Shown one piece after another: positions 1-64,000 of a stretch of 64,000 nt of DNA. The notes below the pieces were generated by a model. That model worked only from the letters and a program-made list of their open reading frames with translations, had not been told where the DNA came from and made no database searches. Positions within the stretch are counted from its first letter, which is position 1. The number at the start of each line of letters is the position of its first letter. The stretch is taken from assembly GCA_024711345.1 (NCBI GenBank), contig JANJTA010000007.1, positions 62,001-126,000 on the forward strand, given 5' to 3'. Origin of the DNA: Rhodanobacter sp. (GTDB taxonomy: Bacteria > Pseudomonadota > Gammaproteobacteria > Xanthomonadales > Rhodanobacteraceae). The translations under genes and the position numbers were made by a program.

Positions 1-1474
1 CGGTGAGGAAGATCGCCGTGCCCGGCACGCGCAGCGGCGGGTGGTCGGCGATGTTTTCGATGAACGGCGCCAGCGCCAGTCCGCCCTGCTTGATCTCGCG
101 CACCACCAGTTCGCGGCCGCGGCGCCAGGTGGTCATCACGCTGAACAGCACCACGCCCAGCACCAGCGGGAACCAGCCGCCGTGCGCCACCTTCAGCAGG
201 TTCGCGCCGAAGAACGACAGGTCGATGATCAGGAACAGCACGCCCACCAGCACCACCGTCAACCAGCTCCAATGCCAGCGCTTGCGCGCCACCACCAGCG
301 CCAGCAGGGTGGTCATGGTCATGGTGCCGGTCACCGCGATGCCGTAGGCGGCGCCCAGGTTGTCCGAACTGCGGAAGCCGAGCACGGCCAGGATCACCAG
401 CACCATCAGCATGCGGTTGACCCATGGCACGAAGATCTGCCCGGACATCTCGCGCGAGGTGTGCACCACCGCCAGCCGCGGCGAATAGCCCAGCGACATC
501 GCCTCGCGGGTCATCGAGAACGCGCCGGAGATCACCGCCTGCGACGCGATCACCGCGGCGCAGGCCGACAGCACGATCATCGGGTACAGCAGCGCCGGCG
601 GCACCATCAGGTAGAACGGGCTGGAAATCGCCAGCGGGTCGCCCAGCAGCAGCGCGCCCTGACCGAAGTAATTGAGCAGCAGCGCCGGCAGCACGAAGCC
701 GAACCAGGCCAGCCGGATCGGCTTCTTGCCGAAGTGGCCCATGTCCGCATACAGCGCTTCGGCGCCGGTCAGTGCCAGCACCACGCCGCCGAGGGCGATG
801 AACGAGGTGTCGCCGTGGCTGATGAAGAAACGCACCGCGTGCAGCGGATTGACCGCGTACAGGACCTGCGGATTGGCGATGATCTGGCGCGCGCCGAGCA
901 CCGCCAGCACCACGAACCACAGCGTCATCACCGGCGCAAACGCCCGGCCGACCTTGTGCGTGCCGTGCCGCTGCACCGCGAACATGCCCAGCAGGATCGC
1001 CAGCGCAATCCATACCACGTAGCGGCCCAGGCCGGGTGCAGCCACCTGCAGGCCCTCGACCGCGCCGAGCACCGAGATCGCCGGGGTGATCACGCCGTCG
1101 CCGTAGAACAGCGCCGCGCCGAAGATGCCGAAGCCGGCCAGCACCCAGCGCGCGCGCGCCGAGCCGCTCATCGAGCGCTGCGCCAGCGCCATCAGCGCCA
1201 TGATGCCGCCCTCGCCCTTGTTGTCCGCGCGCATCACGAAGGTGACGTATTTCAGCGACACCACGATGACCAGCGCCCAGAACACCAGCGACAGCACGCC
1301 CAGCACCGCCGGCTCGGTCGGCGTCATGCCGTGCGTGCCGAGGGTTTCCTTCATGGTGTACAGCGGGCTGGTGCCGATGTCGCCGAACACCACGCCGACC
1401 GCGCCCAGTGCCAGCGTCCGCAACCGGCGCCGGGTCTCCGCCGGCAATTCGCCCTGCACGGTATGCCGTCCCAC
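1..1474 (-). CDS. kup: Kup-family low-affinity potassium uptake protein, 3' end cut by window
   Basis: Inner-membrane K+ transporter of the KUP/HAK/KT family. The reverse-strand translation gives the family signature VFGDIGTSPLYT near the N-terminus, then FYGDGVITPAISVL, a run of hydrophobic helices and YGIAVTGTMT. About 491 codons are present; Kup proteins are usually 620-635 residues, so the soluble C-terminal part lies outside the window. I place the start at a GTG at 1474 because GGGGAG sits six bases upstream and no ATG fits. That Shine-Dalgarno lies inside the last codons of ruvA, whose stop is two bases away, so translation is probably coupled. Its position directly after ruvA, where ruvB often sits, is discussed in the findings. 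Identity is secure; the start is fairly secure. Confidence 0.93.
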   Translation of the reverse strand, partial: MGRHTVQGELPAETRRRLRTLALGAVGVVFGDIGTSPLYTMKETLGTHGMTPTEPAVLGVLSLVFWALVIVVSLKYVTFVMRADNKGEGGIMALMALAQRSMSGSARARWVLAGFGIFGAALFYGDGVITPAISVLGAVEGLQVAAPGLGRYVVWIALAILLGMFAVQRHGTHKVGRAFAPVMTLWFVVLAVLGARQIIANPQVLYAVNPLHAVRFFISHGDTSFIALGGVVLALTGAEALYADMGHFGKKPIRLAWFGFVLPALLLNYFGQGALLLGDPLAISSPFYLMVPPALLYPMIVLSACAAVIASQAVISGAFSMTREAMSLGYSPRLAVVHTSREMSGQIFVPWVNRMLMVLVILAVLGFRSSDNLGAAYGIAVTGTMTMTTLLALVVARKRWHWSWLTVVLVGVLFLIIDLSFFGANLLKVAHGGWFPLVLGVVLFSVMTTWRRGRELVVREIKQGGLALAPFIENIADHPPLRVPGTAIFLT

Positions 1475-1476
1475 GA

Positions 1477-2073
1477 TCAGCTCCCCAGCGCCGCGCGCAG
1501 GGCCTTGCGGATGATCGCTTCGGCGCTGTCGCCTTCGGCGGCCACTTTCTGCACCAGCCGGCTCACCTCGGCCGGCTTGTAGCCCAGCTGCTGCAACGCC
1601 ACGCTCGCCTCGCCCGCAGCATCCAGCGGGGCGCCAGCCGCCTGCAGCGTGGCGCCGGGCACGCCGGACATGCCGTCGAGGCGGTCGCGCAGTTCCACCA
1701 CGATGCGCTCGGCGGTCTTCTTGCCGATGCCGGGGATCTTGGTCAGCGCGACCACGTCGCCGGCCTGCACCAGCCGCGCGAAATGGTCGGTGGACACGCC
1801 CGACAGTACCGCCAGCGCGATCTTCGCGCCGATCCCGCTGACCTTCAGCAGGTTGCGGAACAGCACGCGCTCGGCCTCGTGCAGAAAGCCGTACAGCGTG
1901 ATGCTGTCTTCCTTCACCGCATGATGGACGAGCAGCACCACTTCCTGGCCCAGGCCCGGCAGGTCGTAGATCGTCGACATCGGCGCCTCGACCTCGTAGC
2001 CGACGCCGCCCACCTCGACCAGCAACGAGGGCGGCTGCTTGCTTATCAGGGTGCCGCGCAGACGGCCGATCAC
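1477..2073 (-). CDS. ruvA: Holliday junction branch migration protein RuvA
   Basis: DNA-binding subunit of the RuvAB branch-migration complex; it binds the four-way junction and loads the RuvB ATPase. The product is 198 residues, close to the E. coli length of 203. It starts [12 protein letters not shown], the typical RuvA N-terminus with GTG for Met. It then has the OB-fold, two helix-hairpin-helix motifs ([15 protein letters not shown] and [16 protein letters not shown]) and a C-terminal three-helix domain III ([20 protein letters not shown]). Longer in-frame readings exist, but GGAGG lies eight bases before this GTG. The GTG overlaps the ruvC stop as GTGA, indicating translational coupling. 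The next gene downstream is kup, not ruvB. Confidence 0.96.
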
Positions 2074-2591
2074 CGGCGCCGCCTCCAGGCCGTGCGCGGA
2101 ATGCCGACGCGGGCCAGGCTGGCGCGGGTATGCGCATGCGCCACCGCCACCGCCAGTGCATCGGCGGCATCGGCCTGCAGCGGTCCCTTGAGGCCGAGCA
2201 GCACGCCGATCATGTGCTGTACCTGGGTCTTGTCGCCGCGGCCACTGCCGACCACGGCCTGCTTCACTTCGGTGGCTGCGTATTCGTGCACCTCGATCCC
2301 CTGGCTGACCACGGCGCAGATCGCGGCGCCGCGCGCCTGTCCGAGCTTCAACGCCGAATCCGGGTTGCGCGCCATGAACACGCGCTCGATCCCGCACTCG
2401 GCGGGCCGATGCGCGGCGATGATGTCACACAGTTCGTCAAAGATGCGTTTCAGGCGCAGCGGGAAGCTGGCCTCGCCAGCCACCGCCAGCGCGCCGTGGA
2501 AGACGTGGGCGAGCCTGCCCGCCTCGTCCACGTCGATGATGCCCACGCCGGTGCGCTGGCTGCCGGGGTCGATGCCGATGATGCGGGTCAT
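2070..2591 (-). CDS. ruvC: Crossover junction endodeoxyribonuclease RuvC
   Basis: Holliday-junction resolvase that cuts four-way DNA junctions symmetrically after RuvAB branch migration. The 173-residue product has the RNase-H-like core and all four catalytic acids: Asp8 (IIGIDPG), Glu69 (GIERVFMA) and Asp141 and Asp144 ([11 protein letters not shown]). These match E. coli Asp7, Glu66, Asp138 and Asp141. An in-frame GTG lies directly before the chosen [13 protein letters not shown] is the usual family start. The gene overlaps ruvA by a GTGA junction and follows yebC closely, a standard yebC-ruvC-ruvA operon. Confidence 0.97.
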
Positions 2592-2624
2592 CACGATGCG
2601 ATGCGAAGGCGCATGGCCTCCGGC

Positions 2625-3359
2625 TTATTCGACCGTCCCGGAAGGCAGCAAGGCGTTGTGCGACACCTCGCTCACGTCGTCCAGCGCATCGAGCTTCTCG
2701 AGCAGGTCGAGCAGCTGTTCCAGCGCCTCCTCCGGCACCTCGACGCGGTTGTTCGGACGCATTACCACGCCCGCGTGCTGCGCGTTCAACCCGGCCGCGA
2801 TCAGCCCCTGCTGCACCGCCTCGAAGCTCTCCGGCGAACACAGCACGGTGCTCTCGCCGTGCTCGTTGAGCACGTCGTCGGCGCCGGCCTCCAGCGCCGC
2901 TTCCAGCACCTTCTCCTCGGCCGCCGGGTCGCCGCCGGTGGCGAACACCAGCTCGCCGCAGCGGGTGAACTGGAACGCCACCGAACCCGAGGTGCCGAGG
3001 TTGCCGCCGTGCTTGGTCAGCGCGTAGCGCACGTCGGCCACGGTGCGGGTGGGGTTGTCGGTGAAGCACTCGATGATCAGCGCAATGCCGGCCGGGCCGT
3101 AGCCTTCGTAGCGCAGTTCCTGCATGTCGGCGCCGCCGTCGGCGCCGGAGCCGCGCTTGATCGCGCGCTCGATGGTGTCCTTGGTCATGTTCGCCGCCAG
3201 CGCCTTGTCCACCGCGGCGCGCAGGCGCGGGTTGCCGCCAGGGTCGGCCACGCCGGAACGGGTGGCGACGGTGATCTCGCGGATCAACTTGGTGAACACC
3301 TTGGCGCGCCTGGCGTCTTCGGCGTTCTTGCGACCTTCGATGGACGGGCCTCTACCCAT
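2625..3359 (-). CDS. yebC: YebC/TACO1-family protein
   Basis: A 244-residue member of the YebC/PmpR/TACO1 family. Members are described both as transcriptional regulators and as ribosome-associated factors that help translation of difficult, for example proline-rich, stretches. The characteristic blocks are present: KVFTKLIREITVATR, NPRLRAAVDKALAANMTKDTIERAIKR, YEGYGPAGIALIIECFTDNPTRT and GGNLGTSGSVAFQF. The N-terminus reads MGRGPSIEGRKNAEDARRAK instead of the E. coli-like MAGHSKWANIQHRK, a variant seen in xanthomonads. AGGA lies six bases before the ATG. It is the first gene of the yebC-ruvC-ruvA run. Family is certain; the precise cellular role cannot be read from sequence. Confidence 0.94.
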   Translation of the reverse strand: MGRGPSIEGRKNAEDARRAKVFTKLIREITVATRSGVADPGGNPRLRAAVDKALAANMTKDTIERAIKRGSGADGGADMQELRYEGYGPAGIALIIECFTDNPTRTVADVRYALTKHGGNLGTSGSVAFQFTRCGELVFATGGDPAAEEKVLEAALEAGADDVLNEHGESTVLCSPESFEAVQQGLIAAGLNAQHAGVVMRPNNRVEVPEEALEQLLDLLEKLDALDDVSEVSHNALLPSGTVE

Positions 3360-3457
3360 GACGATTCCTGCACGAAGCGAGTGGACAAGCGGGCAATTTT
3401 ACCCAAATTCGGCCCGCGTGCCGGTCGCGCCGACGCGGCCGGCCGCGACATGACGCC

Positions 3458-4147
3458 TCAGGGCGCGGCGTCCGGGAACCGGCCGTGGCGCAGGAATTCC
3501 GCCACCCGCCGAGCCACTTCCGGCGAAAACAGCAAGCCGGTGTGGCTGACCTCCACCACGCAGTGGTCGGTCAGGCCCGGCAGCCGGGTTTCCGCCACCG
3601 CCACGGTGCCGTCGTGCTCGCCGGCGAAATGGCCCAGCACCGCGCCCAGGCCCAGCGGCAGGCGGCCGGCGATCACGCCCACCTCGCGAGTGCCGTCCCA
3701 GCGCTCGAAGCCCTGCTCCAGCAGTTCGCGGTTGTGCCCCAGCAGCACTTCGCCGCCTCGTCCCCACGCGGCGAAACCGCGCGCGGCGGCGCTGCCTTTC
3801 AGCGGCGAACCCAGGCACACGATGCGCCCCGGCGGCGGCGTGCCGTCGAGACAGGCGCGCAGGGCCAGCAGGCCGCCCAGGCTGTGCCCGACCAGATGCA
3901 CCGTGTCGGACTGTCCGGCCAGCTCGGCCATCCGCGCCCGCAGCCGGTCCAGGATGCGTTGCTGGGTGGCCGCCACGCTGAGATAGTCGAAGCGATGCAC
4001 GCGGAAGCCCGCCTCCATCAGCCGACGATGCAGCATGGACAACGCGAAGCCGCGCATCCACAGGCCATGCAGCAGGATCACCTGGTCGGGAAGCCGGGAT
4101 TCGGGAGCAGGGATGGGGGATGCGGTCATCGCGCGTCTCGCCACCAT
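3458..4147 (-). CDS. Alpha/beta-hydrolase, lipase/PGAP1-like
   Basis: A 229-residue alpha/beta-hydrolase of the triacylglycerol-lipase/PGAP1-like type. The oxyanion-loop motif VILLHGLWM is at residues 23-31. The nucleophile elbow GHSLGG places the catalytic serine at 89. An Asp at 179 (EHDGTV) and a His at 202 (SHTGLLF) complete a plausible triad. I see no convincing signal peptide, so a cytoplasmic esterase is likely; the substrate cannot be predicted. It lies between aspS and yebC on the same strand with short gaps, so it may share their transcript. The start is uncertain: neither the ATG at 4147 nor the in-frame ATG at 4129 has a strong Shine-Dalgarno. Confidence 0.85.
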   Translation of the reverse strand: MVARRAMTASPIPAPESRLPDQVILLHGLWMRGFALSMLHRRLMEAGFRVHRFDYLSVAATQQRILDRLRARMAELAGQSDTVHLVGHSLGGLLALRACLDGTPPPGRIVCLGSPLKGSAAARGFAAWGRGGEVLLGHNRELLEQGFERWDGTREVGVIAGRLPLGLGAVLGHFAGEHDGTVAVAETRLPGLTDHCVVEVSHTGLLFSPEVARRVAEFLRHGRFPDAAP

Positions 4148-4178
4148 CGGCCGTCGGCAGGGAGGCGCGCCCCGAGCC

Positions 4179-5942
4179 TCAGGGCTTGCCCTCGACGGTC
4201 GCTATCGACAGTTCCTTCAGCTGCGCGGCGGATACCGGCGATGGCGCGTCGGTCATCAGGTCCTGCGCGCTGGTGGTCTTGGGGAAGGCGATCACGTCGC
4301 GGATCGATTCGGTGCCGGCCATCAGCGCGGCGATGCGGTCGATGCCGAAGGCCAGGCCGCCGTGCGGCGGCGCGCCGAACTTCAGTGCCTTGAGCAGGAA
4401 GCCGAACTTCATTTCCGCCTCCTCCGCGCCGATGCCAAGCAGCTCGAACACCGTGCTCTGCATCTCCGGCCGGTGGATGCGGATCGAGCCGCCGCCGATC
4501 TCGTTGCCGTTCAGCACCATGTCGTAGCCGCGGCTCACCGCGTTGTGCGGATCGGCGCGCAGCTGCGCGGCGTCATCCACCTTCGGCGCGGTGAACGGGT
4601 GATGCAGGGCCACGAAGCGCTGCTCCTCGGCGTCGTACTCGAACATCGGGAAGTCGGTGACCCACAGCGGCTTCCAGCTGTCCTCGACCAGGCCGCGGTC
4701 CTTGCCGAGCTTGAGCCGCAGCGCGCCCATGAAATCGCTGACGGTCTTCCACGCACCGGCGCCGAAGAACACGATGTCGCCGCTCTGCGCGGCGGTGGCT
4801 TTCAGCACGCCGTCCAGCGCCGCGTCGTCGAGAAATTTCGCCACCGGCGAATTGATGCCCTCGCGGCCTTTCGCCAGATCCTCGACCTTGAGCCAGGCCA
4901 GACCCTTCGCGCCGTAGCGCGCGGCGTATTCGGCCAGGCCGTCGATGTCCTTGCGCGACAACGTGCTGCCGCCCGGCACGCGCAGCGCGGCGACGCGGCC
5001 GGCGGGGTCGTTGGCCGGCTCGGCGAACACCTTGAACTCGACGCGCTTCAGCACCTCGGCCACGTCGACCAGCTCCAGCGCGATGCGCAGGTCGGGCTTG
5101 TCCGAGCCGTAGCGACGCATCGCCTCCGCCCAGGTCATGCGCGGGAACGTCGCGTCCAGTTCCACGCCCTGCACTTCCCTGAACACGTGGCGGATCAGTT
5201 CCTCCACGAAATCCTGCACGTCCTTTTCCTCGACGAAGGCGAACTCGAGGTCGAGCTGGGTGAACTCCGGCTGGCGGTCGGCGCGCAGGTCCTCGTCGCG
5301 GAAGCAGCGCGCGATCTGGTAGTAGCGGTCGAAGCCGGCCACCATCAGGATCTGCTTGAACAGCTGCGGCGACTGCGGCAGTGCGTAGAACTGGCCCGGA
5401 TGCACGCGGCTGGGTACCAGGTAGTCGCGCGCGCCCTCGGGCGTGGCCTTGGTCAGGATCGGTGTCTCGATGTCCTGGAAGCCGCGCGCATCGAGGTAAC
5501 GGCGCAGCGCCTGCACCAGCTTGATCCGCTTGCGCATCATCGCCTGCATCTCGGGGCGGCGCAGGTCGAGGTAGCGGTAGGTCATCCGCAGGTCCTCGTT
5601 CGGCTGCTCGTGCAGTGCGAACGGCAGGTCCTTCGCGGCGTTGAGCACCTCGACGGTGTCGGCCAGCAGCTCGATCGTGCCGGTCTTCAGCTTGTCGTTG
5701 ACCGACACCCGTGGGCGGATCGTGCCGGTGACGCGCAGGCAGTACTCGTAGCCCAGCTCGCCGGCGACGGCGAACGCCGCAGCGTTGTCGCGATCGATCA
5801 CCACCTGGGCCAGCCCCTCGTGGTCGCGCAGGTCGACGAACGCCACATGCGCCTGCAGGCGGATCTTGTTGACCCAGCCGCACAGGGTGACGGTCTGGCC
5901 GATCAGCGCCTCGTCGATGAGGCCGCAGTAATGCGTGCGCAT
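4179..5942 (-). CDS. aspS: Aspartyl-tRNA synthetase (bacterial type)
   Basis: Class II synthetase that charges tRNA-Asp with aspartate. At 587 residues it matches the bacterial type (E. coli 590). It has the N-terminal anticodon-binding OB-fold (MRTHYCG to LTVTGTIRP region), then the catalytic domain with motif 2 ([18 protein letters not shown]), the inserted GAD domain, the flipping-loop block HHPFTAPK and motif 3 ([12 protein letters not shown]). The frame stays open upstream, but MRTHYCG is the conserved start and GGAG lies nine bases before it. The residue aligning with the specificity-determining His/Leu near position 30 is Gln (NKIRLQAH), so whether it also charges tRNA-Asn cannot be decided here. 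Confidence 0.97.
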
Positions 5943-6031
5943 GCGTTGGAACTCCGGCGTCGCCGCGGCGACTTCAGGCTGAGGGAAAAGACCGCGAAGT
6001 CTACCACTGCCGCCCGCTGCGGCGGGCCGCG

Positions 6032-6652
6032 CTACCAGCGCCGGTCGACCAGGAACTGGCCGCGGCAACCGTGCGCCACCCACACCCCGGCGCGGTTCCA
6101 GCCCCAGCTGTAGCCCTCCACGCAATTCGCGTCGGAAAGCTGGCGCCCCAGCCGCACGCGGCCATGGCGGCCCACGTCGACCTGGCACAGCTGGTACTTT
6201 TTCTGGTTGCTGTCGCACTGCAGGCTGATGCGGCGATCCCAGCCGGGGCCGGGGCGCCAGCCGCCGCGGTCGTCGTCGTGGCGGTCGTCGTAGCGGTTGC
6301 CCCAGCGATCGTCCTGGCCGTAACGGCCATCAGCATCGTCGTAGCGGCCGCGCTGGCCATGGCCGTAGCCGCCGCGGCCGGCCGGGCCGAACAGGCCGCG
6401 GCAACCGCGGTCGACCCACAGCGTGTCGTCGTCCATGCCCCAGCTCTCGCCACGGACACAGGCGGCCTTCGACTCCTGCTTGTACAGCTCGACGCGACGC
6501 CATGGCACGGCGCAGCGCGCGTAGCGGCCATCGTTGCTCACGCAGCGCACCGGCGCGTCCGACTGCGCCCGCACCGGCGTCGCCATGCCCAGCAGGCCAC
6601 CTGCCAGTGCAGCCGCGACGACTCCGACCATCCACCCCCCGCTTGCACGCAT
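6032..6652 (-). CDS. Secreted DUF3011 protein with two Cys-rich repeats
   Basis: A 206-residue exported protein of unknown function. Residues 1-29 form a signal peptide ending near VRAQS. Two copies of the DUF3011 module follow: residues about 35-88 ([10 protein letters not shown] ... CVRGESWG ... LWVDRGCRG) and about 143-202 ([11 protein letters not shown] ... CVEGYSWG ... VWVAHGCRG). The four cysteines are conserved between copies, suggesting two disulfide-stabilised small domains. Between them is a low-complexity linker rich in Asp, Arg, Gly and Tyr. DUF3011 proteins are common in Xanthomonadales, and no activity is established. The gene sits between the fmdB-type gene and aspS, same strand. 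Confidence 0.85.
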
Positions 6653-6750
6653 TGCCGCCTCCTCGCCCTGACACCGGCACCGTGCCGGAGTCTTGCGCCG
6701 CCAGCATATCCCGCAGCGGAAGACGCCAACCGGATGAACGTTTCAGCGGT

Positions 6751-7044
6751 TCAGCTGGCGCTGCCTGCGCTGCCGCCGGAGGCCGGCGTCGGCGCCGCAG
6801 CAGGGGCCGGCGCCGCACTGGACTTGCCGGCGTCGCCGGCGAGGTTGTGTTTCTTCTCGCCGTTCTTCTTGAAGTCGGTCTCGTACCAGCCGCTGCCGGC
6901 AAGACGGAACGACGGCGCACTGACCATCCGCCGCAGGTGCGGCGCATCGCAGGCGGGGCAGATGGTGGGATCGGTGTCGGACAACTTCTGCAGCCGGTCG
7001 AAGTGGTGACCGCAATGGCTGCATTCGAACTCGTAGATGGGCAT
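6751..7044 (-). CDS. FmdB-family zinc-ribbon regulatory protein
   Basis: A 97-residue FmdB/CxxC_CxxC_SSSS-family protein. The start MPIYEFECSHCGHHF is the family hallmark. The zinc ribbon uses Cys7, Cys10 and the pair in CPACDAPHL. The C-terminal half is a low-complexity Ala/Pro/Ser/Gly tail. An in-frame start eight codons upstream exists, but the chosen ATG has GGAG five bases before it and matches the family N-terminus. These small proteins are often linked to aspS in beta- and gammaproteobacteria. The name comes from a putative formamidase-operon regulator, and no function is proven for this branch. Confidence 0.9.
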   Translation of the reverse strand: MPIYEFECSHCGHHFDRLQKLSDTDPTICPACDAPHLRRMVSAPSFRLAGSGWYETDFKKNGEKKHNLAGDAGKSSAAPAPAAAPTPASGGSAGSAS

Positions 7045-7252
7045 GGGAACTCCGGGCACGCCGGCCATCGCGCGGTCGGCAACGGACCATTATCAGGGTG
7101 TGCGGCCGGATTTCAATGCGGCAGACGATGCATGGCGGGCGGTCCGTGCAGCGGAGTAGCCTGCGGACCTGTGGCGAACGCCGACGGCAGCCTGCCGCTC
7201 CGGGCGCGTCCGCTGGCATGCGAAGGGGTCGTTGAAGCATTTGGACTGATAG

Positions 7253-7268
7253 ACGTCCATACGTCCAT
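7253..7268. repeat. Tandem 8-bp repeat ACGTCCAT x2 in intergenic region
   Basis: Two perfect head-to-tail copies of ACGTCCAT lie 71-86 bases before the TonB-receptor start at 7339. They could be a regulator half-site pair. No strong -10/-35 pair is visible beside them; TTGACG at 7268-7273 overlaps the second copy, but the match at the -10 position is poor. The rest of the 294-base gap between the fmdB-type gene and the receptor holds no gene I can support. Confidence 0.35.
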
Positions 7269-7338
7269 TGACGAAGCAAGGGTGCGTTATTAGCCTGCAT
7301 TTGCTGCGCCGCAGCAAACCACGAACCGGAGAGCTTCC

Positions 7339-9711
<2,373 letters not shown>

Positions 9712-9732
9712 GCCGGCGCCACCCAGGCCGAC

Positions 9733-9759
9733 AAAAGCCCCGGCCAGTCCGGGGCTTTT
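9733..9759 (+). terminator. Rho-independent terminator after TonB receptor
   Basis: An 11-bp perfect stem (AAAAGCCCCGG paired with CCGGGGCTTTT) with a five-base loop, starting 22 bases after the receptor stop. The flanking A and T runs let it work in either direction. Confidence 0.88.
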
Positions 9760-10119
9760 CATGACGGGAACCGGCGCAGCCCGGGTCATCCCGCCGCCGT
9801 CCGCTGACGGCTTTCCCTGACAGCTTCTGCCGCCTGCGCCGACAGCCGGGGGCGTGGCACCCCCGGATAATCCCGACGCCATGCCACCTGGCGACGCCGT
9901 CCGGTCCGCCACTTGACAACGCCAATCCGGCATGGACAGCATCCCCCCGCGTTCGCGCGACGGCATTCTCGCCTTCGCCGCCCGCGCAACACGGTGGCCA
10001 TACGGACACCTGGGGGATCCAGCGTAGACACGACTTGCCACGGCGCGCGCGCGCCAGCGGCGAGTGCGGATCGGCCACCGATAGGGGACTGCATTGCGTC
10101 ATCAACTGGAGGGGAATTC
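9760..10119. other. 360-bp intergenic region, no gene seen
   Basis: Lies between the receptor terminator and the CsgG-like gene. It holds a small GC hairpin (CCGGGGG at 9846-9852 pairing with CCCCCGG at 9860-9866, seven-base loop) with no T-run. I can support no coding sequence or clear promoter; the upstream signals of the CsgG-like gene must lie here. Confidence 0.5.
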
Positions 10120-10851
10120 ATGAGACCCGTGAACCGTACAAGCATGCTGGGCGCGGCCTTGGCCCTGGCATTGACTGCGAGCGGCGCCGTCATGGCCCGC
10201 GAGGCGCCGACCATGACCGTGGCCGTGATCGACTTCACCAACGACACCAGCTCCGCCAGCTGGTGGAACGGCGACGTCGGCCGGCAGCTCGCCGACGTAC
10301 TCAGCAACGAGTTGAGCGCCACCGGCGATTTCAAGGTGATCGAGCGGCAGAAGATCGACGCCGTGCTGGCGGAACAGGACCTGGCCGCCTCCTCGCGCAT
10401 GCGCCCGGGCAGCAGCCCGCACAGTGGCAACATCACCGGCGCGCAGTACCTGGTCACCGGCAGCGTCGCGGCGTACACCGAGGACACCTCCAACACCGGC
10501 GGCGGCCTCAATATCGCCGGCTTCCGGGTGGGCGGCGGCAAGTCGGAGGCGTATGTCGCGATCGACCTGCGGGTAATCGACGCGGAGACCTCCGAAGTGG
10601 TGTATGCGCGCACCGTCGAAGGCCGCAGCTCCGGCGGCGGCGTCAACCTGCGCGGCTATGTCAGCGGGGTCGGCGGCGACTTCGCCCACGCCAAGAAGAC
10701 TCCGGCCAGCAAGGCGGTGCGCGCGGCGCTGATCGAGGCCACCGACTACCTCGACTGCACCATGGTCAAGCGCGACGGCTGCGAAGCCCGCTACCAGCAG
10801 AAGGAACAGCGCCGCCGCGAGAACACCAAGAAGACGCTCGACCTCGACTGA
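10120..10851 (+). CDS. CsgG/HfaB-like exported protein
   Basis: A 243-residue exported protein of the CsgG/HfaB superfamily, the fold of the curli secretion pore and related lipoproteins. A signal peptide ends near SGAVMA-RE. The body carries the family pattern: TMTVAVIDFTNDT, ADVLSNELSATGDFKVIERQKIDAVLAEQDL, AQYLVTGSVAAYTEDT and IDLRVIDAETSEVVYARTVEG. No lipobox cysteine is visible, so it may be soluble in the periplasm, unlike CsgG itself. GGAGGGG lies six bases before the ATG; longer in-frame readings lack this and the signal peptide. No curli genes are nearby. Fold assignment is good; function is open. Confidence 0.85.
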   Translation: MRPVNRTSMLGAALALALTASGAVMAREAPTMTVAVIDFTNDTSSASWWNGDVGRQLADVLSNELSATGDFKVIERQKIDAVLAEQDLAASSRMRPGSSPHSGNITGAQYLVTGSVAAYTEDTSNTGGGLNIAGFRVGGGKSEAYVAIDLRVIDAETSEVVYARTVEGRSSGGGVNLRGYVSGVGGDFAHAKKTPASKAVRAALIEATDYLDCTMVKRDGCEARYQQKEQRRRENTKKTLDLD

Positions 10852-10865
10852 GCACCGGCGACAGA

Positions 10866-10892
10866 CCGTGCGGCGGCCTGGCCGCCGCACGG
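10866..10892. terminator. 12-bp perfect hairpin between convergent genes
   Basis: CCGTGCGGCGGC pairs perfectly with GCCGCCGCACGG across a three-base loop, midway between the converging stops of the CsgG-like gene and clpB. There is no T-tract on either strand, so a classical intrinsic terminator is not proven. It may block read-through or protect 3' ends. Confidence 0.4.
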
Positions 10893-10926
10893 CGTCGCGG
10901 GGACGACGTCCGCCCCCGCGCCTGCC

Positions 10927-13518
<2,592 letters not shown>

Positions 13519-13584
13519 GTCGATGATCCCGCCTGGTGGTCTTGCGTCAGAGGAATTGACGGCGCCCCCGTCACTGCCGGCAAA

Positions 13585-13611
13585 AGTGTGGGCGCGGCAA
13601 GGCGAATCAAG
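13585..13611 (-). promoter_or_regulatory. Candidate heat-shock (sigma-32) promoter of clpB
   Basis: On the minus strand CTTGATT is followed after 12-13 bases by CCCACACT, about 70 bases before the clpB start. This resembles the sigma-32 pattern CTTGAAA / CCCCATNT, with five of seven matches in the -35. The spacing is at the short end. It is plausible mainly because clpB is a known sigma-32 gene. Confidence 0.35.
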
Positions 13612-13676
13612 TTCGCCGCCGCGGCCGACGCCGCCGGCAAGGCGATCTTCACATTCGCCTTGTTACGGTGGCGACG

Positions 13677-14513
13677 ATGTCAATGGCTACTCCCGCTACT
13701 GACGGCGCACGCCGCAATCGGTTGCCGCCGCCCCCGCTGCCCGCTGCCGGCGCCCGCTGGGCGATCCTCCTCGACGTCGACGGCACCTTGCTCGATTTCG
13801 CCGACGACCCGCGGACGGTGCAACCCGATACCGCGCTGCTGCAACTGCTGCACGCCCTGCACCGGCGGCTCGATGGCGCGCTGGCACTGGTCAGCGGCCG
13901 CACCCTGGCCGATCTGGACCGTCTGTTCGCCGCCCCGCACTGGGCCGCCGCCGGCGTGCACGGACTGCAGCTGCGCCATGCCGACGGCAGTGGCCGCGAG
14001 GTGGCGGTCGCGCCGGCGCAGCAGGCACGCATGCATGACGTCGCGCGCACGCTGGCTGCACGCTTCGACGGCGTACAACTGGAAGACAAGCACGCGGCGG
14101 TGGCGCTGCATTGCCGACGCGCACCGGCGCAGCTGCCGGCGCTGCGCGAGGCGGCGATCGCCGCGGTGGCACAGCTGCCCGGCTATCAGTTGCAACCGGG
14201 CAACCTGGTGCTGGAGTTCAGGCCGGCCGGCATGGACAAGGGGTGCGCGGTGCTGGAGCTGCTGCAGCGCGCGCCGTTCGCCGGCCGCTGGCCGGTTTAC
14301 CTGGGCGACGACCTCACCGACGAGCATGCGTTCGCCCGCATCAACGCCCAGGGCGGACTCAGCGTGCGCATCGGCACGCGCGAACCGAGCCTGGCCGCAT
14401 CCACCTTGCCCGGCCCCGCGGCGGCGGAAGCCTGGCTGACCGGCGTCCTCGACGCCCTGGGAGCCCACACCCATGCCCGATCCCCGGAAGGAGAGCCCAC
14501 CCGCCAGCCTTGA
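13677..14513 (+). CDS. otsB: Trehalose-6-phosphate phosphatase
   Basis: HAD-superfamily phosphatase that removes phosphate from trehalose 6-phosphate, the second step of trehalose synthesis. HAD motif I is [12 protein letters not shown], motif II lies in LALVSGRTL, the T6PP sequence [12 protein letters not shown] carries the conserved lysine, and motif IV is [12 protein letters not shown]. The product is about 278 residues, typical of OtsB. The start is uncertain among GTG 13668, ATG 13677 and ATG 13683; GGTGG lies five bases before 13677. Its 3' end overlaps the GH15 gene by 41 bases, so otsB, the GH15 gene and otsA form one operon. Confidence 0.94.
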
Positions 14514-16278
14514 GCTTGGCGTGATCGGCAACGGCAGCGTTGCCGCACTGATCGACCAGCAGGCGCGCATCGTCTGGTGCTGCCTGCCGCGCTTCGACGC
14601 CGACGCCAGCTTCTGCGCCCTGCTTTCGCCGACGATCGAGGGCGGCGACTGGGCGATCGAGCTGGAGGATCTCGATCACACCGAACAGTTCTACCTGGCC
14701 AATACCGCGGTACTGGTGACGCGCCTGTTCGACCGCCACGGCGGCGCCGTCGAGATCACCGACTTCGCGCCGCGCTACCGCCGGAACGGGCGCTTCTACC
14801 ACCCGGAGATGCTGACCCGCCGGGTGGCGCCGATCAGCGGCTCGCCGCGCGTGCGCATCCTGATGCGCCCGCTGTGCGATTACGGCGCGCGCCCCGCGCA
14901 GACCACCGCCGGCAGCAACCACATCCGCTACCTGCTCAGCGACGTGGTGCAGCGCCTGACCAGCAACGTGGCCACGCCGCTGATCGAGCGCGGCCTGAGC
15001 TTCGGCCTCGACCGGCCCGCGCATTTCGTGTTCGGCCCGGACGAGACGCTGGAGGACAACGTGGGCGATTTCGTCCACCTGGCGCTGGAGCGCACGCTGG
15101 ACTACTGGCACGAGTGGGCGCGCTACCTGTCGGTACCCTACGAATGGCAAGCGGCGGTGATCCGCGCGGCGATCACCCTGAAGCTGTGCCAGTACGAGGC
15201 CACCGGCGCAATCGTGGCCGCACTGACCACCTCGATTCCGGAATCGGCCGGTTCCGCGCGCAACTGGGACTACCGCTACTGCTGGCTGCGCGACGCCGCC
15301 TTCACCGTGCGTGCGCTCAACCGGCTCGGCGCCACGCGCACGATGGAGGAGTACATCCGCTTCGCCTTCAACCTGGTCGCCAACAAGGATACCGGCGAGA
15401 TCGGCCCGGTGTTCGGCATCACCTTCGAGGCCGAACTGCCCGAGCGCCAGGTGGACACGCTCGAGGGCTACCGCAGGATGGGCCCGGTGCGGGTCGGCAA
15501 CGACGCCTGGCGGCAGCGCCAGAACGACGTCTACGGTTCGGTGGTGCTCGCCTCGGCCCAGCTGTTCTTCGACTGCCGGCTGCAGCATCGCGGCGACGAG
15601 GTGACCTTCCGCCGGCTCGAACGGATGGGCACGGTGGCACTGCACGTGGCCGAGCAGACCGATGCGGGATTGTGGGAATACCGCGGCCGCAGCGCCGTGC
15701 ACACCTACTCCGCCGCGATGTGCTGGGCCGCCTGCGACCGCCTGGCGCACATTGCCACCGAGCTGGGGCTGGCCGATCGCGCGCGCTACTGGCACGAGGA
15801 GGCGGTGCAGCTGCACGCACGCATCGAAGCACGCGCATGGAACGCCAAGCTGGGCCATTTCGTCGACGCCTACGACGGCGAACACCTCGACGCCAGCTTG
15901 CTGCTGCTCGCCGACATCGGCTTCATCGACGCCGCCGACCCGCGCTTCGTGGCCACCGTCGACGCCATCGGCGCGGCGCTGGGACGCAACGACTACCTGT
16001 TCCGCTACATCGCGCCGGACGACTTCGGCGCGCCGGAGACCAGCTTCAACATCTGCACGTTCTGGTACATCGAGGCGCTCGCCGCCACCGGCCGCAAGGA
16101 GCGGGCGCGGGCGATGTTCGAGCACATGCTGAAGCGGCGCAACGCGCTCGGCCTGCTGTCCGAGGACCTGGCGCCCGGCAGCGGCGAGCTGTGGGGCAAC
16201 TTCCCGCAGACCTATTCGCTGGTCGGCCTGATCCAGGCCGCGATGCGGCTGTCGCGGCGCTGGGAGGACGCGCTGTGA
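14473..16278 (+). CDS. GH15 family glucoside hydrolase (trehalase/glucoamylase-like)
   Basis: A 601-residue cytoplasmic glycoside hydrolase of family 15. The N-terminal beta-sandwich begins [16 protein letters not shown]; the (alpha/alpha)6 barrel has the strong motif ARNWDYRYCWLRDAAFTVRAL, the acid region DAGLWEYRG and the base region LLSEDLAPGSGELWGNFPQTYSLVGL. Some bacterial GH15 proteins of this shape act as trehalases (mycobacterial Tre) and others as glucoamylases. Its place inside an otsB-otsA operon favours trehalose turnover. GGGAG lies nine bases before the ATG. It overlaps otsB by 41 bases, and its stop shares GTGA with the otsA start. Family is certain; substrate is inferred from context. 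Confidence 0.92.
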   Translation: MPDPRKESPPASLELGVIGNGSVAALIDQQARIVWCCLPRFDADASFCALLSPTIEGGDWAIELEDLDHTEQFYLANTAVLVTRLFDRHGGAVEITDFAPRYRRNGRFYHPEMLTRRVAPISGSPRVRILMRPLCDYGARPAQTTAGSNHIRYLLSDVVQRLTSNVATPLIERGLSFGLDRPAHFVFGPDETLEDNVGDFVHLALERTLDYWHEWARYLSVPYEWQAAVIRAAITLKLCQYEATGAIVAALTTSIPESAGSARNWDYRYCWLRDAAFTVRALNRLGATRTMEEYIRFAFNLVANKDTGEIGPVFGITFEAELPERQVDTLEGYRRMGPVRVGNDAWRQRQNDVYGSVVLASAQLFFDCRLQHRGDEVTFRRLERMGTVALHVAEQTDAGLWEYRGRSAVHTYSAAMCWAACDRLAHIATELGLADRARYWHEEAVQLHARIEARAWNAKLGHFVDAYDGEHLDASLLLLADIGFIDAADPRFVATVDAIGAALGRNDYLFRYIAPDDFGAPETSFNICTFWYIEALAATGRKERARAMFEHMLKRRNALGLLSEDLAPGSGELWGNFPQTYSLVGLIQAAMRLSRRWEDAL

Positions 16279-17654
16279 GCGCGCCGGGCCGGGCCCGCCT
16301 GGTGGTGGTGTCCAACCGCGTCGCGCTGCCGCGCCAGACCGCCACCGGCGGGCTCGCCTCGGCGCTGCAGGCGGCGCTGCGCGAACGCGGCGGCCTGTGG
16401 TTCGGCTGGAGCGGCAAGCTCGCCGCCGAGACGGCGGCCACGGTGCACCGGCTGCACGACGCCAGGGTGGACTACGCCACCATCGACCTGTCGCACGCCG
16501 ACTACGACGACTTCTACACCGGCTTCGCCAACGGCGCGCTGTGGCCGATGCTGCATTACCGACCCGACCTGGTCGACTATCAGCGCAGCTATCTGGACGG
16601 CTACCTGCGGGTCAATGAAACCTTCGCCGACCGGCTGCAGCAGCTGATCACCCCCGACGACGTCCTCTGGGTGCACGACTACCACCTGATTCCGCTGGCC
16701 GCGATGCTGCGCCGGCGCGGGGTGAAGAACCGCATCGGCTTCTTCCTGCACACGCCGCTGCCCGCCGCCGGCCTGCTGATCGCGCTGCCCAACCACCGCG
16801 AGCTGCTGGAAACCCTGGTCAGCTACGACCTGATCGGCGTGCATACCACCCGCGACCTGCGCGCGCTGGAGGACTATTTCCTGCACGAGACCGGCGCCAC
16901 GATGCGCCGCGACGGCCGCATGCGCAGCGCGAACGGGCGGCTGTTCCGCGGCGCCGCCTTCCCGATCAGCATCGACACCGCCGACATCGCCGAAGCGGCA
17001 CGCAGCGCCGGATCGAACCGCGAGCTCGGCCAGCTGCGCGACAGCCTGGAAGGCCGAGCGCTGATCATCGGGGTGGACCGGCTGGACTACTCCAAGGGCT
17101 TGCCGCAGCGCTTCCAGGCCTATGCGCGGCTGCTCGAGCGCGCGCCGGAGCTGCATCGGCGGATCACCTTCCTGCAGATCGCGCCGCCCTCGCGCGGGGC
17201 GGTGCTGGAGTACCGGCAGATCCGCCGCGAACTCGAACGCAGCGCCGGCCACATCAACGGCAAGTACGCCGCACCGGACTGGGCGCCGATCCGCTACATC
17301 AACAAGTCGTTCCCGCACAAGCTGCTGACCGGCTACTACCGCGCCGCGCGGGTCGGCCTGGTGACTCCGTTGCGCGACGGCATGAACCTGGTCGCCAAGG
17401 AGTACGTGGCCAGCCAGGATCCCGGGAATCCCGGCGTGCTGGTGCTGTCGCGGTTCGCCGGCGCGGCGCAGGAACTCACCGATGCGCTGCTGGTAAACCC
17501 GGCCGACACCGAGGAAGTCGCCGACGCCCTGCAGCAGGCGCTGGCGATGCCGCTGGCCGAGCGCCGCCGGCGCTGGAACGCGATGATGGCGGTGCTGCGG
17601 AAAAACGACATCACTGCCTGGTGCAACGCGTTCCTGCAGGCTCTGGGCCGCTAG
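16275..17654 (+). CDS. otsA: Trehalose-6-phosphate synthase
   Basis: GT20 glycosyltransferase joining nucleotide-activated glucose and glucose 6-phosphate into trehalose 6-phosphate. The 459-residue protein has the OtsA blocks [55 protein letters not shown] and [18 protein letters not shown]. The GTG start overlaps the GH15 stop (GTGA), with GGGAGG seven bases upstream. The gene ends tail-to-tail with pgeF: the four bases CTAG contain the stop codons of both genes, one on each strand. It completes the otsB-GH15-otsA cassette, probably for osmotic or desiccation stress. Confidence 0.97.
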
Positions 17655-18418
17655 GCGCCCGTGCCCGACCTGGCCGGCTCCAGCCAGATCAGGCTGGCGA
17701 AGCGGCCGCTGCGGGCGCCCTCGCGGCGGTAGGAGTAGAAGCGCGGGTCGGCGTGCGTGTCGAAACCGCCGCCGTGGATCCGCGTCACCCCCGCCGCCGC
17801 CAGCCGCTGCCGCGCCAGTGCAGCCAGGTCGCAGCGCCAGTGGCCGGGCCGGGTCGCCGCGAAGCATGTCGCCGCCGCCGCGTCGTTCGCCACGAACGCG
17901 GCGCGCACCTCCTCGCCGACCTCGTACGAGTCCGCGCCGATGCACGGACCCAGCCATGCCAGCAGCCGTGCCGGCGGCGTGCTCAGCTGGGTCAGGGTGG
18001 CCTCCAGTACACCAGCGGCCAAGCCGCGCCAGCCGGCATGCGCCGCGGCGATCTCGCGGCCGTCGTCGGCGCAGAACAGCACCGGCAGGCAATCGGCGGT
18101 GAGGATCGCCAGCACCGTGCCGGGAATATGCGACACCGCCGCATCCGCCTGCGGTTCGTCCGCGCTGGGCAGCGGGCCCAGTTGGGCCACGCAGGTTCCA
18201 TGCACCTGGCGCAGCCAGCGCGGCGCGGACGGCAGGCGCAACGCCTGCTGCAGCGCGCTGCGGTTGGCCTGGGCCGCGTCGACCGCATCGCCGCTGCGCA
18301 GCCCGAGGTTGAAGCGGTCGAACGGTGACGCCGAGATGCCCGGCCCCAGGCGGGTAGTGACCGCCGCGTGGACCCGCGGCGGCGCCGGCCAGTCGGGAAA
18401 AATCCAGGTGTCGGTCAT
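17651..18418 (-). CDS. pgeF: PgeF/YfiH laccase-domain protein (peptidoglycan editing factor)
   Basis: A 255-residue YfiH/DUF152 protein. In E. coli PgeF removes wrongly incorporated amino acids from the UDP-MurNAc first-residue intermediate and so proofreads peptidoglycan precursors; homologues were earlier described as polyphenol oxidases. The zinc ligands are in place: His73 (LRQVHG), Cys110 (LTADCLPV) and His127 (AAAHAGWRG). It lies just downstream of rluD on the same strand, the same pair as in E. coli. Its stop overlaps the opposing otsA stop. Confidence 0.94.
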   Translation of the reverse strand: MTDTWIFPDWPAPPRVHAAVTTRLGPGISASPFDRFNLGLRSGDAVDAAQANRSALQQALRLPSAPRWLRQVHGTCVAQLGPLPSADEPQADAAVSHIPGTVLAILTADCLPVLFCADDGREIAAAHAGWRGLAAGVLEATLTQLSTPPARLLAWLGPCIGADSYEVGEEVRAAFVANDAAAATCFAATRPGHWRCDLAALARQRLAAAGVTRIHGGGFDTHADPRFYSYRREGARSGRFASLIWLEPARSGTGA

Positions 18419-18494
18419 TTTCCGGAAGTCGGGGATGTGGAGTCGGCAAGCATCGCATACCGCCAGCCGCGATTCCCGCTACTTTGGCTTCGGC

Positions 18495-19469
18495 TCAGCA
18501 GGGATCCGCTCCGTGCTCGGCAAGATCCGCGCGCAACGCCTCGATCAGCGCCTGCTGGTCGGCCGGCCGCTCCGCGCCGAACGACATCGCTTCGCCGGTG
18601 GCCGGATGGATGAACGACAGCTGCTCGGCATGCAGCGCCTGCCGGCGGAAACCACGCAGCGCGGCGACCAGCTCCGCGCTGGCGCCCTTGGGCAGCTTCA
18701 GGCCGCCGCCGTACAGCGGATCGCCGACCAGCGGATGGCCCACATGCGCCAGGTGCACGCGGATCTGGTGGGTGCGCCCGGTCTCCAGTCGGCACTGCAG
18801 CAGGCTGTGCGCGCGGAAGCGTTCGCGCACGCGGTAATGGGTCACCGCGCGCTTGCCGTCTTCCTCGTCGCGCACCGCCTGGCGCAGACGATCGCCCATG
18901 CTGCGCCCGATCGGCGCATCCACGGTGCCGCCGGCCACCAGCGTGCCCAGCACCACCGCCTCGTACTGGCGCTCCACCTCGTGGCGCGACAGCAGGTCGA
19001 CCAGCGCGGTGTACGTGGGCAGCGTCTTCGCCACCACCATCAGGCCGGAGGTGTCCTTGTCCAGTCGGTGCACGATGCCGGCGCGCGGCAGTTCGGCCAG
19101 CTTCGGATCGTGGTGCAGCAACGCGTTCAGCAGGGTACCGGCCGGATTGCCGGCGCCGGGATGGACCACCAGCCCGGCCGGCTTGTCCAGCACCAGCAGG
19201 TGCTCGTCCTCGTGCACGATGGCCAGCGCGATGTCCTCCGGCGCGCTGGACACCTCGTTTTCCAGCTCGACCTCCAGGCACACCCGCTCGCCGCCGCGCA
19301 GCAGCTGCCGCGGCGGCGCGGGCGCGCCGTCCAGGGTCACCGCGCCGGACTTGATCCAGCCGCTGAGCCGCGAACGCGAGTAGTCGGGGAACATCTCGGC
19401 CAGCGCCTGGTCGAACCTGCGTCCCGCCGCGCCCAGCGGCACTTCCGCCTCGTGCCGGATCGTGGTCAT
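18495..19469 (-). CDS. rluD: 23S rRNA pseudouridine synthase RluD
   Basis: Converts three uridines in helix 69 of 23S rRNA (1911, 1915 and 1917 in E. coli numbering) to pseudouridine. The 324-residue protein has an N-terminal S4 RNA-binding domain ([24 protein letters not shown] as the opening) and the RsuA/RluD catalytic domain with HRLDKDTSG carrying the catalytic aspartate at residue 137. Later motifs are [23 protein letters not shown] chose the ATG at 19469 because GGAAG lies five bases upstream; a GTG four codons earlier is possible. It is divergent from bamD, as in E. coli. Confidence 0.95.
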
Positions 19470-19501
19470 GGCCGCTTCCACGGGCCGTGGCCGGTTTCGG
19501 C

Positions 19502-19507
19502 TATGAT
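19502..19507 (+). promoter_or_regulatory. Possible -10 box of bamD promoter
   Basis: TATGAT lies 37 bases before the bamD ATG in the short gap between rluD and bamD. No good -35 sits at the usual 16-18 base distance; TTCCAC is 20 bases upstream. Weak support. Confidence 0.3.
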
Positions 19508-19543
19508 GCCTTTTCGCTCAAACATCCCAATTCCTTAAGTCCT

Positions 19544-20401
19544 ATGCGCCCAACGACCGACTCGCCGCTGCCCAAATTGCCTGTACTCAACGTGCTTGTG
19601 GTGCTCGCGCTCGTCGTGTCGATGAGCGCCTGTTCGATGTTCAAGTCGAAAAAGGACACCATCGACACGCTGCCGCTGGTCGCGCTGTACGACAACGCGC
19701 ACGCCTCGCTGCAGAACGCCGACTACGCCGCCGCCACCAAGGCCTACCAGCGCCTGATCGCACGGTTCCCGTCGGGCGAGTACAACGAGCAGGCACAACT
19801 GGAGATGGCCTACGCGCAATACAAGGACAACCAGCCCGATGATGCCTTGTCGACCGTGAACCGCTTCATCAAGACCTACCCGGCCAACAAGCACGTCGAT
19901 TATGCCTACTACCTGCGCGGGCTGATCAATTTCGATCGCACCAGCGGCGTGATCGAGCGCTTCATCAACCGCGAAGGCTCGCAGTCGCGTCGCGACCAGG
20001 GCTACAACCTGCAGTCGTTCGACGACTTCGCCGAGCTGTCGCGGCGCTTCCCGGACAGCGCATACACCGCCGATGCGCGCCAGCGCATGATCTACCTGCG
20101 CAACATCCTGGCCGAGCACGAGATCAACGTGGCCGAGTTCTACCTGCGCAACAAGGCCTACGTCGCCGCCGCCGATCGGGCGCAGTACGTGATCGAGCAC
20201 TACCAGCAGGCGCCGCAGACCGGCGACGCGCTGGCCATCCTGACCCGCAGCTACCTGGCGCTGGAGCAGAAGACCCTGGCCGACCAGAGCCGCCAGGTGC
20301 TGGCGCTGAACTACCCGAACCATCCGTACCTGAGCGACGCCAAGTGGCCGCACCCGCCGTCCACGCTGCGCAAGATGGTGCCGTTCTCGGGGCACCACTG
20401 A
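19544..20401 (+). CDS. bamD: Outer-membrane assembly lipoprotein BamD
   Basis: Essential lipoprotein of the BAM complex that folds beta-barrel proteins into the outer membrane. The 285-residue precursor has a lipoprotein signal with lipobox MSAC and acylation at Cys30. Five TPR-like helical repeats follow, with the recognisable stretches AYQRLIARFPSGEYNEQAQLEMAYA, TVNRFIKTYPANKHVDYAYYLRGL and ELSRRFPDSAYTADARQRM. An upstream in-frame start would add residues before the signal peptide and is unlikely. Divergent from rluD, and closed by an efficient-looking terminator. Confidence 0.96.
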   Translation: MRPTTDSPLPKLPVLNVLVVLALVVSMSACSMFKSKKDTIDTLPLVALYDNAHASLQNADYAAATKAYQRLIARFPSGEYNEQAQLEMAYAQYKDNQPDDALSTVNRFIKTYPANKHVDYAYYLRGLINFDRTSGVIERFINREGSQSRRDQGYNLQSFDDFAELSRRFPDSAYTADARQRMIYLRNILAEHEINVAEFYLRNKAYVAAADRAQYVIEHYQQAPQTGDALAILTRSYLALEQKTLADQSRQVLALNYPNHPYLSDAKWPHPPSTLRKMVPFSGHH

Positions 20402-20428
20402 GCAAGACCCTCTCGCCAGAGAGTTGAA

Positions 20429-20457
20429 AAGGCCGGCGCAATTGCCGGCTTTTTTTG
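20429..20457. terminator. Terminator between bamD and nadE
   Basis: GGCCGGC pairs with GCCGGC(T) around a short loop, followed by seven T on the plus strand and, read backwards, four T on the minus strand. It follows bamD by 30 bases and faces the end of nadE, so it probably serves both converging genes. Confidence 0.85.
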
Positions 20458-20508
20458 CGGAAATTCGGCAAGCTTCGTCGATATCGCGACGACCCCTTGT
20501 TTCGAGGG

Positions 20509-22140
20509 TCAATGCCAGCCCGAAGTAATCGGATAGCGCCGCTCGCGACCAAAGGCGCGGGTGGTCACCCGCGGTCCCGGCGCCGACTGCCGGCGCTTGA
20601 ACTCGTTCAGCAGCACCAGCCGCACCACCCGGCGCACCACGTCGGCCGCAAAGCCCTGCGCCACGATCTCCGCCTGCGACTGCTCGCGCTCGATGAAGCG
20701 CTCGAGGATCGCATCCAGTTCGTCGTAGGGCGGCAGCGAATCCTGGTCGGTCTGGTTGTCGCGCAATTCCGCCGAGGGCGGCCGCTCGATCACTGCAGCC
20801 GGAATCAGGTCGCCCTCGCCGGCCCGCGCGGCCCGTGCATTGCGCCAGCGCGACAAGCGGTACACCACCGTCTTGTAGACGTCCTTCAGCGGCGCGTAGG
20901 CGCCGCACATGTCGCCGTACAGGGTGCAGTAGCCGACCGCCATCTCGCTCTTGTTGCCGGTGGCCAGCAGCAGCCGGCCATGCTTGTTGGACAGCGCCAT
21001 CAGCATGGTGCCGCGGGTGCGCGACTGCAGGTTCTCCTCGGTGGTGTCGGCGGCCTTGCCGGCGAAGGCCGGGGTCAACGCGTCGATGAACGACTGGCAG
21101 GTCGGCTCGATGTCGATCACGTGGTAACCCACGCCCAACCTTTCCGCCTGCGCGCGCGCGCCGTCCAGCGACAGCTGCGAGGTGTAGCGCGTGGGCATCA
21201 TCACCGCGGTGACCCGCTCGGCGCCGAGCGCATCGACCGCCAGCGCCAGGGTCAGCGCCGAGTCGATGCCGCCGGACAGGCCCAGCAGCACGCCGACGAA
21301 ACCGTTCTTGTCGATGTAGTCGCGGGTGCCGCGCACCAGGGCGGCGTAGAGCGTGGCCTCCGCCGACGCGTCGGGGGCCTCCGGCCAGCCGTCCGCCGAC
21401 CAGCGGCGCGTGGCCGGGTCGAACTCGGCCCACAGCAGCGCGTCGACGAAAGCCGGCGCGCGCGCGGCGACGGTGCCGTCGCCGTCCACCAGCAGCGAGC
21501 CACCGTCGTAGACCACCTCGTCCTGGCCGCCGACCATGTTGACGTAGGCGATGGCGCAGCCGGTTTCCCGTGCGCGCGCGGCCAGCACCGCCTCGCGCTC
21601 GGCCTGCTTGCGCTCGTCCCACGGCGAGGCGTTGATCACCACGATCAGCTCGGCGCCGGCGGCCGCGGCCCGCGCCGCCGGCTCCGGCTGCCACACGTCC
21701 TCGCAGACCAGCAGGCCGACGCCGATGCCGTCGATCACGCTGGTGACCGAGTCATGACCGGGTCGGAAATAGCGCTTGTCGTCGAACACGCCGTAGTTCG
21801 GCAGCACCTGCTTGTACGCGGTGCACTCCACCCGTCCGTCGCGCAGCAGGCTGGCCGCGTTGAACACCTCGCCCTCGCTGTGCGGGTGGCCGACCAGGGC
21901 AGCGACGCCGCGGGTGGCCGCCGCCAGCGCGGCCAGCTCGCTGTCGCAGGCGGCCAGGAAGCTCGGCCGCAGCAGCAGGTCCTCCGGCGGGTAGCCGGAA
22001 AGGGTCAGTTCGGGAAACGCCACCAGCGCGGCGCCGCCGCGGCGTGCCTGCGCGATCAGCTCGCCGGCCTGTGCGGCATTGCCCGCCACCGCGCCGACCG
22101 GGAAATCGAATTGGGCCAGTGCCACGCGCAGCTTTGCCAT
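20509..22140 (-). CDS. nadE: Glutamine-dependent NAD+ synthetase
   Basis: Last step of NAD+ synthesis: amidates deamido-NAD+ using ammonia released from glutamine. The 543-residue protein is the two-domain type. The N-terminal nitrilase-like glutaminase has the triad Glu44 (FPELTLSGYPPEDLL), Lys110 (TAYKQVLPNYGVFD) and Cys146 (LLVCEDVW). The C-terminal NAD synthase has the ATP-pyrophosphatase loop LGLSGGIDSAL at 287-296. An earlier in-frame start exists, but MAKLRVALAQFDFPVG is the family start and AGGA lies five bases before its ATG. It lies downstream of sucD on the same strand, separated by a hairpin. Confidence 0.96.
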   Translation of the reverse strand: MAKLRVALAQFDFPVGAVAGNAAQAGELIAQARRGGAALVAFPELTLSGYPPEDLLLRPSFLAACDSELAALAAATRGVAALVGHPHSEGEVFNAASLLRDGRVECTAYKQVLPNYGVFDDKRYFRPGHDSVTSVIDGIGVGLLVCEDVWQPEPAARAAAAGAELIVVINASPWDERKQAEREAVLAARARETGCAIAYVNMVGGQDEVVYDGGSLLVDGDGTVAARAPAFVDALLWAEFDPATRRWSADGWPEAPDASAEATLYAALVRGTRDYIDKNGFVGVLLGLSGGIDSALTLALAVDALGAERVTAVMMPTRYTSQLSLDGARAQAERLGVGYHVIDIEPTCQSFIDALTPAFAGKAADTTEENLQSRTRGTMLMALSNKHGRLLLATGNKSEMAVGYCTLYGDMCGAYAPLKDVYKTVVYRLSRWRNARAARAGEGDLIPAAVIERPPSAELRDNQTDQDSLPPYDELDAILERFIEREQSQAEIVAQGFAADVVRRVVRLVLLNEFKRRQSAPGPRVTTRAFGRERRYPITSGWH

Positions 22141-22163
22141 GAACGTCCTGCTCCGGAAAACGA

Positions 22164-22191
22164 CGAAGGCCGCGACGAGTCGCGGCCTTCG
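22164..22191 (-). terminator. Terminator after sucCD
   Basis: A perfect 12-bp stem, CGAAGGCCGCGA with its complement, around a four-base loop, located between the sucD stop and the nadE start. On the minus strand it is followed by TCGTTTT, a modest U-tract, so it most likely ends the sucCD message. Confidence 0.7.
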
Positions 22192-22216
22192 CATTTTACG
22201 GTACGGCGGTGCCGAC

Positions 22217-23089
22217 TTACTTCATCAGCTTCGCCAGCGCCTTGCCCAGGTCGGCGGGCGACTTCACCGTGGTGACGCCGGCCTTCTCCAGCGCGGCGAA
22301 CTTCGCCGCGGCGGTGCCCTTGCCGCCGGAGATGATCGCGCCGGCGTGGCCCATGCGCTTGCCGGCCGGCGCCGAGGCGCCGGCGATGAACGACACCACC
22401 GGCTTCTTGACGTACTCGCCGATGAACTCGGCGGCGTCTTCCTCGGCGCTGCCGCCGATCTCGCCGACCATGATGATGCCCTCGGTCTGCGGATCGTCCT
22501 GGAACAGCTTCAGGCAGTCGATGAAGTTGAGGCCGTTGATCGGGTCGCCGCCGATGCCGATCACCGTGCTCTGGCCGAGGCCTTCGTTGGTGGTCTGGAA
22601 CACCGCTTCATAGGTCAGCGTGCCGGAGCGCGAGACCACGCCGACCTTGCCCTTGCTGTGGATGTGGCCCGGCATGATGCCGATCTTGCACTCGCCCGGG
22701 GTGATGATGCCGGGGCAGTTCGGCCCGATCAGGATGGTTTCCGGATGCTGCGCCAGCACGTTCTTCACGCGCAGCATGTCCAGCACCGGGATGCCTTCGG
22801 TGATCGCCACGATCACCTTGATGCCGGCGTCGATCGCTTCGAGGATCGAGTCGGCCGCAAACGGTGGCGGCACGAAGATCACCGATGCGTCGGCGCCGGT
22901 TTCCAGCACGGCCTCATCGACTGAGTTGAACACCGGCAGGCCGATGTGCTGGGAGCCGCCCTTGCCCGGGGTGACGCCGCCGACCACCTGGGTGCCGTAG
23001 TCGAGGCATTGCTGGGCGTGGAAGGTGCCCTGCTGGCCGGTGAAGCCCTGCACCAGCACCTTGGTATTTTTGTTGACGAGAACTGACAT
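22217..23089 (-). CDS. sucD: Succinyl-CoA synthetase, alpha subunit
   Basis: Catalytic subunit of the TCA-cycle enzyme that converts succinyl-CoA to succinate with ATP or GTP formation. The 290-residue product has the CoA-binding Rossmann domain ([29 protein letters not shown]), the block [22 protein letters not shown] and the phosphohistidine motif [15 protein letters not shown] near residue 250. It follows sucC after 14 bases on the same strand, as in most proteobacteria. Confidence 0.98.
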
Positions 23090-23103
23090 GACTTAGTAGC
23101 TCC

Positions 23104-24264
<1,161 letters not shown>

Positions 24265-24580
24265 TCGATACCTCGAGCAAACGGAGAAACGATGGCGGCC
24301 GCACGCGTGCGCATCAGCGTGGGTCAGGAGGGTCGGACGGCGGATGGACGCGCTGCCGATGCAGTGCGCCTGCCGGACTGGACCGGCAAACCGCGCAATA
24401 CGGCCGCCTATTTTCGCGGAAGCGGACGCCGTTGGAAAGGGCCGCCGGCCCGGCCTCGCCCGTGCGGGCTGGTTTCCTGCGTTTTTGTCGCGCTCACAGC
24501 GCCGACCGGCGCGTCTATACTCGCCCCACCGCGGAAATGCGCTGCTCCATCCGGTACATCACTCCAGTACAGGCCGCACG
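24265..24580. other. 316-bp divergent intergenic region sucC/pilS
   Basis: Contains no gene I can support. It must hold the sucCD promoter (minus) and the pilS promoter (plus); only the latter has a recognisable candidate, listed separately. Confidence 0.5.
24493..24521 (+). promoter_or_regulatory. Candidate sigma-70 promoter of pilS
   Basis: CTCACA (four of six to TTGACA), a 17-base spacer, then TATACT (five of six to TATAAT), ending 60 bases before the pilS ATG. Confidence 0.45.
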
Positions 24581-26230
24581 ATGTCCAGCACAGCCCCCCT
24601 GACCGCCCAGCGCGCGGGCGCCGCGACGATCCGCCATGAGCTGACCTTCCTCAACGCGTTCCGGCTGGTGCAGGCGCTGGTCTACGCCGCACTGGCCTTC
24701 AGCCCGCCGGGGCTGGGCTGGCCCGCGCTGGCCAGCCCCGACTTCGCCCGCGGCGTGACCATGCTGTACCTGGTCTTTGCACTGGTCATGCTGCTGTTCA
24801 ACCGGCGCAGCATGCCGTACGCCCGCACGATGGTGGCGGTGACCCTGGCGGTGGACATCGTCGCCGCGGTGCTGGCGATCGTCGCCATGCACGATGCGCG
24901 CATCGGCATCGCGATGATGCTGGCGGTGAACCTCAGCGCCGGCGCGCTGATCCTGCCGCTGCGGCTGTCCAGCTTCTTCGCCGCGCTGGCCACGCTGGGC
25001 ATGCTCGGGCATACCTTCTTCGGCACCTCGGCCAGCCCCGGCGACCGCGACCTGCTCGAGGCCGCGCTGTTCGGCCTGGCCTACTTCGCCACCACCACGC
25101 TGTGCCACGTGCTGGGCCGGCAGCTGCGCGCCACCGAGGCGCTGGCCGAGCAGCGCAGCACCGACCTGGCCAACCTGGCCCAGGTCAACGAGCTGATCAT
25201 TCGCCGCATGAAGACCGGCGTGCTGCTGGTGGACGACGCCAACCGCATCCACCAGATCAACGAGTCGGCCTGGATGCTGCTGGGCAACCCCGGCGCCGAT
25301 CAGCGCGACCTCGGCCAGCTGGCGCCGGAGCTGTCGCGCCGGCTGTACCACTGGATGACCTCGGGCAAACTGGACGAGACCGCCACCCAGCTCGCCGACG
25401 GCGTGCCGGAAGTGGTGCCCCGCTTCACCCGGCTGGCGCCGAACGACGACTCGCACGTGCTGATCTTCCTCGACGACACCTCGCTGCTGTCGCGCCGCGC
25501 CGAGGAACTCACGCTGACCTCGCTGGGCCGGCTGTCCGCCTCGATCGCGCACGAGATCAGGAACCCGCTGGCGGCGATCCGCTACTCGGCGCAGCTGCTG
25601 GCCGAATCGACCAGCATGGACAGCACCGACCAGCGCATGGTCGAGATCATCAACAACCACTGCATCCGGCTCAACGAGATCATCGAGAACATCCTGCAGC
25701 TGTCGCGGCGCGAGCGCTCGCGCCCGGAGACGCTGGACCTGGGCCACTGGGCGCATGCCTTCGTCGAGGAGTACTGCCAGGGCAACGACCTCGGTGCCGA
25801 CACCCTGCGCGCGATCGCCAACGGCAGCACCCCGGTGGCGGCGGTGGCCGATCCGCAGCAGCTTCAGCAGGTGGTGTGGAACCTGGTGCAGAACGCGCTG
25901 CGCTACGGCCGTCTTCCCGGCGAACCGGCGCGGGTGATGGTGGTGGCCCGGCAGGGCGAGCACGGCGTGCCGATCCTGGAAGTGATCGACCGCGGCCCCG
26001 GCATCGCGCCGAAGGTGGCCGCGCAGATCTTCGAGCCGTTCTACACCACCCACGAGTACGGCACCGGCCTGGGCCTGTACCTGGCCCGGCAGATGAGCGA
26101 CGCCAACCAGGCCGCGCTGGAATACGTGCGCGTGGCCGGCGGCGGCAGCTGCTTCCGGCTGGTGCTGACGCCGCCGGCGCGCAGCCCGGCCGACGCCGCC
26201 GAAACCGCGCAGGCCGATACCGCGCGCTGA
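24581..26230 (+). CDS. pilS: Type IV pilus sensor histidine kinase PilS
   Basis: Membrane histidine kinase that, with PilR, controls pilin transcription. The 549-residue protein has about six N-terminal membrane helices (residues 25-180). A PAS-like segment follows (NELIIRRMKTGVLLVDDANRIHQIN), then the dimerisation/phosphoacceptor helix with SIAHEIRNPLAAIRYSAQLL (His324). The HATPase has the N box (VVWNLVQNALRYG), G1 (DRGPGIAP) and G2 (GTGLGLYLARQM). The segment before the PAS and the H-box wording are typical of PilS. The response regulator, pilR, is not next door but about 11 kb downstream. The chain is complete to the C-terminus, so PilS itself is not broken. Confidence 0.93.
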   Translation: MSSTAPLTAQRAGAATIRHELTFLNAFRLVQALVYAALAFSPPGLGWPALASPDFARGVTMLYLVFALVMLLFNRRSMPYARTMVAVTLAVDIVAAVLAIVAMHDARIGIAMMLAVNLSAGALILPLRLSSFFAALATLGMLGHTFFGTSASPGDRDLLEAALFGLAYFATTTLCHVLGRQLRATEALAEQRSTDLANLAQVNELIIRRMKTGVLLVDDANRIHQINESAWMLLGNPGADQRDLGQLAPELSRRLYHWMTSGKLDETATQLADGVPEVVPRFTRLAPNDDSHVLIFLDDTSLLSRRAEELTLTSLGRLSASIAHEIRNPLAAIRYSAQLLAESTSMDSTDQRMVEIINNHCIRLNEIIENILQLSRRERSRPETLDLGHWAHAFVEEYCQGNDLGADTLRAIANGSTPVAAVADPQQLQQVVWNLVQNALRYGRLPGEPARVMVVARQGEHGVPILEVIDRGPGIAPKVAAQIFEPFYTTHEYGTGLGLYLARQMSDANQAALEYVRVAGGGSCFRLVLTPPARSPADAAETAQADTAR

Positions 26231-26234
26231 AGCT

Positions 26235-26504
26235 CAGAGCCTGTTCAAAATCTCCAGGTGCCCCGCGCCGGGAGCTGTTTGCGCGCAGGCCAAGGAAGAA
26301 AGAGGGAGTGGACGTCCGTCCACGACCGAGTGATGACGCCGGCATGCGAGCAAACAGACCCGGCCCTGCGGGTTGTCATCAAGTGGCCGCCATGCGGCAG
26401 CACGCGGCTTGGCCTGACAGCCAGTCAGGCACTGCGCCACGCACTACCACCTGGCGGCCACTTGATGACAACGCGGGGTACTTGGAGATCTTGAACAGGC
26501 TCTC
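26235..26504. repeat. 270-bp cloverleaf-like palindromic element
   Basis: Fills the whole space between the converging stops of pilS and the lacI-type gene. Outer 33-bp inverted repeat: 26235-26267 with 26472-26504, about four mismatches, beginning (C/G)AGAGCCTGTTCAA. First internal arm: 26275-26290 (CTGTTTGCGCGCAGGC) with 26342-26357, capped by a small hairpin GTGGAC/GTCCAC at 26308-26323. Second arm: a perfect 21-bp repeat, 26372-26392 with 26452-26472, capped by GCCTGAC/GTCAGGC at 26412-26430. The whole folds as a closing stem with two long branches. It contains no transposase and no supportable ORF. It resembles a MITE or REP-like mobile palindrome and could also act as a two-way terminator. 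The right end overlaps two bases of the lacI stop codon. Confidence 0.85.
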
Positions 26505-27507
26505 AGGTGGCGCGCACGATCAGGCTGACCGGCAGGCTTTCCGGCTTGGCCGGCTCGCCTTCGATCAGTGCCAGCACCTTGCGCGCCAGCAGCATGCCGC
26601 CCTCCTGCCAGTCCTGCCGCACCGAACTCAGCGGCGGCAGGAAACTGGCGGCGAGCGGCATGTCATCGTAGCCCACCACCGAGACGTCGGCCGGCACCGA
26701 GCGCCCCAGGTCCAGCGTGGCGCGGATCGCGCCCATCGCCAGCAGGTCGTTGCAGGCGAAGATCGCATCGAAGCCGACCTTGCGCTGGTGCAGCGAGCGC
26801 ACCGCGTCCATGCCCGAATCCACGGTGAACTCGTCGCGCCGCATCAGCAGCGGCTTGATCCCGCGCACCGCCAGCGCGTCGATGAAGCCGTTCAGGCGCT
26901 CGAAGATTTCCGGATGGCTGGGATTGCCGATGAATACCGGCCGGCGCCGGCCCAGCGCGATGAAGTGCCGCGCCACCACCGCGCCGCCGAGGCGGTTGTC
27001 GCTGCCCACCACCACATGCGTGTCGCTGGCCGACGGCGCGCCCCACACCACCATCGGCAGGTTCAGCTTGTCGAAGCGGCGCACCGCGTCCTGATGCGCG
27101 CCCTGGCCCAGCAGGATCAGCCCGTCGGCGGCCTGCACCGCCGCCGCGCTGGCGCCCTGGCGGGTGGTCAGCAGCACGCTGTAGCCGGCCGCGGTCAGTT
27201 CCTGCGAGATGCCGCCCAGCAGCACCAGCGGGTACGGATCGAACATGGTGCGGTCGGTGGAGGGCTTCATCTCCACGATCACCGCCACGGTATGGCTGCG
27301 GCGCAGGCGCAGGTTGCGCGCGCTGATGTTGAGCTTGTAGTCGTGCTCGCGCGCCAGCGCCTGGATCCGCTCGCGCGTCTGCGCATTGACCAGCGGGCTG
27401 TTGCCCAGCGCCCGCGAGACGGTGATCTTGGATACCCCGGCCAGCTGCGCCAGGTCGGCCATGGTGAGGCCGCCCGACGCGTGCCGGCGCGCGCCCTTCT
27501 TGCTCAA
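26503..27507 (-). CDS. LacI-family transcriptional repressor of the alpha-glucoside locus
   Basis: A 334-residue LacI/GalR regulator. The DNA-binding helix-turn-helix and hinge (MADLAQLAGVSKITVSRALGNSPLVNAQTR in pieces, then ISARNLRLRRSHTVAVIV) precede a periplasmic-binding-protein-like sensor domain ending in VSVVGYDDMPLAASFLPPLSSVRQDW. The start is uncertain: the frame is open to 27696, but TTG at 27507, with AGGGAA upstream, gives the usual family length and puts the HTH close to the N-terminus. It is divergent from the GH65 fusion gene, with a perfect palindrome between them, so it probably represses that gene and itself. The inducer is likely an alpha-glucobiose or a phosphorylated product. 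Confidence 0.9.
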   Translation of the reverse strand: MSKKGARRHASGGLTMADLAQLAGVSKITVSRALGNSPLVNAQTRERIQALAREHDYKLNISARNLRLRRSHTVAVIVEMKPSTDRTMFDPYPLVLLGGISQELTAAGYSVLLTTRQGASAAAVQAADGLILLGQGAHQDAVRRFDKLNLPMVVWGAPSASDTHVVVGSDNRLGGAVVARHFIALGRRRPVFIGNPSHPEIFERLNGFIDALAVRGIKPLLMRRDEFTVDSGMDAVRSLHQRKVGFDAIFACNDLLAMGAIRATLDLGRSVPADVSVVGYDDMPLAASFLPPLSSVRQDWQEGGMLLARKVLALIEGEPAKPESLPVSLIVRAT

Positions 27508-27830
27508 CTGCCCGGTTCCCTGTTGGTCTGGCCGATCCCGGCCCGGTGCCGCCACGCCGCCGCCCGGCGATGGCGCGGGCCGGCGCCCGCAGTGTGTCGA
27601 CATTCGCCGTGCCGATGCAAGCTCGCGCCGGGCCGGCGTTGGCCGCGCGGTGGCGCATGGGGCGAGCGCGAGACCCCGGCCGCCGCCTCCCGCCACAGCA
27701 TGGTCATGGCGATCTCCGCAGCAATTGTTATCGGTATCTTGATACCGATAACAATTGCTGGCAATCTCGCCGCCAGCCGCAGCCTCGCGGGCCGCCCGGC
27801 CCGGTGTGCCGGACGGAGAATTGGGGACTC
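27508..27830. other. 323-bp control region between lacI-type gene and GH65 fusion
   Basis: Holds the 42-bp operator palindrome at its centre-right. No additional gene is supported. If the repressor starts further upstream than I chose (ATG 27603 or GTG 27696), part of this is coding. Confidence 0.5.
27719..27760. promoter_or_regulatory. Perfect 42-bp operator palindrome
   Basis: Two 20-base arms (CAGCAATTGTTATCGGTATC and its exact complement) around a TT centre, 70 bases before the GH65-fusion ATG. Its position between a LacI-family gene and its divergent target makes it the probable operator. Both strands read TTGTTA, 16 bases, GATAAC within it, so the same palindrome could carry a weak symmetric promoter pair that the repressor would cover. 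The palindrome is directly seen; its function is inferred. Confidence 0.8.
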
Positions 27831-30800
27831 ATGGTGGACAGCAACGCAGCCGTGCTGCTCGATGCCGAGCTGCCGTCCGTCGGCGCCGCGGTCGCGGTCG
27901 ACCCCTGGCTGCTGGTGCGCCACGGCACCGACCCGGCCGGCTTTGCGCAGGACGAGAGCCTGTTCGCGCTGGCCAACGGCACCCTCGGCGTGCGCGGCAA
28001 CCTGGAGGAAAGCGACAGCCCCAGCCAGGCCACCCTGCTGTCCGCCGTGTGGGAACGCAGCCCGATCGACTACCACGAACGGTTCCCCGGCTTCGCCGCG
28101 CATACCGATACGCGCATCCCGGTCGCCGACGCCGCGCGCATCCACCTGCGTCTCGGCGACACGCCGGTACGGCTGGACCAGGGCACCTGGCTGCAGTTCG
28201 AACGCGCGCTCGACCTGCGCCAGGGCTGCTATCGGCGCCGGCTGCGCTGGCGCTCGCCGGAAGGCGCCACGCTGGAGATCGAAGCCGAGCGCATCGTGAG
28301 CCTGGAGGATGCCGGCCTGCTGGCGATCCACTACCGCGTGCGCTCGCTCGACTACGCCGGGCCGATCACGCTGGAGTCGTCCATCAGCACCGCGCGCGAG
28401 GCCGCCGAACAGGGTTTCGACCCGCGCATCGGCAGCCGCATCGACGGCGGTCTGGGCACCTGCGATGCCCACGCCGGAGAGGACCTCGCCTGGGTCGGCC
28501 AGCAGACCACCCACAGCGGCATCCGGCTGGTCTGCGCGCAGCGGCATCGACCCGCCGGCGAGCTGCGCTTCCGCCACGCCAACCTGGCGCCGCACGGCGT
28601 CACCCAGGTCTACGAGGGCGTGCTGGCGCCCGGCCACGCGGTCAGCCTGGAAAAATACGTCGCCTACGCCTTCAGCTCGCCGTTGGCCGCGGATCCGGCA
28701 AACGACCTGCTTGCCCGCGCCCGCGCTTCGCTGGATGCCGCCCACGCCCTCGGCTACCCGGCGTTGCTGGCGCGCCAGGCCCAGGCGCTGTCCACGCTGT
28801 GGGCGCAGGCCGACCTGGCCATCGACGGCGACCCGGCGACCGAGCAGGCGCTGCGCTTCAACCTGTTCCACGTGTTCCAGTCGAGCAGCCGCGACAGCCA
28901 CGGCACCACTGCCGCCAAGGGCCTCACCGGGGAAGGCTACGAGGGCCATTATTTCTGGGACGCCGAGGTGTTCATGCTGCCGGTGCTGGCTACCCTGACG
29001 CCGGAGCTGGCGCGCGCGATGCTGCTGTACCGCTACCGCACGCTGGACCACGCGCGTCGCCATGCGCGCGAGCTCGACCACCCGCGCGGCGCGCTGTACG
29101 CCTGGCGCACGATCAGCGGCGACGAGTGCTCTTCCTACTTCCCCAGCGGCTCGGCGCAGTACCACATCAACGCGGCGGTGGCCTGGGCGATCCGTCTCTA
29201 CGTCGACGCCAGCGGCGACGAGGCATTCCTGCTCGCGCACGGCGCCGAAATGCTGTTCGAGACCGCGCGCATCTGGCTGCAGATCGGGCACTTCAGCGCG
29301 CGCCACGGCGGCGCCTTCTGCATCCACGAGGTGACCGGGCCGGACGAGTATTCCGCGCTGGTCGACAACAACCACTACACCAACCGCATGGCGCAGCGGC
29401 ACCTGCAGGACGCCGCCGACGTCGCCGACTGGATGGCGCTGAGCCACCCGGCCGAACATGCCGCGCTCGCCGCGCGCCTCAACCTGCACGCGGACGAGGC
29501 GAGCCAGTGGCGCCGCGCCGCTCGCGCGATGCATCTGCCGGAGGACGCCGCGCTCGGCATCTTCCCTCAGGACGACGGCTTCCTCGCCAAGCCACGCCTG
29601 CCGCCGCAGCTCGCCGCCACGCCCGAGCGGCAGCCGCTGCTGCTGCAGCTGCATCCGCTCACCCTCTACCGCCACCAGGTCTGCAAGCAGGCCGATACGC
29701 TGCTGGCCCTGATGCTGGCGGGCGAGCAGGTCGAGGTGGCCGCCAAGCGCCGCAACTTCGACTACTACGAAAGCGTCACCGTGCACGACTCCACCCTGTC
29801 CGCCTCCACCTTCGCGGTGCTCGCGGCCGAAGTGGGCCATGCCGACAAGGCGCACCGTTATTTCCTCGACACCCTGCGCGTCGACCTGGACGACCTGCAC
29901 GGCAACGCGGCGCACGGCCTGCACATGGCGGCGATGGCCGGCAGCTGGCTGGCGCTGACCTGGGGCTACGGCGGGCTGCGCGTGCACGACGGCCTGCCCG
30001 CGCTGGCGCCGCGGCTGCCGGCGGCATGGAAAAGCTACCGCTTCGGCCTGCACTGGCGCGGCGCGCACCTGCGCGTGGAGGTCGGCGGCGACGGCGCGCG
30101 CTACACCCTCACCCAGGGCGGCCCGCTCACCTTCCTGCACGACGGCCTGCCGCAGCGCCTGCACCCCGGCCAGCCGCTGCGGCTGGCCTGCGCGGGCATC
30201 ATCGCGCCGCCGTCGCCGCCGAAGGCGGTGGTGTTCGACCTCGACGGCGTGCTGGCCGACACCGCCGTGCTGCACCGCGCGGCATGGCAGCGGCTGGCCG
30301 ACGAGATCGGCGTGCCGCTGGACGAGATCACCGCCGGACGCATGAAGGGTGTGGACCGCCGCGGCTCGCTGGAGATCCTGCTGGAGCGCGCGCCGCGTTC
30401 CTACGACGAGGCGGAGAAGGAAGCGCTGGCCGCCCGCAAGAACGCCCACTACGTCGAACTGATCGGCCGGCTCGGTCCGCAGGACCTGCTGCCTGGCGCG
30501 CGCGCCGCGGTGGAGTCCGTGCGCCGCGCCGGCTTGAAGACCGCGCTGGCCTCGGCCAGCCGCAACGCGCCGCAACTGCTCGACCGGCTGGGCATCGCCA
30601 CGCTGTTCGACTGCGTGGTCGACGCCGGCCGCATCGCCCGCTCCAAGCCCGACCCGGAAATCTTCCTGGCGGCGGCGCACGGGTTGGGCCTGGCCGCGGG
30701 GGAATGCCTCGGCGTGGAAGACGCCGCGGCGGGCATCACCGCCCTGCACGCGGCGGGCATGACGGCGGTCGGCATCGGCCGCGCGCAGGAGCTGGACCAG

Positions 30801-30857
30801 GCGGATGTGCTGCTGCCGGACATTGCCGCGTTCGACATCAGCCGCTTCATCGCATGA
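27831..30857 (+). CDS. GH65 disaccharide phosphorylase fused to beta-phosphoglucomutase
   Basis: A 1,008-residue two-enzyme fusion. Residues 1 to about 790 are a GH65 alpha-glucoside phosphorylase: N-terminal beta-sandwich (ESLFALANGTLGVRGNLEE), (alpha/alpha)6 barrel with LTGEGYEGHYFWDAEVFMLP and the general acid Glu506 in TGPDEYSALVDNNHYTN, and the phosphate-site region HDSTLSAS. Residues about 798-1008 are a HAD beta-phosphoglucomutase: VFDLDGVLADT with nucleophile Asp803 and acid/base Asp805, SASRNAP, and GVEDAAAGI. Phosphorolysis of maltose, trehalose or kojibiose gives glucose plus beta-glucose 1-phosphate, which the second domain would turn into glucose 6-phosphate. The exact disaccharide cannot be read from sequence. 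No signal peptide, so cytoplasmic. GGGGA precedes the ATG closely. Confidence 0.93.
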   Translation: MVDSNAAVLLDAELPSVGAAVAVDPWLLVRHGTDPAGFAQDESLFALANGTLGVRGNLEESDSPSQATLLSAVWERSPIDYHERFPGFAAHTDTRIPVADAARIHLRLGDTPVRLDQGTWLQFERALDLRQGCYRRRLRWRSPEGATLEIEAERIVSLEDAGLLAIHYRVRSLDYAGPITLESSISTAREAAEQGFDPRIGSRIDGGLGTCDAHAGEDLAWVGQQTTHSGIRLVCAQRHRPAGELRFRHANLAPHGVTQVYEGVLAPGHAVSLEKYVAYAFSSPLAADPANDLLARARASLDAAHALGYPALLARQAQALSTLWAQADLAIDGDPATEQALRFNLFHVFQSSSRDSHGTTAAKGLTGEGYEGHYFWDAEVFMLPVLATLTPELARAMLLYRYRTLDHARRHARELDHPRGALYAWRTISGDECSSYFPSGSAQYHINAAVAWAIRLYVDASGDEAFLLAHGAEMLFETARIWLQIGHFSARHGGAFCIHEVTGPDEYSALVDNNHYTNRMAQRHLQDAADVADWMALSHPAEHAALAARLNLHADEASQWRRAARAMHLPEDAALGIFPQDDGFLAKPRLPPQLAATPERQPLLLQLHPLTLYRHQVCKQADTLLALMLAGEQVEVAAKRRNFDYYESVTVHDSTLSASTFAVLAAEVGHADKAHRYFLDTLRVDLDDLHGNAAHGLHMAAMAGSWLALTWGYGGLRVHDGLPALAPRLPAAWKSYRFGLHWRGAHLRVEVGGDGARYTLTQGGPLTFLHDGLPQRLHPGQPLRLACAGIIAPPSPPKAVVFDLDGVLADTAVLHRAAWQRLADEIGVPLDEITAGRMKGVDRRGSLEILLERAPRSYDEAEKEALAARKNAHYVELIGRLGPQDLLPGARAAVESVRRAGLKTALASASRNAPQLLDRLGIATLFDCVVDAGRIARSKPDPEIFLAAAHGLGLAAGECLGVEDAAAGITALHAAGMTAVGIGRAQELDQADVLLPDIAAFDISRFIA

Positions 30858-30934
30858 GCGGCCCTTCCGCGCAGCCGGCACGCTGCGTTGCGCGGTCAAA
30901 AACAATCCAATTCAACTGGTGGGGAGTAACGGAA

Positions 30935-33475
30935 ATGAAGACCAAGCAGCTGTCCAGACTGAGCCTTCCGGTGGCCATCGCCGCCATCCTGTTCTGCGGC
31001 GCGGCCATGGCCCAGGACGCCACGCCGGCGCAGGCCAGCCAGGCGCCGGCGAAGAAGAGCGCGGCCCAGCAGAAGGCCGAGGCCGCCAAGGCCAAGACCC
31101 TCGAGCAGGTGGTGGTGACCGGCAACACCGCCACCGGCGGCCTGCGCAAGATCGACACCAGCTACTCGGTCACCACCGCGTCGGCCGAGCAGATCAAGAT
31201 GGCCAACCCGAAGAGCACGGCGGACCTGTTGAAGATCTCGCCCGGCATGTGGCCGGAATCCACCGGCGGCCAGACCGGCGCCAACATCGAGATCGCCGGC
31301 TTCCCGGGCGGCGGCGACGCGCCCTACTTCTCCACCCAGCTGATGGGCTCGCCGCTGTACGGCATGCCCACGCTGTCGTTCTTCGAGACCACCTCGATCT
31401 TCCGCCTCGACGACACCGTCGACCGCGTGGAAATCCTGCAGGGCGGCCCGTCGGTGGTGTTCGGCGACGGCCAGATCGGCGCCACCGCGAACTTCATGCT
31501 GAAGACCGGCACCGACGTGCCCAGCGGCAGCGTGGGCGTCACCTACGGCAACGAGAACCTGCGCCGCGTGGACGGCTTCTTCGGCTTCCCGCTCGGCAAC
31601 AGCTGGTACGCCAGCGTGGGCGGCTTCTGGCGCACCTCCGACGGCGTGCGCGACCCGCAGTTCGCCGCGGACAAGGGCGGCCAGCTCACCGCCACGCTGA
31701 GCCACGACAGCGACAACGGCACCATGACCTTCTACGCGCGCCAGCTCAACGACCGCAACCAGTTCATCACGCCGGTGCCGCTGATCCAGCACGGCACCGA
31801 TCAGTTCAGCGCCTACCCCGGCTTCGACCCGCTGACCGACACCTACTACAGCAAGGCGATCCAGCACGTGCACCTGCCCGGTTATCCCGGCGGCGGCACC
31901 GACGCCAACCTCGCCAACGGCCGCGGCACCAAGTTCAGCTTCTTCGGCGGCAACTTCGACTACGACCTGGGCAACGGCTGGAACATCTCGGACAAGTTCC
32001 TGCTCGACGGCGGCGACGTCGACACCAACGCGCTGTTCTCGGGCAACAACCCCGGCAGCATGAACGACATGCTCTACACCAACAACGCGAGCATGGGCGC
32101 CTTCAACCTGCCCGCCGGCTCGGCCACCGCCAGCTACGTCAACGGCGGCGGCGCGGTGGACCCGAACCAGAGCGTGATCCACCAGGGCTGGTGGTACATC
32201 CACAAGCGGCTGAAGAACATCAGCAACGACTTCCGCCTGAGCAAGGAGTTGTTCGAGGGCAACACGCTCACCGGCGGCCTGTACCTGACCCACTACACCA
32301 TGAACGACAAGTGGGCGCTGGGCAACCAGATGCTGATGACCAACACGCCGAACGCGCAGCCGATCCAGGTCAGCTACGTCGACAACGGCCAGACCAAGTA
32401 CCTCACCGACGGCCAGGGCTTCCTCGACTACGGCGGCTACAACATCGCCCAGCACGGCAGCGCCACCAACAAGGCGTTCTACCTGTCCGACGTGTGGCGC
32501 ATCGGCAAGTGGCTGATCGACATGTCCGGCCGCATCGAGAACGAGAACGCCACCAACAACGTGTGCAACCTCACCAACGTCGACCTCGACGGCAATCCGA
32601 ACACGCTGTACGACCACAGCGTGCCGGTGTGCAACGGCACCTACGCACGCACCCGCTACGACAAGACCCACCCGTCGTGGACCGTCGGCGTGAACTACGA
32701 GCTGGCCGACAACATGAGCGTCTACGTACGCGCCAACAAGGGCGCGCACTTCGGCGACTTCGACAACGCGCTGCGCGGCAACACCACCGGCAACACGCCG
32801 CCGCTGCAGAAGGTGCAGAACTTCGAGGGCGGCTTCAAGTACCAGTCCGACCTGCTCTACGCCGACATCAGCGTGTACCACCGCCAGTTCAACGGCCTGA
32901 CCTACCAGCCCACCAACGGCCAGGGCGTGCCGGTCGGCGCGCAGGCGCTGTACGGTTCCGACTCCAAGGGCGTGAACCTCGCCGGCGCGATCACGCCGTT
33001 CGAGAACTTCAAGCTGCAGGTGGTCGCCAACTACCTCGACGGCCACTACTCGCACAACAACTCCTGCTTCCTGTTCACCGACCTGGTCAGCGGCACCAGC
33101 CAGTGCATCGGCATCAACGGCAAGCAGCTGCAGCGCCAGCCGAAGGTGCGCTACATGCTCACGCCGAGCTACCGGCTGCCGTTCTCGTGGGGCGACGTGA
33201 CCGCCTTCGTCACCTACACGCACGTCGGCGCGCACACCCAGGACCAGTCCGGCCTGCAGCAGCTGGGCAGCTACAACACCTGGGACTTCGGCATCGTCGC
33301 CAACGTGCAGCAGAGCTGGCAGATCCGCCTGCAGGGCACCAACATGACCAACGAACTGGGCCTGACCGAGAGCAACTCGCGTATCTTCGGCTCCGCCGCC
33401 GGCACCGACGGGGTGATCCTCGCCCGTCCGCTGGAGGGCCGCGAGGTCAACGTGACGGTGAAGTACCTGTTCTGA
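30935..33475 (+). CDS. TonB-dependent receptor of the alpha-glucoside locus
   Basis: An 846-residue outer-membrane TonB-dependent transporter. A signal peptide ends near GAAMA-QD. An unusual Ala/Lys-rich stretch (residues 30-52) precedes the plug, which starts TLEQVVVTGNTATGG and contains VDRVEILQGGPSVVFGDGQIGA. The barrel ends VNVTVKYLF. The start was chosen at ATG 30935, with GGGGAG eight bases upstream; the frame is open far upstream but that region is coding in another frame. It sits 77 bases after the GH65 fusion and before a sugar permease, so it probably imports the oligosaccharide degraded by the locus. Confidence 0.92.
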   Translation: MKTKQLSRLSLPVAIAAILFCGAAMAQDATPAQASQAPAKKSAAQQKAEAAKAKTLEQVVVTGNTATGGLRKIDTSYSVTTASAEQIKMANPKSTADLLKISPGMWPESTGGQTGANIEIAGFPGGGDAPYFSTQLMGSPLYGMPTLSFFETTSIFRLDDTVDRVEILQGGPSVVFGDGQIGATANFMLKTGTDVPSGSVGVTYGNENLRRVDGFFGFPLGNSWYASVGGFWRTSDGVRDPQFAADKGGQLTATLSHDSDNGTMTFYARQLNDRNQFITPVPLIQHGTDQFSAYPGFDPLTDTYYSKAIQHVHLPGYPGGGTDANLANGRGTKFSFFGGNFDYDLGNGWNISDKFLLDGGDVDTNALFSGNNPGSMNDMLYTNNASMGAFNLPAGSATASYVNGGGAVDPNQSVIHQGWWYIHKRLKNISNDFRLSKELFEGNTLTGGLYLTHYTMNDKWALGNQMLMTNTPNAQPIQVSYVDNGQTKYLTDGQGFLDYGGYNIAQHGSATNKAFYLSDVWRIGKWLIDMSGRIENENATNNVCNLTNVDLDGNPNTLYDHSVPVCNGTYARTRYDKTHPSWTVGVNYELADNMSVYVRANKGAHFGDFDNALRGNTTGNTPPLQKVQNFEGGFKYQSDLLYADISVYHRQFNGLTYQPTNGQGVPVGAQALYGSDSKGVNLAGAITPFENFKLQVVANYLDGHYSHNNSCFLFTDLVSGTSQCIGINGKQLQRQPKVRYMLTPSYRLPFSWGDVTAFVTYTHVGAHTQDQSGLQQLGSYNTWDFGIVANVQQSWQIRLQGTNMTNELGLTESNSRIFGSAAGTDGVILARPLEGREVNVTVKYLF

Positions 33476-33495
33476 ACCTGGGTTGTTGCAGGGCA

Positions 33496-33538
33496 CGCGG
33501 TCCGGGCCGAAACCTAGAGCGGTCCGGACCGCGTTTTT
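33496..33538 (+). terminator. Intrinsic terminator between receptor and permease
   Basis: A perfect 10-bp stem (CGCGGTCCGG with CCGGACCGCG), 18-base loop, then five T, placed 20 bases after the receptor stop and 22 bases before the MFS start. It would reduce expression of the permease and second GH65 relative to the receptor. Confidence 0.75.
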
Positions 33539-33560
33539 CCGCCGTACCGCCGGGGGTGAC

Positions 33561-34829
33561 ATGAACCGAATCCGCATGATCGTCGCGCTGGTGCTGATCT
33601 ACATGATCTTCGCGGTGCTGCTCAACAGCGTCGGCACGGTGATCCTGCAGTCGATCGCCACCTTCGGCATCGACAAGCCCGCGGCCAGCGCGCTGGAGCG
33701 CTACAAGGACCTCACCATCGCGGCCACCTCGTTCCTGGTCGCCTCGTTCCTGCCGATGTTCGGCTACCGGCGCTCGATGATGCTGGCGCTGGCGATCGTC
33801 GGCGGCGCCTGCCTGCTGATGCCGCTCTACCCCAGTTTCCTGACCACGCGGCTGCTGTTCGCCTGCGTGGGCGTCGGCTTTGCGATGGCCAAGGTCTGCG
33901 TGTATTCCTCGATCGGCCTGCTGACCGCCGACCGCGTCGCCCACTCGCGGCTGACCAACACCATCGAAGGCCTGTTCATGCTCGGCGTGCTCGGCGGCAA
34001 CTGGCTGTTCAGCGCGTTCGTCGACCCGGCGCACCCGGGCAACCCGGTGTGGTTCAACGTGTACTGGCTGCTGGCCGGCGCCTGCGCGCTGACGATCGTG
34101 CTGCTGGCCAGCAGCCGGCTGGACGAGAGCGCCGCGCACGCGCACGGACACAACAACTCGTTCGCCGACTCGCTGCTGGAAATGCTGCGGCTGTTCGTGC
34201 GGCCGCTGGTGTACGTGTTCCTCGCCTCCGCCTTCCTGTACGTGCTGATCGAGCAGAGCTTCGGCACCTGGTTGCCCACCTTCAACAACGAGATCCTGAA
34301 GCTGCCGAACACGATGAGCATCCAGTTCGCCAGCATCCTCGCCGGCATGACCGCGCTGGGCCGCATCGGCGCCGGCGTGGTGCTCAAGCGCGTGCGCTGG
34401 CACGTGCTGCTCAACGCCTGCGTGGTGGCGATGGCCGTACTGGTGCTGGTGGTGCTGCCGCTGGCGCGCGGCGTGGCGGCACGGCCCGACGTGGGCTGGT
34501 TCAATGCGCCGCTGGCGGCGTACCTGATCCCGCTGCTCGGCCTGCTGATGGCGCCGATCTACCCGGTGATCAACTCGGTGGCGCTGAGCTCGCTGCCCAA
34601 ACCGATGCACGCGGCGATGACCGGGCTGATCGTGGTGTTCTCCGCGCTCGGCGGCACGCTGGGCTCGTACATCACGGCCCGCGTGTTCGCCAGCTTCGAC
34701 GGCATCCACGCGTTCTATTTCTCGCTGCTGCCGATGAGCCTGATCCTGGCCACGCTGTTCCTGTTCAAGCGCGAAACCGACCGCGCCGGCGCGGAGGCGC
34801 CGGTGCCGATCCGGGTGGCCGCGGACTAG
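33561..34829 (+). CDS. MFS sugar transporter
   Basis: A 422-residue inner-membrane transporter of the major facilitator superfamily with about 12 hydrophobic helices, resembling the FHS sugar:proton symporter branch. Recognisable parts are MIVALVLIYMIFAVLLNSVG (helix 1), the short cytoplasmic loop GYRRSMM after helix 2, a central His-rich loop (AHAHGHNNS) and MAPIYPVINSVALS in the C-terminal half. The ATG at 33561 follows GGGGGTGAC; a longer in-frame reading runs through the terminator hairpin and is unlikely. Its neighbours indicate glucose or a glucobiose as cargo; this is inference. Confidence 0.88.
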   Translation: MNRIRMIVALVLIYMIFAVLLNSVGTVILQSIATFGIDKPAASALERYKDLTIAATSFLVASFLPMFGYRRSMMLALAIVGGACLLMPLYPSFLTTRLLFACVGVGFAMAKVCVYSSIGLLTADRVAHSRLTNTIEGLFMLGVLGGNWLFSAFVDPAHPGNPVWFNVYWLLAGACALTIVLLASSRLDESAAHAHGHNNSFADSLLEMLRLFVRPLVYVFLASAFLYVLIEQSFGTWLPTFNNEILKLPNTMSIQFASILAGMTALGRIGAGVVLKRVRWHVLLNACVVAMAVLVLVVLPLARGVAARPDVGWFNAPLAAYLIPLLGLLMAPIYPVINSVALSSLPKPMHAAMTGLIVVFSALGGTLGSYITARVFASFDGIHAFYFSLLPMSLILATLFLFKRETDRAGAEAPVPIRVAAD

Positions 34830-34844
34830 CCCGCCGCAGCGGCC

Positions 34845-37103
34845 ATGGCATCGCGCAGCGCACTCCTCGCCGGCCTGTTGCTGATCGCCGCCGCGCCGGC
34901 GGTCGCCGCGACCGACCCCAGCTTCCTGCTGACCGCCACCGCGAAGGATTTCGCCAGCTACTTTCCCGCCCAGCTCGGCAACGGCTACCAGTCGACGCTG
35001 AGCTCGCCGCGCGGCACCGAGGGCAACCTGGCCTACCTGGTCGCGTTCATGGACTACGCGCAGGACGACATTTCGCGCCCCGCCGCGGTGCCCGGCTGGA
35101 GCGAGATCGACTACAGCACCGGCGACTCGCCGGCCGGCCACTTCTGGCTCAACCAGGCTGCGCTGGACCCGGCCGTGTTCCAGGACTACCGGCAGCAACT
35201 GGACATGCGCGAGGGCACGCTCATCACGCGCTACCGCTACCTCGACCATGGCCGCGCCACGCGCATCGAGGTGACCAGCCTGGTCAGCCAGGCCGCGCCC
35301 CATCTCGCCGCGACCCGGCTGTCGATCACGCCGGAGTTCGACGGCGAGGTGCAGCTGTCGTTCGCGCTGAACCTGTGGGCACCGCACCAGCCGCGCTTTC
35401 CGCTGGCGCGGCTGAGCGGCGACGAGATGCTCGAGGCGGTGGCCGCGCACAACCTGAAGCTGGAACCGGTCGCGCCGGCCACGCCCGACCGCGCGGCGCT
35501 CTGGTACCACGGCGACACCCGCGTCACCGCCGCCGACGGCGACACGGCCGAGCGCACGCTGTGGCTGGACGGCCACGCCGAGCAGGGCCTGCCGATGGCC
35601 GAGGCGGCCGCGATCGAGCTGCCCGCGGGCCTGCAGCCCACCGACCTGCGGCTGCACCGCAGCCGCTACCGGCTGGCGCTGAACCTCCGCGCGAAAGTGC
35701 GCAAGGGCCAGACCTATACCTTCGCCAAGTTCGTCGCGCTGTCGCGCGCGGGCTGGGGCGGCGACGCCAAGGCAGACCGCGCGCTGGCCATGGCCGCACG
35801 CACGGCCGGCTTCGAGCGTCTGCTGGACGCGCACCGCCGCGCCTGGGACGAACTCTGGCAGGCGGACATCCGCATCGACGGCGACCCGCAGGCGCAGCGC
35901 GTGGTGCACTCCGACCTCTACTACCTGCTGTCCAACGTCGCCCCCGACACGGCCTGGCCGACCGGCGCCTGCGGCATGACGCCCGGCTACGCCGGCCACG
36001 TGTTCTGGGACAGCGATACCTGGGTCTTTCCCGCGCTGCTGCTGTTGCATCCGCAGCGGGCCAAGTCGCTGGTGATGTTCCGCTCCCGCACCCTGCCCGC
36101 GGCCGAGGCCCGGGCGCAGGCGCGCGGCCTGCGCGGGGCGATGTTCCCGTGGGAGGCCGACCCGCAAAACGGCAGCGAACAGACGCCGCACATGGCCTAC
36201 GTGCTCGGCGAGCGCGAGATCCACGTCAACGCCGACGTCGCCATCGCGCAATGGCAGTACTACCTGGCCAGCGGCGACCACCAGTGGCTGGCCGAACACG
36301 GCTGGCCGGTGATCCGCGCCGTGGCGGATTTCTGGGCCAGCCGCGCGACCTGGGTGGCCGACAAGCACCGCCACGAGATCCACCACGTCACCTCCGTGCT
36401 GGAGGCCTACAACGACGTGCCGAACGACACCTTCACCAACGCCTCGGCACGCAAGGCGCTGCACATCGCCACCGCCGCCGCGGCCGTCGTCGGCGCCAGG
36501 CCGGACCCGCACTGGTCGGAAGTCGCCACGCAGCTGTACATCCCGTTCTCCGCGAAGGATCGGCACCATCTGGATTTCGACGAGAGCGTGCCGCACGACC
36601 TCGACGCCTGGGGCGACACCGCGCTGCCGGCGCTCGCCTACCCCTCGCTGGACCTGCCGATGAGCGCGCAGGTGCGCCGCAACGATTTCGACTACGCGAT
36701 GACGCTGAGCGGACGCTCGCGGCAGGAACCGAACAGCATGGGGCTGTCGCCGGTGTCGATCGCCGCCGCCGCGCTGGGCGACGCGCAGACCGCCGGCGCG
36801 TGGTTCCAGCGCAACCTCACCACCCGCGTGCTGCAGCCGCCGTTCAACGTGCGCACCGAAACCGCCAGCAACAACACCGGCTATTTCCTGACCGCTTCGG
36901 GCGGCTTGCTGCAGAACATCGTCTACGGCTTCAGCGGCCTGCGCCTGGAGCGGGACGGGCTGGTCGAGGCCTATGCGCCCGTGCTGCCGCCGTCGTGGAA
37001 GTCGTTCACGCTGAAGCACGTGAACCTGCGCGGCCGTCGCTACGACATCACCGTGCGCCGCGCCGCCGACGGCAGGCCGGAGCTGGTCCGCCACGCGCTC
37101 TGA
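34845..37103 (+). CDS. Exported GH65 family alpha-glucoside hydrolase (acid trehalase/kojibiose hydrolase-like)
   Basis: A 752-residue GH65 protein with a signal peptide (residues 1 to about 21, ending AVAATD), so periplasmic or beyond. The barrel carries GYAGHVFWDSDTWVFPALLLLHP, EQTPHMAYVLGEREIHVNADVA and VLEAYNDVPNDTFTNASA. This pattern is seen in acid trehalases, kojibiose hydrolase and the human ATHL1 branch rather than in phosphorylases. Phosphorylase activity would make little sense outside the cytoplasm, which supports hydrolysis. It lies 15 bases after the MFS gene. There is no strong Shine-Dalgarno before the ATG, so translation may be coupled to the permease. Substrate is unproven; trehalose or alpha-1,2-glucobiose are the best guesses. 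Confidence 0.87.
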   Translation: MASRSALLAGLLLIAAAPAVAATDPSFLLTATAKDFASYFPAQLGNGYQSTLSSPRGTEGNLAYLVAFMDYAQDDISRPAAVPGWSEIDYSTGDSPAGHFWLNQAALDPAVFQDYRQQLDMREGTLITRYRYLDHGRATRIEVTSLVSQAAPHLAATRLSITPEFDGEVQLSFALNLWAPHQPRFPLARLSGDEMLEAVAAHNLKLEPVAPATPDRAALWYHGDTRVTAADGDTAERTLWLDGHAEQGLPMAEAAAIELPAGLQPTDLRLHRSRYRLALNLRAKVRKGQTYTFAKFVALSRAGWGGDAKADRALAMAARTAGFERLLDAHRRAWDELWQADIRIDGDPQAQRVVHSDLYYLLSNVAPDTAWPTGACGMTPGYAGHVFWDSDTWVFPALLLLHPQRAKSLVMFRSRTLPAAEARAQARGLRGAMFPWEADPQNGSEQTPHMAYVLGEREIHVNADVAIAQWQYYLASGDHQWLAEHGWPVIRAVADFWASRATWVADKHRHEIHHVTSVLEAYNDVPNDTFTNASARKALHIATAAAAVVGARPDPHWSEVATQLYIPFSAKDRHHLDFDESVPHDLDAWGDTALPALAYPSLDLPMSAQVRRNDFDYAMTLSGRSRQEPNSMGLSPVSIAAAALGDAQTAGAWFQRNLTTRVLQPPFNVRTETASNNTGYFLTASGGLLQNIVYGFSGLRLERDGLVEAYAPVLPPSWKSFTLKHVNLRGRRYDITVRRAADGRPELVRHAL

Positions 37104-37295
37104 ACCGCCGCCGTCGGGCGGCACGCCCTGGCCGGCGTACGGTCGGGCATTCGGCCTGGCCGCCGATGCCCGCATCGCGCGCGTGGCGCGCGGCGATACC
37201 GCGACGGTTTCGACCTTCGCCCAGGCCGCGCCGATCTTTGCCCCGCGGCCCGCAGCCGGTTATTCTCTGGAGCATCGTTTGCCACGCGCCATGCC

Positions 37296-38678
37296 ATGAA
37301 TCCCCAGACCGTCTTGGTCATCGACGATGAACGCGATATCCGCGAACTGCTGACCATCACGCTGGGACGGATGGACCTGCAAGTCGACGCCGTCGGCACC
37401 GTCGCCGAGGCGCGCCGCGCACTGGCCGAACGCAACTACGACCTGTGCTTCACCGACATGCGGCTGCCCGACGGCACCGGCCACGAGATCATCGAACTGA
37501 TCGCGGCGGAACACCCCGACATGCCGGTGGCGATGATCACCGCCTACGGCAACGTGGACGCCGCGGTGAATGCGCTGAAGGCTGGCGCCTTCGATTTCGT
37601 CTCCAAGCCGGTCGACATCCAGATGCTGCGCGGACTGGTGCGCACCGCGCTGCGCCTGGCCGAGGAACGGCGCAGCGGCGCCGCCGCCGCGAAGACCGGC
37701 GACTCCAGCCGCCTGATCGGCGACTCCAGCGCCATGCAGCAAGTGCGCGCCACCATCGCCAAACTGGCGCGCAACCAGGCGCCGGTGTACATCGCCGGCG
37801 AATCCGGCGTGGGCAAGGAACTGGTAGCGCGACTGATCCACGAGCAGGGCCCGCGCGCCAGCGGCCCGTTCGTGCCGGTCAACTGCGGCGCGATCCCGTC
37901 CGAGCTGATGGAAAGCGAGTTCTTCGGCCACCGCAAGGGCAGCTTCACGGGCGCCAGCACCGACAAGGAAGGCCTGTTCCAGGCCGCCCAGGGCGGCACG
38001 CTGTTCCTCGACGAGGTGGCCGAGTTGCCGCTGCACATGCAGGTGAAGCTGCTGCGCGCGATCCAGGAAAAGGCGGTGCGCCCGATCGGCGGCCGCGACG
38101 AGATTCCGGTCGATGTGCGCATCCTCTCGGCCACCCACAAGAACCTCGGCCAGCTGGTCGAGCAGGGCCAGTTCCGCCAGGACCTGTTCTACCGCATCAA
38201 CGTGATCGAGCTGCGCGTGCCGCCGTTGCGCGAGCGCCGCGGCGACGTGCCGCAGCTGTCCGCATTCATCCTCAAGGCGCTGGCCGGCAAGAGCGGCGAA
38301 AGCGTGGGCCAGTTGTCGCCTTCGGCGCGCGACGCGCTGGAGGCGTACGACTTCCCCGGCAACGTGCGCGAGCTGGAGAACATCCTCGAACGCGCGATGG
38401 CGATGTGCGACGGCAGCACCATCGAGGCCCCCGACCTGATGCTGCCGCAGCGCACCGCGCGATCTCCCCAGGAAGCGGCGGCACCGGGCCAGCAGCCGCA
38501 GCCACCGGCCGCCGCCAGCGCCGACGGCGGCCTCGACGACTACATCAGCAACCTCGAGCGCACCGCGATCGTGAAGGCGCTGGAGGAGTCCCGCTACAAC
38601 AAGACCGCCGCCGCCCGCAAACTCGGCATCACCTTCCGCGCGCTGCGCTACAAGCTGAAGAAGCTGGGCATCGACTGA
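37296..38678 (+). CDS. pilR: Type IV pilus response regulator PilR (sigma-54 activator)
   Basis: NtrC-type activator that turns on sigma-54-dependent pilin transcription when phosphorylated by PilS. The 460-residue protein has a receiver domain (Asp54 in CFTDMRLPDG, Lys104 in VSKPVD), an AAA+ domain with Walker A GESGVGKE (168-175), the sigma-54 contact loop GSFTGA (215-220), Walker B GGTLFLDEVAELP and a C-terminal Fis-type HTH (NKTAAARKLGITFRALRYKLKKLG). GSFTGA rather than GAFTGA is usual for PilR. The gene is separated from pilS by the whole alpha-glucoside locus, so it needs its own promoter or read-through from the GH65 genes. Confidence 0.94.
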   Translation: MNPQTVLVIDDERDIRELLTITLGRMDLQVDAVGTVAEARRALAERNYDLCFTDMRLPDGTGHEIIELIAAEHPDMPVAMITAYGNVDAAVNALKAGAFDFVSKPVDIQMLRGLVRTALRLAEERRSGAAAAKTGDSSRLIGDSSAMQQVRATIAKLARNQAPVYIAGESGVGKELVARLIHEQGPRASGPFVPVNCGAIPSELMESEFFGHRKGSFTGASTDKEGLFQAAQGGTLFLDEVAELPLHMQVKLLRAIQEKAVRPIGGRDEIPVDVRILSATHKNLGQLVEQGQFRQDLFYRINVIELRVPPLRERRGDVPQLSAFILKALAGKSGESVGQLSPSARDALEAYDFPGNVRELENILERAMAMCDGSTIEAPDLMLPQRTARSPQEAAAPGQQPQPPAAASADGGLDDYISNLERTAIVKALEESRYNKTAAARKLGITFRALRYKLKKLGID

Positions 38679-38849
38679 GCCCGACAGGCAGCGCCCATCG
38701 GGCCTTGATCCACGCTGCTTTCCGCTTGGCGCCAAGCAGCCACGACAGCGATACAACCGCGCCGTCAGCGCCTGGCTGCAGCGGCAATGGCATCGGCGGT
38801 GTAATACGCCAACAAGGTCGCCCCCTGTGCGCCCATGCGGCTGGCCGGA

Positions 38850-40484
38850 CTAACCGCCGCTGCCGGCCTCGCGCAGCGCCTTGCGCAAGGTGCGCAACAG
38901 CGACCGGGTGGTCACCGGCTTGTCCACCACGTAGAGATGCTCCAGCGGCGGCAACTCATGCAGGTCCGGGGTCGCGCCGGGGCGCGCCAGCAGGATCACC
39001 GCGTTGTCGTAGCCCTGTTCGATCAGCGCCGCCAGCGTGCGCGCGCCGGTGAACAGGTTCATGTCCGCGTCCAGCACCACCAGATCGGGCAAGCCGGCGG
39101 CCTCGATCCACTGCAGCGCCGCGGTGCCGCTCTGGCTGGCGTGGGCCTGGTAGCCCCAGGCGTCCAGCGTGTCGGCCAGCAGCGACAGCTGGCCGGCTTC
39201 CTCCACCACCACCAGCACGCACTCGGCGGCGCCTTCCAGATTGTCCTGGCCGTCTGCCTGACTGCTGTCGGCGATGGCTTTCTCCAGCGGAAAGTACAGG
39301 TCGAAGCGGGTGCCGCGGCCCGGCTCGCTGTCCACCCGCATCACGCCGCCATGGCTGCCGATGATGCGCTTGCACGACAGCAGGCCGAGCCCGGTGCCGT
39401 TTTCCTTGGTGGTGAAGAACGGCTCGAATATCTGATCGAGCACGGCCTGGTCCATGCCGGGGCCATCGTCGATCACGCTGATGCACAGGTAACGGCCCGG
39501 CCGCGGCTGTTCGCCCGGCAGGAAGAATTCCCCCGGCAACGCCGTCTGCGCGGCTTCGACGCGCAGGTGGCCGCCGTCCGACATCGCCTGGATCGCATTC
39601 AGGCACAGGTTCAGCAGGCACTGCTGCAGTTCGGTGTGGTTGCCGTCGAACGACAGTTCCGGGTCGTCGATGGCCAGCTCCATCGTCACGGTATGCGGCA
39701 CGCTGCCCTGCATCAGCAGGTCGAACGCGCTGAACAGCGCGCCCAGCCGCACCTGTTCCGCACGACGCGCGCCGCTGGCGAACGACAGCATCGAGTGCAC
39801 CATGTCCAGGCCGCGCTTGCCGCAATCGCGCACCAGCTTGCCCAGCCGCGCCAGGCGCGGGTCATCCTGGTAATCCTGCAGGCTGTCGCCGGCCAGCAGC
39901 AGCGGCTGCAACAGGTTGCGCAGGTCGTGGCTGAGACCGCCGGCGAGCATCGCCAGGCTCTCGAAACGCTGCGCGCGGATCAGTTCCGCCTCGGAGCGGC
40001 GGCTGGCCCGGCGCGCCTCGGCTTCGCTCAGCGCGCGCCGTACCGCGCTGGCCAGCCGGGCCGGGTTCTGCTTCAGGATGTAGTCGGTGGCGCCGTTGCG
40101 CAGCGCCTCGATCGCCGCCTCCTCGCCGAGCGTGGCGGAGACGAAGATGAACGGCAGGTCCTCGTCGCGCTGGCGCAGCAGCTCGAGCGCATGCTGGCCG
40201 GAAAAGCCCGGCATGCTGAGATCCGACAGCACGATGTGCGGCCTGAATTCGTCGAGCGCGGCAATGAAGCTCGGCTCGTCGTCGACCAGGCGTACCTCGT
40301 AGGCGATATGGTCGGCGTCGAGCTCGGCCAGCACCAGCTCGGCATCGAGCCGGCTGTCTTCGACCTGCAGCACCCGGATGGTCGGCATCTCCCGGGGCTT
40401 TCCGCTTGGCATGGGGTTCATGGCTGCGCTGTCCGTTTCGGAAACCCGCAGGCCGAGGGAGCCGCGCGGGTGTTCGCGTTCCAT
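38850..40484 (-). CDS. Hybrid histidine kinase: receiver, kinase, degenerate receiver
   Basis: About 544 residues, soluble. An N-terminal receiver (Asp88 in VLSDLSMPG) leads into a HisKA segment with GGLSHDLRNLLQPLLLAG (His186). The HATPase has the N box LNLCLNAIQAMSDGG, G1 DDGPGMDQ and G2 GTGLGLLSCKRIIG. The C-terminal receiver-like domain keeps a central Asp (VVLDADMNL) and Lys (VDKPV), but the usual acidic pair at its start reads VVVEEA and may be weakened. It is the third gene of a tight operon and probably receives phosphate or signals from the upstream kinase and regulator. The start is uncertain: ATG 40484, four bases after the regulator's stop, versus ATGs at 40421 or 40388. Confidence 0.88.
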   Translation of the reverse strand: MEREHPRGSLGLRVSETDSAAMNPMPSGKPREMPTIRVLQVEDSRLDAELVLAELDADHIAYEVRLVDDEPSFIAALDEFRPHIVLSDLSMPGFSGQHALELLRQRDEDLPFIFVSATLGEEAAIEALRNGATDYILKQNPARLASAVRRALSEAEARRASRRSEAELIRAQRFESLAMLAGGLSHDLRNLLQPLLLAGDSLQDYQDDPRLARLGKLVRDCGKRGLDMVHSMLSFASGARRAEQVRLGALFSAFDLLMQGSVPHTVTMELAIDDPELSFDGNHTELQQCLLNLCLNAIQAMSDGGHLRVEAAQTALPGEFFLPGEQPRPGRYLCISVIDDGPGMDQAVLDQIFEPFFTTKENGTGLGLLSCKRIIGSHGGVMRVDSEPGRGTRFDLYFPLEKAIADSSQADGQDNLEGAAECVLVVVEEAGQLSLLADTLDAWGYQAHASQSGTAALQWIEAAGLPDLVVLDADMNLFTGARTLAALIEQGYDNAVILLARPGATPDLHELPPLEHLYVVDKPVTTRSLLRTLRKALREAGSGG

Positions 40485-40488
40485 CCGT

Positions 40489-40935
40489 CTAGTCCGGGCT
40501 GGGCGCCTGGTTGAGCACCGCCCAGAACTGGCCCATCGTACGCACCGCATCGAAGAACTGGTCGACGTCGACCGGCTTGATCACATAGGCATTGGCGCCG
40601 AGGTCCCAGCTGCGCGCCAGGTCGCTCTCCTCGCGCGAGGAAGACAGGACCACCACCGGGATCCGTCGCAGCCGCTCGTCCCCGCGCATCGCGGTCAGCA
40701 CGTCCAGCCCGTTCATGCGCGGCATCTTGATGTCCAGCAGCACCACCGCCGGGTCGCCCGGCTCGCGCGCAGCCCAGGCGCCGCGACAATGGAGATAGTC
40801 CATGCACTCCACGCCGTCCTCCACGTGCACCACCGGATTGACCAGGTGCGCCTCGACCAGCGCGTCCATCGCCATCTCGGCATCGGCCATGCTGTCCTCG
40901 ACCAGCAGGATGGTACGCAGGTCTTTCGCGTTCAT
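40489..40935 (-). CDS. Single-domain response regulator (Rcp1/CheY-like)
   Basis: A 148-residue stand-alone receiver with no output domain. The acidic pocket is ILLVEDSMADAEM (Glu13, Asp14), the phospho-acceptor is Asp68 in VVLLDIKMPRMNG, and VVVLSSSREESD and YVIKPVDVDQF supply the conserved Ser/Thr and Lys. The spacing and wording resemble Rcp1-type regulators that pair with phytochrome-like kinases. Its ATG overlaps the upstream kinase stop (ATGA), and four bases separate its stop from the next kinase. It likely shuttles phosphate between the two kinases or acts by protein contact. Confidence 0.92.
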   Translation of the reverse strand: MNAKDLRTILLVEDSMADAEMAMDALVEAHLVNPVVHVEDGVECMDYLHCRGAWAAREPGDPAVVLLDIKMPRMNGLDVLTAMRGDERLRRIPVVVLSSSREESDLARSWDLGANAYVIKPVDVDQFFDAVRTMGQFWAVLNQAPSPD

Positions 40936-42725
40936 GCTTTGCTCTCGGTGCGTGTGCCGGACGCGTCGGTGGCCGGCAGCGAGAAATGGAAATGAGCGCC
41001 CCGACCCGGTTCGGCCTCGGCCCACACGCGGCCGCCGTGGCGCGCCACGATCCGCCGCACGTTGGCCAGCCCGATGCCGTTGCCCGGAAACTCCGAGGCC
41101 TTGTGCAGGCGCTGGAACACGCCGAACAGCTTGTCCGCATACTGCATGTCGAACCCCGCGCCGTTGTCGCTCACCGTGAATTCGTAGTCGCCGTTGCGGC
41201 CCTGACGCATGCTTACCTCGATGCGCGCCACTTCGCAGCGGCCGGTGTACTTCACCGCATTGGCGAGCAGGTTCTGCCACACCGTGCGCAGCATGTTCTC
41301 ATCGCCGATCACCATCGGCAACGGCGCGACGTTCCATACGATGCGCCGCCCCGACACGCTCGATTCGGCCAATGCGCGGGCCTCGTCGACCAGCGACTGC
41401 ATGTCCACCGCCTGCAGCCGCAGCGCGCCGCGGCCGAGCCGCGAGAACACCAGCAGGTCGTCGATCAGCACGGCCATGCGCTGGGCCGAGCCGGCGATCA
41501 CCTCGATGTAGTGCGCGGCCTTCTCGTCCAGCCGCTCGTCGAGGTGCTGCTCCAGCTTGCGCGCGAAGCCGGCAATGTGGCGCAACGGCGCGCGCAGGTC
41601 GTGCGATACCGAATAGCTGAACGCCTCCAGTTCGCGGTTGACGTCGGAGATCTGCGTCACCTTGCCTTCCAGCTGCCGGTTGAGCTCGTTCACCTGCTGC
41701 TCGGCCAGCGCGCGCGTGGTGACGTCGCTGACCGTCAGCAGCAGCGCCGGGGCGCCGCCGTCCTGCTGCTGCAGCCGGCGCGCGTTGATCAGCACGTGGC
41801 GGTCGATGCCGTCGACGGTGCGCTGGATCACTTCGAAATCCCACAGTTCGCGGTCGCGCAGCAGCACGTCGTTCAGGCGCTGCAGCAGCACGCCGTCGCT
41901 CCACGCGCCCTGGCCGATCTGCACCAGCGGCAGCGAACGCTGCCGCGGATCCATGCCGTACAGTTCGCTGAAGGCGTTGTTCACCAGCAGGCTGTTGAGG
42001 TTCTCGTCGAACAGCGCGATCGGCTCGCGCACCGCCTGGAAGATCAGCTGCGAACGCAGCACCGCGCGTCCCTCGCGGGTCTCCGCCAGCTGGCGCCGGC
42101 CGATCTGCCGCTCGGAGGCGATCACGATGATGGTCAGCAGCAGCAGCTGCGCCAGCGCGGTGATGGAGAGCACGATGCGCCCGTTGAGGGACTGCCGCGC
42201 GGCCGCTTGCTGGCGCTGCTGCAGCAGGCCGTCCTCGATCTGCACGATGCCGGCGATCTGCGGGTCCATGCCGAACAGGTCGTCGGCATCGCGCAGCGAT
42301 TGGCGGGCACCGACGGGGTTGCCCTGCCGCAGGCGCTCCAGCGCCTGGTTCATCAGGATGAGCCGGCCGTTGACGCTGGCGGCCAGCGAGCCCATCAGGG
42401 TCTGCTGGTCGGGGTTGTCGCGGGTCATCCCGCGCAACTGGCGCAGCAGCGGCGACACTTCGTTGCCGACCCGCTCGGCGCGCGCGCGGGTGGCCGCGTT
42501 CGCGTCGCCGGCCAGCAACCGGTAGCTGGCCGCCTCGCTGTCATGCACCACGTAGGCGATGCGGTAGGCCAGCGCCTTCACCTCGGTCGAGCGCGCCACC
42601 CATTCGCTGGCCCGCTCCGTGTCGCGCGCGCCCTGCAGCGTGACGACGTACGGCAGGCCGACGATGATCAGCATCGCCAGCAACAGGCCGGCGGTGCGCC
42701 AGCGCATGATGCCCCGGGTTGTCAT
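40932..42725 (-). CDS. CHASE3-PAS sensor histidine kinase
   Basis: About 597 residues. The N-terminal helix (GLLLAMLIIVGLPYVV), a periplasmic CHASE3-like helical domain (about residues 35-180) and a second helix (LSITALAQLLLLTIIVIA) form the sensor. A PAS domain follows (IFQAVREPIALFDENLNSLLVNNAF), then a coiled stretch and the kinase core FSYSVSHDLRAPLRHIAGFA (His375). The HATPase has the N box LLANAVKYT, G1 SDNGAGFDMQYADKLFGVFQRLH and G2 GNGIGLANVRRIV. This core is of the phytochrome-like type often paired with small receivers, which matches the next gene. The start could also be ATG 42791, adding 22 residues. Confidence 0.9.
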   Translation of the reverse strand: MTTRGIMRWRTAGLLLAMLIIVGLPYVVTLQGARDTERASEWVARSTEVKALAYRIAYVVHDSEAASYRLLAGDANAATRARAERVGNEVSPLLRQLRGMTRDNPDQQTLMGSLAASVNGRLILMNQALERLRQGNPVGARQSLRDADDLFGMDPQIAGIVQIEDGLLQQRQQAAARQSLNGRIVLSITALAQLLLLTIIVIASERQIGRRQLAETREGRAVLRSQLIFQAVREPIALFDENLNSLLVNNAFSELYGMDPRQRSLPLVQIGQGAWSDGVLLQRLNDVLLRDRELWDFEVIQRTVDGIDRHVLINARRLQQQDGGAPALLLTVSDVTTRALAEQQVNELNRQLEGKVTQISDVNRELEAFSYSVSHDLRAPLRHIAGFARKLEQHLDERLDEKAAHYIEVIAGSAQRMAVLIDDLLVFSRLGRGALRLQAVDMQSLVDEARALAESSVSGRRIVWNVAPLPMVIGDENMLRTVWQNLLANAVKYTGRCEVARIEVSMRQGRNGDYEFTVSDNGAGFDMQYADKLFGVFQRLHKASEFPGNGIGLANVRRIVARHGGRVWAEAEPGRGAHFHFSLPATDASGTRTESKA

Positions 42726-42813
42726 GTCGCTCGCCGCATCGGCACGCCCATGAGGAAGGCTTCGCCCCGCATTCTGGCATGTTTCATCCATGCCGCCGTG
42801 GCCATGCGCGCGC

Positions 42814-45135
42814 TCACCGCCCGTAGCCGCTCATCGCCGCCGGGCGGGCGGCCGCAGTGCCGCCCCAGCTCCGGTCCGGCTGCGCCTGCATGGTGAAATG
42901 CAGCTCGCCGCCGGCCACGATCTCGCCATGGCGCAGGTAGCTGCGCTCAAGCGGCTTGCCGTTCAGCGTCACCGCGCCGACGTAGGGGTGGGCGTCGTCC
43001 AGCGGCGCGGCGCTGACGGTGAAGCTGCGCCCGTGACCGAGCCGGATCGTGGCGCGCGCCACGAACGGCCGGCCGATCGCGTACTCGTCGCTGGCTGGCG
43101 TCACCGGGTAGAAACCCAGCGCGGTGAACACGTACCAGGCCGACATCTGGCCGAGGTCGTCGTTGCCGCTGAGACCGTCCGGTCGTGCCGCGTACTGGCT
43201 GTCCATGATCTGCTTGAGCCGCGCCTGCGTCTTCCACGGCGCGCCGGCGTAGTCGTACAGGTAGGCGATGTGGTGGCTGGGTTCGTTGCCGTGGGCGTAC
43301 CAGCCGATCAGGCCGGTGATGTCCTCGACGTGCTTGAAGTGCGAAGGATCGACCTTCGCCTCGAACAGCGCGTCGAGCCTGGCCACGAATTTCGCGTCGC
43401 CGCCCATCGCCTCGATCAGCCCGGCCACGTCCTGCGGCACGTACCACGAGTACTGCCAGGCGTTGCCTTCGGTGTAGTCGCTGCCGTAGCCGGCGGCCTC
43501 CGGGTCGAACGGTTCGCGGAACTTGCCGTCGCTCAGGCGTGCGCGCATGAAGCCGGTCTGCGGATCCCAGGCGTTCTTCCAGTTGCCGGCGCGCTTCTCG
43601 AAGGTGGCGGCGACGTCGGTCTTGCCCATCGCCTTCGCCATCTGCGCCAGCGACCAGTCGTCGTAGGCGTACTCCAGCGTCTTCGAGGCGCCCTCCGGCT
43701 CCTTGTCGATCGGCACGTAGCCGAGCTTCATGTAGTCGGCGAGGTCGCCGTACGGCGCGTAAGTCGCGCTGGCCACCATCGCCGCCAGTGCCTTGTCCAC
43801 ATCGAAGCCCCGCACGCCCTTGATGTAGGCGTCGGCGATCACCGGCACCGCGTGGTAGCCGATCATGCACCAGGTCTCCAGCCCCTGGTACGCCCACACC
43901 GGCAGGATGCCGAACGGGCTGGCCTCGCGCGCGGCGATCAGCGAGCGGATGAAATCCGTGCTGCGCTCGGGATGCAGCAAGACCATCAGCGGCTGCTGCG
44001 CGCGGTAGACGTCCCACAGCGACCAGGTGGAGTAGAAGTCGAAGCCTTCGGCCCAGTGCACCGCGTGGTCCGGCCCGCGATAGTCGCCGTTGGCGTCCAT
44101 GCTCAGCGTGGGCGACAGCATGGCGTGGTACAGCGCGGTGTAGAACTGCGTCTTCGCGGTCTTCGGCGCGTCCACCTCGACCACCGCCAGCGCCTGGTCC
44201 CAGGCCGCCTTCGCCTCGGCGCGGCGGGCGTCGAAATCCCAGCCCGCGCCGTCGTGGTCCAGGTTGGCGACGGCATTGGCTTCGCTCACCGGCGAGATCG
44301 CCACCTTCACCTCCAGCGGCTGCTTCAGCGCCCCGAAGTCGAACACGCCGAGCAGCGCGCGGCCGGCCTGCGCGTCGCGGTCCTGCGGCCGGTGGCCCGG
44401 CCCCTGGAAGCCCTTGTAGCTGATGTCGGCCTCGCGGTTGTACAGCTCGCGCGAAGTCATCGGCTGGTTGAAGCGCATGGCGAAGCACAGCTCGCGGCCC
44501 GGCGCCCAGCCGCGGGTGGTGCGGCAGCCGGTGATGGTGCCGTCCGCGTGCACACGCAGGCTGGCCCACAGCACCTTGCCGGCGTAGTCGTAGATGCTCG
44601 GGCGCAGGTCCAGCAGCAGGTGCGCGGGTTTGCCGGCGGGGAAGGTGTAGCGGTGCCAGCCGACGCGGCGCCCGGCGGTGAGCTCGGCGCGCACGCCGTA
44701 ATCAGCCAGGGTCACCGCGTAGTAGCCGGCCTGCGCCACTTCGCTGGCGTGCGAGAAACGCGAGCGGTAGCCGCTGCCCGGCTTGTCCGCGTCGCCCGGC
44801 TCGAGCTTCACCTCGCCGGCGATCGGCATCACCAGCACGTCGCCCAGGTCCGAATGGCCGGAGCCGGAGAAGTGCGTGTGCGAGAAGCCCAGGATGCTGC
44901 GGTCGCCGTACTGGTAGCCGGCAGCCCACTTGTAGGCTTGCTTGAAGTCCGGCATCGCGGTGTCCGGCGAGAGCTGGATCATGCCGAACGGCACGGTGGC
45001 ACCAGGGAAGGTGTGACCGTCGCCACCGGTGCCGATGCGCGGATCGACGTCGGCCGCGTGCCCGCTCGAGGCCAGCGCCGGCGCCGCGGCCAGGAGCCCC
45101 AGCAGGGCGAGCAGCATCGTGGTGGTACGCGACAT
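42814..45135 (-). CDS. GH92 family alpha-mannosidase, exported
   Basis: A 773-residue calcium-dependent exo-alpha-mannosidase of family GH92, typically acting on alpha-1,2-, alpha-1,3- or alpha-1,6-mannose ends of glycans. A signal peptide ends near PALASS. Conserved parts are VDPRIGTGGDGHTFPGATVPFGMIQ in pieces, GFSHTHFSGSGHSDLGDVLVMP, the general acid region YTEGNAWQYSW (Glu556) and the metal/base region SGNDDLGQMSAWYVFTALGFYPV (Asp659 region). GAGG lies six bases before the ATG. It diverges from a sugar permease-kinase-isomerase operon across a LacI-type operator, so it supplies mannose to that pathway. Confidence 0.94.
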   Translation of the reverse strand: MSRTTTMLLALLGLLAAAPALASSGHAADVDPRIGTGGDGHTFPGATVPFGMIQLSPDTAMPDFKQAYKWAAGYQYGDRSILGFSHTHFSGSGHSDLGDVLVMPIAGEVKLEPGDADKPGSGYRSRFSHASEVAQAGYYAVTLADYGVRAELTAGRRVGWHRYTFPAGKPAHLLLDLRPSIYDYAGKVLWASLRVHADGTITGCRTTRGWAPGRELCFAMRFNQPMTSRELYNREADISYKGFQGPGHRPQDRDAQAGRALLGVFDFGALKQPLEVKVAISPVSEANAVANLDHDGAGWDFDARRAEAKAAWDQALAVVEVDAPKTAKTQFYTALYHAMLSPTLSMDANGDYRGPDHAVHWAEGFDFYSTWSLWDVYRAQQPLMVLLHPERSTDFIRSLIAAREASPFGILPVWAYQGLETWCMIGYHAVPVIADAYIKGVRGFDVDKALAAMVASATYAPYGDLADYMKLGYVPIDKEPEGASKTLEYAYDDWSLAQMAKAMGKTDVAATFEKRAGNWKNAWDPQTGFMRARLSDGKFREPFDPEAAGYGSDYTEGNAWQYSWYVPQDVAGLIEAMGGDAKFVARLDALFEAKVDPSHFKHVEDITGLIGWYAHGNEPSHHIAYLYDYAGAPWKTQARLKQIMDSQYAARPDGLSGNDDLGQMSAWYVFTALGFYPVTPASDEYAIGRPFVARATIRLGHGRSFTVSAAPLDDAHPYVGAVTLNGKPLERSYLRHGEIVAGGELHFTMQAQPDRSWGGTAAARPAAMSGYGR

Positions 45136-45216
45136 GGACGACCTCGGCCGGCGGTGGACGGAAGCCTGAAGGTAACACCGCGGGCGGCATGTTGCGGCGC
45201 GCGATCGGCGCGGCGG

Positions 45217-45230
45217 TGAAAACGGTTACA
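45217..45230. promoter_or_regulatory. LacI-type operator TGAAAACGGTTACA
   Basis: A 14-base near-palindrome with CG centre (half-sites TGAAAAC and TGTAACC) in the 157-bp divergent gap between the GH92 and permease genes. It fits the general LacI-family pattern TGNAANCGNTTNCA. No LacI-family gene is adjacent to this locus, so the regulator would be encoded elsewhere. It differs from the 42-bp operator of the alpha-glucoside locus. Confidence 0.5.
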
Positions 45231-45292
45231 TTGGCGCGCGGCGCCCGTCGATCGGTGCGCCCACCTTCCGCCCCTGCGAACCGGAATCCACC

Positions 45293-46630
45293 ATGGCCCT
45301 AGCCACCGTCCCGCCCTCCCCGCCTGCATCCGCGCCGGACCGCGCCGGTCACGAGCCCTACACCAGCCATCCGACGGCGATGGGCGTGCTCACCACGATC
45401 TTCTTCATGTGGGGCTTCCTCACCTGCCTCAACGACATCCTGATCCCGCACCTGAAGTCGATCTTCCAGCTCAGCTACGCGCAGGTGATGCTGGTGCAGT
45501 TCACCTTCTTCGGCGCGTACTTCCTGATGGCGATGCCGGCCGGCCGGCTGGTCGCCGCGCTGGGCTACAAGAAAGGCATCGTGGCCGGGCTGGCGATCGC
45601 CGGCGTCGGCGCGCTGGGTTTCTGGCCGGCCGCGGGGCTGCACCTGTACCCGGCTTTCCTCGGCGCGCTGTTCGTGCTGGCCACCGGCATCACCGTGCTG
45701 CAGGTGGCGGCCAACCCCTACGTGGCCCTGCTCGGTCCGGAGAAGACCAGCTCCAGCCGGCTGACCCTGGCGCAGGCGCTGAACTCGTTCGGCACCTTCC
45801 TGGCGCCGTGGTTCGGCGGGTTGCTGATCCTCTCCAACGTGGTGAAGAGCCCGGACGAACTGGCCGCGCTGGAGCCGGCGCAGCGCCTGCTCTACGACAC
45901 CCAGCAGGCGCAGGCGGTGCAGGGGCCGTACATCGGCCTGGCGGTGGTGCTGTTCCTGCTGGCCGCGTTCGTGTGGCTGTTCCGCCTGCCGGCGCTGAGC
46001 GAGGCCACCGACAAGGACGACCACGCGCGCCACGGCTTCGCCGAGGTGCTGCGCCACCCGCACGTGCTGTTCGGCGTGCTCGGCATCTTCTTCTACGTCG
46101 GCGCCGAGGTGTCGATCGGCAGCTTCATGGTCAACTACCTGTCGATGCCCGAGATCGGCCACCTCAGCGAGCAGCAGGCCGCCGGCTACGTCTCGTGGTA
46201 CTGGGGCGGCGCGATGGTCGGCCGCTTCGTCGGCTCGGCGCTGATGGCGAAGTTCTCGCCGCGCAAGCTGCTGGCCGCGTTCGCCGCGATCAACGCCCTG
46301 CTGGTGCTGACCACCATGTCCAGCAGCGGCGCGCTGGCGATGTACAGCATCATCGCGATCGGCCTGTTCAACTCGATCATGTTCCCCACCATCTTCGCGC
46401 TCGGCATCGAGCGGCTGGGGCCGATGACCAGCAAGGCCTCCAGCCTGCTGATCATGGCCATCGTGGGCGGCGCGATCGTGCCATTCGTGCAGGGCGTGTT
46501 CGCCGACCACATCGGCCTGCAGCACGCGTTCTTCCTGCCGCTGCTGTGCTACCTGTACATCGTGTTCTACGGCCTGCGTGGCTCGCGCATCCGCGACCTG
46601 CCGGCGCCGGACGCCAGCGCAACGCGTTGA
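45293..46630 (+). CDS. FHS-family sugar:proton symporter (GluP/FucP-like)
   Basis: A 445-residue MFS transporter of the fucose/glucose/galactose symporter family with 12 helices. The signature FFMWGFLTCLNDILIPHLKSIFQL in helix 1 and the following loop, QVMLVQFTFFGAYFLMAMPAG, and VLQVAANPYVALLGPEKTSSSRLTLAQALNSFGTFLAP (given in part) are diagnostic. GGAA lies before the ATG. It opens an operon with a PfkB kinase and a mannose-isomerase-type enzyme, so mannose, glucose or fructose is the likely cargo; mannose is favoured by the divergent GH92 gene. Confidence 0.93.
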   Translation: MALATVPPSPPASAPDRAGHEPYTSHPTAMGVLTTIFFMWGFLTCLNDILIPHLKSIFQLSYAQVMLVQFTFFGAYFLMAMPAGRLVAALGYKKGIVAGLAIAGVGALGFWPAAGLHLYPAFLGALFVLATGITVLQVAANPYVALLGPEKTSSSRLTLAQALNSFGTFLAPWFGGLLILSNVVKSPDELAALEPAQRLLYDTQQAQAVQGPYIGLAVVLFLLAAFVWLFRLPALSEATDKDDHARHGFAEVLRHPHVLFGVLGIFFYVGAEVSIGSFMVNYLSMPEIGHLSEQQAAGYVSWYWGGAMVGRFVGSALMAKFSPRKLLAAFAAINALLVLTTMSSSGALAMYSIIAIGLFNSIMFPTIFALGIERLGPMTSKASSLLIMAIVGGAIVPFVQGVFADHIGLQHAFFLPLLCYLYIVFYGLRGSRIRDLPAPDASATR

Positions 46631-46631
46631 C

Positions 46632-47612
46632 ATGCCGACACGCTCCATCCTGTGCTTCGGCGAGGCACTGATCGACCTGCACGCCGACGGCCTCGACCCG
46701 CGCGGCTTCGCCGCCAGCTTCGTGCCGTTCGCCGGCGGCGCACCGGCGAACGTGGCGGTGGCCGCGGCGCGGCTGGGCGGCGCTGCGCGCTTCGCCGGCA
46801 TGCTGTCGACGGACCGCTTCGGCGACTTCCTGCTCGACAGCCTGCAACAGGCCGGCGTCGGCACCGCCGACGTGGCGCGCACCGAGGCGGCGAATACCGC
46901 ATTGGCCTTCGTCACCCTGGACGCCCGCGGCGAGCGCAGCTTCGCCTTCTACCGCGAGCGCAGCGCCGACCTGCTGTTCCGCCCGGAGCACTTTCGCGCG
47001 GACGCCTTCCGTGACGTCGCCGTGTTCCACGTCTGCTCCAACAGCATGACCGACCCGACGCTGGCCGCGGTCACCCGCGAAGGCATGCAGCGCGCGCACG
47101 GTGCCGGCGCGCTGGTCAGCTTCGACCTCAACCTGCGCCCGGCGCTGTGGCCGGCCGATGTCGACCCGCATCCGCAGCTGTGGCCGGCATTGCACCTGGC
47201 CGACGTGGTGAAGCTCAGCGCCGAGGAATTCGCCTGGCTGGCGATCGACGGCGAGCAGGCCACGCTGGACCGGCTGTGGCAAGGCCGCACCCGACTGGTG
47301 CTGGTGACCGATGGCGCGCAGCCGCTGCGCTGGTTCCATCCCGACGCCGAAGGCGAGCTGCCCGGCTACGCGGTCGAGGTGGTCGACGCCACCGCCGCCG
47401 GCGACGCCTTCATGGGCGGCCTGCTGTGCTGCCTGGCCGAGCTGGCATCCGGCCCGGAGCGGCTCGACCGCCTGGTGGCCGCGCTGCCGCGGCTGCACGC
47501 GATGCTGCGCTTCGCCGCCGCCTGCGGCGCGCTCACCGTCACCCGCCGGGGCTCGTTCGCCGCCATGCCGCGCGGCGCCGAAGTGCTGGCCTTCATGGAA
47601 CAACAGGCATGA
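46632..47612 (+). CDS. PfkB-family fructokinase
   Basis: A 326-residue ribokinase/PfkB-family sugar kinase. It starts ILCFGEALIDL, has the N-terminal PfkB signature FAGGAPANVAVAAARLGG, the fructokinase-like SFDLNLRPALWP, and the C-terminal signature around the catalytic base Asp258 in DATAAGDAFMGGLL. The usual signature reads (D/N)TTGAGD; here Ala replaces the first Gly of GAGD, a mild change in the anion-hole loop. The ATG follows the permease stop after one base, and the stop overlaps the next gene (ATGA). In this operon it would phosphorylate fructose made from mannose by the neighbouring isomerase. Confidence 0.92.
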   Translation: MPTRSILCFGEALIDLHADGLDPRGFAASFVPFAGGAPANVAVAAARLGGAARFAGMLSTDRFGDFLLDSLQQAGVGTADVARTEAANTALAFVTLDARGERSFAFYRERSADLLFRPEHFRADAFRDVAVFHVCSNSMTDPTLAAVTREGMQRAHGAGALVSFDLNLRPALWPADVDPHPQLWPALHLADVVKLSAEEFAWLAIDGEQATLDRLWQGRTRLVLVTDGAQPLRWFHPDAEGELPGYAVEVVDATAAGDAFMGGLLCCLAELASGPERLDRLVAALPRLHAMLRFAAACGALTVTRRGSFAAMPRGAEVLAFMEQQA

Positions 47613-48835
47613 ACGGTACCCCCGACTTCCGCGCCGCCGAGTTCCTGCGCGGGCACATCGCGCAGACCATGGCGTTCTACCACCCGCGCGCGATCGACCC
47701 GCAAGGCGGCTTCTTCCACTACTTCCGCGACGACGGCACGGTCTACGAGCGCAGCCACCGGCACCTGGTCAGCAGCACCCGCTTCGTCTTCAACTACGCG
47801 ATGGCGGCGTTCGAATTCGGCGAGGACGCGGCACTGCGCGACGAGTACCTCGACGCCGCGCGCCACGGCCTGCGCTACCTGCGCCAGGTGCATCGCGACC
47901 CGCACGGCGGCGGCTACGCCTGGACGATCCGCGACGGCCAGCCGGAGGACCGCACCAACCATGCCTACGGCGCCGCCTTCGTGCTGCTCGCCTACGCCAG
48001 CGCGCGCAAGGCCGGCGTCACCGAGGCCGCCGCGTGGATGGACGAGACCTGGCAGCTGCTGGAGCAGCATTACTGGGACGCCGACGCCGGCCTGTACCGC
48101 GACGAGGCGGACGCACACTGGCACTTCAGCGGTTACCGCGGCCAGAACGCCAACATGCACATGTGCGAGGCGATGCTGGCCGCGTACCAGGCCAGCGGCG
48201 AGGCGCGCTACCTCGATCGCGCGCTGCTGCTGGCCGACCACATGACGCGCCGCCAGGCAGCGCTGGCCGGCGGGCTGGTGTGGGAACACTACGACGCGCA
48301 GTGGCGCATCGACTGGGACTACCACAAGGACGACCCCAAGCACCTGTTCCGCCCCTGGGGCTTCCAGCCCGGCCACCAGACCGAATGGGCCAAGCTGCTG
48401 CTGACCATGGAACCGCTGCTGCGCGCGCGCGGCGACGACGCGGACTGGCTGCTGCCCACCGCGCGGCAGCTGTTCGACACCGCGCTGGCGCGCGCCTGGG
48501 ATAACGAGTACGGCGGCATCTGCTACGGCTTCGCGCCGGACGGCCGCGTCTGCGACGACGACAAGTACTTCTGGGTGCAGGCCGAATCGCTGGCCGCCGC
48601 CGCGCGGCTGCATGCGCGCACCGGCGCCGCCGTCTATGACGACTGGTACGGGAAGCTGTGGGCCTACGCGTGGCAGCATTTCGTCGACCACCGCCACGGC
48701 GCCTGGTACCGCCTGCTCAGCCGCGACAACCGCAAGCTCAGCGACGAGAAAAGCCCGGCCGGCAAGACCGACTACCACACCATGGGCGCCTGCCACGACG
48801 TGCTGGCGCTGCTGCGCGCCGGTGGCCGCCCGTGA
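47609..48835 (+). CDS. AGE-family isomerase, probable D-mannose isomerase
   Basis: A 408-residue (alpha/alpha)6-barrel protein of the N-acylglucosamine 2-epimerase family. The blocks HLVSSTRFVFNYA, RTNHAYGAAFVLLAYASA, NANMHMCEAMLAAY, FRPWGFQPGHQTEWAKLLL and KTDYHTMGACHDVL match the mannose isomerase/YihS branch, where two histidines and a glutamate shuttle protons. It would convert mannose to fructose for the kinase encoded immediately upstream, whose stop it overlaps by ATGA. There is no ATP-binding or epimerase-specific feature that would favour GlcNAc. Family is certain; mannose is inferred from motif wording and from the GH92 neighbour. Confidence 0.9.
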   Translation: MNGTPDFRAAEFLRGHIAQTMAFYHPRAIDPQGGFFHYFRDDGTVYERSHRHLVSSTRFVFNYAMAAFEFGEDAALRDEYLDAARHGLRYLRQVHRDPHGGGYAWTIRDGQPEDRTNHAYGAAFVLLAYASARKAGVTEAAAWMDETWQLLEQHYWDADAGLYRDEADAHWHFSGYRGQNANMHMCEAMLAAYQASGEARYLDRALLLADHMTRRQAALAGGLVWEHYDAQWRIDWDYHKDDPKHLFRPWGFQPGHQTEWAKLLLTMEPLLRARGDDADWLLPTARQLFDTALARAWDNEYGGICYGFAPDGRVCDDDKYFWVQAESLAAAARLHARTGAAVYDDWYGKLWAYAWQHFVDHRHGAWYRLLSRDNRKLSDEKSPAGKTDYHTMGACHDVLALLRAGGRP

Positions 48836-48861
48836 TCCGTTTCCTCTGCCCAAGGCACCGC

Positions 48862-50832
48862 ATGAACAAGCCCGCCGTTTTCCTCGCCGCCAGCGCCGCC
48901 CTGCTGTTGGCCACCACCGCCATGGCTGCCGCGCCGGCCGCGGCGAAGTTCGACCCGCTGCAGACCTTCGCGCCATACAGCTATCCGCAGCCGGCCACGG
49001 CCTATCGCTCCGCCAGCGGCAAGCCCGGTCCGCTGTTCTGGCAGAACCGCGCCGACTACACCATCCAGGCCACGCTCGACCCGGCCACCCGGCAGCTGCG
49101 CGGCAGCGAGGTGATCAGCTACACCAACCACAGCCCCGACGCGCTCGACGTGCTGTGGCTGCAGCTGGACCAGAACCGCTACCGCCGCGACGCCCGCGGC
49201 GCGTTCACCAGCAAGTTCCCCACCGAGTTCACCGACGGCTACCGCATCGCCACGGTCGAGCTGGAGGACGCGCACGGCAAGCGCCAGCCGGTGCCGTGGC
49301 TGGTTTCCGACACGCGCATGCAGGTGCAGCTGCCGACGCCGCTGCAGGGCAACGGCGGCAACCTGCGCCTGCACGTGGCCTGGAGCTACACCGTGCCGGG
49401 CGAGTTCGGCGGCCGCACCGACGTCAACCCGAGCCAGAACGGCGAGATCTTCGAGGTCGCGCAGTGGTACCCGCGCATGGCCGTGTACGACGACCTGCGC
49501 GGCTGGGACACCGCGCCCTACCTCAACAGCGAGTTCTATCTCGAGTACGGCGATTTCGACTACGCCATCACCGTGCCGAGCGAGATGATCGTGGCCGGCT
49601 CCGGCGAACTGGTGAACCCGGAGGACGTGCTGACCCCCACCGAGCGCGAGCGGCTGGAGCAGGCGCGCCGTAGCGACGCCACCGTGATGATCCGCACGCC
49701 GGAGGAAGTCACCCAGCCGTCCAGCCGTCCGAAACAGGGCGGCACGCTGACCTGGCACTTCCGCATGCAGGACACCCGCGACGTGGCGTTCGGCGCCTCG
49801 AAGGCGTTCGTGTGGGACGCCGCGCGGATCAACCTGCCACAGGGCAAGACCGCGCTGGCGATGTCGGTCTACCCCGTCGAAAGCGGCGGCAAGGACGCCT
49901 GGGGCCGCGCCACCGAGTACCTCAAGGCCGCCACCGAATACTTCTCGCGGCAGTGGTACCCGTACCCGTGGCCGGTGGCGATCAACGAAGCCGGCACCGC
50001 CGGCGGCATGGAGTACCCCGGCATCACCTTCGACCACAAGCTGGCCAAGGGCAGCAAGCTGCACATGGTGATCGCGCACGAGATCGGGCACAGCTGGTTC
50101 CCGATGATCGTGGGCAGCAACGAGCGCCGCGACGCGTGGATGGACGAGGGCTTCAACACCTTCATCGACGTCTACGAGGACAACGCCTTCAACAATGGCG
50201 AGTACGCGCCCAAGCGCGACAGCGAGTACGCGCCCGGCGGCGGCAACCCCGCCGACGAGATCGCGAAAGTCATCGCCGACCCGGCCGCGCCCGCCCTGCT
50301 CAACGGCGCCGACATGGTGGCGGAGAAGTACCGCCACCCGATCAGCTACTTCAAGGGCGCGTTCGGGCTGGTGCTGCTGCGCGAGCAGATCGTCGGGCCG
50401 GAGCGCTTCGACCCCGCGCTGCGCCGCTACATCGCCACCTGGGCGTTCAAGCACCCCAGCCCGTCGGACTTCTTCCGCTTCATGGAAAGCGAGACCGGCG
50501 AGGACCTGGGCTGGTTCTGGCGCGGCTGGTACGAGCACAACTGGCAGTTCGACATGGCCGTGCGCAAGGTCGCGCCGATCGACGGCCACTGGTCGCACGG
50601 CGCCGAAGTCACCCTCGCCAACCTCGACCAGCTGGTGCTGCCCACCACGCTGCGGCTGACCTACGCCGACGGCAGCACGCGCGACCTGCGCGTGCCGGTC
50701 GAGACCTGGCAGCAACACCGCGAGTACGTGGTGCGCGTGGCCGGCACGCAGAAGGTGGTGTCGGCCACGCTGGACCCGCTGCATGCGCTGCCGGAAGCGG
50801 ACCGCTCGAACGACACGCTGAAGGTGAAGTAG
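48862..50832 (+). CDS. M1 family metallopeptidase, exported
   Basis: A 656-residue zinc aminopeptidase-like protein of family M1. A signal peptide ends near AMAAAP. An N-terminal beta-saddle domain (YTIQATLDPATRQLRGSEVISYTN) precedes the catalytic domain, with the substrate-anchoring motif GGMEYPGI in place of GAMEN and the zinc site HEIGH (His406, Glu407, His410) plus Glu429 in WMDEGFNTF. AAGG lies seven bases before the ATG. It starts 26 bases after the isomerase gene and may be co-transcribed. A link to glycoprotein degradation (mannosidase plus peptidase) is possible but unproven. Confidence 0.93.
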   Translation: MNKPAVFLAASAALLLATTAMAAAPAAAKFDPLQTFAPYSYPQPATAYRSASGKPGPLFWQNRADYTIQATLDPATRQLRGSEVISYTNHSPDALDVLWLQLDQNRYRRDARGAFTSKFPTEFTDGYRIATVELEDAHGKRQPVPWLVSDTRMQVQLPTPLQGNGGNLRLHVAWSYTVPGEFGGRTDVNPSQNGEIFEVAQWYPRMAVYDDLRGWDTAPYLNSEFYLEYGDFDYAITVPSEMIVAGSGELVNPEDVLTPTERERLEQARRSDATVMIRTPEEVTQPSSRPKQGGTLTWHFRMQDTRDVAFGASKAFVWDAARINLPQGKTALAMSVYPVESGGKDAWGRATEYLKAATEYFSRQWYPYPWPVAINEAGTAGGMEYPGITFDHKLAKGSKLHMVIAHEIGHSWFPMIVGSNERRDAWMDEGFNTFIDVYEDNAFNNGEYAPKRDSEYAPGGGNPADEIAKVIADPAAPALLNGADMVAEKYRHPISYFKGAFGLVLLREQIVGPERFDPALRRYIATWAFKHPSPSDFFRFMESETGEDLGWFWRGWYEHNWQFDMAVRKVAPIDGHWSHGAEVTLANLDQLVLPTTLRLTYADGSTRDLRVPVETWQQHREYVVRVAGTQKVVSATLDPLHALPEADRSNDTLKVK

Positions 50833-50921
50833 CCGCGGACCATCGCAACCGACAGCCGCCTGCCGCCTGTCGCCAAACTTCGGAAGGCGTCGCGCCAACC
50901 TGCGCGTCCGGATCCCGATCG

Positions 50922-53900
50922 CTACGCCATGGCTCGCTCGATTCGGGCAAGGACTGCATTCCGATCAGCCAGCCATTCGATACCGTCGACGTGCACTACC
51001 TGCCAGCCGCGCCGACGCAACAAGGAAGCTCGCTGGGTCCGGCGATACGCACCATCGTCGGCGTCGCCCTCATCACAAAGAACCGCCACGCGATACGCCC
51101 GCCCGGCGGCTTCACCTTCAACTGCCACATCCACCTTGAAGCGCGAGGCGCCCACATGCGCGCTGGCCTGGATACCTTTCTCGACCAACACCTCGACGAG
51201 TTGGCCGGCAAGTGGTACGAAGCCAGGCAAGACCTCTTGCACGCTGCTGGCGGAAGGGCCAGCTGCGGCACGCACCACGTCCAGCACTCGCGAGGCAAGC
51301 GAGCGATTGCCACCGGACATATGGTGGACATATTCCAGATACGCCTTGAACAGGCGAGGACCGTCATTCTTCGCACGCGCCACACTCAATTGAGCGGGGT
51401 CGAACGAGGCAACCACGATGGCTTCCTGCCGTGCGCGCGAGACGGCCACGTTCAGGCGGCGCTCGCCACCGCGCTGGCCCAGCGGGCCGAACCGCGCCGG
51501 CACGTAACGCTGCACACCGCGCGTCTTGTGAACGCGCTCTACCGGTGCATGGCCCAGCGAGAAAACAATCACGTCGCGTTCGTCGCCTTGCACGCTTTCG
51601 ATGTTCTTGACGAAGGGGCGGTCGTCGAGACGCTCTAGCGCTTCGGCAGCTCCGTACAGGTGGGCAAAATCCACTTGCGATGAACGTCGCCGGTCAATGG
51701 CATCAAGTATGGCCAGCCGCTGCGACAGGTTGAAAGTCACAATGCCGATCGTCGGTGGATGCGACCGGGCCAGCAGTTCCCCGACGAGATCCACCACGCG
51801 CTCCGCTTCAACTTCATTGCGTCCACCCTCGTATTTTGCATCGGCTACAGCAATCCAACGCAGGCTGGCCGGTACCGGTGGTCGGGACGAAGCGGGACAG
51901 GTGAGTAGCGTGCCTTCGTACATCGCGTGGTTGGAGAACGCAATCAGATCCTCGTCTTGGCAGCGATAATGCCAGTCGAGCCTGCGCGCAGGCATGCGCA
52001 AACGGGCAAGTGTCAGCAGCGATTCCGAGCTGAGAAAATCGGCGGGCTCCGCTTCTTCCTCGGTATCCGTTTCGCCCTCGTCGCGCGCGGCCTTGAAAAA
52101 GGCGGTGGGCGGCATCTGCCGGTCGTCACCCGCGATGACCACTCGCCGCGCACGCAGCAGCGCGGGGAAGCCATTGGCAACGGTACACTGCGACGCCTCG
52201 TCAAAAATCACCACATCGAACACTTGCTGGCGCGGAAACAACACGACCAGCGTTTCCGGCGACAGTAGCCACACCGGCAACGCGTCGAACAAGCCTTGCC
52301 CGGCATAGCTGTGCACGAAACTGCGTAGCGGCATCAAGCCGCGCTGCTTGGCCACTTCATGCTGCAGTTTGTCGCGGGTGGCCTGCGCGGGCGTGCGCCG
52401 CGCATACTTTTCAGCTGCGGGCATGGCAAGCAGGGGTACCGCGTCAGCGCCATTGAGCACGCGGTGACGAGATGCCAGTGCCTGAGCTTCCAGTGCTTCA
52501 TTCAGCTGACGAGTGGCACTGTCGTCCACCTCACCGCTGCGCAGGGCACCCGGTAACGCGTCGTGCCCCGCCTGTACACGACCCATTGCCCACGCCTTCA
52601 GCAGAATGGACGACCATGCGCCAGAAGGCGCGTCGGCACACGCGGCAACCGCGAGGGGACCACATGCATCCACGGTCAAAGCTTCGGCGAGGTGTCGATC
52701 GAGTTCAGCGGCACGGTCAGCATGCTGCGCGAAGATGCGATACCGGACATCAAGTTCCGTAGCGGTGGTGCTCGGAGTCAGGTCATGAAAAATCTCGGCA
52801 GCAGCGCGATTGGCCGCGACATGTTTGCGCCACGCCTGCGCAGCGGCCAGACGGTCGAATACCGTTTGCCGCCACGCCTTTGCATCGCCGTTGATCCACG
52901 CATCCAGCGCTGTCAACGCATTCCGGACGCGAGCCAGACAATGTAGTGGTTCGGCAATGCCGGCTACGCGCTGCAAGGACCGAGCAACCTGTCCGGCGTC
53001 GCCGACGAGCACCCGCTCAAGTCCGGTCCGGACAGCGATCTGGTCGAAACTTGCCCACAACCGCGCCAGTCGCAGCCGCCGATGCAGGTCACGCAATAAG
53101 GCGTCGTCGATCGGTCGGCCCAAGGCATCCGGCCAGACATCCGCCAGCTGTCGCTTGATGGTGCCGCGCGCCTTCCACCAGCCTGGCGACAGGTAACGCA
53201 AGAACGAGGTGCCTTGGACCAAAAGCGCCTGTACGCACTGCTCGAACGCCGGCGTGGTATCGACACGTACCGGTGCGGGATGGGCCTGCCACGCTTCCGA
53301 CGCGCTCATCCAGTCCGCCCGCAAGGCAAGCAAAGGCGTACAGCGATCGTCAGGACGTTCCAGCAGAGCTGCCGCCAGGGCATCAACATCCTTGATGGAG
53401 GTGATCGCCTTGTGCGCTATCAACAGTTCCTCCATGTGCGACTCGCTGGCAGCAGGCGCGACACCTTGGCGCGCTGCTGCCGCTTCGACAGCAGCAGCGG
53501 CGCGCACTGCCTGCATGAGCGATTCGGCGAGGCTTGCGCGTGCTTCGCGCGTACTCCCGGCCAGCGAGCGTCGCTGGTGTGTCGCTGAAGGGCGCCACGG
53601 ACTGCCCGGCACCATCAAGTCAGCCCAGGGCCGGCAAACCTGCGCCAGCTTCGCCAGTTTGAGCGCGCTACCGAGCGAAAGACCTGCCAGTGGCGGCATG
53701 GCCTGGGGCACGGCAGCAGCAATGCCTGCGGCATAGGTGGCCAGCTTGCCCAGCGGCGGTTCACCCGCAGTCGAACGGCGCATATGCGCGATGCGCGGGC
53801 GCAGCCTTCCAGCGAACTGCGCGACGTCCTCCGCGGTAGACGCAAGCGCGGCATGGCCGCCGGTTCTGGACTCCAGGCGGTCGCGAATCTTGCGGAACAG

Positions 53901-56579
53901 CGTCTTGCGGTCATCGGCCACGTCGTGCACCACGCCCACGAGAGCATCGAACCCGACCCCCGCCAGGCGCTGGGCAACCACGTCCAGCGCCGCACGCTTC
54001 TCGGATACCACCGCCACGCGCTCGCCGCGCGCGAGCGCATCCGCCACCAGGTTCACGATCACCTGGCTCTTGCCCGTACCTGGCGGACCATCGACGACCA
54101 TGGCGCGCGTAATGCCTGCCATGCGCACCACATCCACCTGCGAAGGGTCGGCAGCGATCACCACAGTCGGCGACTGGGCGGTTGACTCGGGTGCACCCAA
54201 CTCAGACGCATGGCCCGTACTCAGGGATGCCGGCAAAAGTGCATTGGCGCAACCCAGCAGCGCATGCACGTCCGCGCCAGGCAATTCCAATTCGGCGAGC
54301 AACTGCTCATAGTCGTGCAGCAGTTCGGAGCGTGACTGCGGAAACAGGCCAACGACGGCACAGGCTTCGAGTTCAAGTCGACAGCCCTTCCAGGCAACCA
54401 TGTCGTCATCGAGCGGGTCGAGCGTATGCAGTGCAGCATCGATCTCGAAAATGTCCATGCCGATCTGGCGCAGATGATTCGTCAGTGCCGCTATGCCCTG
54501 ACTGGCATCGGCCGCAAGTGCGTCGAGCTTGATTGCCTGATCGTCTGCAAAAGGCCGGTTCGCCTTGAGATGGATGAGCCGAAACAGTGCCTGGTTGGCG
54601 ATCGGTGGCTCATCTGCCATATGCACCAACGCCATGCCGCCGATGCCGTCCGGCTCCAGCTCCACTGGATGCAACAGTAGAGGTGCACGCACCACATAGC
54701 CGTTCACCACACCGCGCACGAAACCGACGCCGAGATGCAGGTCGCGTGCGCCGGTCTCCTCACGCCGCGCCAAGTGCTCGCGCCGCAGCTCGACAAGCTG
54801 GCGTAGAAGGCTGGCGGCCTCCTTCGACTCGCCAGCCTGTTCCGCCTGCACCAGCACCACGCGACGAGCGTCCTGCGCCAGCGTCAGGCAGCGATCGGCA
54901 TGCCCGACCGAGATACGCGACAGGGCGGCGAGGTCGAACGCGCGACCGACGCGTACTTCACGGAGCCGCACCGATGGACTGCGCCCGTCACCGCTGATGA
55001 GCTCGTCACGCAGGCGCTGGATGGCGCGCAGCAACGCATCCCGCTGCAAAGGCGGCGGCGGCGTCACGGTTGCCGTTGCGTGCCTGGGCGACAACGCAAT
55101 GATTCCATCCAGGTCGACCGTGGCGAAATCGGCCGACGTGGAAAGGTCAGCACGTTCCAGCGCCGCCGCAAGCCGCGCGAGCACAGCACCCTCACGGCGT
55201 GTTTCGCCCACCAGGCGCAGCAGCTGGCGCAAGGTAGTCTGCGACCCACCACGTCGCCAGATGGCGGCGAGATAAACATCCAGCGCCTGCGCAGCATCAC
55301 GCGCACGCACCGGCAGCGGCTTGGCGGCGCTCTCCTCACGACGTTCCACCGTGATCCGACGAAGCACCGTGCGCGTCAACGTACCGAACAGCTCCTCACC
55401 GCCAAGCAAGCGACCTATTTCCATGACACGCGCGAACTCGCGTTCGTCCGCCACGCCGTCGGCCGTGAGCACGTGGATCAACAGGTTGAAAAGTGGGCGC
55501 AGGAACGATGAACCCCAAACCTTGGCCAGCGGCGCCAGCTCCTCGACGCGTTGTGCCGCTTGTGCCGGATCGAGCAGGCGGCGCCAGTCGGGCACCAACG
55601 AGGCAAAGGTGCGCTCCAGCACCTCAGCCTCTTCATCGCTGAGGTTGTCATCGGCCATCGACACCAGCACGGCAGCTGCCAGCGCCAGTTCATGCAGCTC
55701 TGCGGGCGGCGGCTCCAGGTACTGGAACGCGCCGTCGAGCCCGGGCTGGTGCAATACGCGCTCTATCAGGGCATCCACCTCGTCGAGCGTGCGCGTACCG
55801 GGGCCGCAACCGGTCAACTCGCGATACAGCGCGGTTTCGCTGAACAACCACGCGGCCCAGGCGCGCACGCCGTGTTCGGGGTGAGTGACGCCCTGTGCAC
55901 TGTCACCATCCATGAGGCATGCCTCCACCAGCTCGCGACACTGGGCGAGATAGCCGGCCGTATCGCCGCCGAGATCTTCCGCGGGCAAGCCGGTGGTCGC
56001 CACCATTTCCAGGCGCAACAGCGCATCGAGATCCCGCGTTGCGAGCAGGGCGTAGCGGTCGGCAGTCAGCTCACGCGCCATCGAAAGAGTGGAGGCAACC
56101 AGCGCAAGCTCTGCCGGCGCATCTTCCGCCAGCGCCAGTGACGTAGCCAGCGCACTCACCTGCGCATGCGGTGAATCCGGTCCGTGCGCGATGAAATGGC
56201 CAAACTCGTGACCGATCACCGCACGCAAGGCACCGTCGTCGAGCAGGGACAAAAGCCGCCCCTGGATCTCCATCAGGATCGGCTCGCGCAAGAGGTGCAT
56301 CGCCGCGTTCTCACGGCCAGCAGACTGGTAGATCTCGACAGGCAAGGTCAGCCCGAACGCGTCCCGGACCTCGATTGCTGCCGCGATGGCTTTGGGTGCC
56401 ATTGCTTCGGTGAGTCGCACGGCCCTCCCCAGCAACTGACGGCGCACCGCGTCGGGCTCGGGTAACGCGTATTGCGCTGCCGTCAGGGCCACTCCTGCAT
56501 CCAGCGCGAGGCGCTCGAGCAGCGCATGCTCGACGCGCACCCGTACACGCGCCTCTTCGGCAATCCGTCCTGGCTCCAT
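50922..56579 (-). CDS. M48 peptidase-TerB-SF1 helicase-nuclease fusion (candidate defence protein)
   Basis: A 1,885-residue multidomain protein. Residues about 65-195: M48-type metallopeptidase with AVIGHEFGHFIAH (His124, Glu125, His128) and third ligand Glu170 in MARELTADRYA. About 295-395: paired TerB-like motifs (MADDNLSDEEAEVLERTF; LTADGVADEREFARVMEIG). About 595-720: a DUF4011-like lead-in (VVRAPLLLHPVELE, then PIANQALFRLI). From 815: SF1 helicase with Walker A GPPGTGKS (831-838), DEAS (about 1459), GDDRQMPP, DWHYRCQDEDL, VQGDERDVIVFSLG and LNVAVSRARQE (about 1709). The C-terminal 110 residues match a Vsr/MTES_1575-type nuclease (FKVDVAV, VLCDEGD, SLLRRRGWQVVHVDGIEW). ATG 56579 has AGGGGG seven bases upstream. 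Base composition is lower than in neighbours. No partner genes are adjacent. Function is inferred, perhaps phage or plasmid defence. Confidence 0.85.
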   Translation of the reverse strand: MEPGRIAEEARVRVRVEHALLERLALDAGVALTAAQYALPEPDAVRRQLLGRAVRLTEAMAPKAIAAAIEVRDAFGLTLPVEIYQSAGRENAAMHLLREPILMEIQGRLLSLLDDGALRAVIGHEFGHFIAHGPDSPHAQVSALATSLALAEDAPAELALVASTLSMARELTADRYALLATRDLDALLRLEMVATTGLPAEDLGGDTAGYLAQCRELVEACLMDGDSAQGVTHPEHGVRAWAAWLFSETALYRELTGCGPGTRTLDEVDALIERVLHQPGLDGAFQYLEPPPAELHELALAAAVLVSMADDNLSDEEAEVLERTFASLVPDWRRLLDPAQAAQRVEELAPLAKVWGSSFLRPLFNLLIHVLTADGVADEREFARVMEIGRLLGGEELFGTLTRTVLRRITVERREESAAKPLPVRARDAAQALDVYLAAIWRRGGSQTTLRQLLRLVGETRREGAVLARLAAALERADLSTSADFATVDLDGIIALSPRHATATVTPPPPLQRDALLRAIQRLRDELISGDGRSPSVRLREVRVGRAFDLAALSRISVGHADRCLTLAQDARRVVLVQAEQAGESKEAASLLRQLVELRREHLARREETGARDLHLGVGFVRGVVNGYVVRAPLLLHPVELEPDGIGGMALVHMADEPPIANQALFRLIHLKANRPFADDQAIKLDALAADASQGIAALTNHLRQIGMDIFEIDAALHTLDPLDDDMVAWKGCRLELEACAVVGLFPQSRSELLHDYEQLLAELELPGADVHALLGCANALLPASLSTGHASELGAPESTAQSPTVVIAADPSQVDVVRMAGITRAMVVDGPPGTGKSQVIVNLVADALARGERVAVVSEKRAALDVVAQRLAGVGFDALVGVVHDVADDRKTLFRKIRDRLESRTGGHAALASTAEDVAQFAGRLRPRIAHMRRSTAGEPPLGKLATYAAGIAAAVPQAMPPLAGLSLGSALKLAKLAQVCRPWADLMVPGSPWRPSATHQRRSLAGSTREARASLAESLMQAVRAAAAVEAAAARQGVAPAASESHMEELLIAHKAITSIKDVDALAAALLERPDDRCTPLLALRADWMSASEAWQAHPAPVRVDTTPAFEQCVQALLVQGTSFLRYLSPGWWKARGTIKRQLADVWPDALGRPIDDALLRDLHRRLRLARLWASFDQIAVRTGLERVLVGDAGQVARSLQRVAGIAEPLHCLARVRNALTALDAWINGDAKAWRQTVFDRLAAAQAWRKHVAANRAAAEIFHDLTPSTTATELDVRYRIFAQHADRAAELDRHLAEALTVDACGPLAVAACADAPSGAWSSILLKAWAMGRVQAGHDALPGALRSGEVDDSATRQLNEALEAQALASRHRVLNGADAVPLLAMPAAEKYARRTPAQATRDKLQHEVAKQRGLMPLRSFVHSYAGQGLFDALPVWLLSPETLVVLFPRQQVFDVVIFDEASQCTVANGFPALLRARRVVIAGDDRQMPPTAFFKAARDEGETDTEEEAEPADFLSSESLLTLARLRMPARRLDWHYRCQDEDLIAFSNHAMYEGTLLTCPASSRPPVPASLRWIAVADAKYEGGRNEVEAERVVDLVGELLARSHPPTIGIVTFNLSQRLAILDAIDRRRSSQVDFAHLYGAAEALERLDDRPFVKNIESVQGDERDVIVFSLGHAPVERVHKTRGVQRYVPARFGPLGQRGGERRLNVAVSRARQEAIVVASFDPAQLSVARAKNDGPRLFKAYLEYVHHMSGGNRSLASRVLDVVRAAAGPSASSVQEVLPGFVPLAGQLVEVLVEKGIQASAHVGASRFKVDVAVEGEAAGRAYRVAVLCDEGDADDGAYRRTQRASLLRRRGWQVVHVDGIEWLADRNAVLARIERAMA

Positions 56580-56941
56580 GGCTACCCCCTGCCGCCCCTG
56601 TTCTCGCTTATCAAGCAGCGCATGGGCAGACAAGTCAAGCTGACGACCGCCGACTCCGCGCCAATAGATTCTTCTTGTGCACCGGACGAACGGATCCGCA
56701 GCAGCAGCACCCAAGACATTCGCCGCCGAGCTCGCAACACGCGAGCAGTACTACGCTGCCGGTGAAGTAGAGCCTCAAACTGCGAGCCTCGCTTCTTCCT
56801 CTGCCTGCAGGGGAGAGCCTGGGAGGGGCGATCCTCGCCAGCGGAGGAAGCTGCATCGAGCTTCGACCACGGCTGTCGCGGCCTGCCGATGCCCTCCATC
56901 CCGGGAGTCGAACCGGATTCACGCATAGAGCGCGGCACGCC
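56580..56941. other. 362-bp region between helicase fusion and pqqU
   Basis: No gene is supported; short overlapping frames here have low-complexity, unrecognisable products. It holds the helicase promoter candidate and, at 56901-56918, a sequence whose minus-strand reading ATCCGGTTCGACTCCCGG resembles a tRNA T-arm with one stem mismatch. No full tRNA or CCA end follows. Confidence 0.4.
56608..56638 (-). promoter_or_regulatory. Weak candidate promoter of the helicase fusion gene
   Basis: On the minus strand TTGACT (five of six to the -35 consensus) lies about 55 bases before the start. The -10 at 17-19 bases spacing (CTTGAT to TGATAA) is poor. Confidence 0.25.
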
Positions 56942-59101
56942 CTAGAAAACCAGCCGCATCCCCAGCATCCAGGTGCGGCCCGGGCCCGGTTCGAAATAGC
57001 GTCCGTTGCTGTCGTTGACGATCACCGAACCGATGTAGCGGCGGTCACCGAGGTTGTCCACGCGGGCAGTCAGCTGCAGGCGGGTGTGCGCGGCCAGGGC
57101 CACGGTATAGCCGGCTTCCACGCCGACCAGGCCATAGCCGGCGGCGTGTTCGCTGGCGGCATCGTTGACGGTCACCGCGCCCACGCCGGTCAGGTCCAGG
57201 CTTTCGTGCCAGCCCAGCTCGCCGCCGTGGCGGATGCGCAGCGAGCCGTAGTTCTCCGGCACGCCCGGCATGCGGGTACCGGCGGCCACCGGCAGGCTGA
57301 CCGCCGCGCAGGGCGTGGCGCGGCAGGCGAGGAAGCCGCTGCGGAAGCGCGCCTGCAGATGGGTGAAGCCGGCGCCGAGCTGCCAGTCCCCGCCAAGTTC
57401 GCCGCTCAGCGAGAATTCGACACCCTGGCGCCGCGTGCGGCCCACGTTCTGGTAGGTGGAGCGGCCGTTCTCGCTGGTCCTGACCGCCAGCTCGTCGCGC
57501 GTATCGGCACGGAACGCCGCCGCGTCGAACGCCAGCGCACGGCTGAGCTGCCACTTCGCGCCGAGCTCCAGGTTGCGGCTGCGCGCCGGGCGCAGGTCGA
57601 AGGCGAGGCCCGGCCGGCCGTCGCTGCGATAGCCCAGTTCGTTGAAGCTTGGCGTTTCGAAACCCTTGCCGTAGCTGGCGTAGAGCCGCAGGTTGTCGCC
57701 TGGCCGGAATACCAGCCCGGCCATCGGCGTGGTGGCGGCGTAGTCCACGCCGCCGCTGTCGTCCGGATTGGTCGCCGTGACGTAGCGGTCGCGCGTACGG
57801 AAGCGCACCTCGTCATGCCGCACGCCCAGCAGCAGCGACCAGTGCTCGGCGAAATGCCAGTACCACTGCGCATACGGGTCGATGCTGTCGACGTTGTCGT
57901 TCTCGTCGCGGCGCAGGGCGCCGCGGACGCCCAGCGTGTCACCGACGAAGTTGTTGTAGCCGCGACGATGCTGCCGCTGGCCGTCGGCGCTGACGCCCAG
58001 GACGAGTTCATAGCCGCGACCGGCCAGGCGGCCGGCATGCGTCCAGCGTGCATCGAGGCCGCCGTAGTCGGTATCCAGCGCCACCACGCCGCCCGGCGAC
58101 AGCGGGTTCTGCTCCACGCGCGCCGGAATCGACTGGTACTGCAGGATGCGGCGCTGGCCGGCATAAGCCATCGCGCGCAGCGTGTCGTTGCCGCCGAACG
58201 ACTGCTCGTAGACGGCGCCCAGCTGGTTCTGCTCGATGCGTTTGCGGGTGTCGTACTGCAGCGCGGGCGCGGCGACCTGCCGTGGATCGGCATCGACCTG
58301 CGCCCGGGTGAGTCCGAGCGGATCCTGCGCGGTCGGCTGGTGCAGGCGGTTCGCCACCAGGGTGAGCCGCTTGCCATCGCCCAGGGCCACGCCGAACCGG
58401 GCGTTGTCCGATTCGCGGCGCACCCGGCTGTGCGGCCGGTAGCCGCCGGCAACGAAGAGCGAGCCGGCGAGGTTGTAGTCGACCGGCCCCAGCATGCCGC
58501 GCGTGTCGATGCTGGCGCGGAAGCCGTCGTGGCTGCCGGCATGCAGGCCCAGCGTGGTCAGCGGCGTCGGCGTGCCCTCGGCGCTCCACAGCTGCACCAC
58601 GCCGCCGGCGGCGTTGCCGTAGAGCACCGAGAACGGGCCACGCAGTATCTCGATGCGGTCGGCCGCATCGAAGTTGAAGTGCGACACCTGGCCCTGCCCG
58701 TCCGGCAGGGTGGCCGGGATGCCGTCGACATACAGCCGGATGCTGCGCACGCCGAAGGTCGCGCGCGAGCCGAAGCCGCGGATCGAGAGCTGCACGTCCT
58801 GCGCGTAGTTCTGCCGGTCGCGCGCCAGGATGCCCGGCACGCCGACCAGCGACTCGGAGAGGTTCACGCCCGGCTGGCCCACGACGGCGGGCTGGACCCG
58901 CACCACGCTGAGCGCGGCGGGAAGATCGGACGGGGCAATGTCCAGGCGCATTGCGCTGACCTGCACCGCGGGCAAGGTGGTGGCTTTCGCGCGCCCGGCC
59001 GCAACCATCTCCCGCGCGGCGGCCGGTGGCGGGGCAAGTCCGAGACAAGACAGCACCGCGACGATGGCCAGGGCGTGACGGTCGGAAAATCGCCAGTACA
59101 T
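56942..59101 (-). CDS. pqqU: TonB-dependent PQQ receptor PqqU/YncD homologue
   Basis: A 719-residue outer-membrane TonB-dependent receptor. A signal peptide ends near PPPAAA-RE. From memory of E. coli YncD (PqqU, the pyrroloquinoline quinone importer), the match is close along the chain: VNLSESLVGVPGI, DRQNYAQDVQLSIRGFGSR, GIPATLPDGQGQ, QYDTRKRIEQNQ, RRGYNNF, SYGKGFETPSFNEL, and YIGSVIVNDSNGRYFEPGPG at the C-terminus. It lacks a strong Shine-Dalgarno; ATG 59101 gives a good signal peptide, while the frame remains open to 59281. It is divergent from a membrane protein gene and a PQQ-type sugar dehydrogenase gene, which supports PQQ as the ligand. Orthology is strong but not measured. Confidence 0.9.
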   Translation of the reverse strand: MYWRFSDRHALAIVAVLSCLGLAPPPAAAREMVAAGRAKATTLPAVQVSAMRLDIAPSDLPAALSVVRVQPAVVGQPGVNLSESLVGVPGILARDRQNYAQDVQLSIRGFGSRATFGVRSIRLYVDGIPATLPDGQGQVSHFNFDAADRIEILRGPFSVLYGNAAGGVVQLWSAEGTPTPLTTLGLHAGSHDGFRASIDTRGMLGPVDYNLAGSLFVAGGYRPHSRVRRESDNARFGVALGDGKRLTLVANRLHQPTAQDPLGLTRAQVDADPRQVAAPALQYDTRKRIEQNQLGAVYEQSFGGNDTLRAMAYAGQRRILQYQSIPARVEQNPLSPGGVVALDTDYGGLDARWTHAGRLAGRGYELVLGVSADGQRQHRRGYNNFVGDTLGVRGALRRDENDNVDSIDPYAQWYWHFAEHWSLLLGVRHDEVRFRTRDRYVTATNPDDSGGVDYAATTPMAGLVFRPGDNLRLYASYGKGFETPSFNELGYRSDGRPGLAFDLRPARSRNLELGAKWQLSRALAFDAAAFRADTRDELAVRTSENGRSTYQNVGRTRRQGVEFSLSGELGGDWQLGAGFTHLQARFRSGFLACRATPCAAVSLPVAAGTRMPGVPENYGSLRIRHGGELGWHESLDLTGVGAVTVNDAASEHAAGYGLVGVEAGYTVALAAHTRLQLTARVDNLGDRRYIGSVIVNDSNGRYFEPGPGRTWMLGMRLVF

Positions 59102-59348
59102 GCTGGCCAGTGTGTCATGAAGCACGACGACCCGTGCGCGCCGCGCACGCATCACGCATGCATCACGCCCCCGCTCACAACATAGCGGTTGGCAGGCACG
59201 GTCCGGTGCAACTGCCCGCGCCTGTTCGCAGCGGGAAGAGTTGCGCGCAGGGGAGGGTTCGGCATTCCGCCTGGCAACCATTTCTCCCTACGCCACGACG
59301 CGGATCGTCCCCGCCATCGCCAGCGTTCTTCCTGCCGAGGAGCCGCCC

Positions 59349-59786
59349 GTGAACACCGCACCGCATCGCTCCGTCCTGGCCAACACGGTCTATGGCCTGC
59401 TCAATCCCCTGCCGTTCGGCTTCTTCGCCGCCGCGCTGATCTTCGACATCCTCTATGCCCGCACCGCGGTCGTCATGTGGAACAAGGGCGCCGCGTGGCT
59501 GATCGTGTTCGGCCTGCTGCTCGCGGTGATCCCGCGCTTCGTCAACCTCGCCCAGGTGTGGATCACCTCCCGCCACCTCGCCCGGCGCGCCGACCGGCTG
59601 GATTTCTGGCTCAACCTGCTGGCCATCGTGGCGGCGATCTTCAATGCGTTCGTGCACAGCCGCGATGCCTACGCCGTGGTGCCCGTCGGTGCCTGGTTGT
59701 CGGCATGCACGGTCGTCCTGCTGGCCATCGCCCATGTCGTGATGGCCGTGCATCACTCGGCGGCGGGGGAACACGTCCATGAATGA
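59349..59786 (+). CDS. DUF2231 membrane protein
   Basis: A 145-residue inner-membrane protein with four hydrophobic helices (LPFGFFAAALIFDILYA; GAAWLIVFGLLLAVIP; FWLNLLAIVAAIFNAFV; ACTVVLLAIAHVVMAV) and histidines near the third and fourth helices (FVHSRDAY, HVVMAVHHS) that could bind a cofactor such as heme. The start is GTG 59349, with GAGGAG six bases upstream. It overlaps the dehydrogenase gene by eight bases. Members of this family often accompany periplasmic dehydrogenases, so a role in electron transfer to the respiratory chain is possible; this is inference. Confidence 0.85.
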   Translation: MNTAPHRSVLANTVYGLLNPLPFGFFAAALIFDILYARTAVVMWNKGAAWLIVFGLLLAVIPRFVNLAQVWITSRHLARRADRLDFWLNLLAIVAAIFNAFVHSRDAYAVVPVGAWLSACTVVLLAIAHVVMAVHHSAAGEHVHE

Positions 59787-61107
59787 GATCGTCCTTCGCA
59801 ATGCGCTGGTCCTGGTCCTCGGCGTGATGCTGGGCGGCTGCAGCGGCAAGGCGTCGTACCAGCCGGCGCAGCAGTCGGGCGACGCCCCGCCGCTGCCGGC
59901 CGCGCGCAACTTTCTGGTCCCGCCGATGCAGGTTCCACGGTATGCCGGCTGGAAGCCGGGCCAGACGCCCACGGTGGCGCCCGGCCTGAAGATCGAGAAG
60001 ATCGCCAGCGGACTGAAGCACCCGCGCCAGCTCTACACCCTGCCCAACGGCGACGTGCTGGTGGTGGAGTCCAACGGCCCCGGTGCCGAGCCGGTAACCA
60101 CGCCGAAGCAGTTGATCGCCAACAAGATCAAGAACCTGTCGGGCAAGGGCGCGAAAGGCGGCAACCGGATCACCCTGCTGCGCCACAACGGCAATGCCGG
60201 CGGCGAATGGGAGAAGCACGCCTTCATCGAGCACCTGCACTCGCCGTTCGGCGTGCAGCTGATCGGCGACACCTTGTACGTGGCCAACACCGACGCGATC
60301 GTGAAGTTCCCCTACGTCACCGGCGAAACGCAGATCACCACCCCCGCCGTGGAGTTCACCGACCTGCCGGCCACCATCAATCACCACTGGACCAAGGCGC
60401 TGGCGGCCAGCCCGGACGGCAGCAAGCTGTACGTCGGCGTCGGTTCCAACAGCAACATCACCGAGAACGGCCTGGAGCAGGAATACCGGCGCGCGGTCGT
60501 GCTCGAGGTGGACGTGGCCAGCGCCGGCAGCCGCATCTACGCCTCGGGTATCCGCAACCCGACCGGGCTGCAGTTCGAACCGCATACGGGCAAGCTGTGG
60601 GCGATCGCCAACGAGCGTGACGAGATCGGCGCGGATCTGGTGCCCGACTACCTCACCTCGGTGCAGCCAGGCGGCTTCTACGGCTGGCCATACAGCTACT
60701 TCGGCCAGCACGTGGACCGCCGCGTGATGCCGCAGCGGCCGGACCTGGTGGCGAAGGCGATCAAGCCCGACTACGCGCTGGGCTCGCACGTGGCCGCGCT
60801 CGGCCTGCTGTTCTCCGACACCAACGCGCTGCCGGCGAAGTACCACAACGGCGCGTTCGTCAGCGAGCACGGCAGCTGGGACCGCTCGCCGCTGAGCGGC
60901 TACGCCGTGGTCCACGTCGCGTTCGTCGAAGGCAAGCCCGTCGGCACTCCCGAGCCGGTCGTCGCCGGCTTCCACTCGGACGACGAATCGCAGCTGTACG
61001 GCGCGCCGGTCGGACTGGCGCAGGACAAGGACGGCGCGCTGCTGATCGCCGACGACGTCGGTGATGCGGTCTGGCGGGTCACCGCCGCCGCGCCCGGCAC
61101 GCCCTGA
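59779..61107 (+). CDS. PQQ-dependent sugar (sorbosone-type) dehydrogenase, lipoprotein
   Basis: A 442-residue lipoprotein (lipobox LGGC, Cys21) with the six-bladed propeller of soluble glucose/sorbosone dehydrogenases. Typical features are KIEKIASGLKHPRQLYTLPNGDVLVVE, HLHSPFGVQLIGDTLYVANTD, KALAASPDGSKLYVGVGSNSN, YASGIRNPTGLQFEP, ANERDEIGADLVPDYLTSVQPGG in pieces, and VSEHGSWDRSPLSGYAVVHV. Enzymes of this fold use PQQ and Ca2+ to oxidise aldoses or aldehydes in the periplasm; some close relatives have no proven activity. GGGGGAA precedes the ATG. Overlap with the DUF2231 gene, and a divergent PQQ receptor, support a PQQ-using role. No PQQ biosynthesis genes are in the window. Confidence 0.9.
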   Translation: MNEIVLRNALVLVLGVMLGGCSGKASYQPAQQSGDAPPLPAARNFLVPPMQVPRYAGWKPGQTPTVAPGLKIEKIASGLKHPRQLYTLPNGDVLVVESNGPGAEPVTTPKQLIANKIKNLSGKGAKGGNRITLLRHNGNAGGEWEKHAFIEHLHSPFGVQLIGDTLYVANTDAIVKFPYVTGETQITTPAVEFTDLPATINHHWTKALAASPDGSKLYVGVGSNSNITENGLEQEYRRAVVLEVDVASAGSRIYASGIRNPTGLQFEPHTGKLWAIANERDEIGADLVPDYLTSVQPGGFYGWPYSYFGQHVDRRVMPQRPDLVAKAIKPDYALGSHVAALGLLFSDTNALPAKYHNGAFVSEHGSWDRSPLSGYAVVHVAFVEGKPVGTPEPVVAGFHSDDESQLYGAPVGLAQDKDGALLIADDVGDAVWRVTAAAPGTP

Positions 61108-61140
61108 CCCTGGGCGCGGCGAGACAGAAGCGAGACGAGA

Positions 61141-61172
61141 AAAAAGCCCCTGCAAAAGCAGGGGCTTTTTTT
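61141..61172 (+). terminator. Strong Rho-independent terminator after dehydrogenase
   Basis: A perfect 14-bp stem (AAAAAAGCCCCTGC with its complement), a four-A loop and a run of eight T, 33 bases after the dehydrogenase stop. Confidence 0.95.
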
Positions 61173-61494
61173 TATCTAGATCAACCTTTCCGGACATGTG
61201 TTGTCCAGAACGGCTCTTGATACCTGAGCATGATGTCTAGCCGCCCCAAAGCTTGATGTGAGCCAACCTGGCACTCCAGATCGAACGCGCGAGGGATCGC
61301 CCTGTCTTGTTTTGGGGAATCCGTGTGGCAAAACGCGCCCACTTCGGCCAAACGCCAGAGGATGGGGTGCCAAACCACCGTGTTACCCGAACCGGGGAAC
61401 GTAGCAGTGGGTATCTCCCCGATTGCACCGGCCGTTGCGAAAATGCTTCTGGCAGCAAGTACGTCGCGCATAGCGGAGGCGCGATTCTAACGAC
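61173..61494. other. 322-bp unexplained intergenic region, lower GC
   Basis: Lies between the dehydrogenase terminator and the stop of the EAL gene, with no promoter duty obvious for either. One sampled line (61261-61320) counts 35 G+C in 60. A 96-codon minus-strand frame spans it, but its product is unlike any family I know, and overlapping frames are equally open. It could be a decayed mobile sequence or a structured RNA; I cannot decide. Confidence 0.4.
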
Positions 61495-62718
61495 TCAACC
61501 GCCACCTGCGTGAAGAGCGCCTGCAAGCAGGACTGCCTGGTGGGCTCCCCATTCGGCCAGCCAGCCATCGACTTCATGCCCGGGCATCGGCCTCGCGATG
61601 AAGTAGCCCTGGACCATGTCGCAGCCGGCCAAGCGCAGGAGATCCCAATCCTCACGCTCCTCGACGCCTTCGGCGACCGTGCGCAAGCCCAGCTCGTGAG
61701 CCATCCCGATGCTGGATTCGAGCATCACGCGCAGGGACGGCGTACGGCTTGCGCGGTGGACGAAAGTGCGGTCGATCTTCAGTTCGTCGAAGGGCAAGTC
61801 GCGCAACTGGGCAAGGGACGAATAGCCGGTACCGAAGTCGTCAATGGAAAGCTTCACCTGCTTGAGCCGCAGCCTGGTAAGGACGTCCAACTGCACCTGG
61901 GGATTGTCCATCAGGCGGCTTTCGGTAATCTCCAGTATGAGGTGGCGCAGCGGCACGCCAGCCACTCGTGCCTGCTCGACAAGAACGTCGGGATAATCAA
62001 GCGAGGAAACGTCGCCAAGCGGCACGTTCACGGCCAGGTCGAGCTCGTGCCCGGCATCGAGCCAACGGCGCAAGTCGCGTAATGCTTCGCGCACCACTTC
62101 CACGCCCAGGGCACCCACCAGCCCGTGCTCCTCGGACATCGGCACGAAATGGTCGGGCATGACCAGACCATCCAGCGGATGCTGCCAGCGCACCAGCGCC
62201 TCCAATCCCACCACCTTGCCCGTCGCCAGATCCACCTTCGGCTGGTAGTGATTGCGCAACTGGCCTTGGCAGATGGCCAGTTCGAGATCATCCGGTGCGT
62301 AGCTGGGTGCCGACGGGACAGGGTCCGGCGGCCGGTCCGCAGTAACTGCGTCATGGAATACACGGCGGAGCGACTCGAGGGCTACCGGCTTGCCCAGGGT
62401 GCCCACTATCTGCAGGCCGTGCGCGTGCGCCAGTTGCTCGACGGCCTGCCGTGTCCGGAAGGATTCGCCACTGACCAGCACCAGTCCGCCCGCGTACCTC
62501 AGGCGTACGAGATGACGGACGAACTCCACCCCGTCCATCTCGGGCATCTGCAGGTCACAGAAGACCAGCCCGATGTCCGGGTCCTGCTCCAGCACATGCA
62601 GGGCGGCCTGCCCGCCAGTACGGCAAACCACTTCGGCCTGCCCCGATCCCAGGTTTCGCAACTGGATGGAAAGCACCTTCAGGGTGACAGGGTCATCGTC
62701 CACCAACAGGATCTTCAT
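61495..62718 (-). CDS. Response regulator with EAL c-di-GMP phosphodiesterase domain
   Basis: A 407-residue receiver-EAL protein. The receiver (residues 1-125) has ILLVDDDPVTLKV and Asp55 in VFCDLQMPEMDG. The EAL domain (about 150-400) keeps the catalytic set: Glu173 in GLEALVRW, NVPLG, the ITES glutamate, DDFGTGYSSL, KIDRTFV, AEGVEE and GCDMVQGYFIARPMP. It should therefore hydrolyse c-di-GMP when phosphorylated, affecting motility or biofilm. The start is ATG 62718, with GGAGG five bases upstream; longer in-frame readings lack this. It lies downstream of a hybrid kinase on the same strand, its probable partner. Confidence 0.94.
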   Translation of the reverse strand: MKILLVDDDPVTLKVLSIQLRNLGSGQAEVVCRTGGQAALHVLEQDPDIGLVFCDLQMPEMDGVEFVRHLVRLRYAGGLVLVSGESFRTRQAVEQLAHAHGLQIVGTLGKPVALESLRRVFHDAVTADRPPDPVPSAPSYAPDDLELAICQGQLRNHYQPKVDLATGKVVGLEALVRWQHPLDGLVMPDHFVPMSEEHGLVGALGVEVVREALRDLRRWLDAGHELDLAVNVPLGDVSSLDYPDVLVEQARVAGVPLRHLILEITESRLMDNPQVQLDVLTRLRLKQVKLSIDDFGTGYSSLAQLRDLPFDELKIDRTFVHRASRTPSLRVMLESSIGMAHELGLRTVAEGVEEREDWDLLRLAGCDMVQGYFIARPMPGHEVDGWLAEWGAHQAVLLAGALHAGGG

Positions 62719-62992
62719 CGTTGCCTCCATCCCAATACATTGGAGTCCGCTTCCAATTCCAGGCGCAGGCCCGCCGTCACCTGCCTCAGTTGCTCCCGCA
62801 GCGTCGAGAGCCATATCTTCGTGCATGGCTGCGAAAACCCCGGAGGACCCTACGGTAATCGCCCCGTCAGCCAGACGCGAGCCCTTCTCCAGTTCGACGC
62901 ACGCATCTCGAAGGTGGTTGTCGTCCAACGTCCGTTCGGTTCATTCGATGGTGGCACCGCGGGCGTCAGTCTTCTACCGAAGACTCGGGTAG
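62719..62992. other. Gap between hybrid kinase and EAL regulator
   Basis: Most of this 274-bp gap is open in the EAL gene's frame and in one other minus-strand frame, but neither product is recognisable or has a good ribosome site. An imperfect hairpin (CTACCGA.../...TCGGGTAG, near 62974-62993) lies just after the kinase stop. It may hold the EAL gene's own promoter. Confidence 0.4.
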
Positions 62993-64000
62993 TCATAATG
63001 GCTCGGCCTTCAGAAAGTTCACGAGAAAGGCCTTGACGGCATCCGACTCGCGATCGAATGCCGGCAGCAATCGGGCCAGCACGTCGACGGCTCCCGCCTT
63101 GCCGGCGATCTCGATCTGCTCGCAGAGTCCGCCCAGGCCCAAGGCGCCGACCGTGCGCGCAGAGGACTTCAGCCGGTGCGCCTGTTCGACGGTGGCGGCC
63201 ATGTCGCCGACACTGCACGCAGCCTTCAGCAGTTCGACGGCCCTGCCCGCGCTGTCGTGAAAACCCTGCAACAGATCGCAGATGACCACCGGATCGTTGC
63301 CGACAAGTTCCTCGAGCACATCGAGGTTCACTGCGGCGGCGTTCGATCCATCAGGGGTTGCACCTCGCGGCGACCCAAACGGCCGCGGTAGGGATGGAAG
63401 CAGTTCGCCCAACGCTGCGCGCAAATCGGCCAACTGGAGGGGCTTAGTCAGGTATTTGTCCATGCCGGCGGCACGGCAGCGTTCCGATTCGCCCTTGAGC
63501 GCCGTGGCCGTGAGCGCAGCGATAGGTATGCGCTGTTTGCCCTGCTCTTCCGCGCGAATCGCCTGGGTGAGTTCGTAGCCGTCCATCAATGGCATGTGCA
63601 GATCGGTAAGCAGCAGCCCATAATCGCCGCTGCGCCAAAGTTCCAGTGCCTGCTTTCCGTTGGACGCCACTTCGGCGGCAACGCCGAGCAGCGCGAGCTG
63701 GCGCAGGATCACTTTCTGGTTGGTACCATCGTCCTCGGCCACGAGAACCAACCGACCGGCCTGGCAGGCCTCCTCGCGCGATGGCACGTCGAGCCTTCCC
63801 GGGTGCCGGCTTGCCGGAGCCGGAGCCGGCGCACGATCGGCAGCCAGGTTGACGACACGGCAAAGACGGTGGCGGGTGAGGACATTGCCATCCACCCAGA
63901 CGGCGCCCTTGTCCAATGCCAAGCCCTCAGGGCTTGGGCCCCGGCCGATGGCGACGATCCGCAAGCCATATGCCGGAGCGCGATGCTCGAGTTCGCGCAG
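62993..64000 (-). CDS. Hybrid sensor kinase, C-terminal receiver-Hpt part (runs off window)
   Basis: About 336 codons of a larger gene whose 5' end lies beyond base 64000; the frame is open to the window edge. The first 55 or so residues look like the end of a degenerate receiver. A full receiver follows (LVLVAEDDGTNQKV, Asp in LLLTDLHMPLMDG, Thr in ALTATALKG, Lys in YLTKPLQ). The C-terminal Hpt domain has the phosphohistidine motif EQAHRLKSSARTVGA. This receiver-receiver-Hpt tail is that of an unorthodox kinase of the BarA/EvgS type that passes phosphate to a separate regulator. The EAL regulator downstream is the natural candidate. Confidence 0.88.
   Translation of the reverse strand: MRELEHRAPAYGLRIVAIGRGPSPEGLALDKGAVWVDGNVLTRHRLCRVVNLAADRAPAPAPASRHPGRLDVPSREEACQAGRLVLVAEDDGTNQKVILRQLALLGVAAEVASNGKQALELWRSGDYGLLLTDLHMPLMDGYELTQAIRAEEQGKQRIPIAALTATALKGESERCRAAGMDKYLTKPLQLADLRAALGELLPSLPRPFGSPRGATPDGSNAAAVNLDVLEELVGNDPVVICDLLQGFHDSAGRAVELLKAACSVGDMAATVEQAHRLKSSARTVGALGLGGLCEQIEIAGKAGAVDVLARLLPAFDRESDAVKAFLVNFLKAEPL

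Follow-up and report, generated by a model that had tools for sequence, protein, structure and literature searches.

We report that a 64,000-nucleotide stretch of Rhodanobacter sp. DNA (hereafter, the window) encodes a giant protein related to known anti-phage helicase-nuclease proteins. It is of a rare type, with an extra zinc protease in front and a DNA-cutting end that is apparently worn. Our favored reading, to which we give nearly even chances, is that this protein works as a single chain against phages or mobile elements and is a DUF4011-SF1 helicase-MTES_1575 superfamily member with an exchanged effector, a protease having taken the place of its nuclease. Beyond a sequence-only reading made earlier of this DNA, the peptidase link was found to recur (six fusions and four operons), and the nuclease signature was found to be lost in all of the linked proteins.

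The gene is an intact open reading frame without internal stops, and its start codon is common to the copies from Fulvimonas soli and from a second genome of the same genus (G1317). Comparison with the G1317 copy, which is 91% identical, gave a dN/dS of 0.125, indicating that the gene is under purifying selection. From the N to the C terminus, the chain consists of an M48 zinc peptidase, a weakly TerB-like region, DUF4011, a Upf1-like SF1 helicase, and an MTES_1575 (Vsr-type) domain (Table 1). Pfam searches and motif alignment thus bore out the domain anatomy that the sequence-only reading had given, to which the strand, minus, is added here.

Table 1. Features of the peptidase-helicase gene, in window positions
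Feature	Residues	Position	Strand	Basis
Whole gene	1,885 aa	50922..56579	-	ATG start at 56579, stop 50922-50924; intact ORF
M48 zinc peptidase domain (putative)	1-260	55800..56579	-	Pfam M48 above cutoff; catalytic residues invariant in 22/22 rows
HEFGH zinc-binding motif	124-128	56196..56210	-	Motif in translated ORF and alignment
Glu170, ExxAD motif	170	56070..56072	-	Alignment of M48 rows
TerB-like helical domain	285-420	55320..55727	-	16.9 bits, under cutoff
Poorly conserved segment	421-510	55050..55319	-	About 57% identity to Fulvimonas copy
DUF4011-containing lead-in	511-790 (Pfam core 578-666)	54210..55049	-	Pfam
SF1 helicase, first RecA-like part	800-940	53760..54182	-	Sequence motifs
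Walker A GPPGTGKS	831-838	54066-54089	-	Motif
Long divergent insertion between helicase halves	941-1399	52383..53759	-	Alignment identities
SF1 helicase, motifs II-VI	1400-1765	51285..52382	-	Motifs and structure model
MTES_1575 (Vsr-type) domain	1785-1885	50925..51227	-	Pfam; active site eroded

Helicase motifs I to VI were all found (at residues 831, 1457, 1484, 1536, 1664, and 1709), consistent with the complete SF1 set claimed earlier and with a Upf1-like enzyme. Pfam matched AAA_11 (61.2 bits) and AAA_12 (60.8 bits), and a structure model of residues 1400 to 1885 (mean pLDDT, 80.7) contained a Upf1/Dna2/IGHMBP2-like helicase for which the top Foldseek match was Upf1 (E value, 1.5e-12). 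Among relatives, the motif III pattern was unmatched in L077, and the motif I and VI patterns were unmatched in the single L066 frame examined. The insertion between the helicase halves is 56% identical to that of Fulvimonas, 51% to that of the G341 copy, and 28% and 23% to those of two distant fused copies.

Pfam placed DUF4011 (38.1 bits), the split SF1 helicase, and the MTES_1575 domain in that order, and an SGDGxSPSVRLR block in the DUF4011 lead-in is kept across five aligned fused rows. Residues 800 to 1884 matched ProA (NF058533) at 518 bits and the PADLOC candidate PDC-S37 at 493 bits, both of which share the helicase motifs and the C-terminal MTES_1575 region with the window protein. 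The best ProA stretch covered model positions 640 to 1703, within which M48 has no counterpart, and the window protein differs further in having lost the nuclease signature. Hhe (NF042953), a DUF4011 anti-phage protein, matched at 304 bits, its best stretch being the second half of the helicase and the nuclease, with M48 absent from the match. As these scores lie far under the equivalog cutoffs (1500 bits for ProA and 2000 bits for Hhe), ProA proper and Hhe proper were rejected. By sequence, the protein is, like both of these, a member of the DUF4011-helicase-MTES_1575 superfamily, and the earlier description of an uncharacterized system needs qualifying, since the helicase half falls among relatives of named anti-phage proteins.

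M48 peptidases are marked by HExxH, a third Glu ligand in an ExxAD motif, and a downstream His-Pro. Pfam Peptidase_M48 matched residues 108 to 239 at 23.7 bits (cutoff, 20.3), and all three marks are kept, predicting a putative peptidase. Across 22 aligned M48 rows (6 fused, 4 operonic, and 12 lone), H124, E125, H128, E170, D174, R175, H233, P234, N91, and A92 were invariant, and thus the proposed zinc-peptidase site, HEFGH plus Glu170, was confirmed in the alignment; Glu170 is presumably the third zinc ligand. The 12 lone relatives suggest that the M48 module also lives outside the helicase link.

The C-terminal domain matched MTES_1575 at 47.9 bits over residues 1794 to 1883 (cutoff, 38.2). 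The active-site signature, taken from canonical relatives, is E.DG..[YFW]H with a downstream RDRD; canonical relatives read ECDGATYH and then ARDRD, and the window protein reads LCDEGDADDGAYRRTQR (residues 1834 to 1850; 51030-51080), which does not carry it. The signature was missing in all nine peptidase-linked rows and found in 26 of 32 other rows. The tenth linked protein, that of G1317, which entered the motif alignment and stayed outside the helicase tree, identity-pair, and profile comparisons, likewise lacks it. Because the signature is missing in all 10 linked members found, the C-terminal domain falls short of a complete nuclease, and of the earlier claim of a Vsr/MTES_1575-like nuclease the homology stands and the active site does not.

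A canonical nuclease profile scored 43 to 64 bits in the nine linked rows versus 145 to 168 bits in 24 canonical rows, which were scored leave-one-out after removal of training rows more than 90% identical to the row left out (the 24 include the repeat reads L004/L081 and L003/L080 and near-copies and exclude L014 and L100). Percent identity was lower for the nuclease than for the helicase in every one of the 16 linked pairs (10 fused and 6 operon); among canonical proteins, it was higher for the nuclease in 92% of 153 pairs (18 proteins, the set leaving out L084, L008, L092, L014, L100, L095, L099, and L010, as well as the repeats or near-copies L004, L003, L090, L086, L011, and L012). At loci L141 to L166, the nuclease stretch was readable in 20 of 26. 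We conclude that the C-terminal domain has probably lost its nuclease activity.

Nuclease erosion is not restricted to peptidase-linked proteins. The signature is also missing in six relatives without M48, namely, L084, L008, L092, L095, L099, and L010 (38.8, 49.9, 52.8, 103.9, 92.1, and 132.2 profile bits, respectively), and a scan of L084, L008, L092, L099, and a minor part of L095 indicated an added enzyme, a kinase, in L008 only. L084, L008, and L092 cluster with the fused lineage in the helicase tree (built without L100, L090, L086, L012, and L011), and erosion in that lineage may therefore be older than the peptidase, in which case the losses would count as at most two independent events. 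Added enzyme domains were found in none of nine scanned N termini of intact-nuclease proteins, and M48 queries gave no match at 20 loci of non-M48 relatives. A kinase-fused sibling in G014 (L101 4961-12061) resembles the window protein in its DUF4011-helicase-MTES_1575 body, worn nuclease signature, and catalytic N-terminal domain but has a protein kinase in place of M48. These proteins bear on a broader reading, the chances of which we put somewhat short of even, that the superfamily is a modular sensor platform with an exchangeable executioner: the nuclease would decay where M48 is attached, by fusion or as an upstream gene, and the nucleic-acid-sensing helicase would fire the protease. The kinase-fused sibling would add a third type of effector to that platform.

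The conserved nuclease Asp, D1817, is kept in eight of nine linked rows, and altered nuclease activity is therefore possible. In a rather unlikely alternative that draws on this residue, the peptidase cuts a repressor or its own chain, and the effector is the helicase with an altered, still active nuclease. The metalloprotease CapP cleaves CapH in CBASS; two lone M48 relatives are weakly similar to CapP (15.5 and 22.1 bits), and the poorly conserved segment that separates TerB from DUF4011 might be where such a cut falls. Against regulation by proteolysis, the nuclease is eroded and fast diverging in 9 of 9 rows, the conserved Asp is gone too in L077, and the immediate window neighbors scanned are no regulators.

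The full fusion was found in six genomes, that of the window included: besides G1317, these are F. soli (72% identity to the window protein), G341 (65%), and, at a greater distance, G460 and G665. In four other genomes, a free M48 gene precedes a giant DUF4011-helicase gene; with the most upstream fitting starts, three operons have gene overlaps of 4, 4, and 13 bp, and the ORFs of the fourth overlap as well. The peptidase-helicase link is thus seen in two clades, one fused and one a two-gene operon, and the suggestion that the system is one protein holds for the single gene in the window but not for the four genomes with a separate upstream peptidase. The operons are 4 of 16 standalone M48 loci with neighborhoods read, and at the other 12 the stretch read contained no partner helicase; further standalone matches (e.g., G916, G1013, G908, G1022, G872, G1050, and G1234) lie outside this count. 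Most of the matches among those listed in one M48 search scored about 20 bits over about 40 residues around HExxH and were taken as other M48 proteins and left uncounted.

Within the genus, 2 of 45 genomes carry the full-fusion gene; its distribution is patchy, and M48-fronted helicases are as unusual as the sequence-only reading had it. On viral contigs, no candidate stretch was confirmed for the whole-protein query (0 of 3) or for an M48-TerB alignment query (0 of 133); a helicase-nuclease query gave 17 viral loci, in which 21 M48 queries found no match at an E value of 0.01. Among 72,556 plasmid records, tblastn with an operonic M48 protein gave no match, and the sole plasmid match to query residues 1 to 790 spanned 511 to 767. 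Phages yielded one partial helicase-nuclease match. A chance or recent nonfunctional fusion, for which rarity alone speaks, is scarcely credible given six full-fusion genomes, the dN/dS, and the invariant catalytic residues; it was rejected on conservation, as fused copies in five other genomes rule out chance.

In both operonic helicases that were scanned, the C terminus is a WGR domain, a DNA-break-binding module, and SPRTN/Wss1 proteases act in DNA-protein cross-link repair. The WGR domains, like the fusion of a helicase to a zinc protease, suit the idea that a peptidase on a translocating helicase digests DNA-bound or cross-linked proteins, such as the terminal or end-binding proteins of phages, and thereby opens the DNA to host nucleases. 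The peptidase would serve the helicase and would not be a killing effector, and cellular nucleases would stand in for the worn one. We consider such roadblock clearing unlikely, as the match is to M48 and not to SprT, traces of which were only sub-threshold and confined to the operonic L078 protein (12.1 and 12.7 bits), and as no known DNA-protein-cross-link partner was found among the neighbors scanned.

Strong known or candidate defense genes lie within 1 kb at 3 of 10 linked loci. The F. soli copy sits inside a type I-G CRISPR-Cas locus, between cas8g and cas4/1, with an array there; another fused copy adjoins Gabija, with GajA and GajB following and an integrase upstream; and one linked locus lies about 1 kb downstream of PDC-S65. 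The other seven had no strong defense neighbor in what was scanned (the neighbors of G1317 fell outside the scan), and weak hits occurred near L043 (PDC-M43B, 25.6 bits) and L079 (ZorA, 17 bits). No defense neighbor was found among the scanned neighbors of the window gene, which is flanked by an M1-type peptidase and a TonB receptor. As 3 of 10 linked loci lie beside strong defense genes and the other seven do not, the evidence from context is mixed. The defense leaning of the sequence-only reading nevertheless gains support from the homology to PDC-S37, ProA, and Hhe together with the CRISPR-Cas and Gabija copies, and homologs did not occur mainly in housekeeping contexts, judging by the patchy spread and the three loci near defense genes.

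A housekeeping gene was rejected on distribution. A DNA- or protein-quality-control enzyme of the accessory genome, without a defense role, would fit the immediate window neighbors, the standalone M48 loci that lack a helicase partner, and the seven linked loci without a strong defense neighbor. We regard it as improbable in view of the gene's presence in so few genomes of the genus, its GC3 (0.71, versus 0.83 to 0.97 in the nearest scored genes, with some genes farther away equally low), the CRISPR-Cas and Gabija contexts, and a superfamily with anti-phage members. The window gene lies at the junction of two blocks that stand apart in relatives, in which a clean empty site was not found; acquisition is therefore read from distribution and, weakly, from composition, and the gene was probably acquired.

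TerB-like motifs had also been noted. Pfam TerB scored under its cutoff in the window protein (16.9 versus 24.4 bits), and both lone relatives scanned passed it (26.7 and 31.9 bits); thus, the likeness holds in these two relatives and falls short in the protein itself. Against G1317, the TerB-like segment had a lower dN/dS (0.025) than any other segment, which was not so against Fulvimonas or G341. A structure model of residues 1 to 800, from two sequences only, had a mean pLDDT of 39.3 and was set aside. A profile of the fused peptidases matched the four operonic ones in the M48 part only (71 to 77 bits), with a further 4.3 bits outside that part in a single protein, and Pfam TerB was not found in the L078 protein, the one operonic peptidase covered. 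In their C-terminal parts, operonic and fused peptidases thus appear to have little in common, and coupling of peptidase to helicase through TerB is therefore a guess.

Described systems share parts of this architecture. MTES_1575 of Microbacterium testaceum, as outlined by Anantharaman et al. (2013; PMC3710099), likewise joins an SF1 helicase and a Vsr REase to extra modules; those modules are a transglutaminase and HEPN, accompanied by two wHTH domains, whereas the window protein has M48 and a TerB-like region and has lost the REase signature. Shango, an anti-phage system, shares a TerB-like domain and a helicase with the window protein but comprises three genes, for a TerB-like protein, an ATPase, and a DEAD/DEAH helicase, and the words protease and peptidase are absent from the main text of its report (PMC10250203). 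The functional anti-phage RRDM island of EPEC, in the account of PMC12255303, holds an M48-family metallopeptidase encoded on its own, next to type I R-M and DarTG, a likeness drawn at the level of the M48 family. A literature search outside subscription journals found no M48-TerB-helicase system and no publication behind ProA.

In the mechanism that we infer for the exchanged-effector protein, the Upf1-like helicase and DUF4011 lead-in would engage a nucleic acid intermediate typical of infection, while the worn Vsr-type domain would not cut but might retain DNA binding. Engagement and ATP hydrolysis would be relayed via the intervening weakly TerB-like region, switching on the N-terminal M48 peptidase, which would cleave a host or phage protein and so stop infection. 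The earlier idea of the peptidase as effector is supported, its activity being predicted from sequence, and the data suggest that an immune protein may act by cutting proteins, not DNA. If so, sensor and executioner would be different, separately mutable active sites, and the sensing role of the helicase would therefore be directly testable. Were the reading true, a large helicase-nuclease defense family would not always be DNA cutting, and its motor could act in sensing and set off a protease. Further exchanged effectors would be expected on the same platform, and a worn nuclease signature together with either an extra catalytic domain or a coupled gene would be the sequence rule for finding them.

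Pfam analysis of the window protein returned five domains, each above its curated cut-off and listed in order in the table. The open reading frame was intact and all six helicase motifs were present, which bears out the sequence-only reading in its claims of a single 1,885-residue chain and a complete SF1 motif set. The intact zinc-peptidase site that it described was also recovered, as the catalytic residues H124, E125, H128, E170, D174 and H233-P234 were invariant in 22 of 22 aligned M48 rows (6 fused to the helicase, 4 operonic with it and 12 lone, lacking a helicase partner within the sequence fetched). Its TerB-like motifs stood only as a weak match in the window protein (16.9 bits, below the Pfam cut-off of 24.4), and TerB passed in both lone relatives scanned (26.7 and 31.9 bits), which also scored much higher than the window protein for M48 (about 71 bits) and had weak CapP similarity. 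Lone M48-TerB proteins were mostly about 400 aa long, with one of 494. The predicted structure of residues 1400 to 1885 (mean pLDDT, 80.7) matched structures of Upf1, Dna2 and IGHMBP2; residues 1 to 800 were modeled poorly (mean pLDDT, 39.3), and thus the M48 and TerB folds are assigned from sequence. No clear membrane segment was found in the window protein (highest 19-residue mean hydropathy, 1.59).

Coordinates and Pfam scores of features in the window and at related loci
Feature	Location	Coordinates	Remarks
Fused gene	Window	56579 (ATG) to 50922 (stop)	Minus strand
Peptidase_M48	Window protein, first		23.7 bits
DUF4011	Window protein, second		38.1 bits
SF1 helicase halves	Window protein		AAA_11, 61.2 bits; AAA_12, 60.8 bits
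MTES_1575	Window protein, last		47.9 bits
M1 gene stop	Window	50832	
TonB receptor stop	Window	56942	
Lone M48-TerB protein	L064	1354-2556	
Lone M48-TerB protein	L039	8533-9735	
Kinase-bearing protein	G014 (L101)	4961-12061	DUF4011-helicase-MTES_1575
449-aa gene	L092	9485-10834	No Pfam match
Direct repeat, copies 1 and 2	Fulvimonas soli (L031)	9899-9935; 9972-10008	Exact, 37 bp, 73 bp apart
Two small ORFs	L056	8117-8383; 8380-8697	Same strand, abut fused gene; no Pfam match

Residues 800 to 1884 matched the PADLOC candidate PDC-S37 (493 bits) and, at 518 bits, the NCBIfam entry for the anti-phage protein ProA, and the window protein scored 304 bits for Hhe; the helicase half therefore falls in a superfamily that includes named anti-phage proteins. 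The protein itself is neither ProA (cut-off, 1500) nor Hhe (cut-off, 2000). Helicase-nuclease relatives were present on 17 viral-type contigs. The founding MTES_1575 protein shares the SF1 helicase and Vsr-type domain with the window protein but adds transglutaminase, HEPN and wHTH modules (Anantharaman et al. 2013, PMC3710099), and extra modules on DUF4011-helicase-MTES_1575 proteins, here called the platform, are thus already known; the passages of that paper on MTES_1575 mention no M48 module.

Six genomes carried the full fusion, namely that of the window and those of Fulvimonas soli (G007), G341, G460, G665 and G1317. Queries with the N-terminal 790 residues covered 151, 274 and 398 genomes, some drawn repeatedly. 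Free M48 genes were also matched by these queries, and among 16 with neighborhoods read, some on short contigs, four (L043, L066, L078 and L079) had a giant platform relative as the next same-strand downstream gene; no helicase neighbor lay in the fetched stretch at the other 12. Pfam confirmed DUF4011, MTES_1575 and a WGR domain in the two operonic helicases scanned (L043 and L078). When the furthest upstream fitting start was taken for each gene, the M48 and helicase genes overlapped by 4 bp in both L043 and L079 and by 13 bp in L078, and the two ORFs also overlapped in L066, where the helicase frame was split in two. The proposal of a single-gene system thus fits the window gene but not these four loci, where the peptidase is a separate upstream gene. 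An operonic profile run over two orders (244 and 250 genomes) gave no new full-length copy besides G784 and G853, both members of the profile itself. The recurrent linkage and invariant zinc site suggest that the peptidase would perform the chemistry of the system; as a rival, it would clear roadblocks.

Operonic peptidases were clearly M48 kin of the fused ones (71 to 77 bits over the M48 part), but likeness outside that part was almost nil (4.3 bits in one of four), and therefore the description M48-TerB holds only for the lone proteins and, weakly, for those fused to the helicase. A 21-row tree split the fused, operonic and lone forms into three distinct, well-supported groups. A 36-row helicase tree gave one fused and one operonic clade, and the fused clade joined the relatives L084, L008 and L092, not the operonic clade (support, 97/95; midpoint root). 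That grouping allows either two separate origins of the pairing or a single old pairing followed by losses.

The canonical MTES_1575 active site reads ECDGATYH then ARDRD, or near variants; the window protein has LCDEGDADDGAYRRTQR instead, and the nuclease proposed earlier therefore stands as a Pfam domain that lacks its active-site signature. The motif E.DG..[YFW]H was present in 26 of 41 rows (including two repeat reads, L004/L081 and L003/L080) and missing in 15: all five fused rows, all four operonic rows, and L084, L008, L092, L095, L099 and L010. The G1317 fused copy also lacked it. A canonical nuclease profile scored the nine linked (fused or operonic) rows at 43 to 64 bits, the six other signature-less rows at 39 to 132, and 24 canonical rows, each left out in turn, at 145 to 168. 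Nuclease conservation exceeded that of the helicase in 92% of 153 pairs of canonical proteins (18 proteins) and fell below it in 16 of 16 linked pairs (10 fused, 6 operonic). A 200-genome sample gave 25 MTES_1575 matches at 117 to 134 bits (two in frames shorter than 1,500 aa) and two at 88 to 90; below these, the only frames longer than 1,500 aa were G014 (64), the window (54) and G665 (38). The signature was kept in 19 of 20 readable nuclease domains from 26 loci of that sample. Signature loss and faster divergence suggest that the C-terminal domain may still bind, with cutting lost; a rival is a regulatory protease beside a nuclease that is altered yet live.

M48 queries had no match in 20 loci of non-M48 platform relatives, and none of 10 scanned platform N-termini (nine signature-intact, plus L095) carried an added enzymatic domain. 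The G014 protein bears a protein kinase domain at its N terminus, has a worn signature, ECDAPRHAL, and is possibly a third effector type on the platform. The signature was wholly or partly lost in L084, L092, L095, L099 and L010, with no recognized partner enzyme in the parts scanned, and therefore nuclease decay in the fused lineage may have preceded the peptidase. In L092, a 449-aa gene near a gene judged integrase-like by eye overlaps the end of the worn-nuclease helicase and is its candidate partner. As at most two independent events lie behind the pattern, no statistical proof is claimed.

The G1317 copy, from the same genus, is 1,885 aa long and 91.0% identical to the window protein (dN, 0.046; dS, 0.368; dN/dS, 0.125), with segment dN/dS values of 0.107 for M48, 0.025 for TerB, 0.069 for the second helicase half and 0.204 for the nuclease remnant. 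Against Fulvimonas, the lowest values were those of the second helicase half (0.093) and M48 (0.099), with TerB at 0.107. The fused gene was found in just 2 of 45 genomes of the genus, and the full-length protein in 2 of 97 of the family. We conclude that the fused gene is real, conserved and rare. Its GC3 of 0.71, against 0.83 to 0.97 in the nearest scored genes on both sides, is only a hint of acquisition, short of proof, because genes farther along the window and contig also drop to 0.66 to 0.77. The gene sits at the junction of two blocks that are separate in relatives, whose alignments break off at the M1 and TonB stops or only a few bases away, and no clean empty site was found in the relatives compared. 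In G1317 (locus L201) the fused gene adjoins the M1 block, and all that separates it from the M1 gene is a 118-bp remnant matching the 3′ terminus of the TonB receptor gene in the window; the window has no such piece at that position.

The neighborhood survey for defense enrichment gave a strong known or candidate defense neighbor at 3 of 10 linked loci. The Fulvimonas soli copy is embedded in a type I-G CRISPR-Cas locus (cas7g, cas5/6g, cas3g, cas8g, fused gene, cas4/1, cas2, array), with an array of about 40 repeats spaced about 73 bp apart. Within this locus, copy 2 of a direct repeat covers the start codon of the fused gene, with copy 1 just upstream. In G665, genes for an ion channel and a phage integrase are upstream of the fused gene, and GajA (616 bits) and GajB (456 bits, clipped by the stretch end) follow it. 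The G784 operon lies about 1 kb past a PDC-S65 gene (701 bits). Scans at six of the other seven loci gave no strong neighbor: none was found among the neighbors scanned at the window, L056 and L057, L066 had no defense match among three neighbor proteins, and L043 and L079 had weak matches only (25.6 bits to PDC-M43B and 17 bits to ZorA). A quality-control role outside defense is a further rival.

The most likely reading is a sensor helicase with a protease effector and an inactive nuclease. The helicase motor and DUF4011 lead-in would detect an infection intermediate, as the anti-phage superfamily suggests, and in the fused proteins a TerB-like domain lies between peptidase and helicase. The four-domain fusion, already seen in the sequence-only reading, holds, but the main interest lies less in that fusion itself than in the absence of the nuclease signature from every peptidase-attached protein found.
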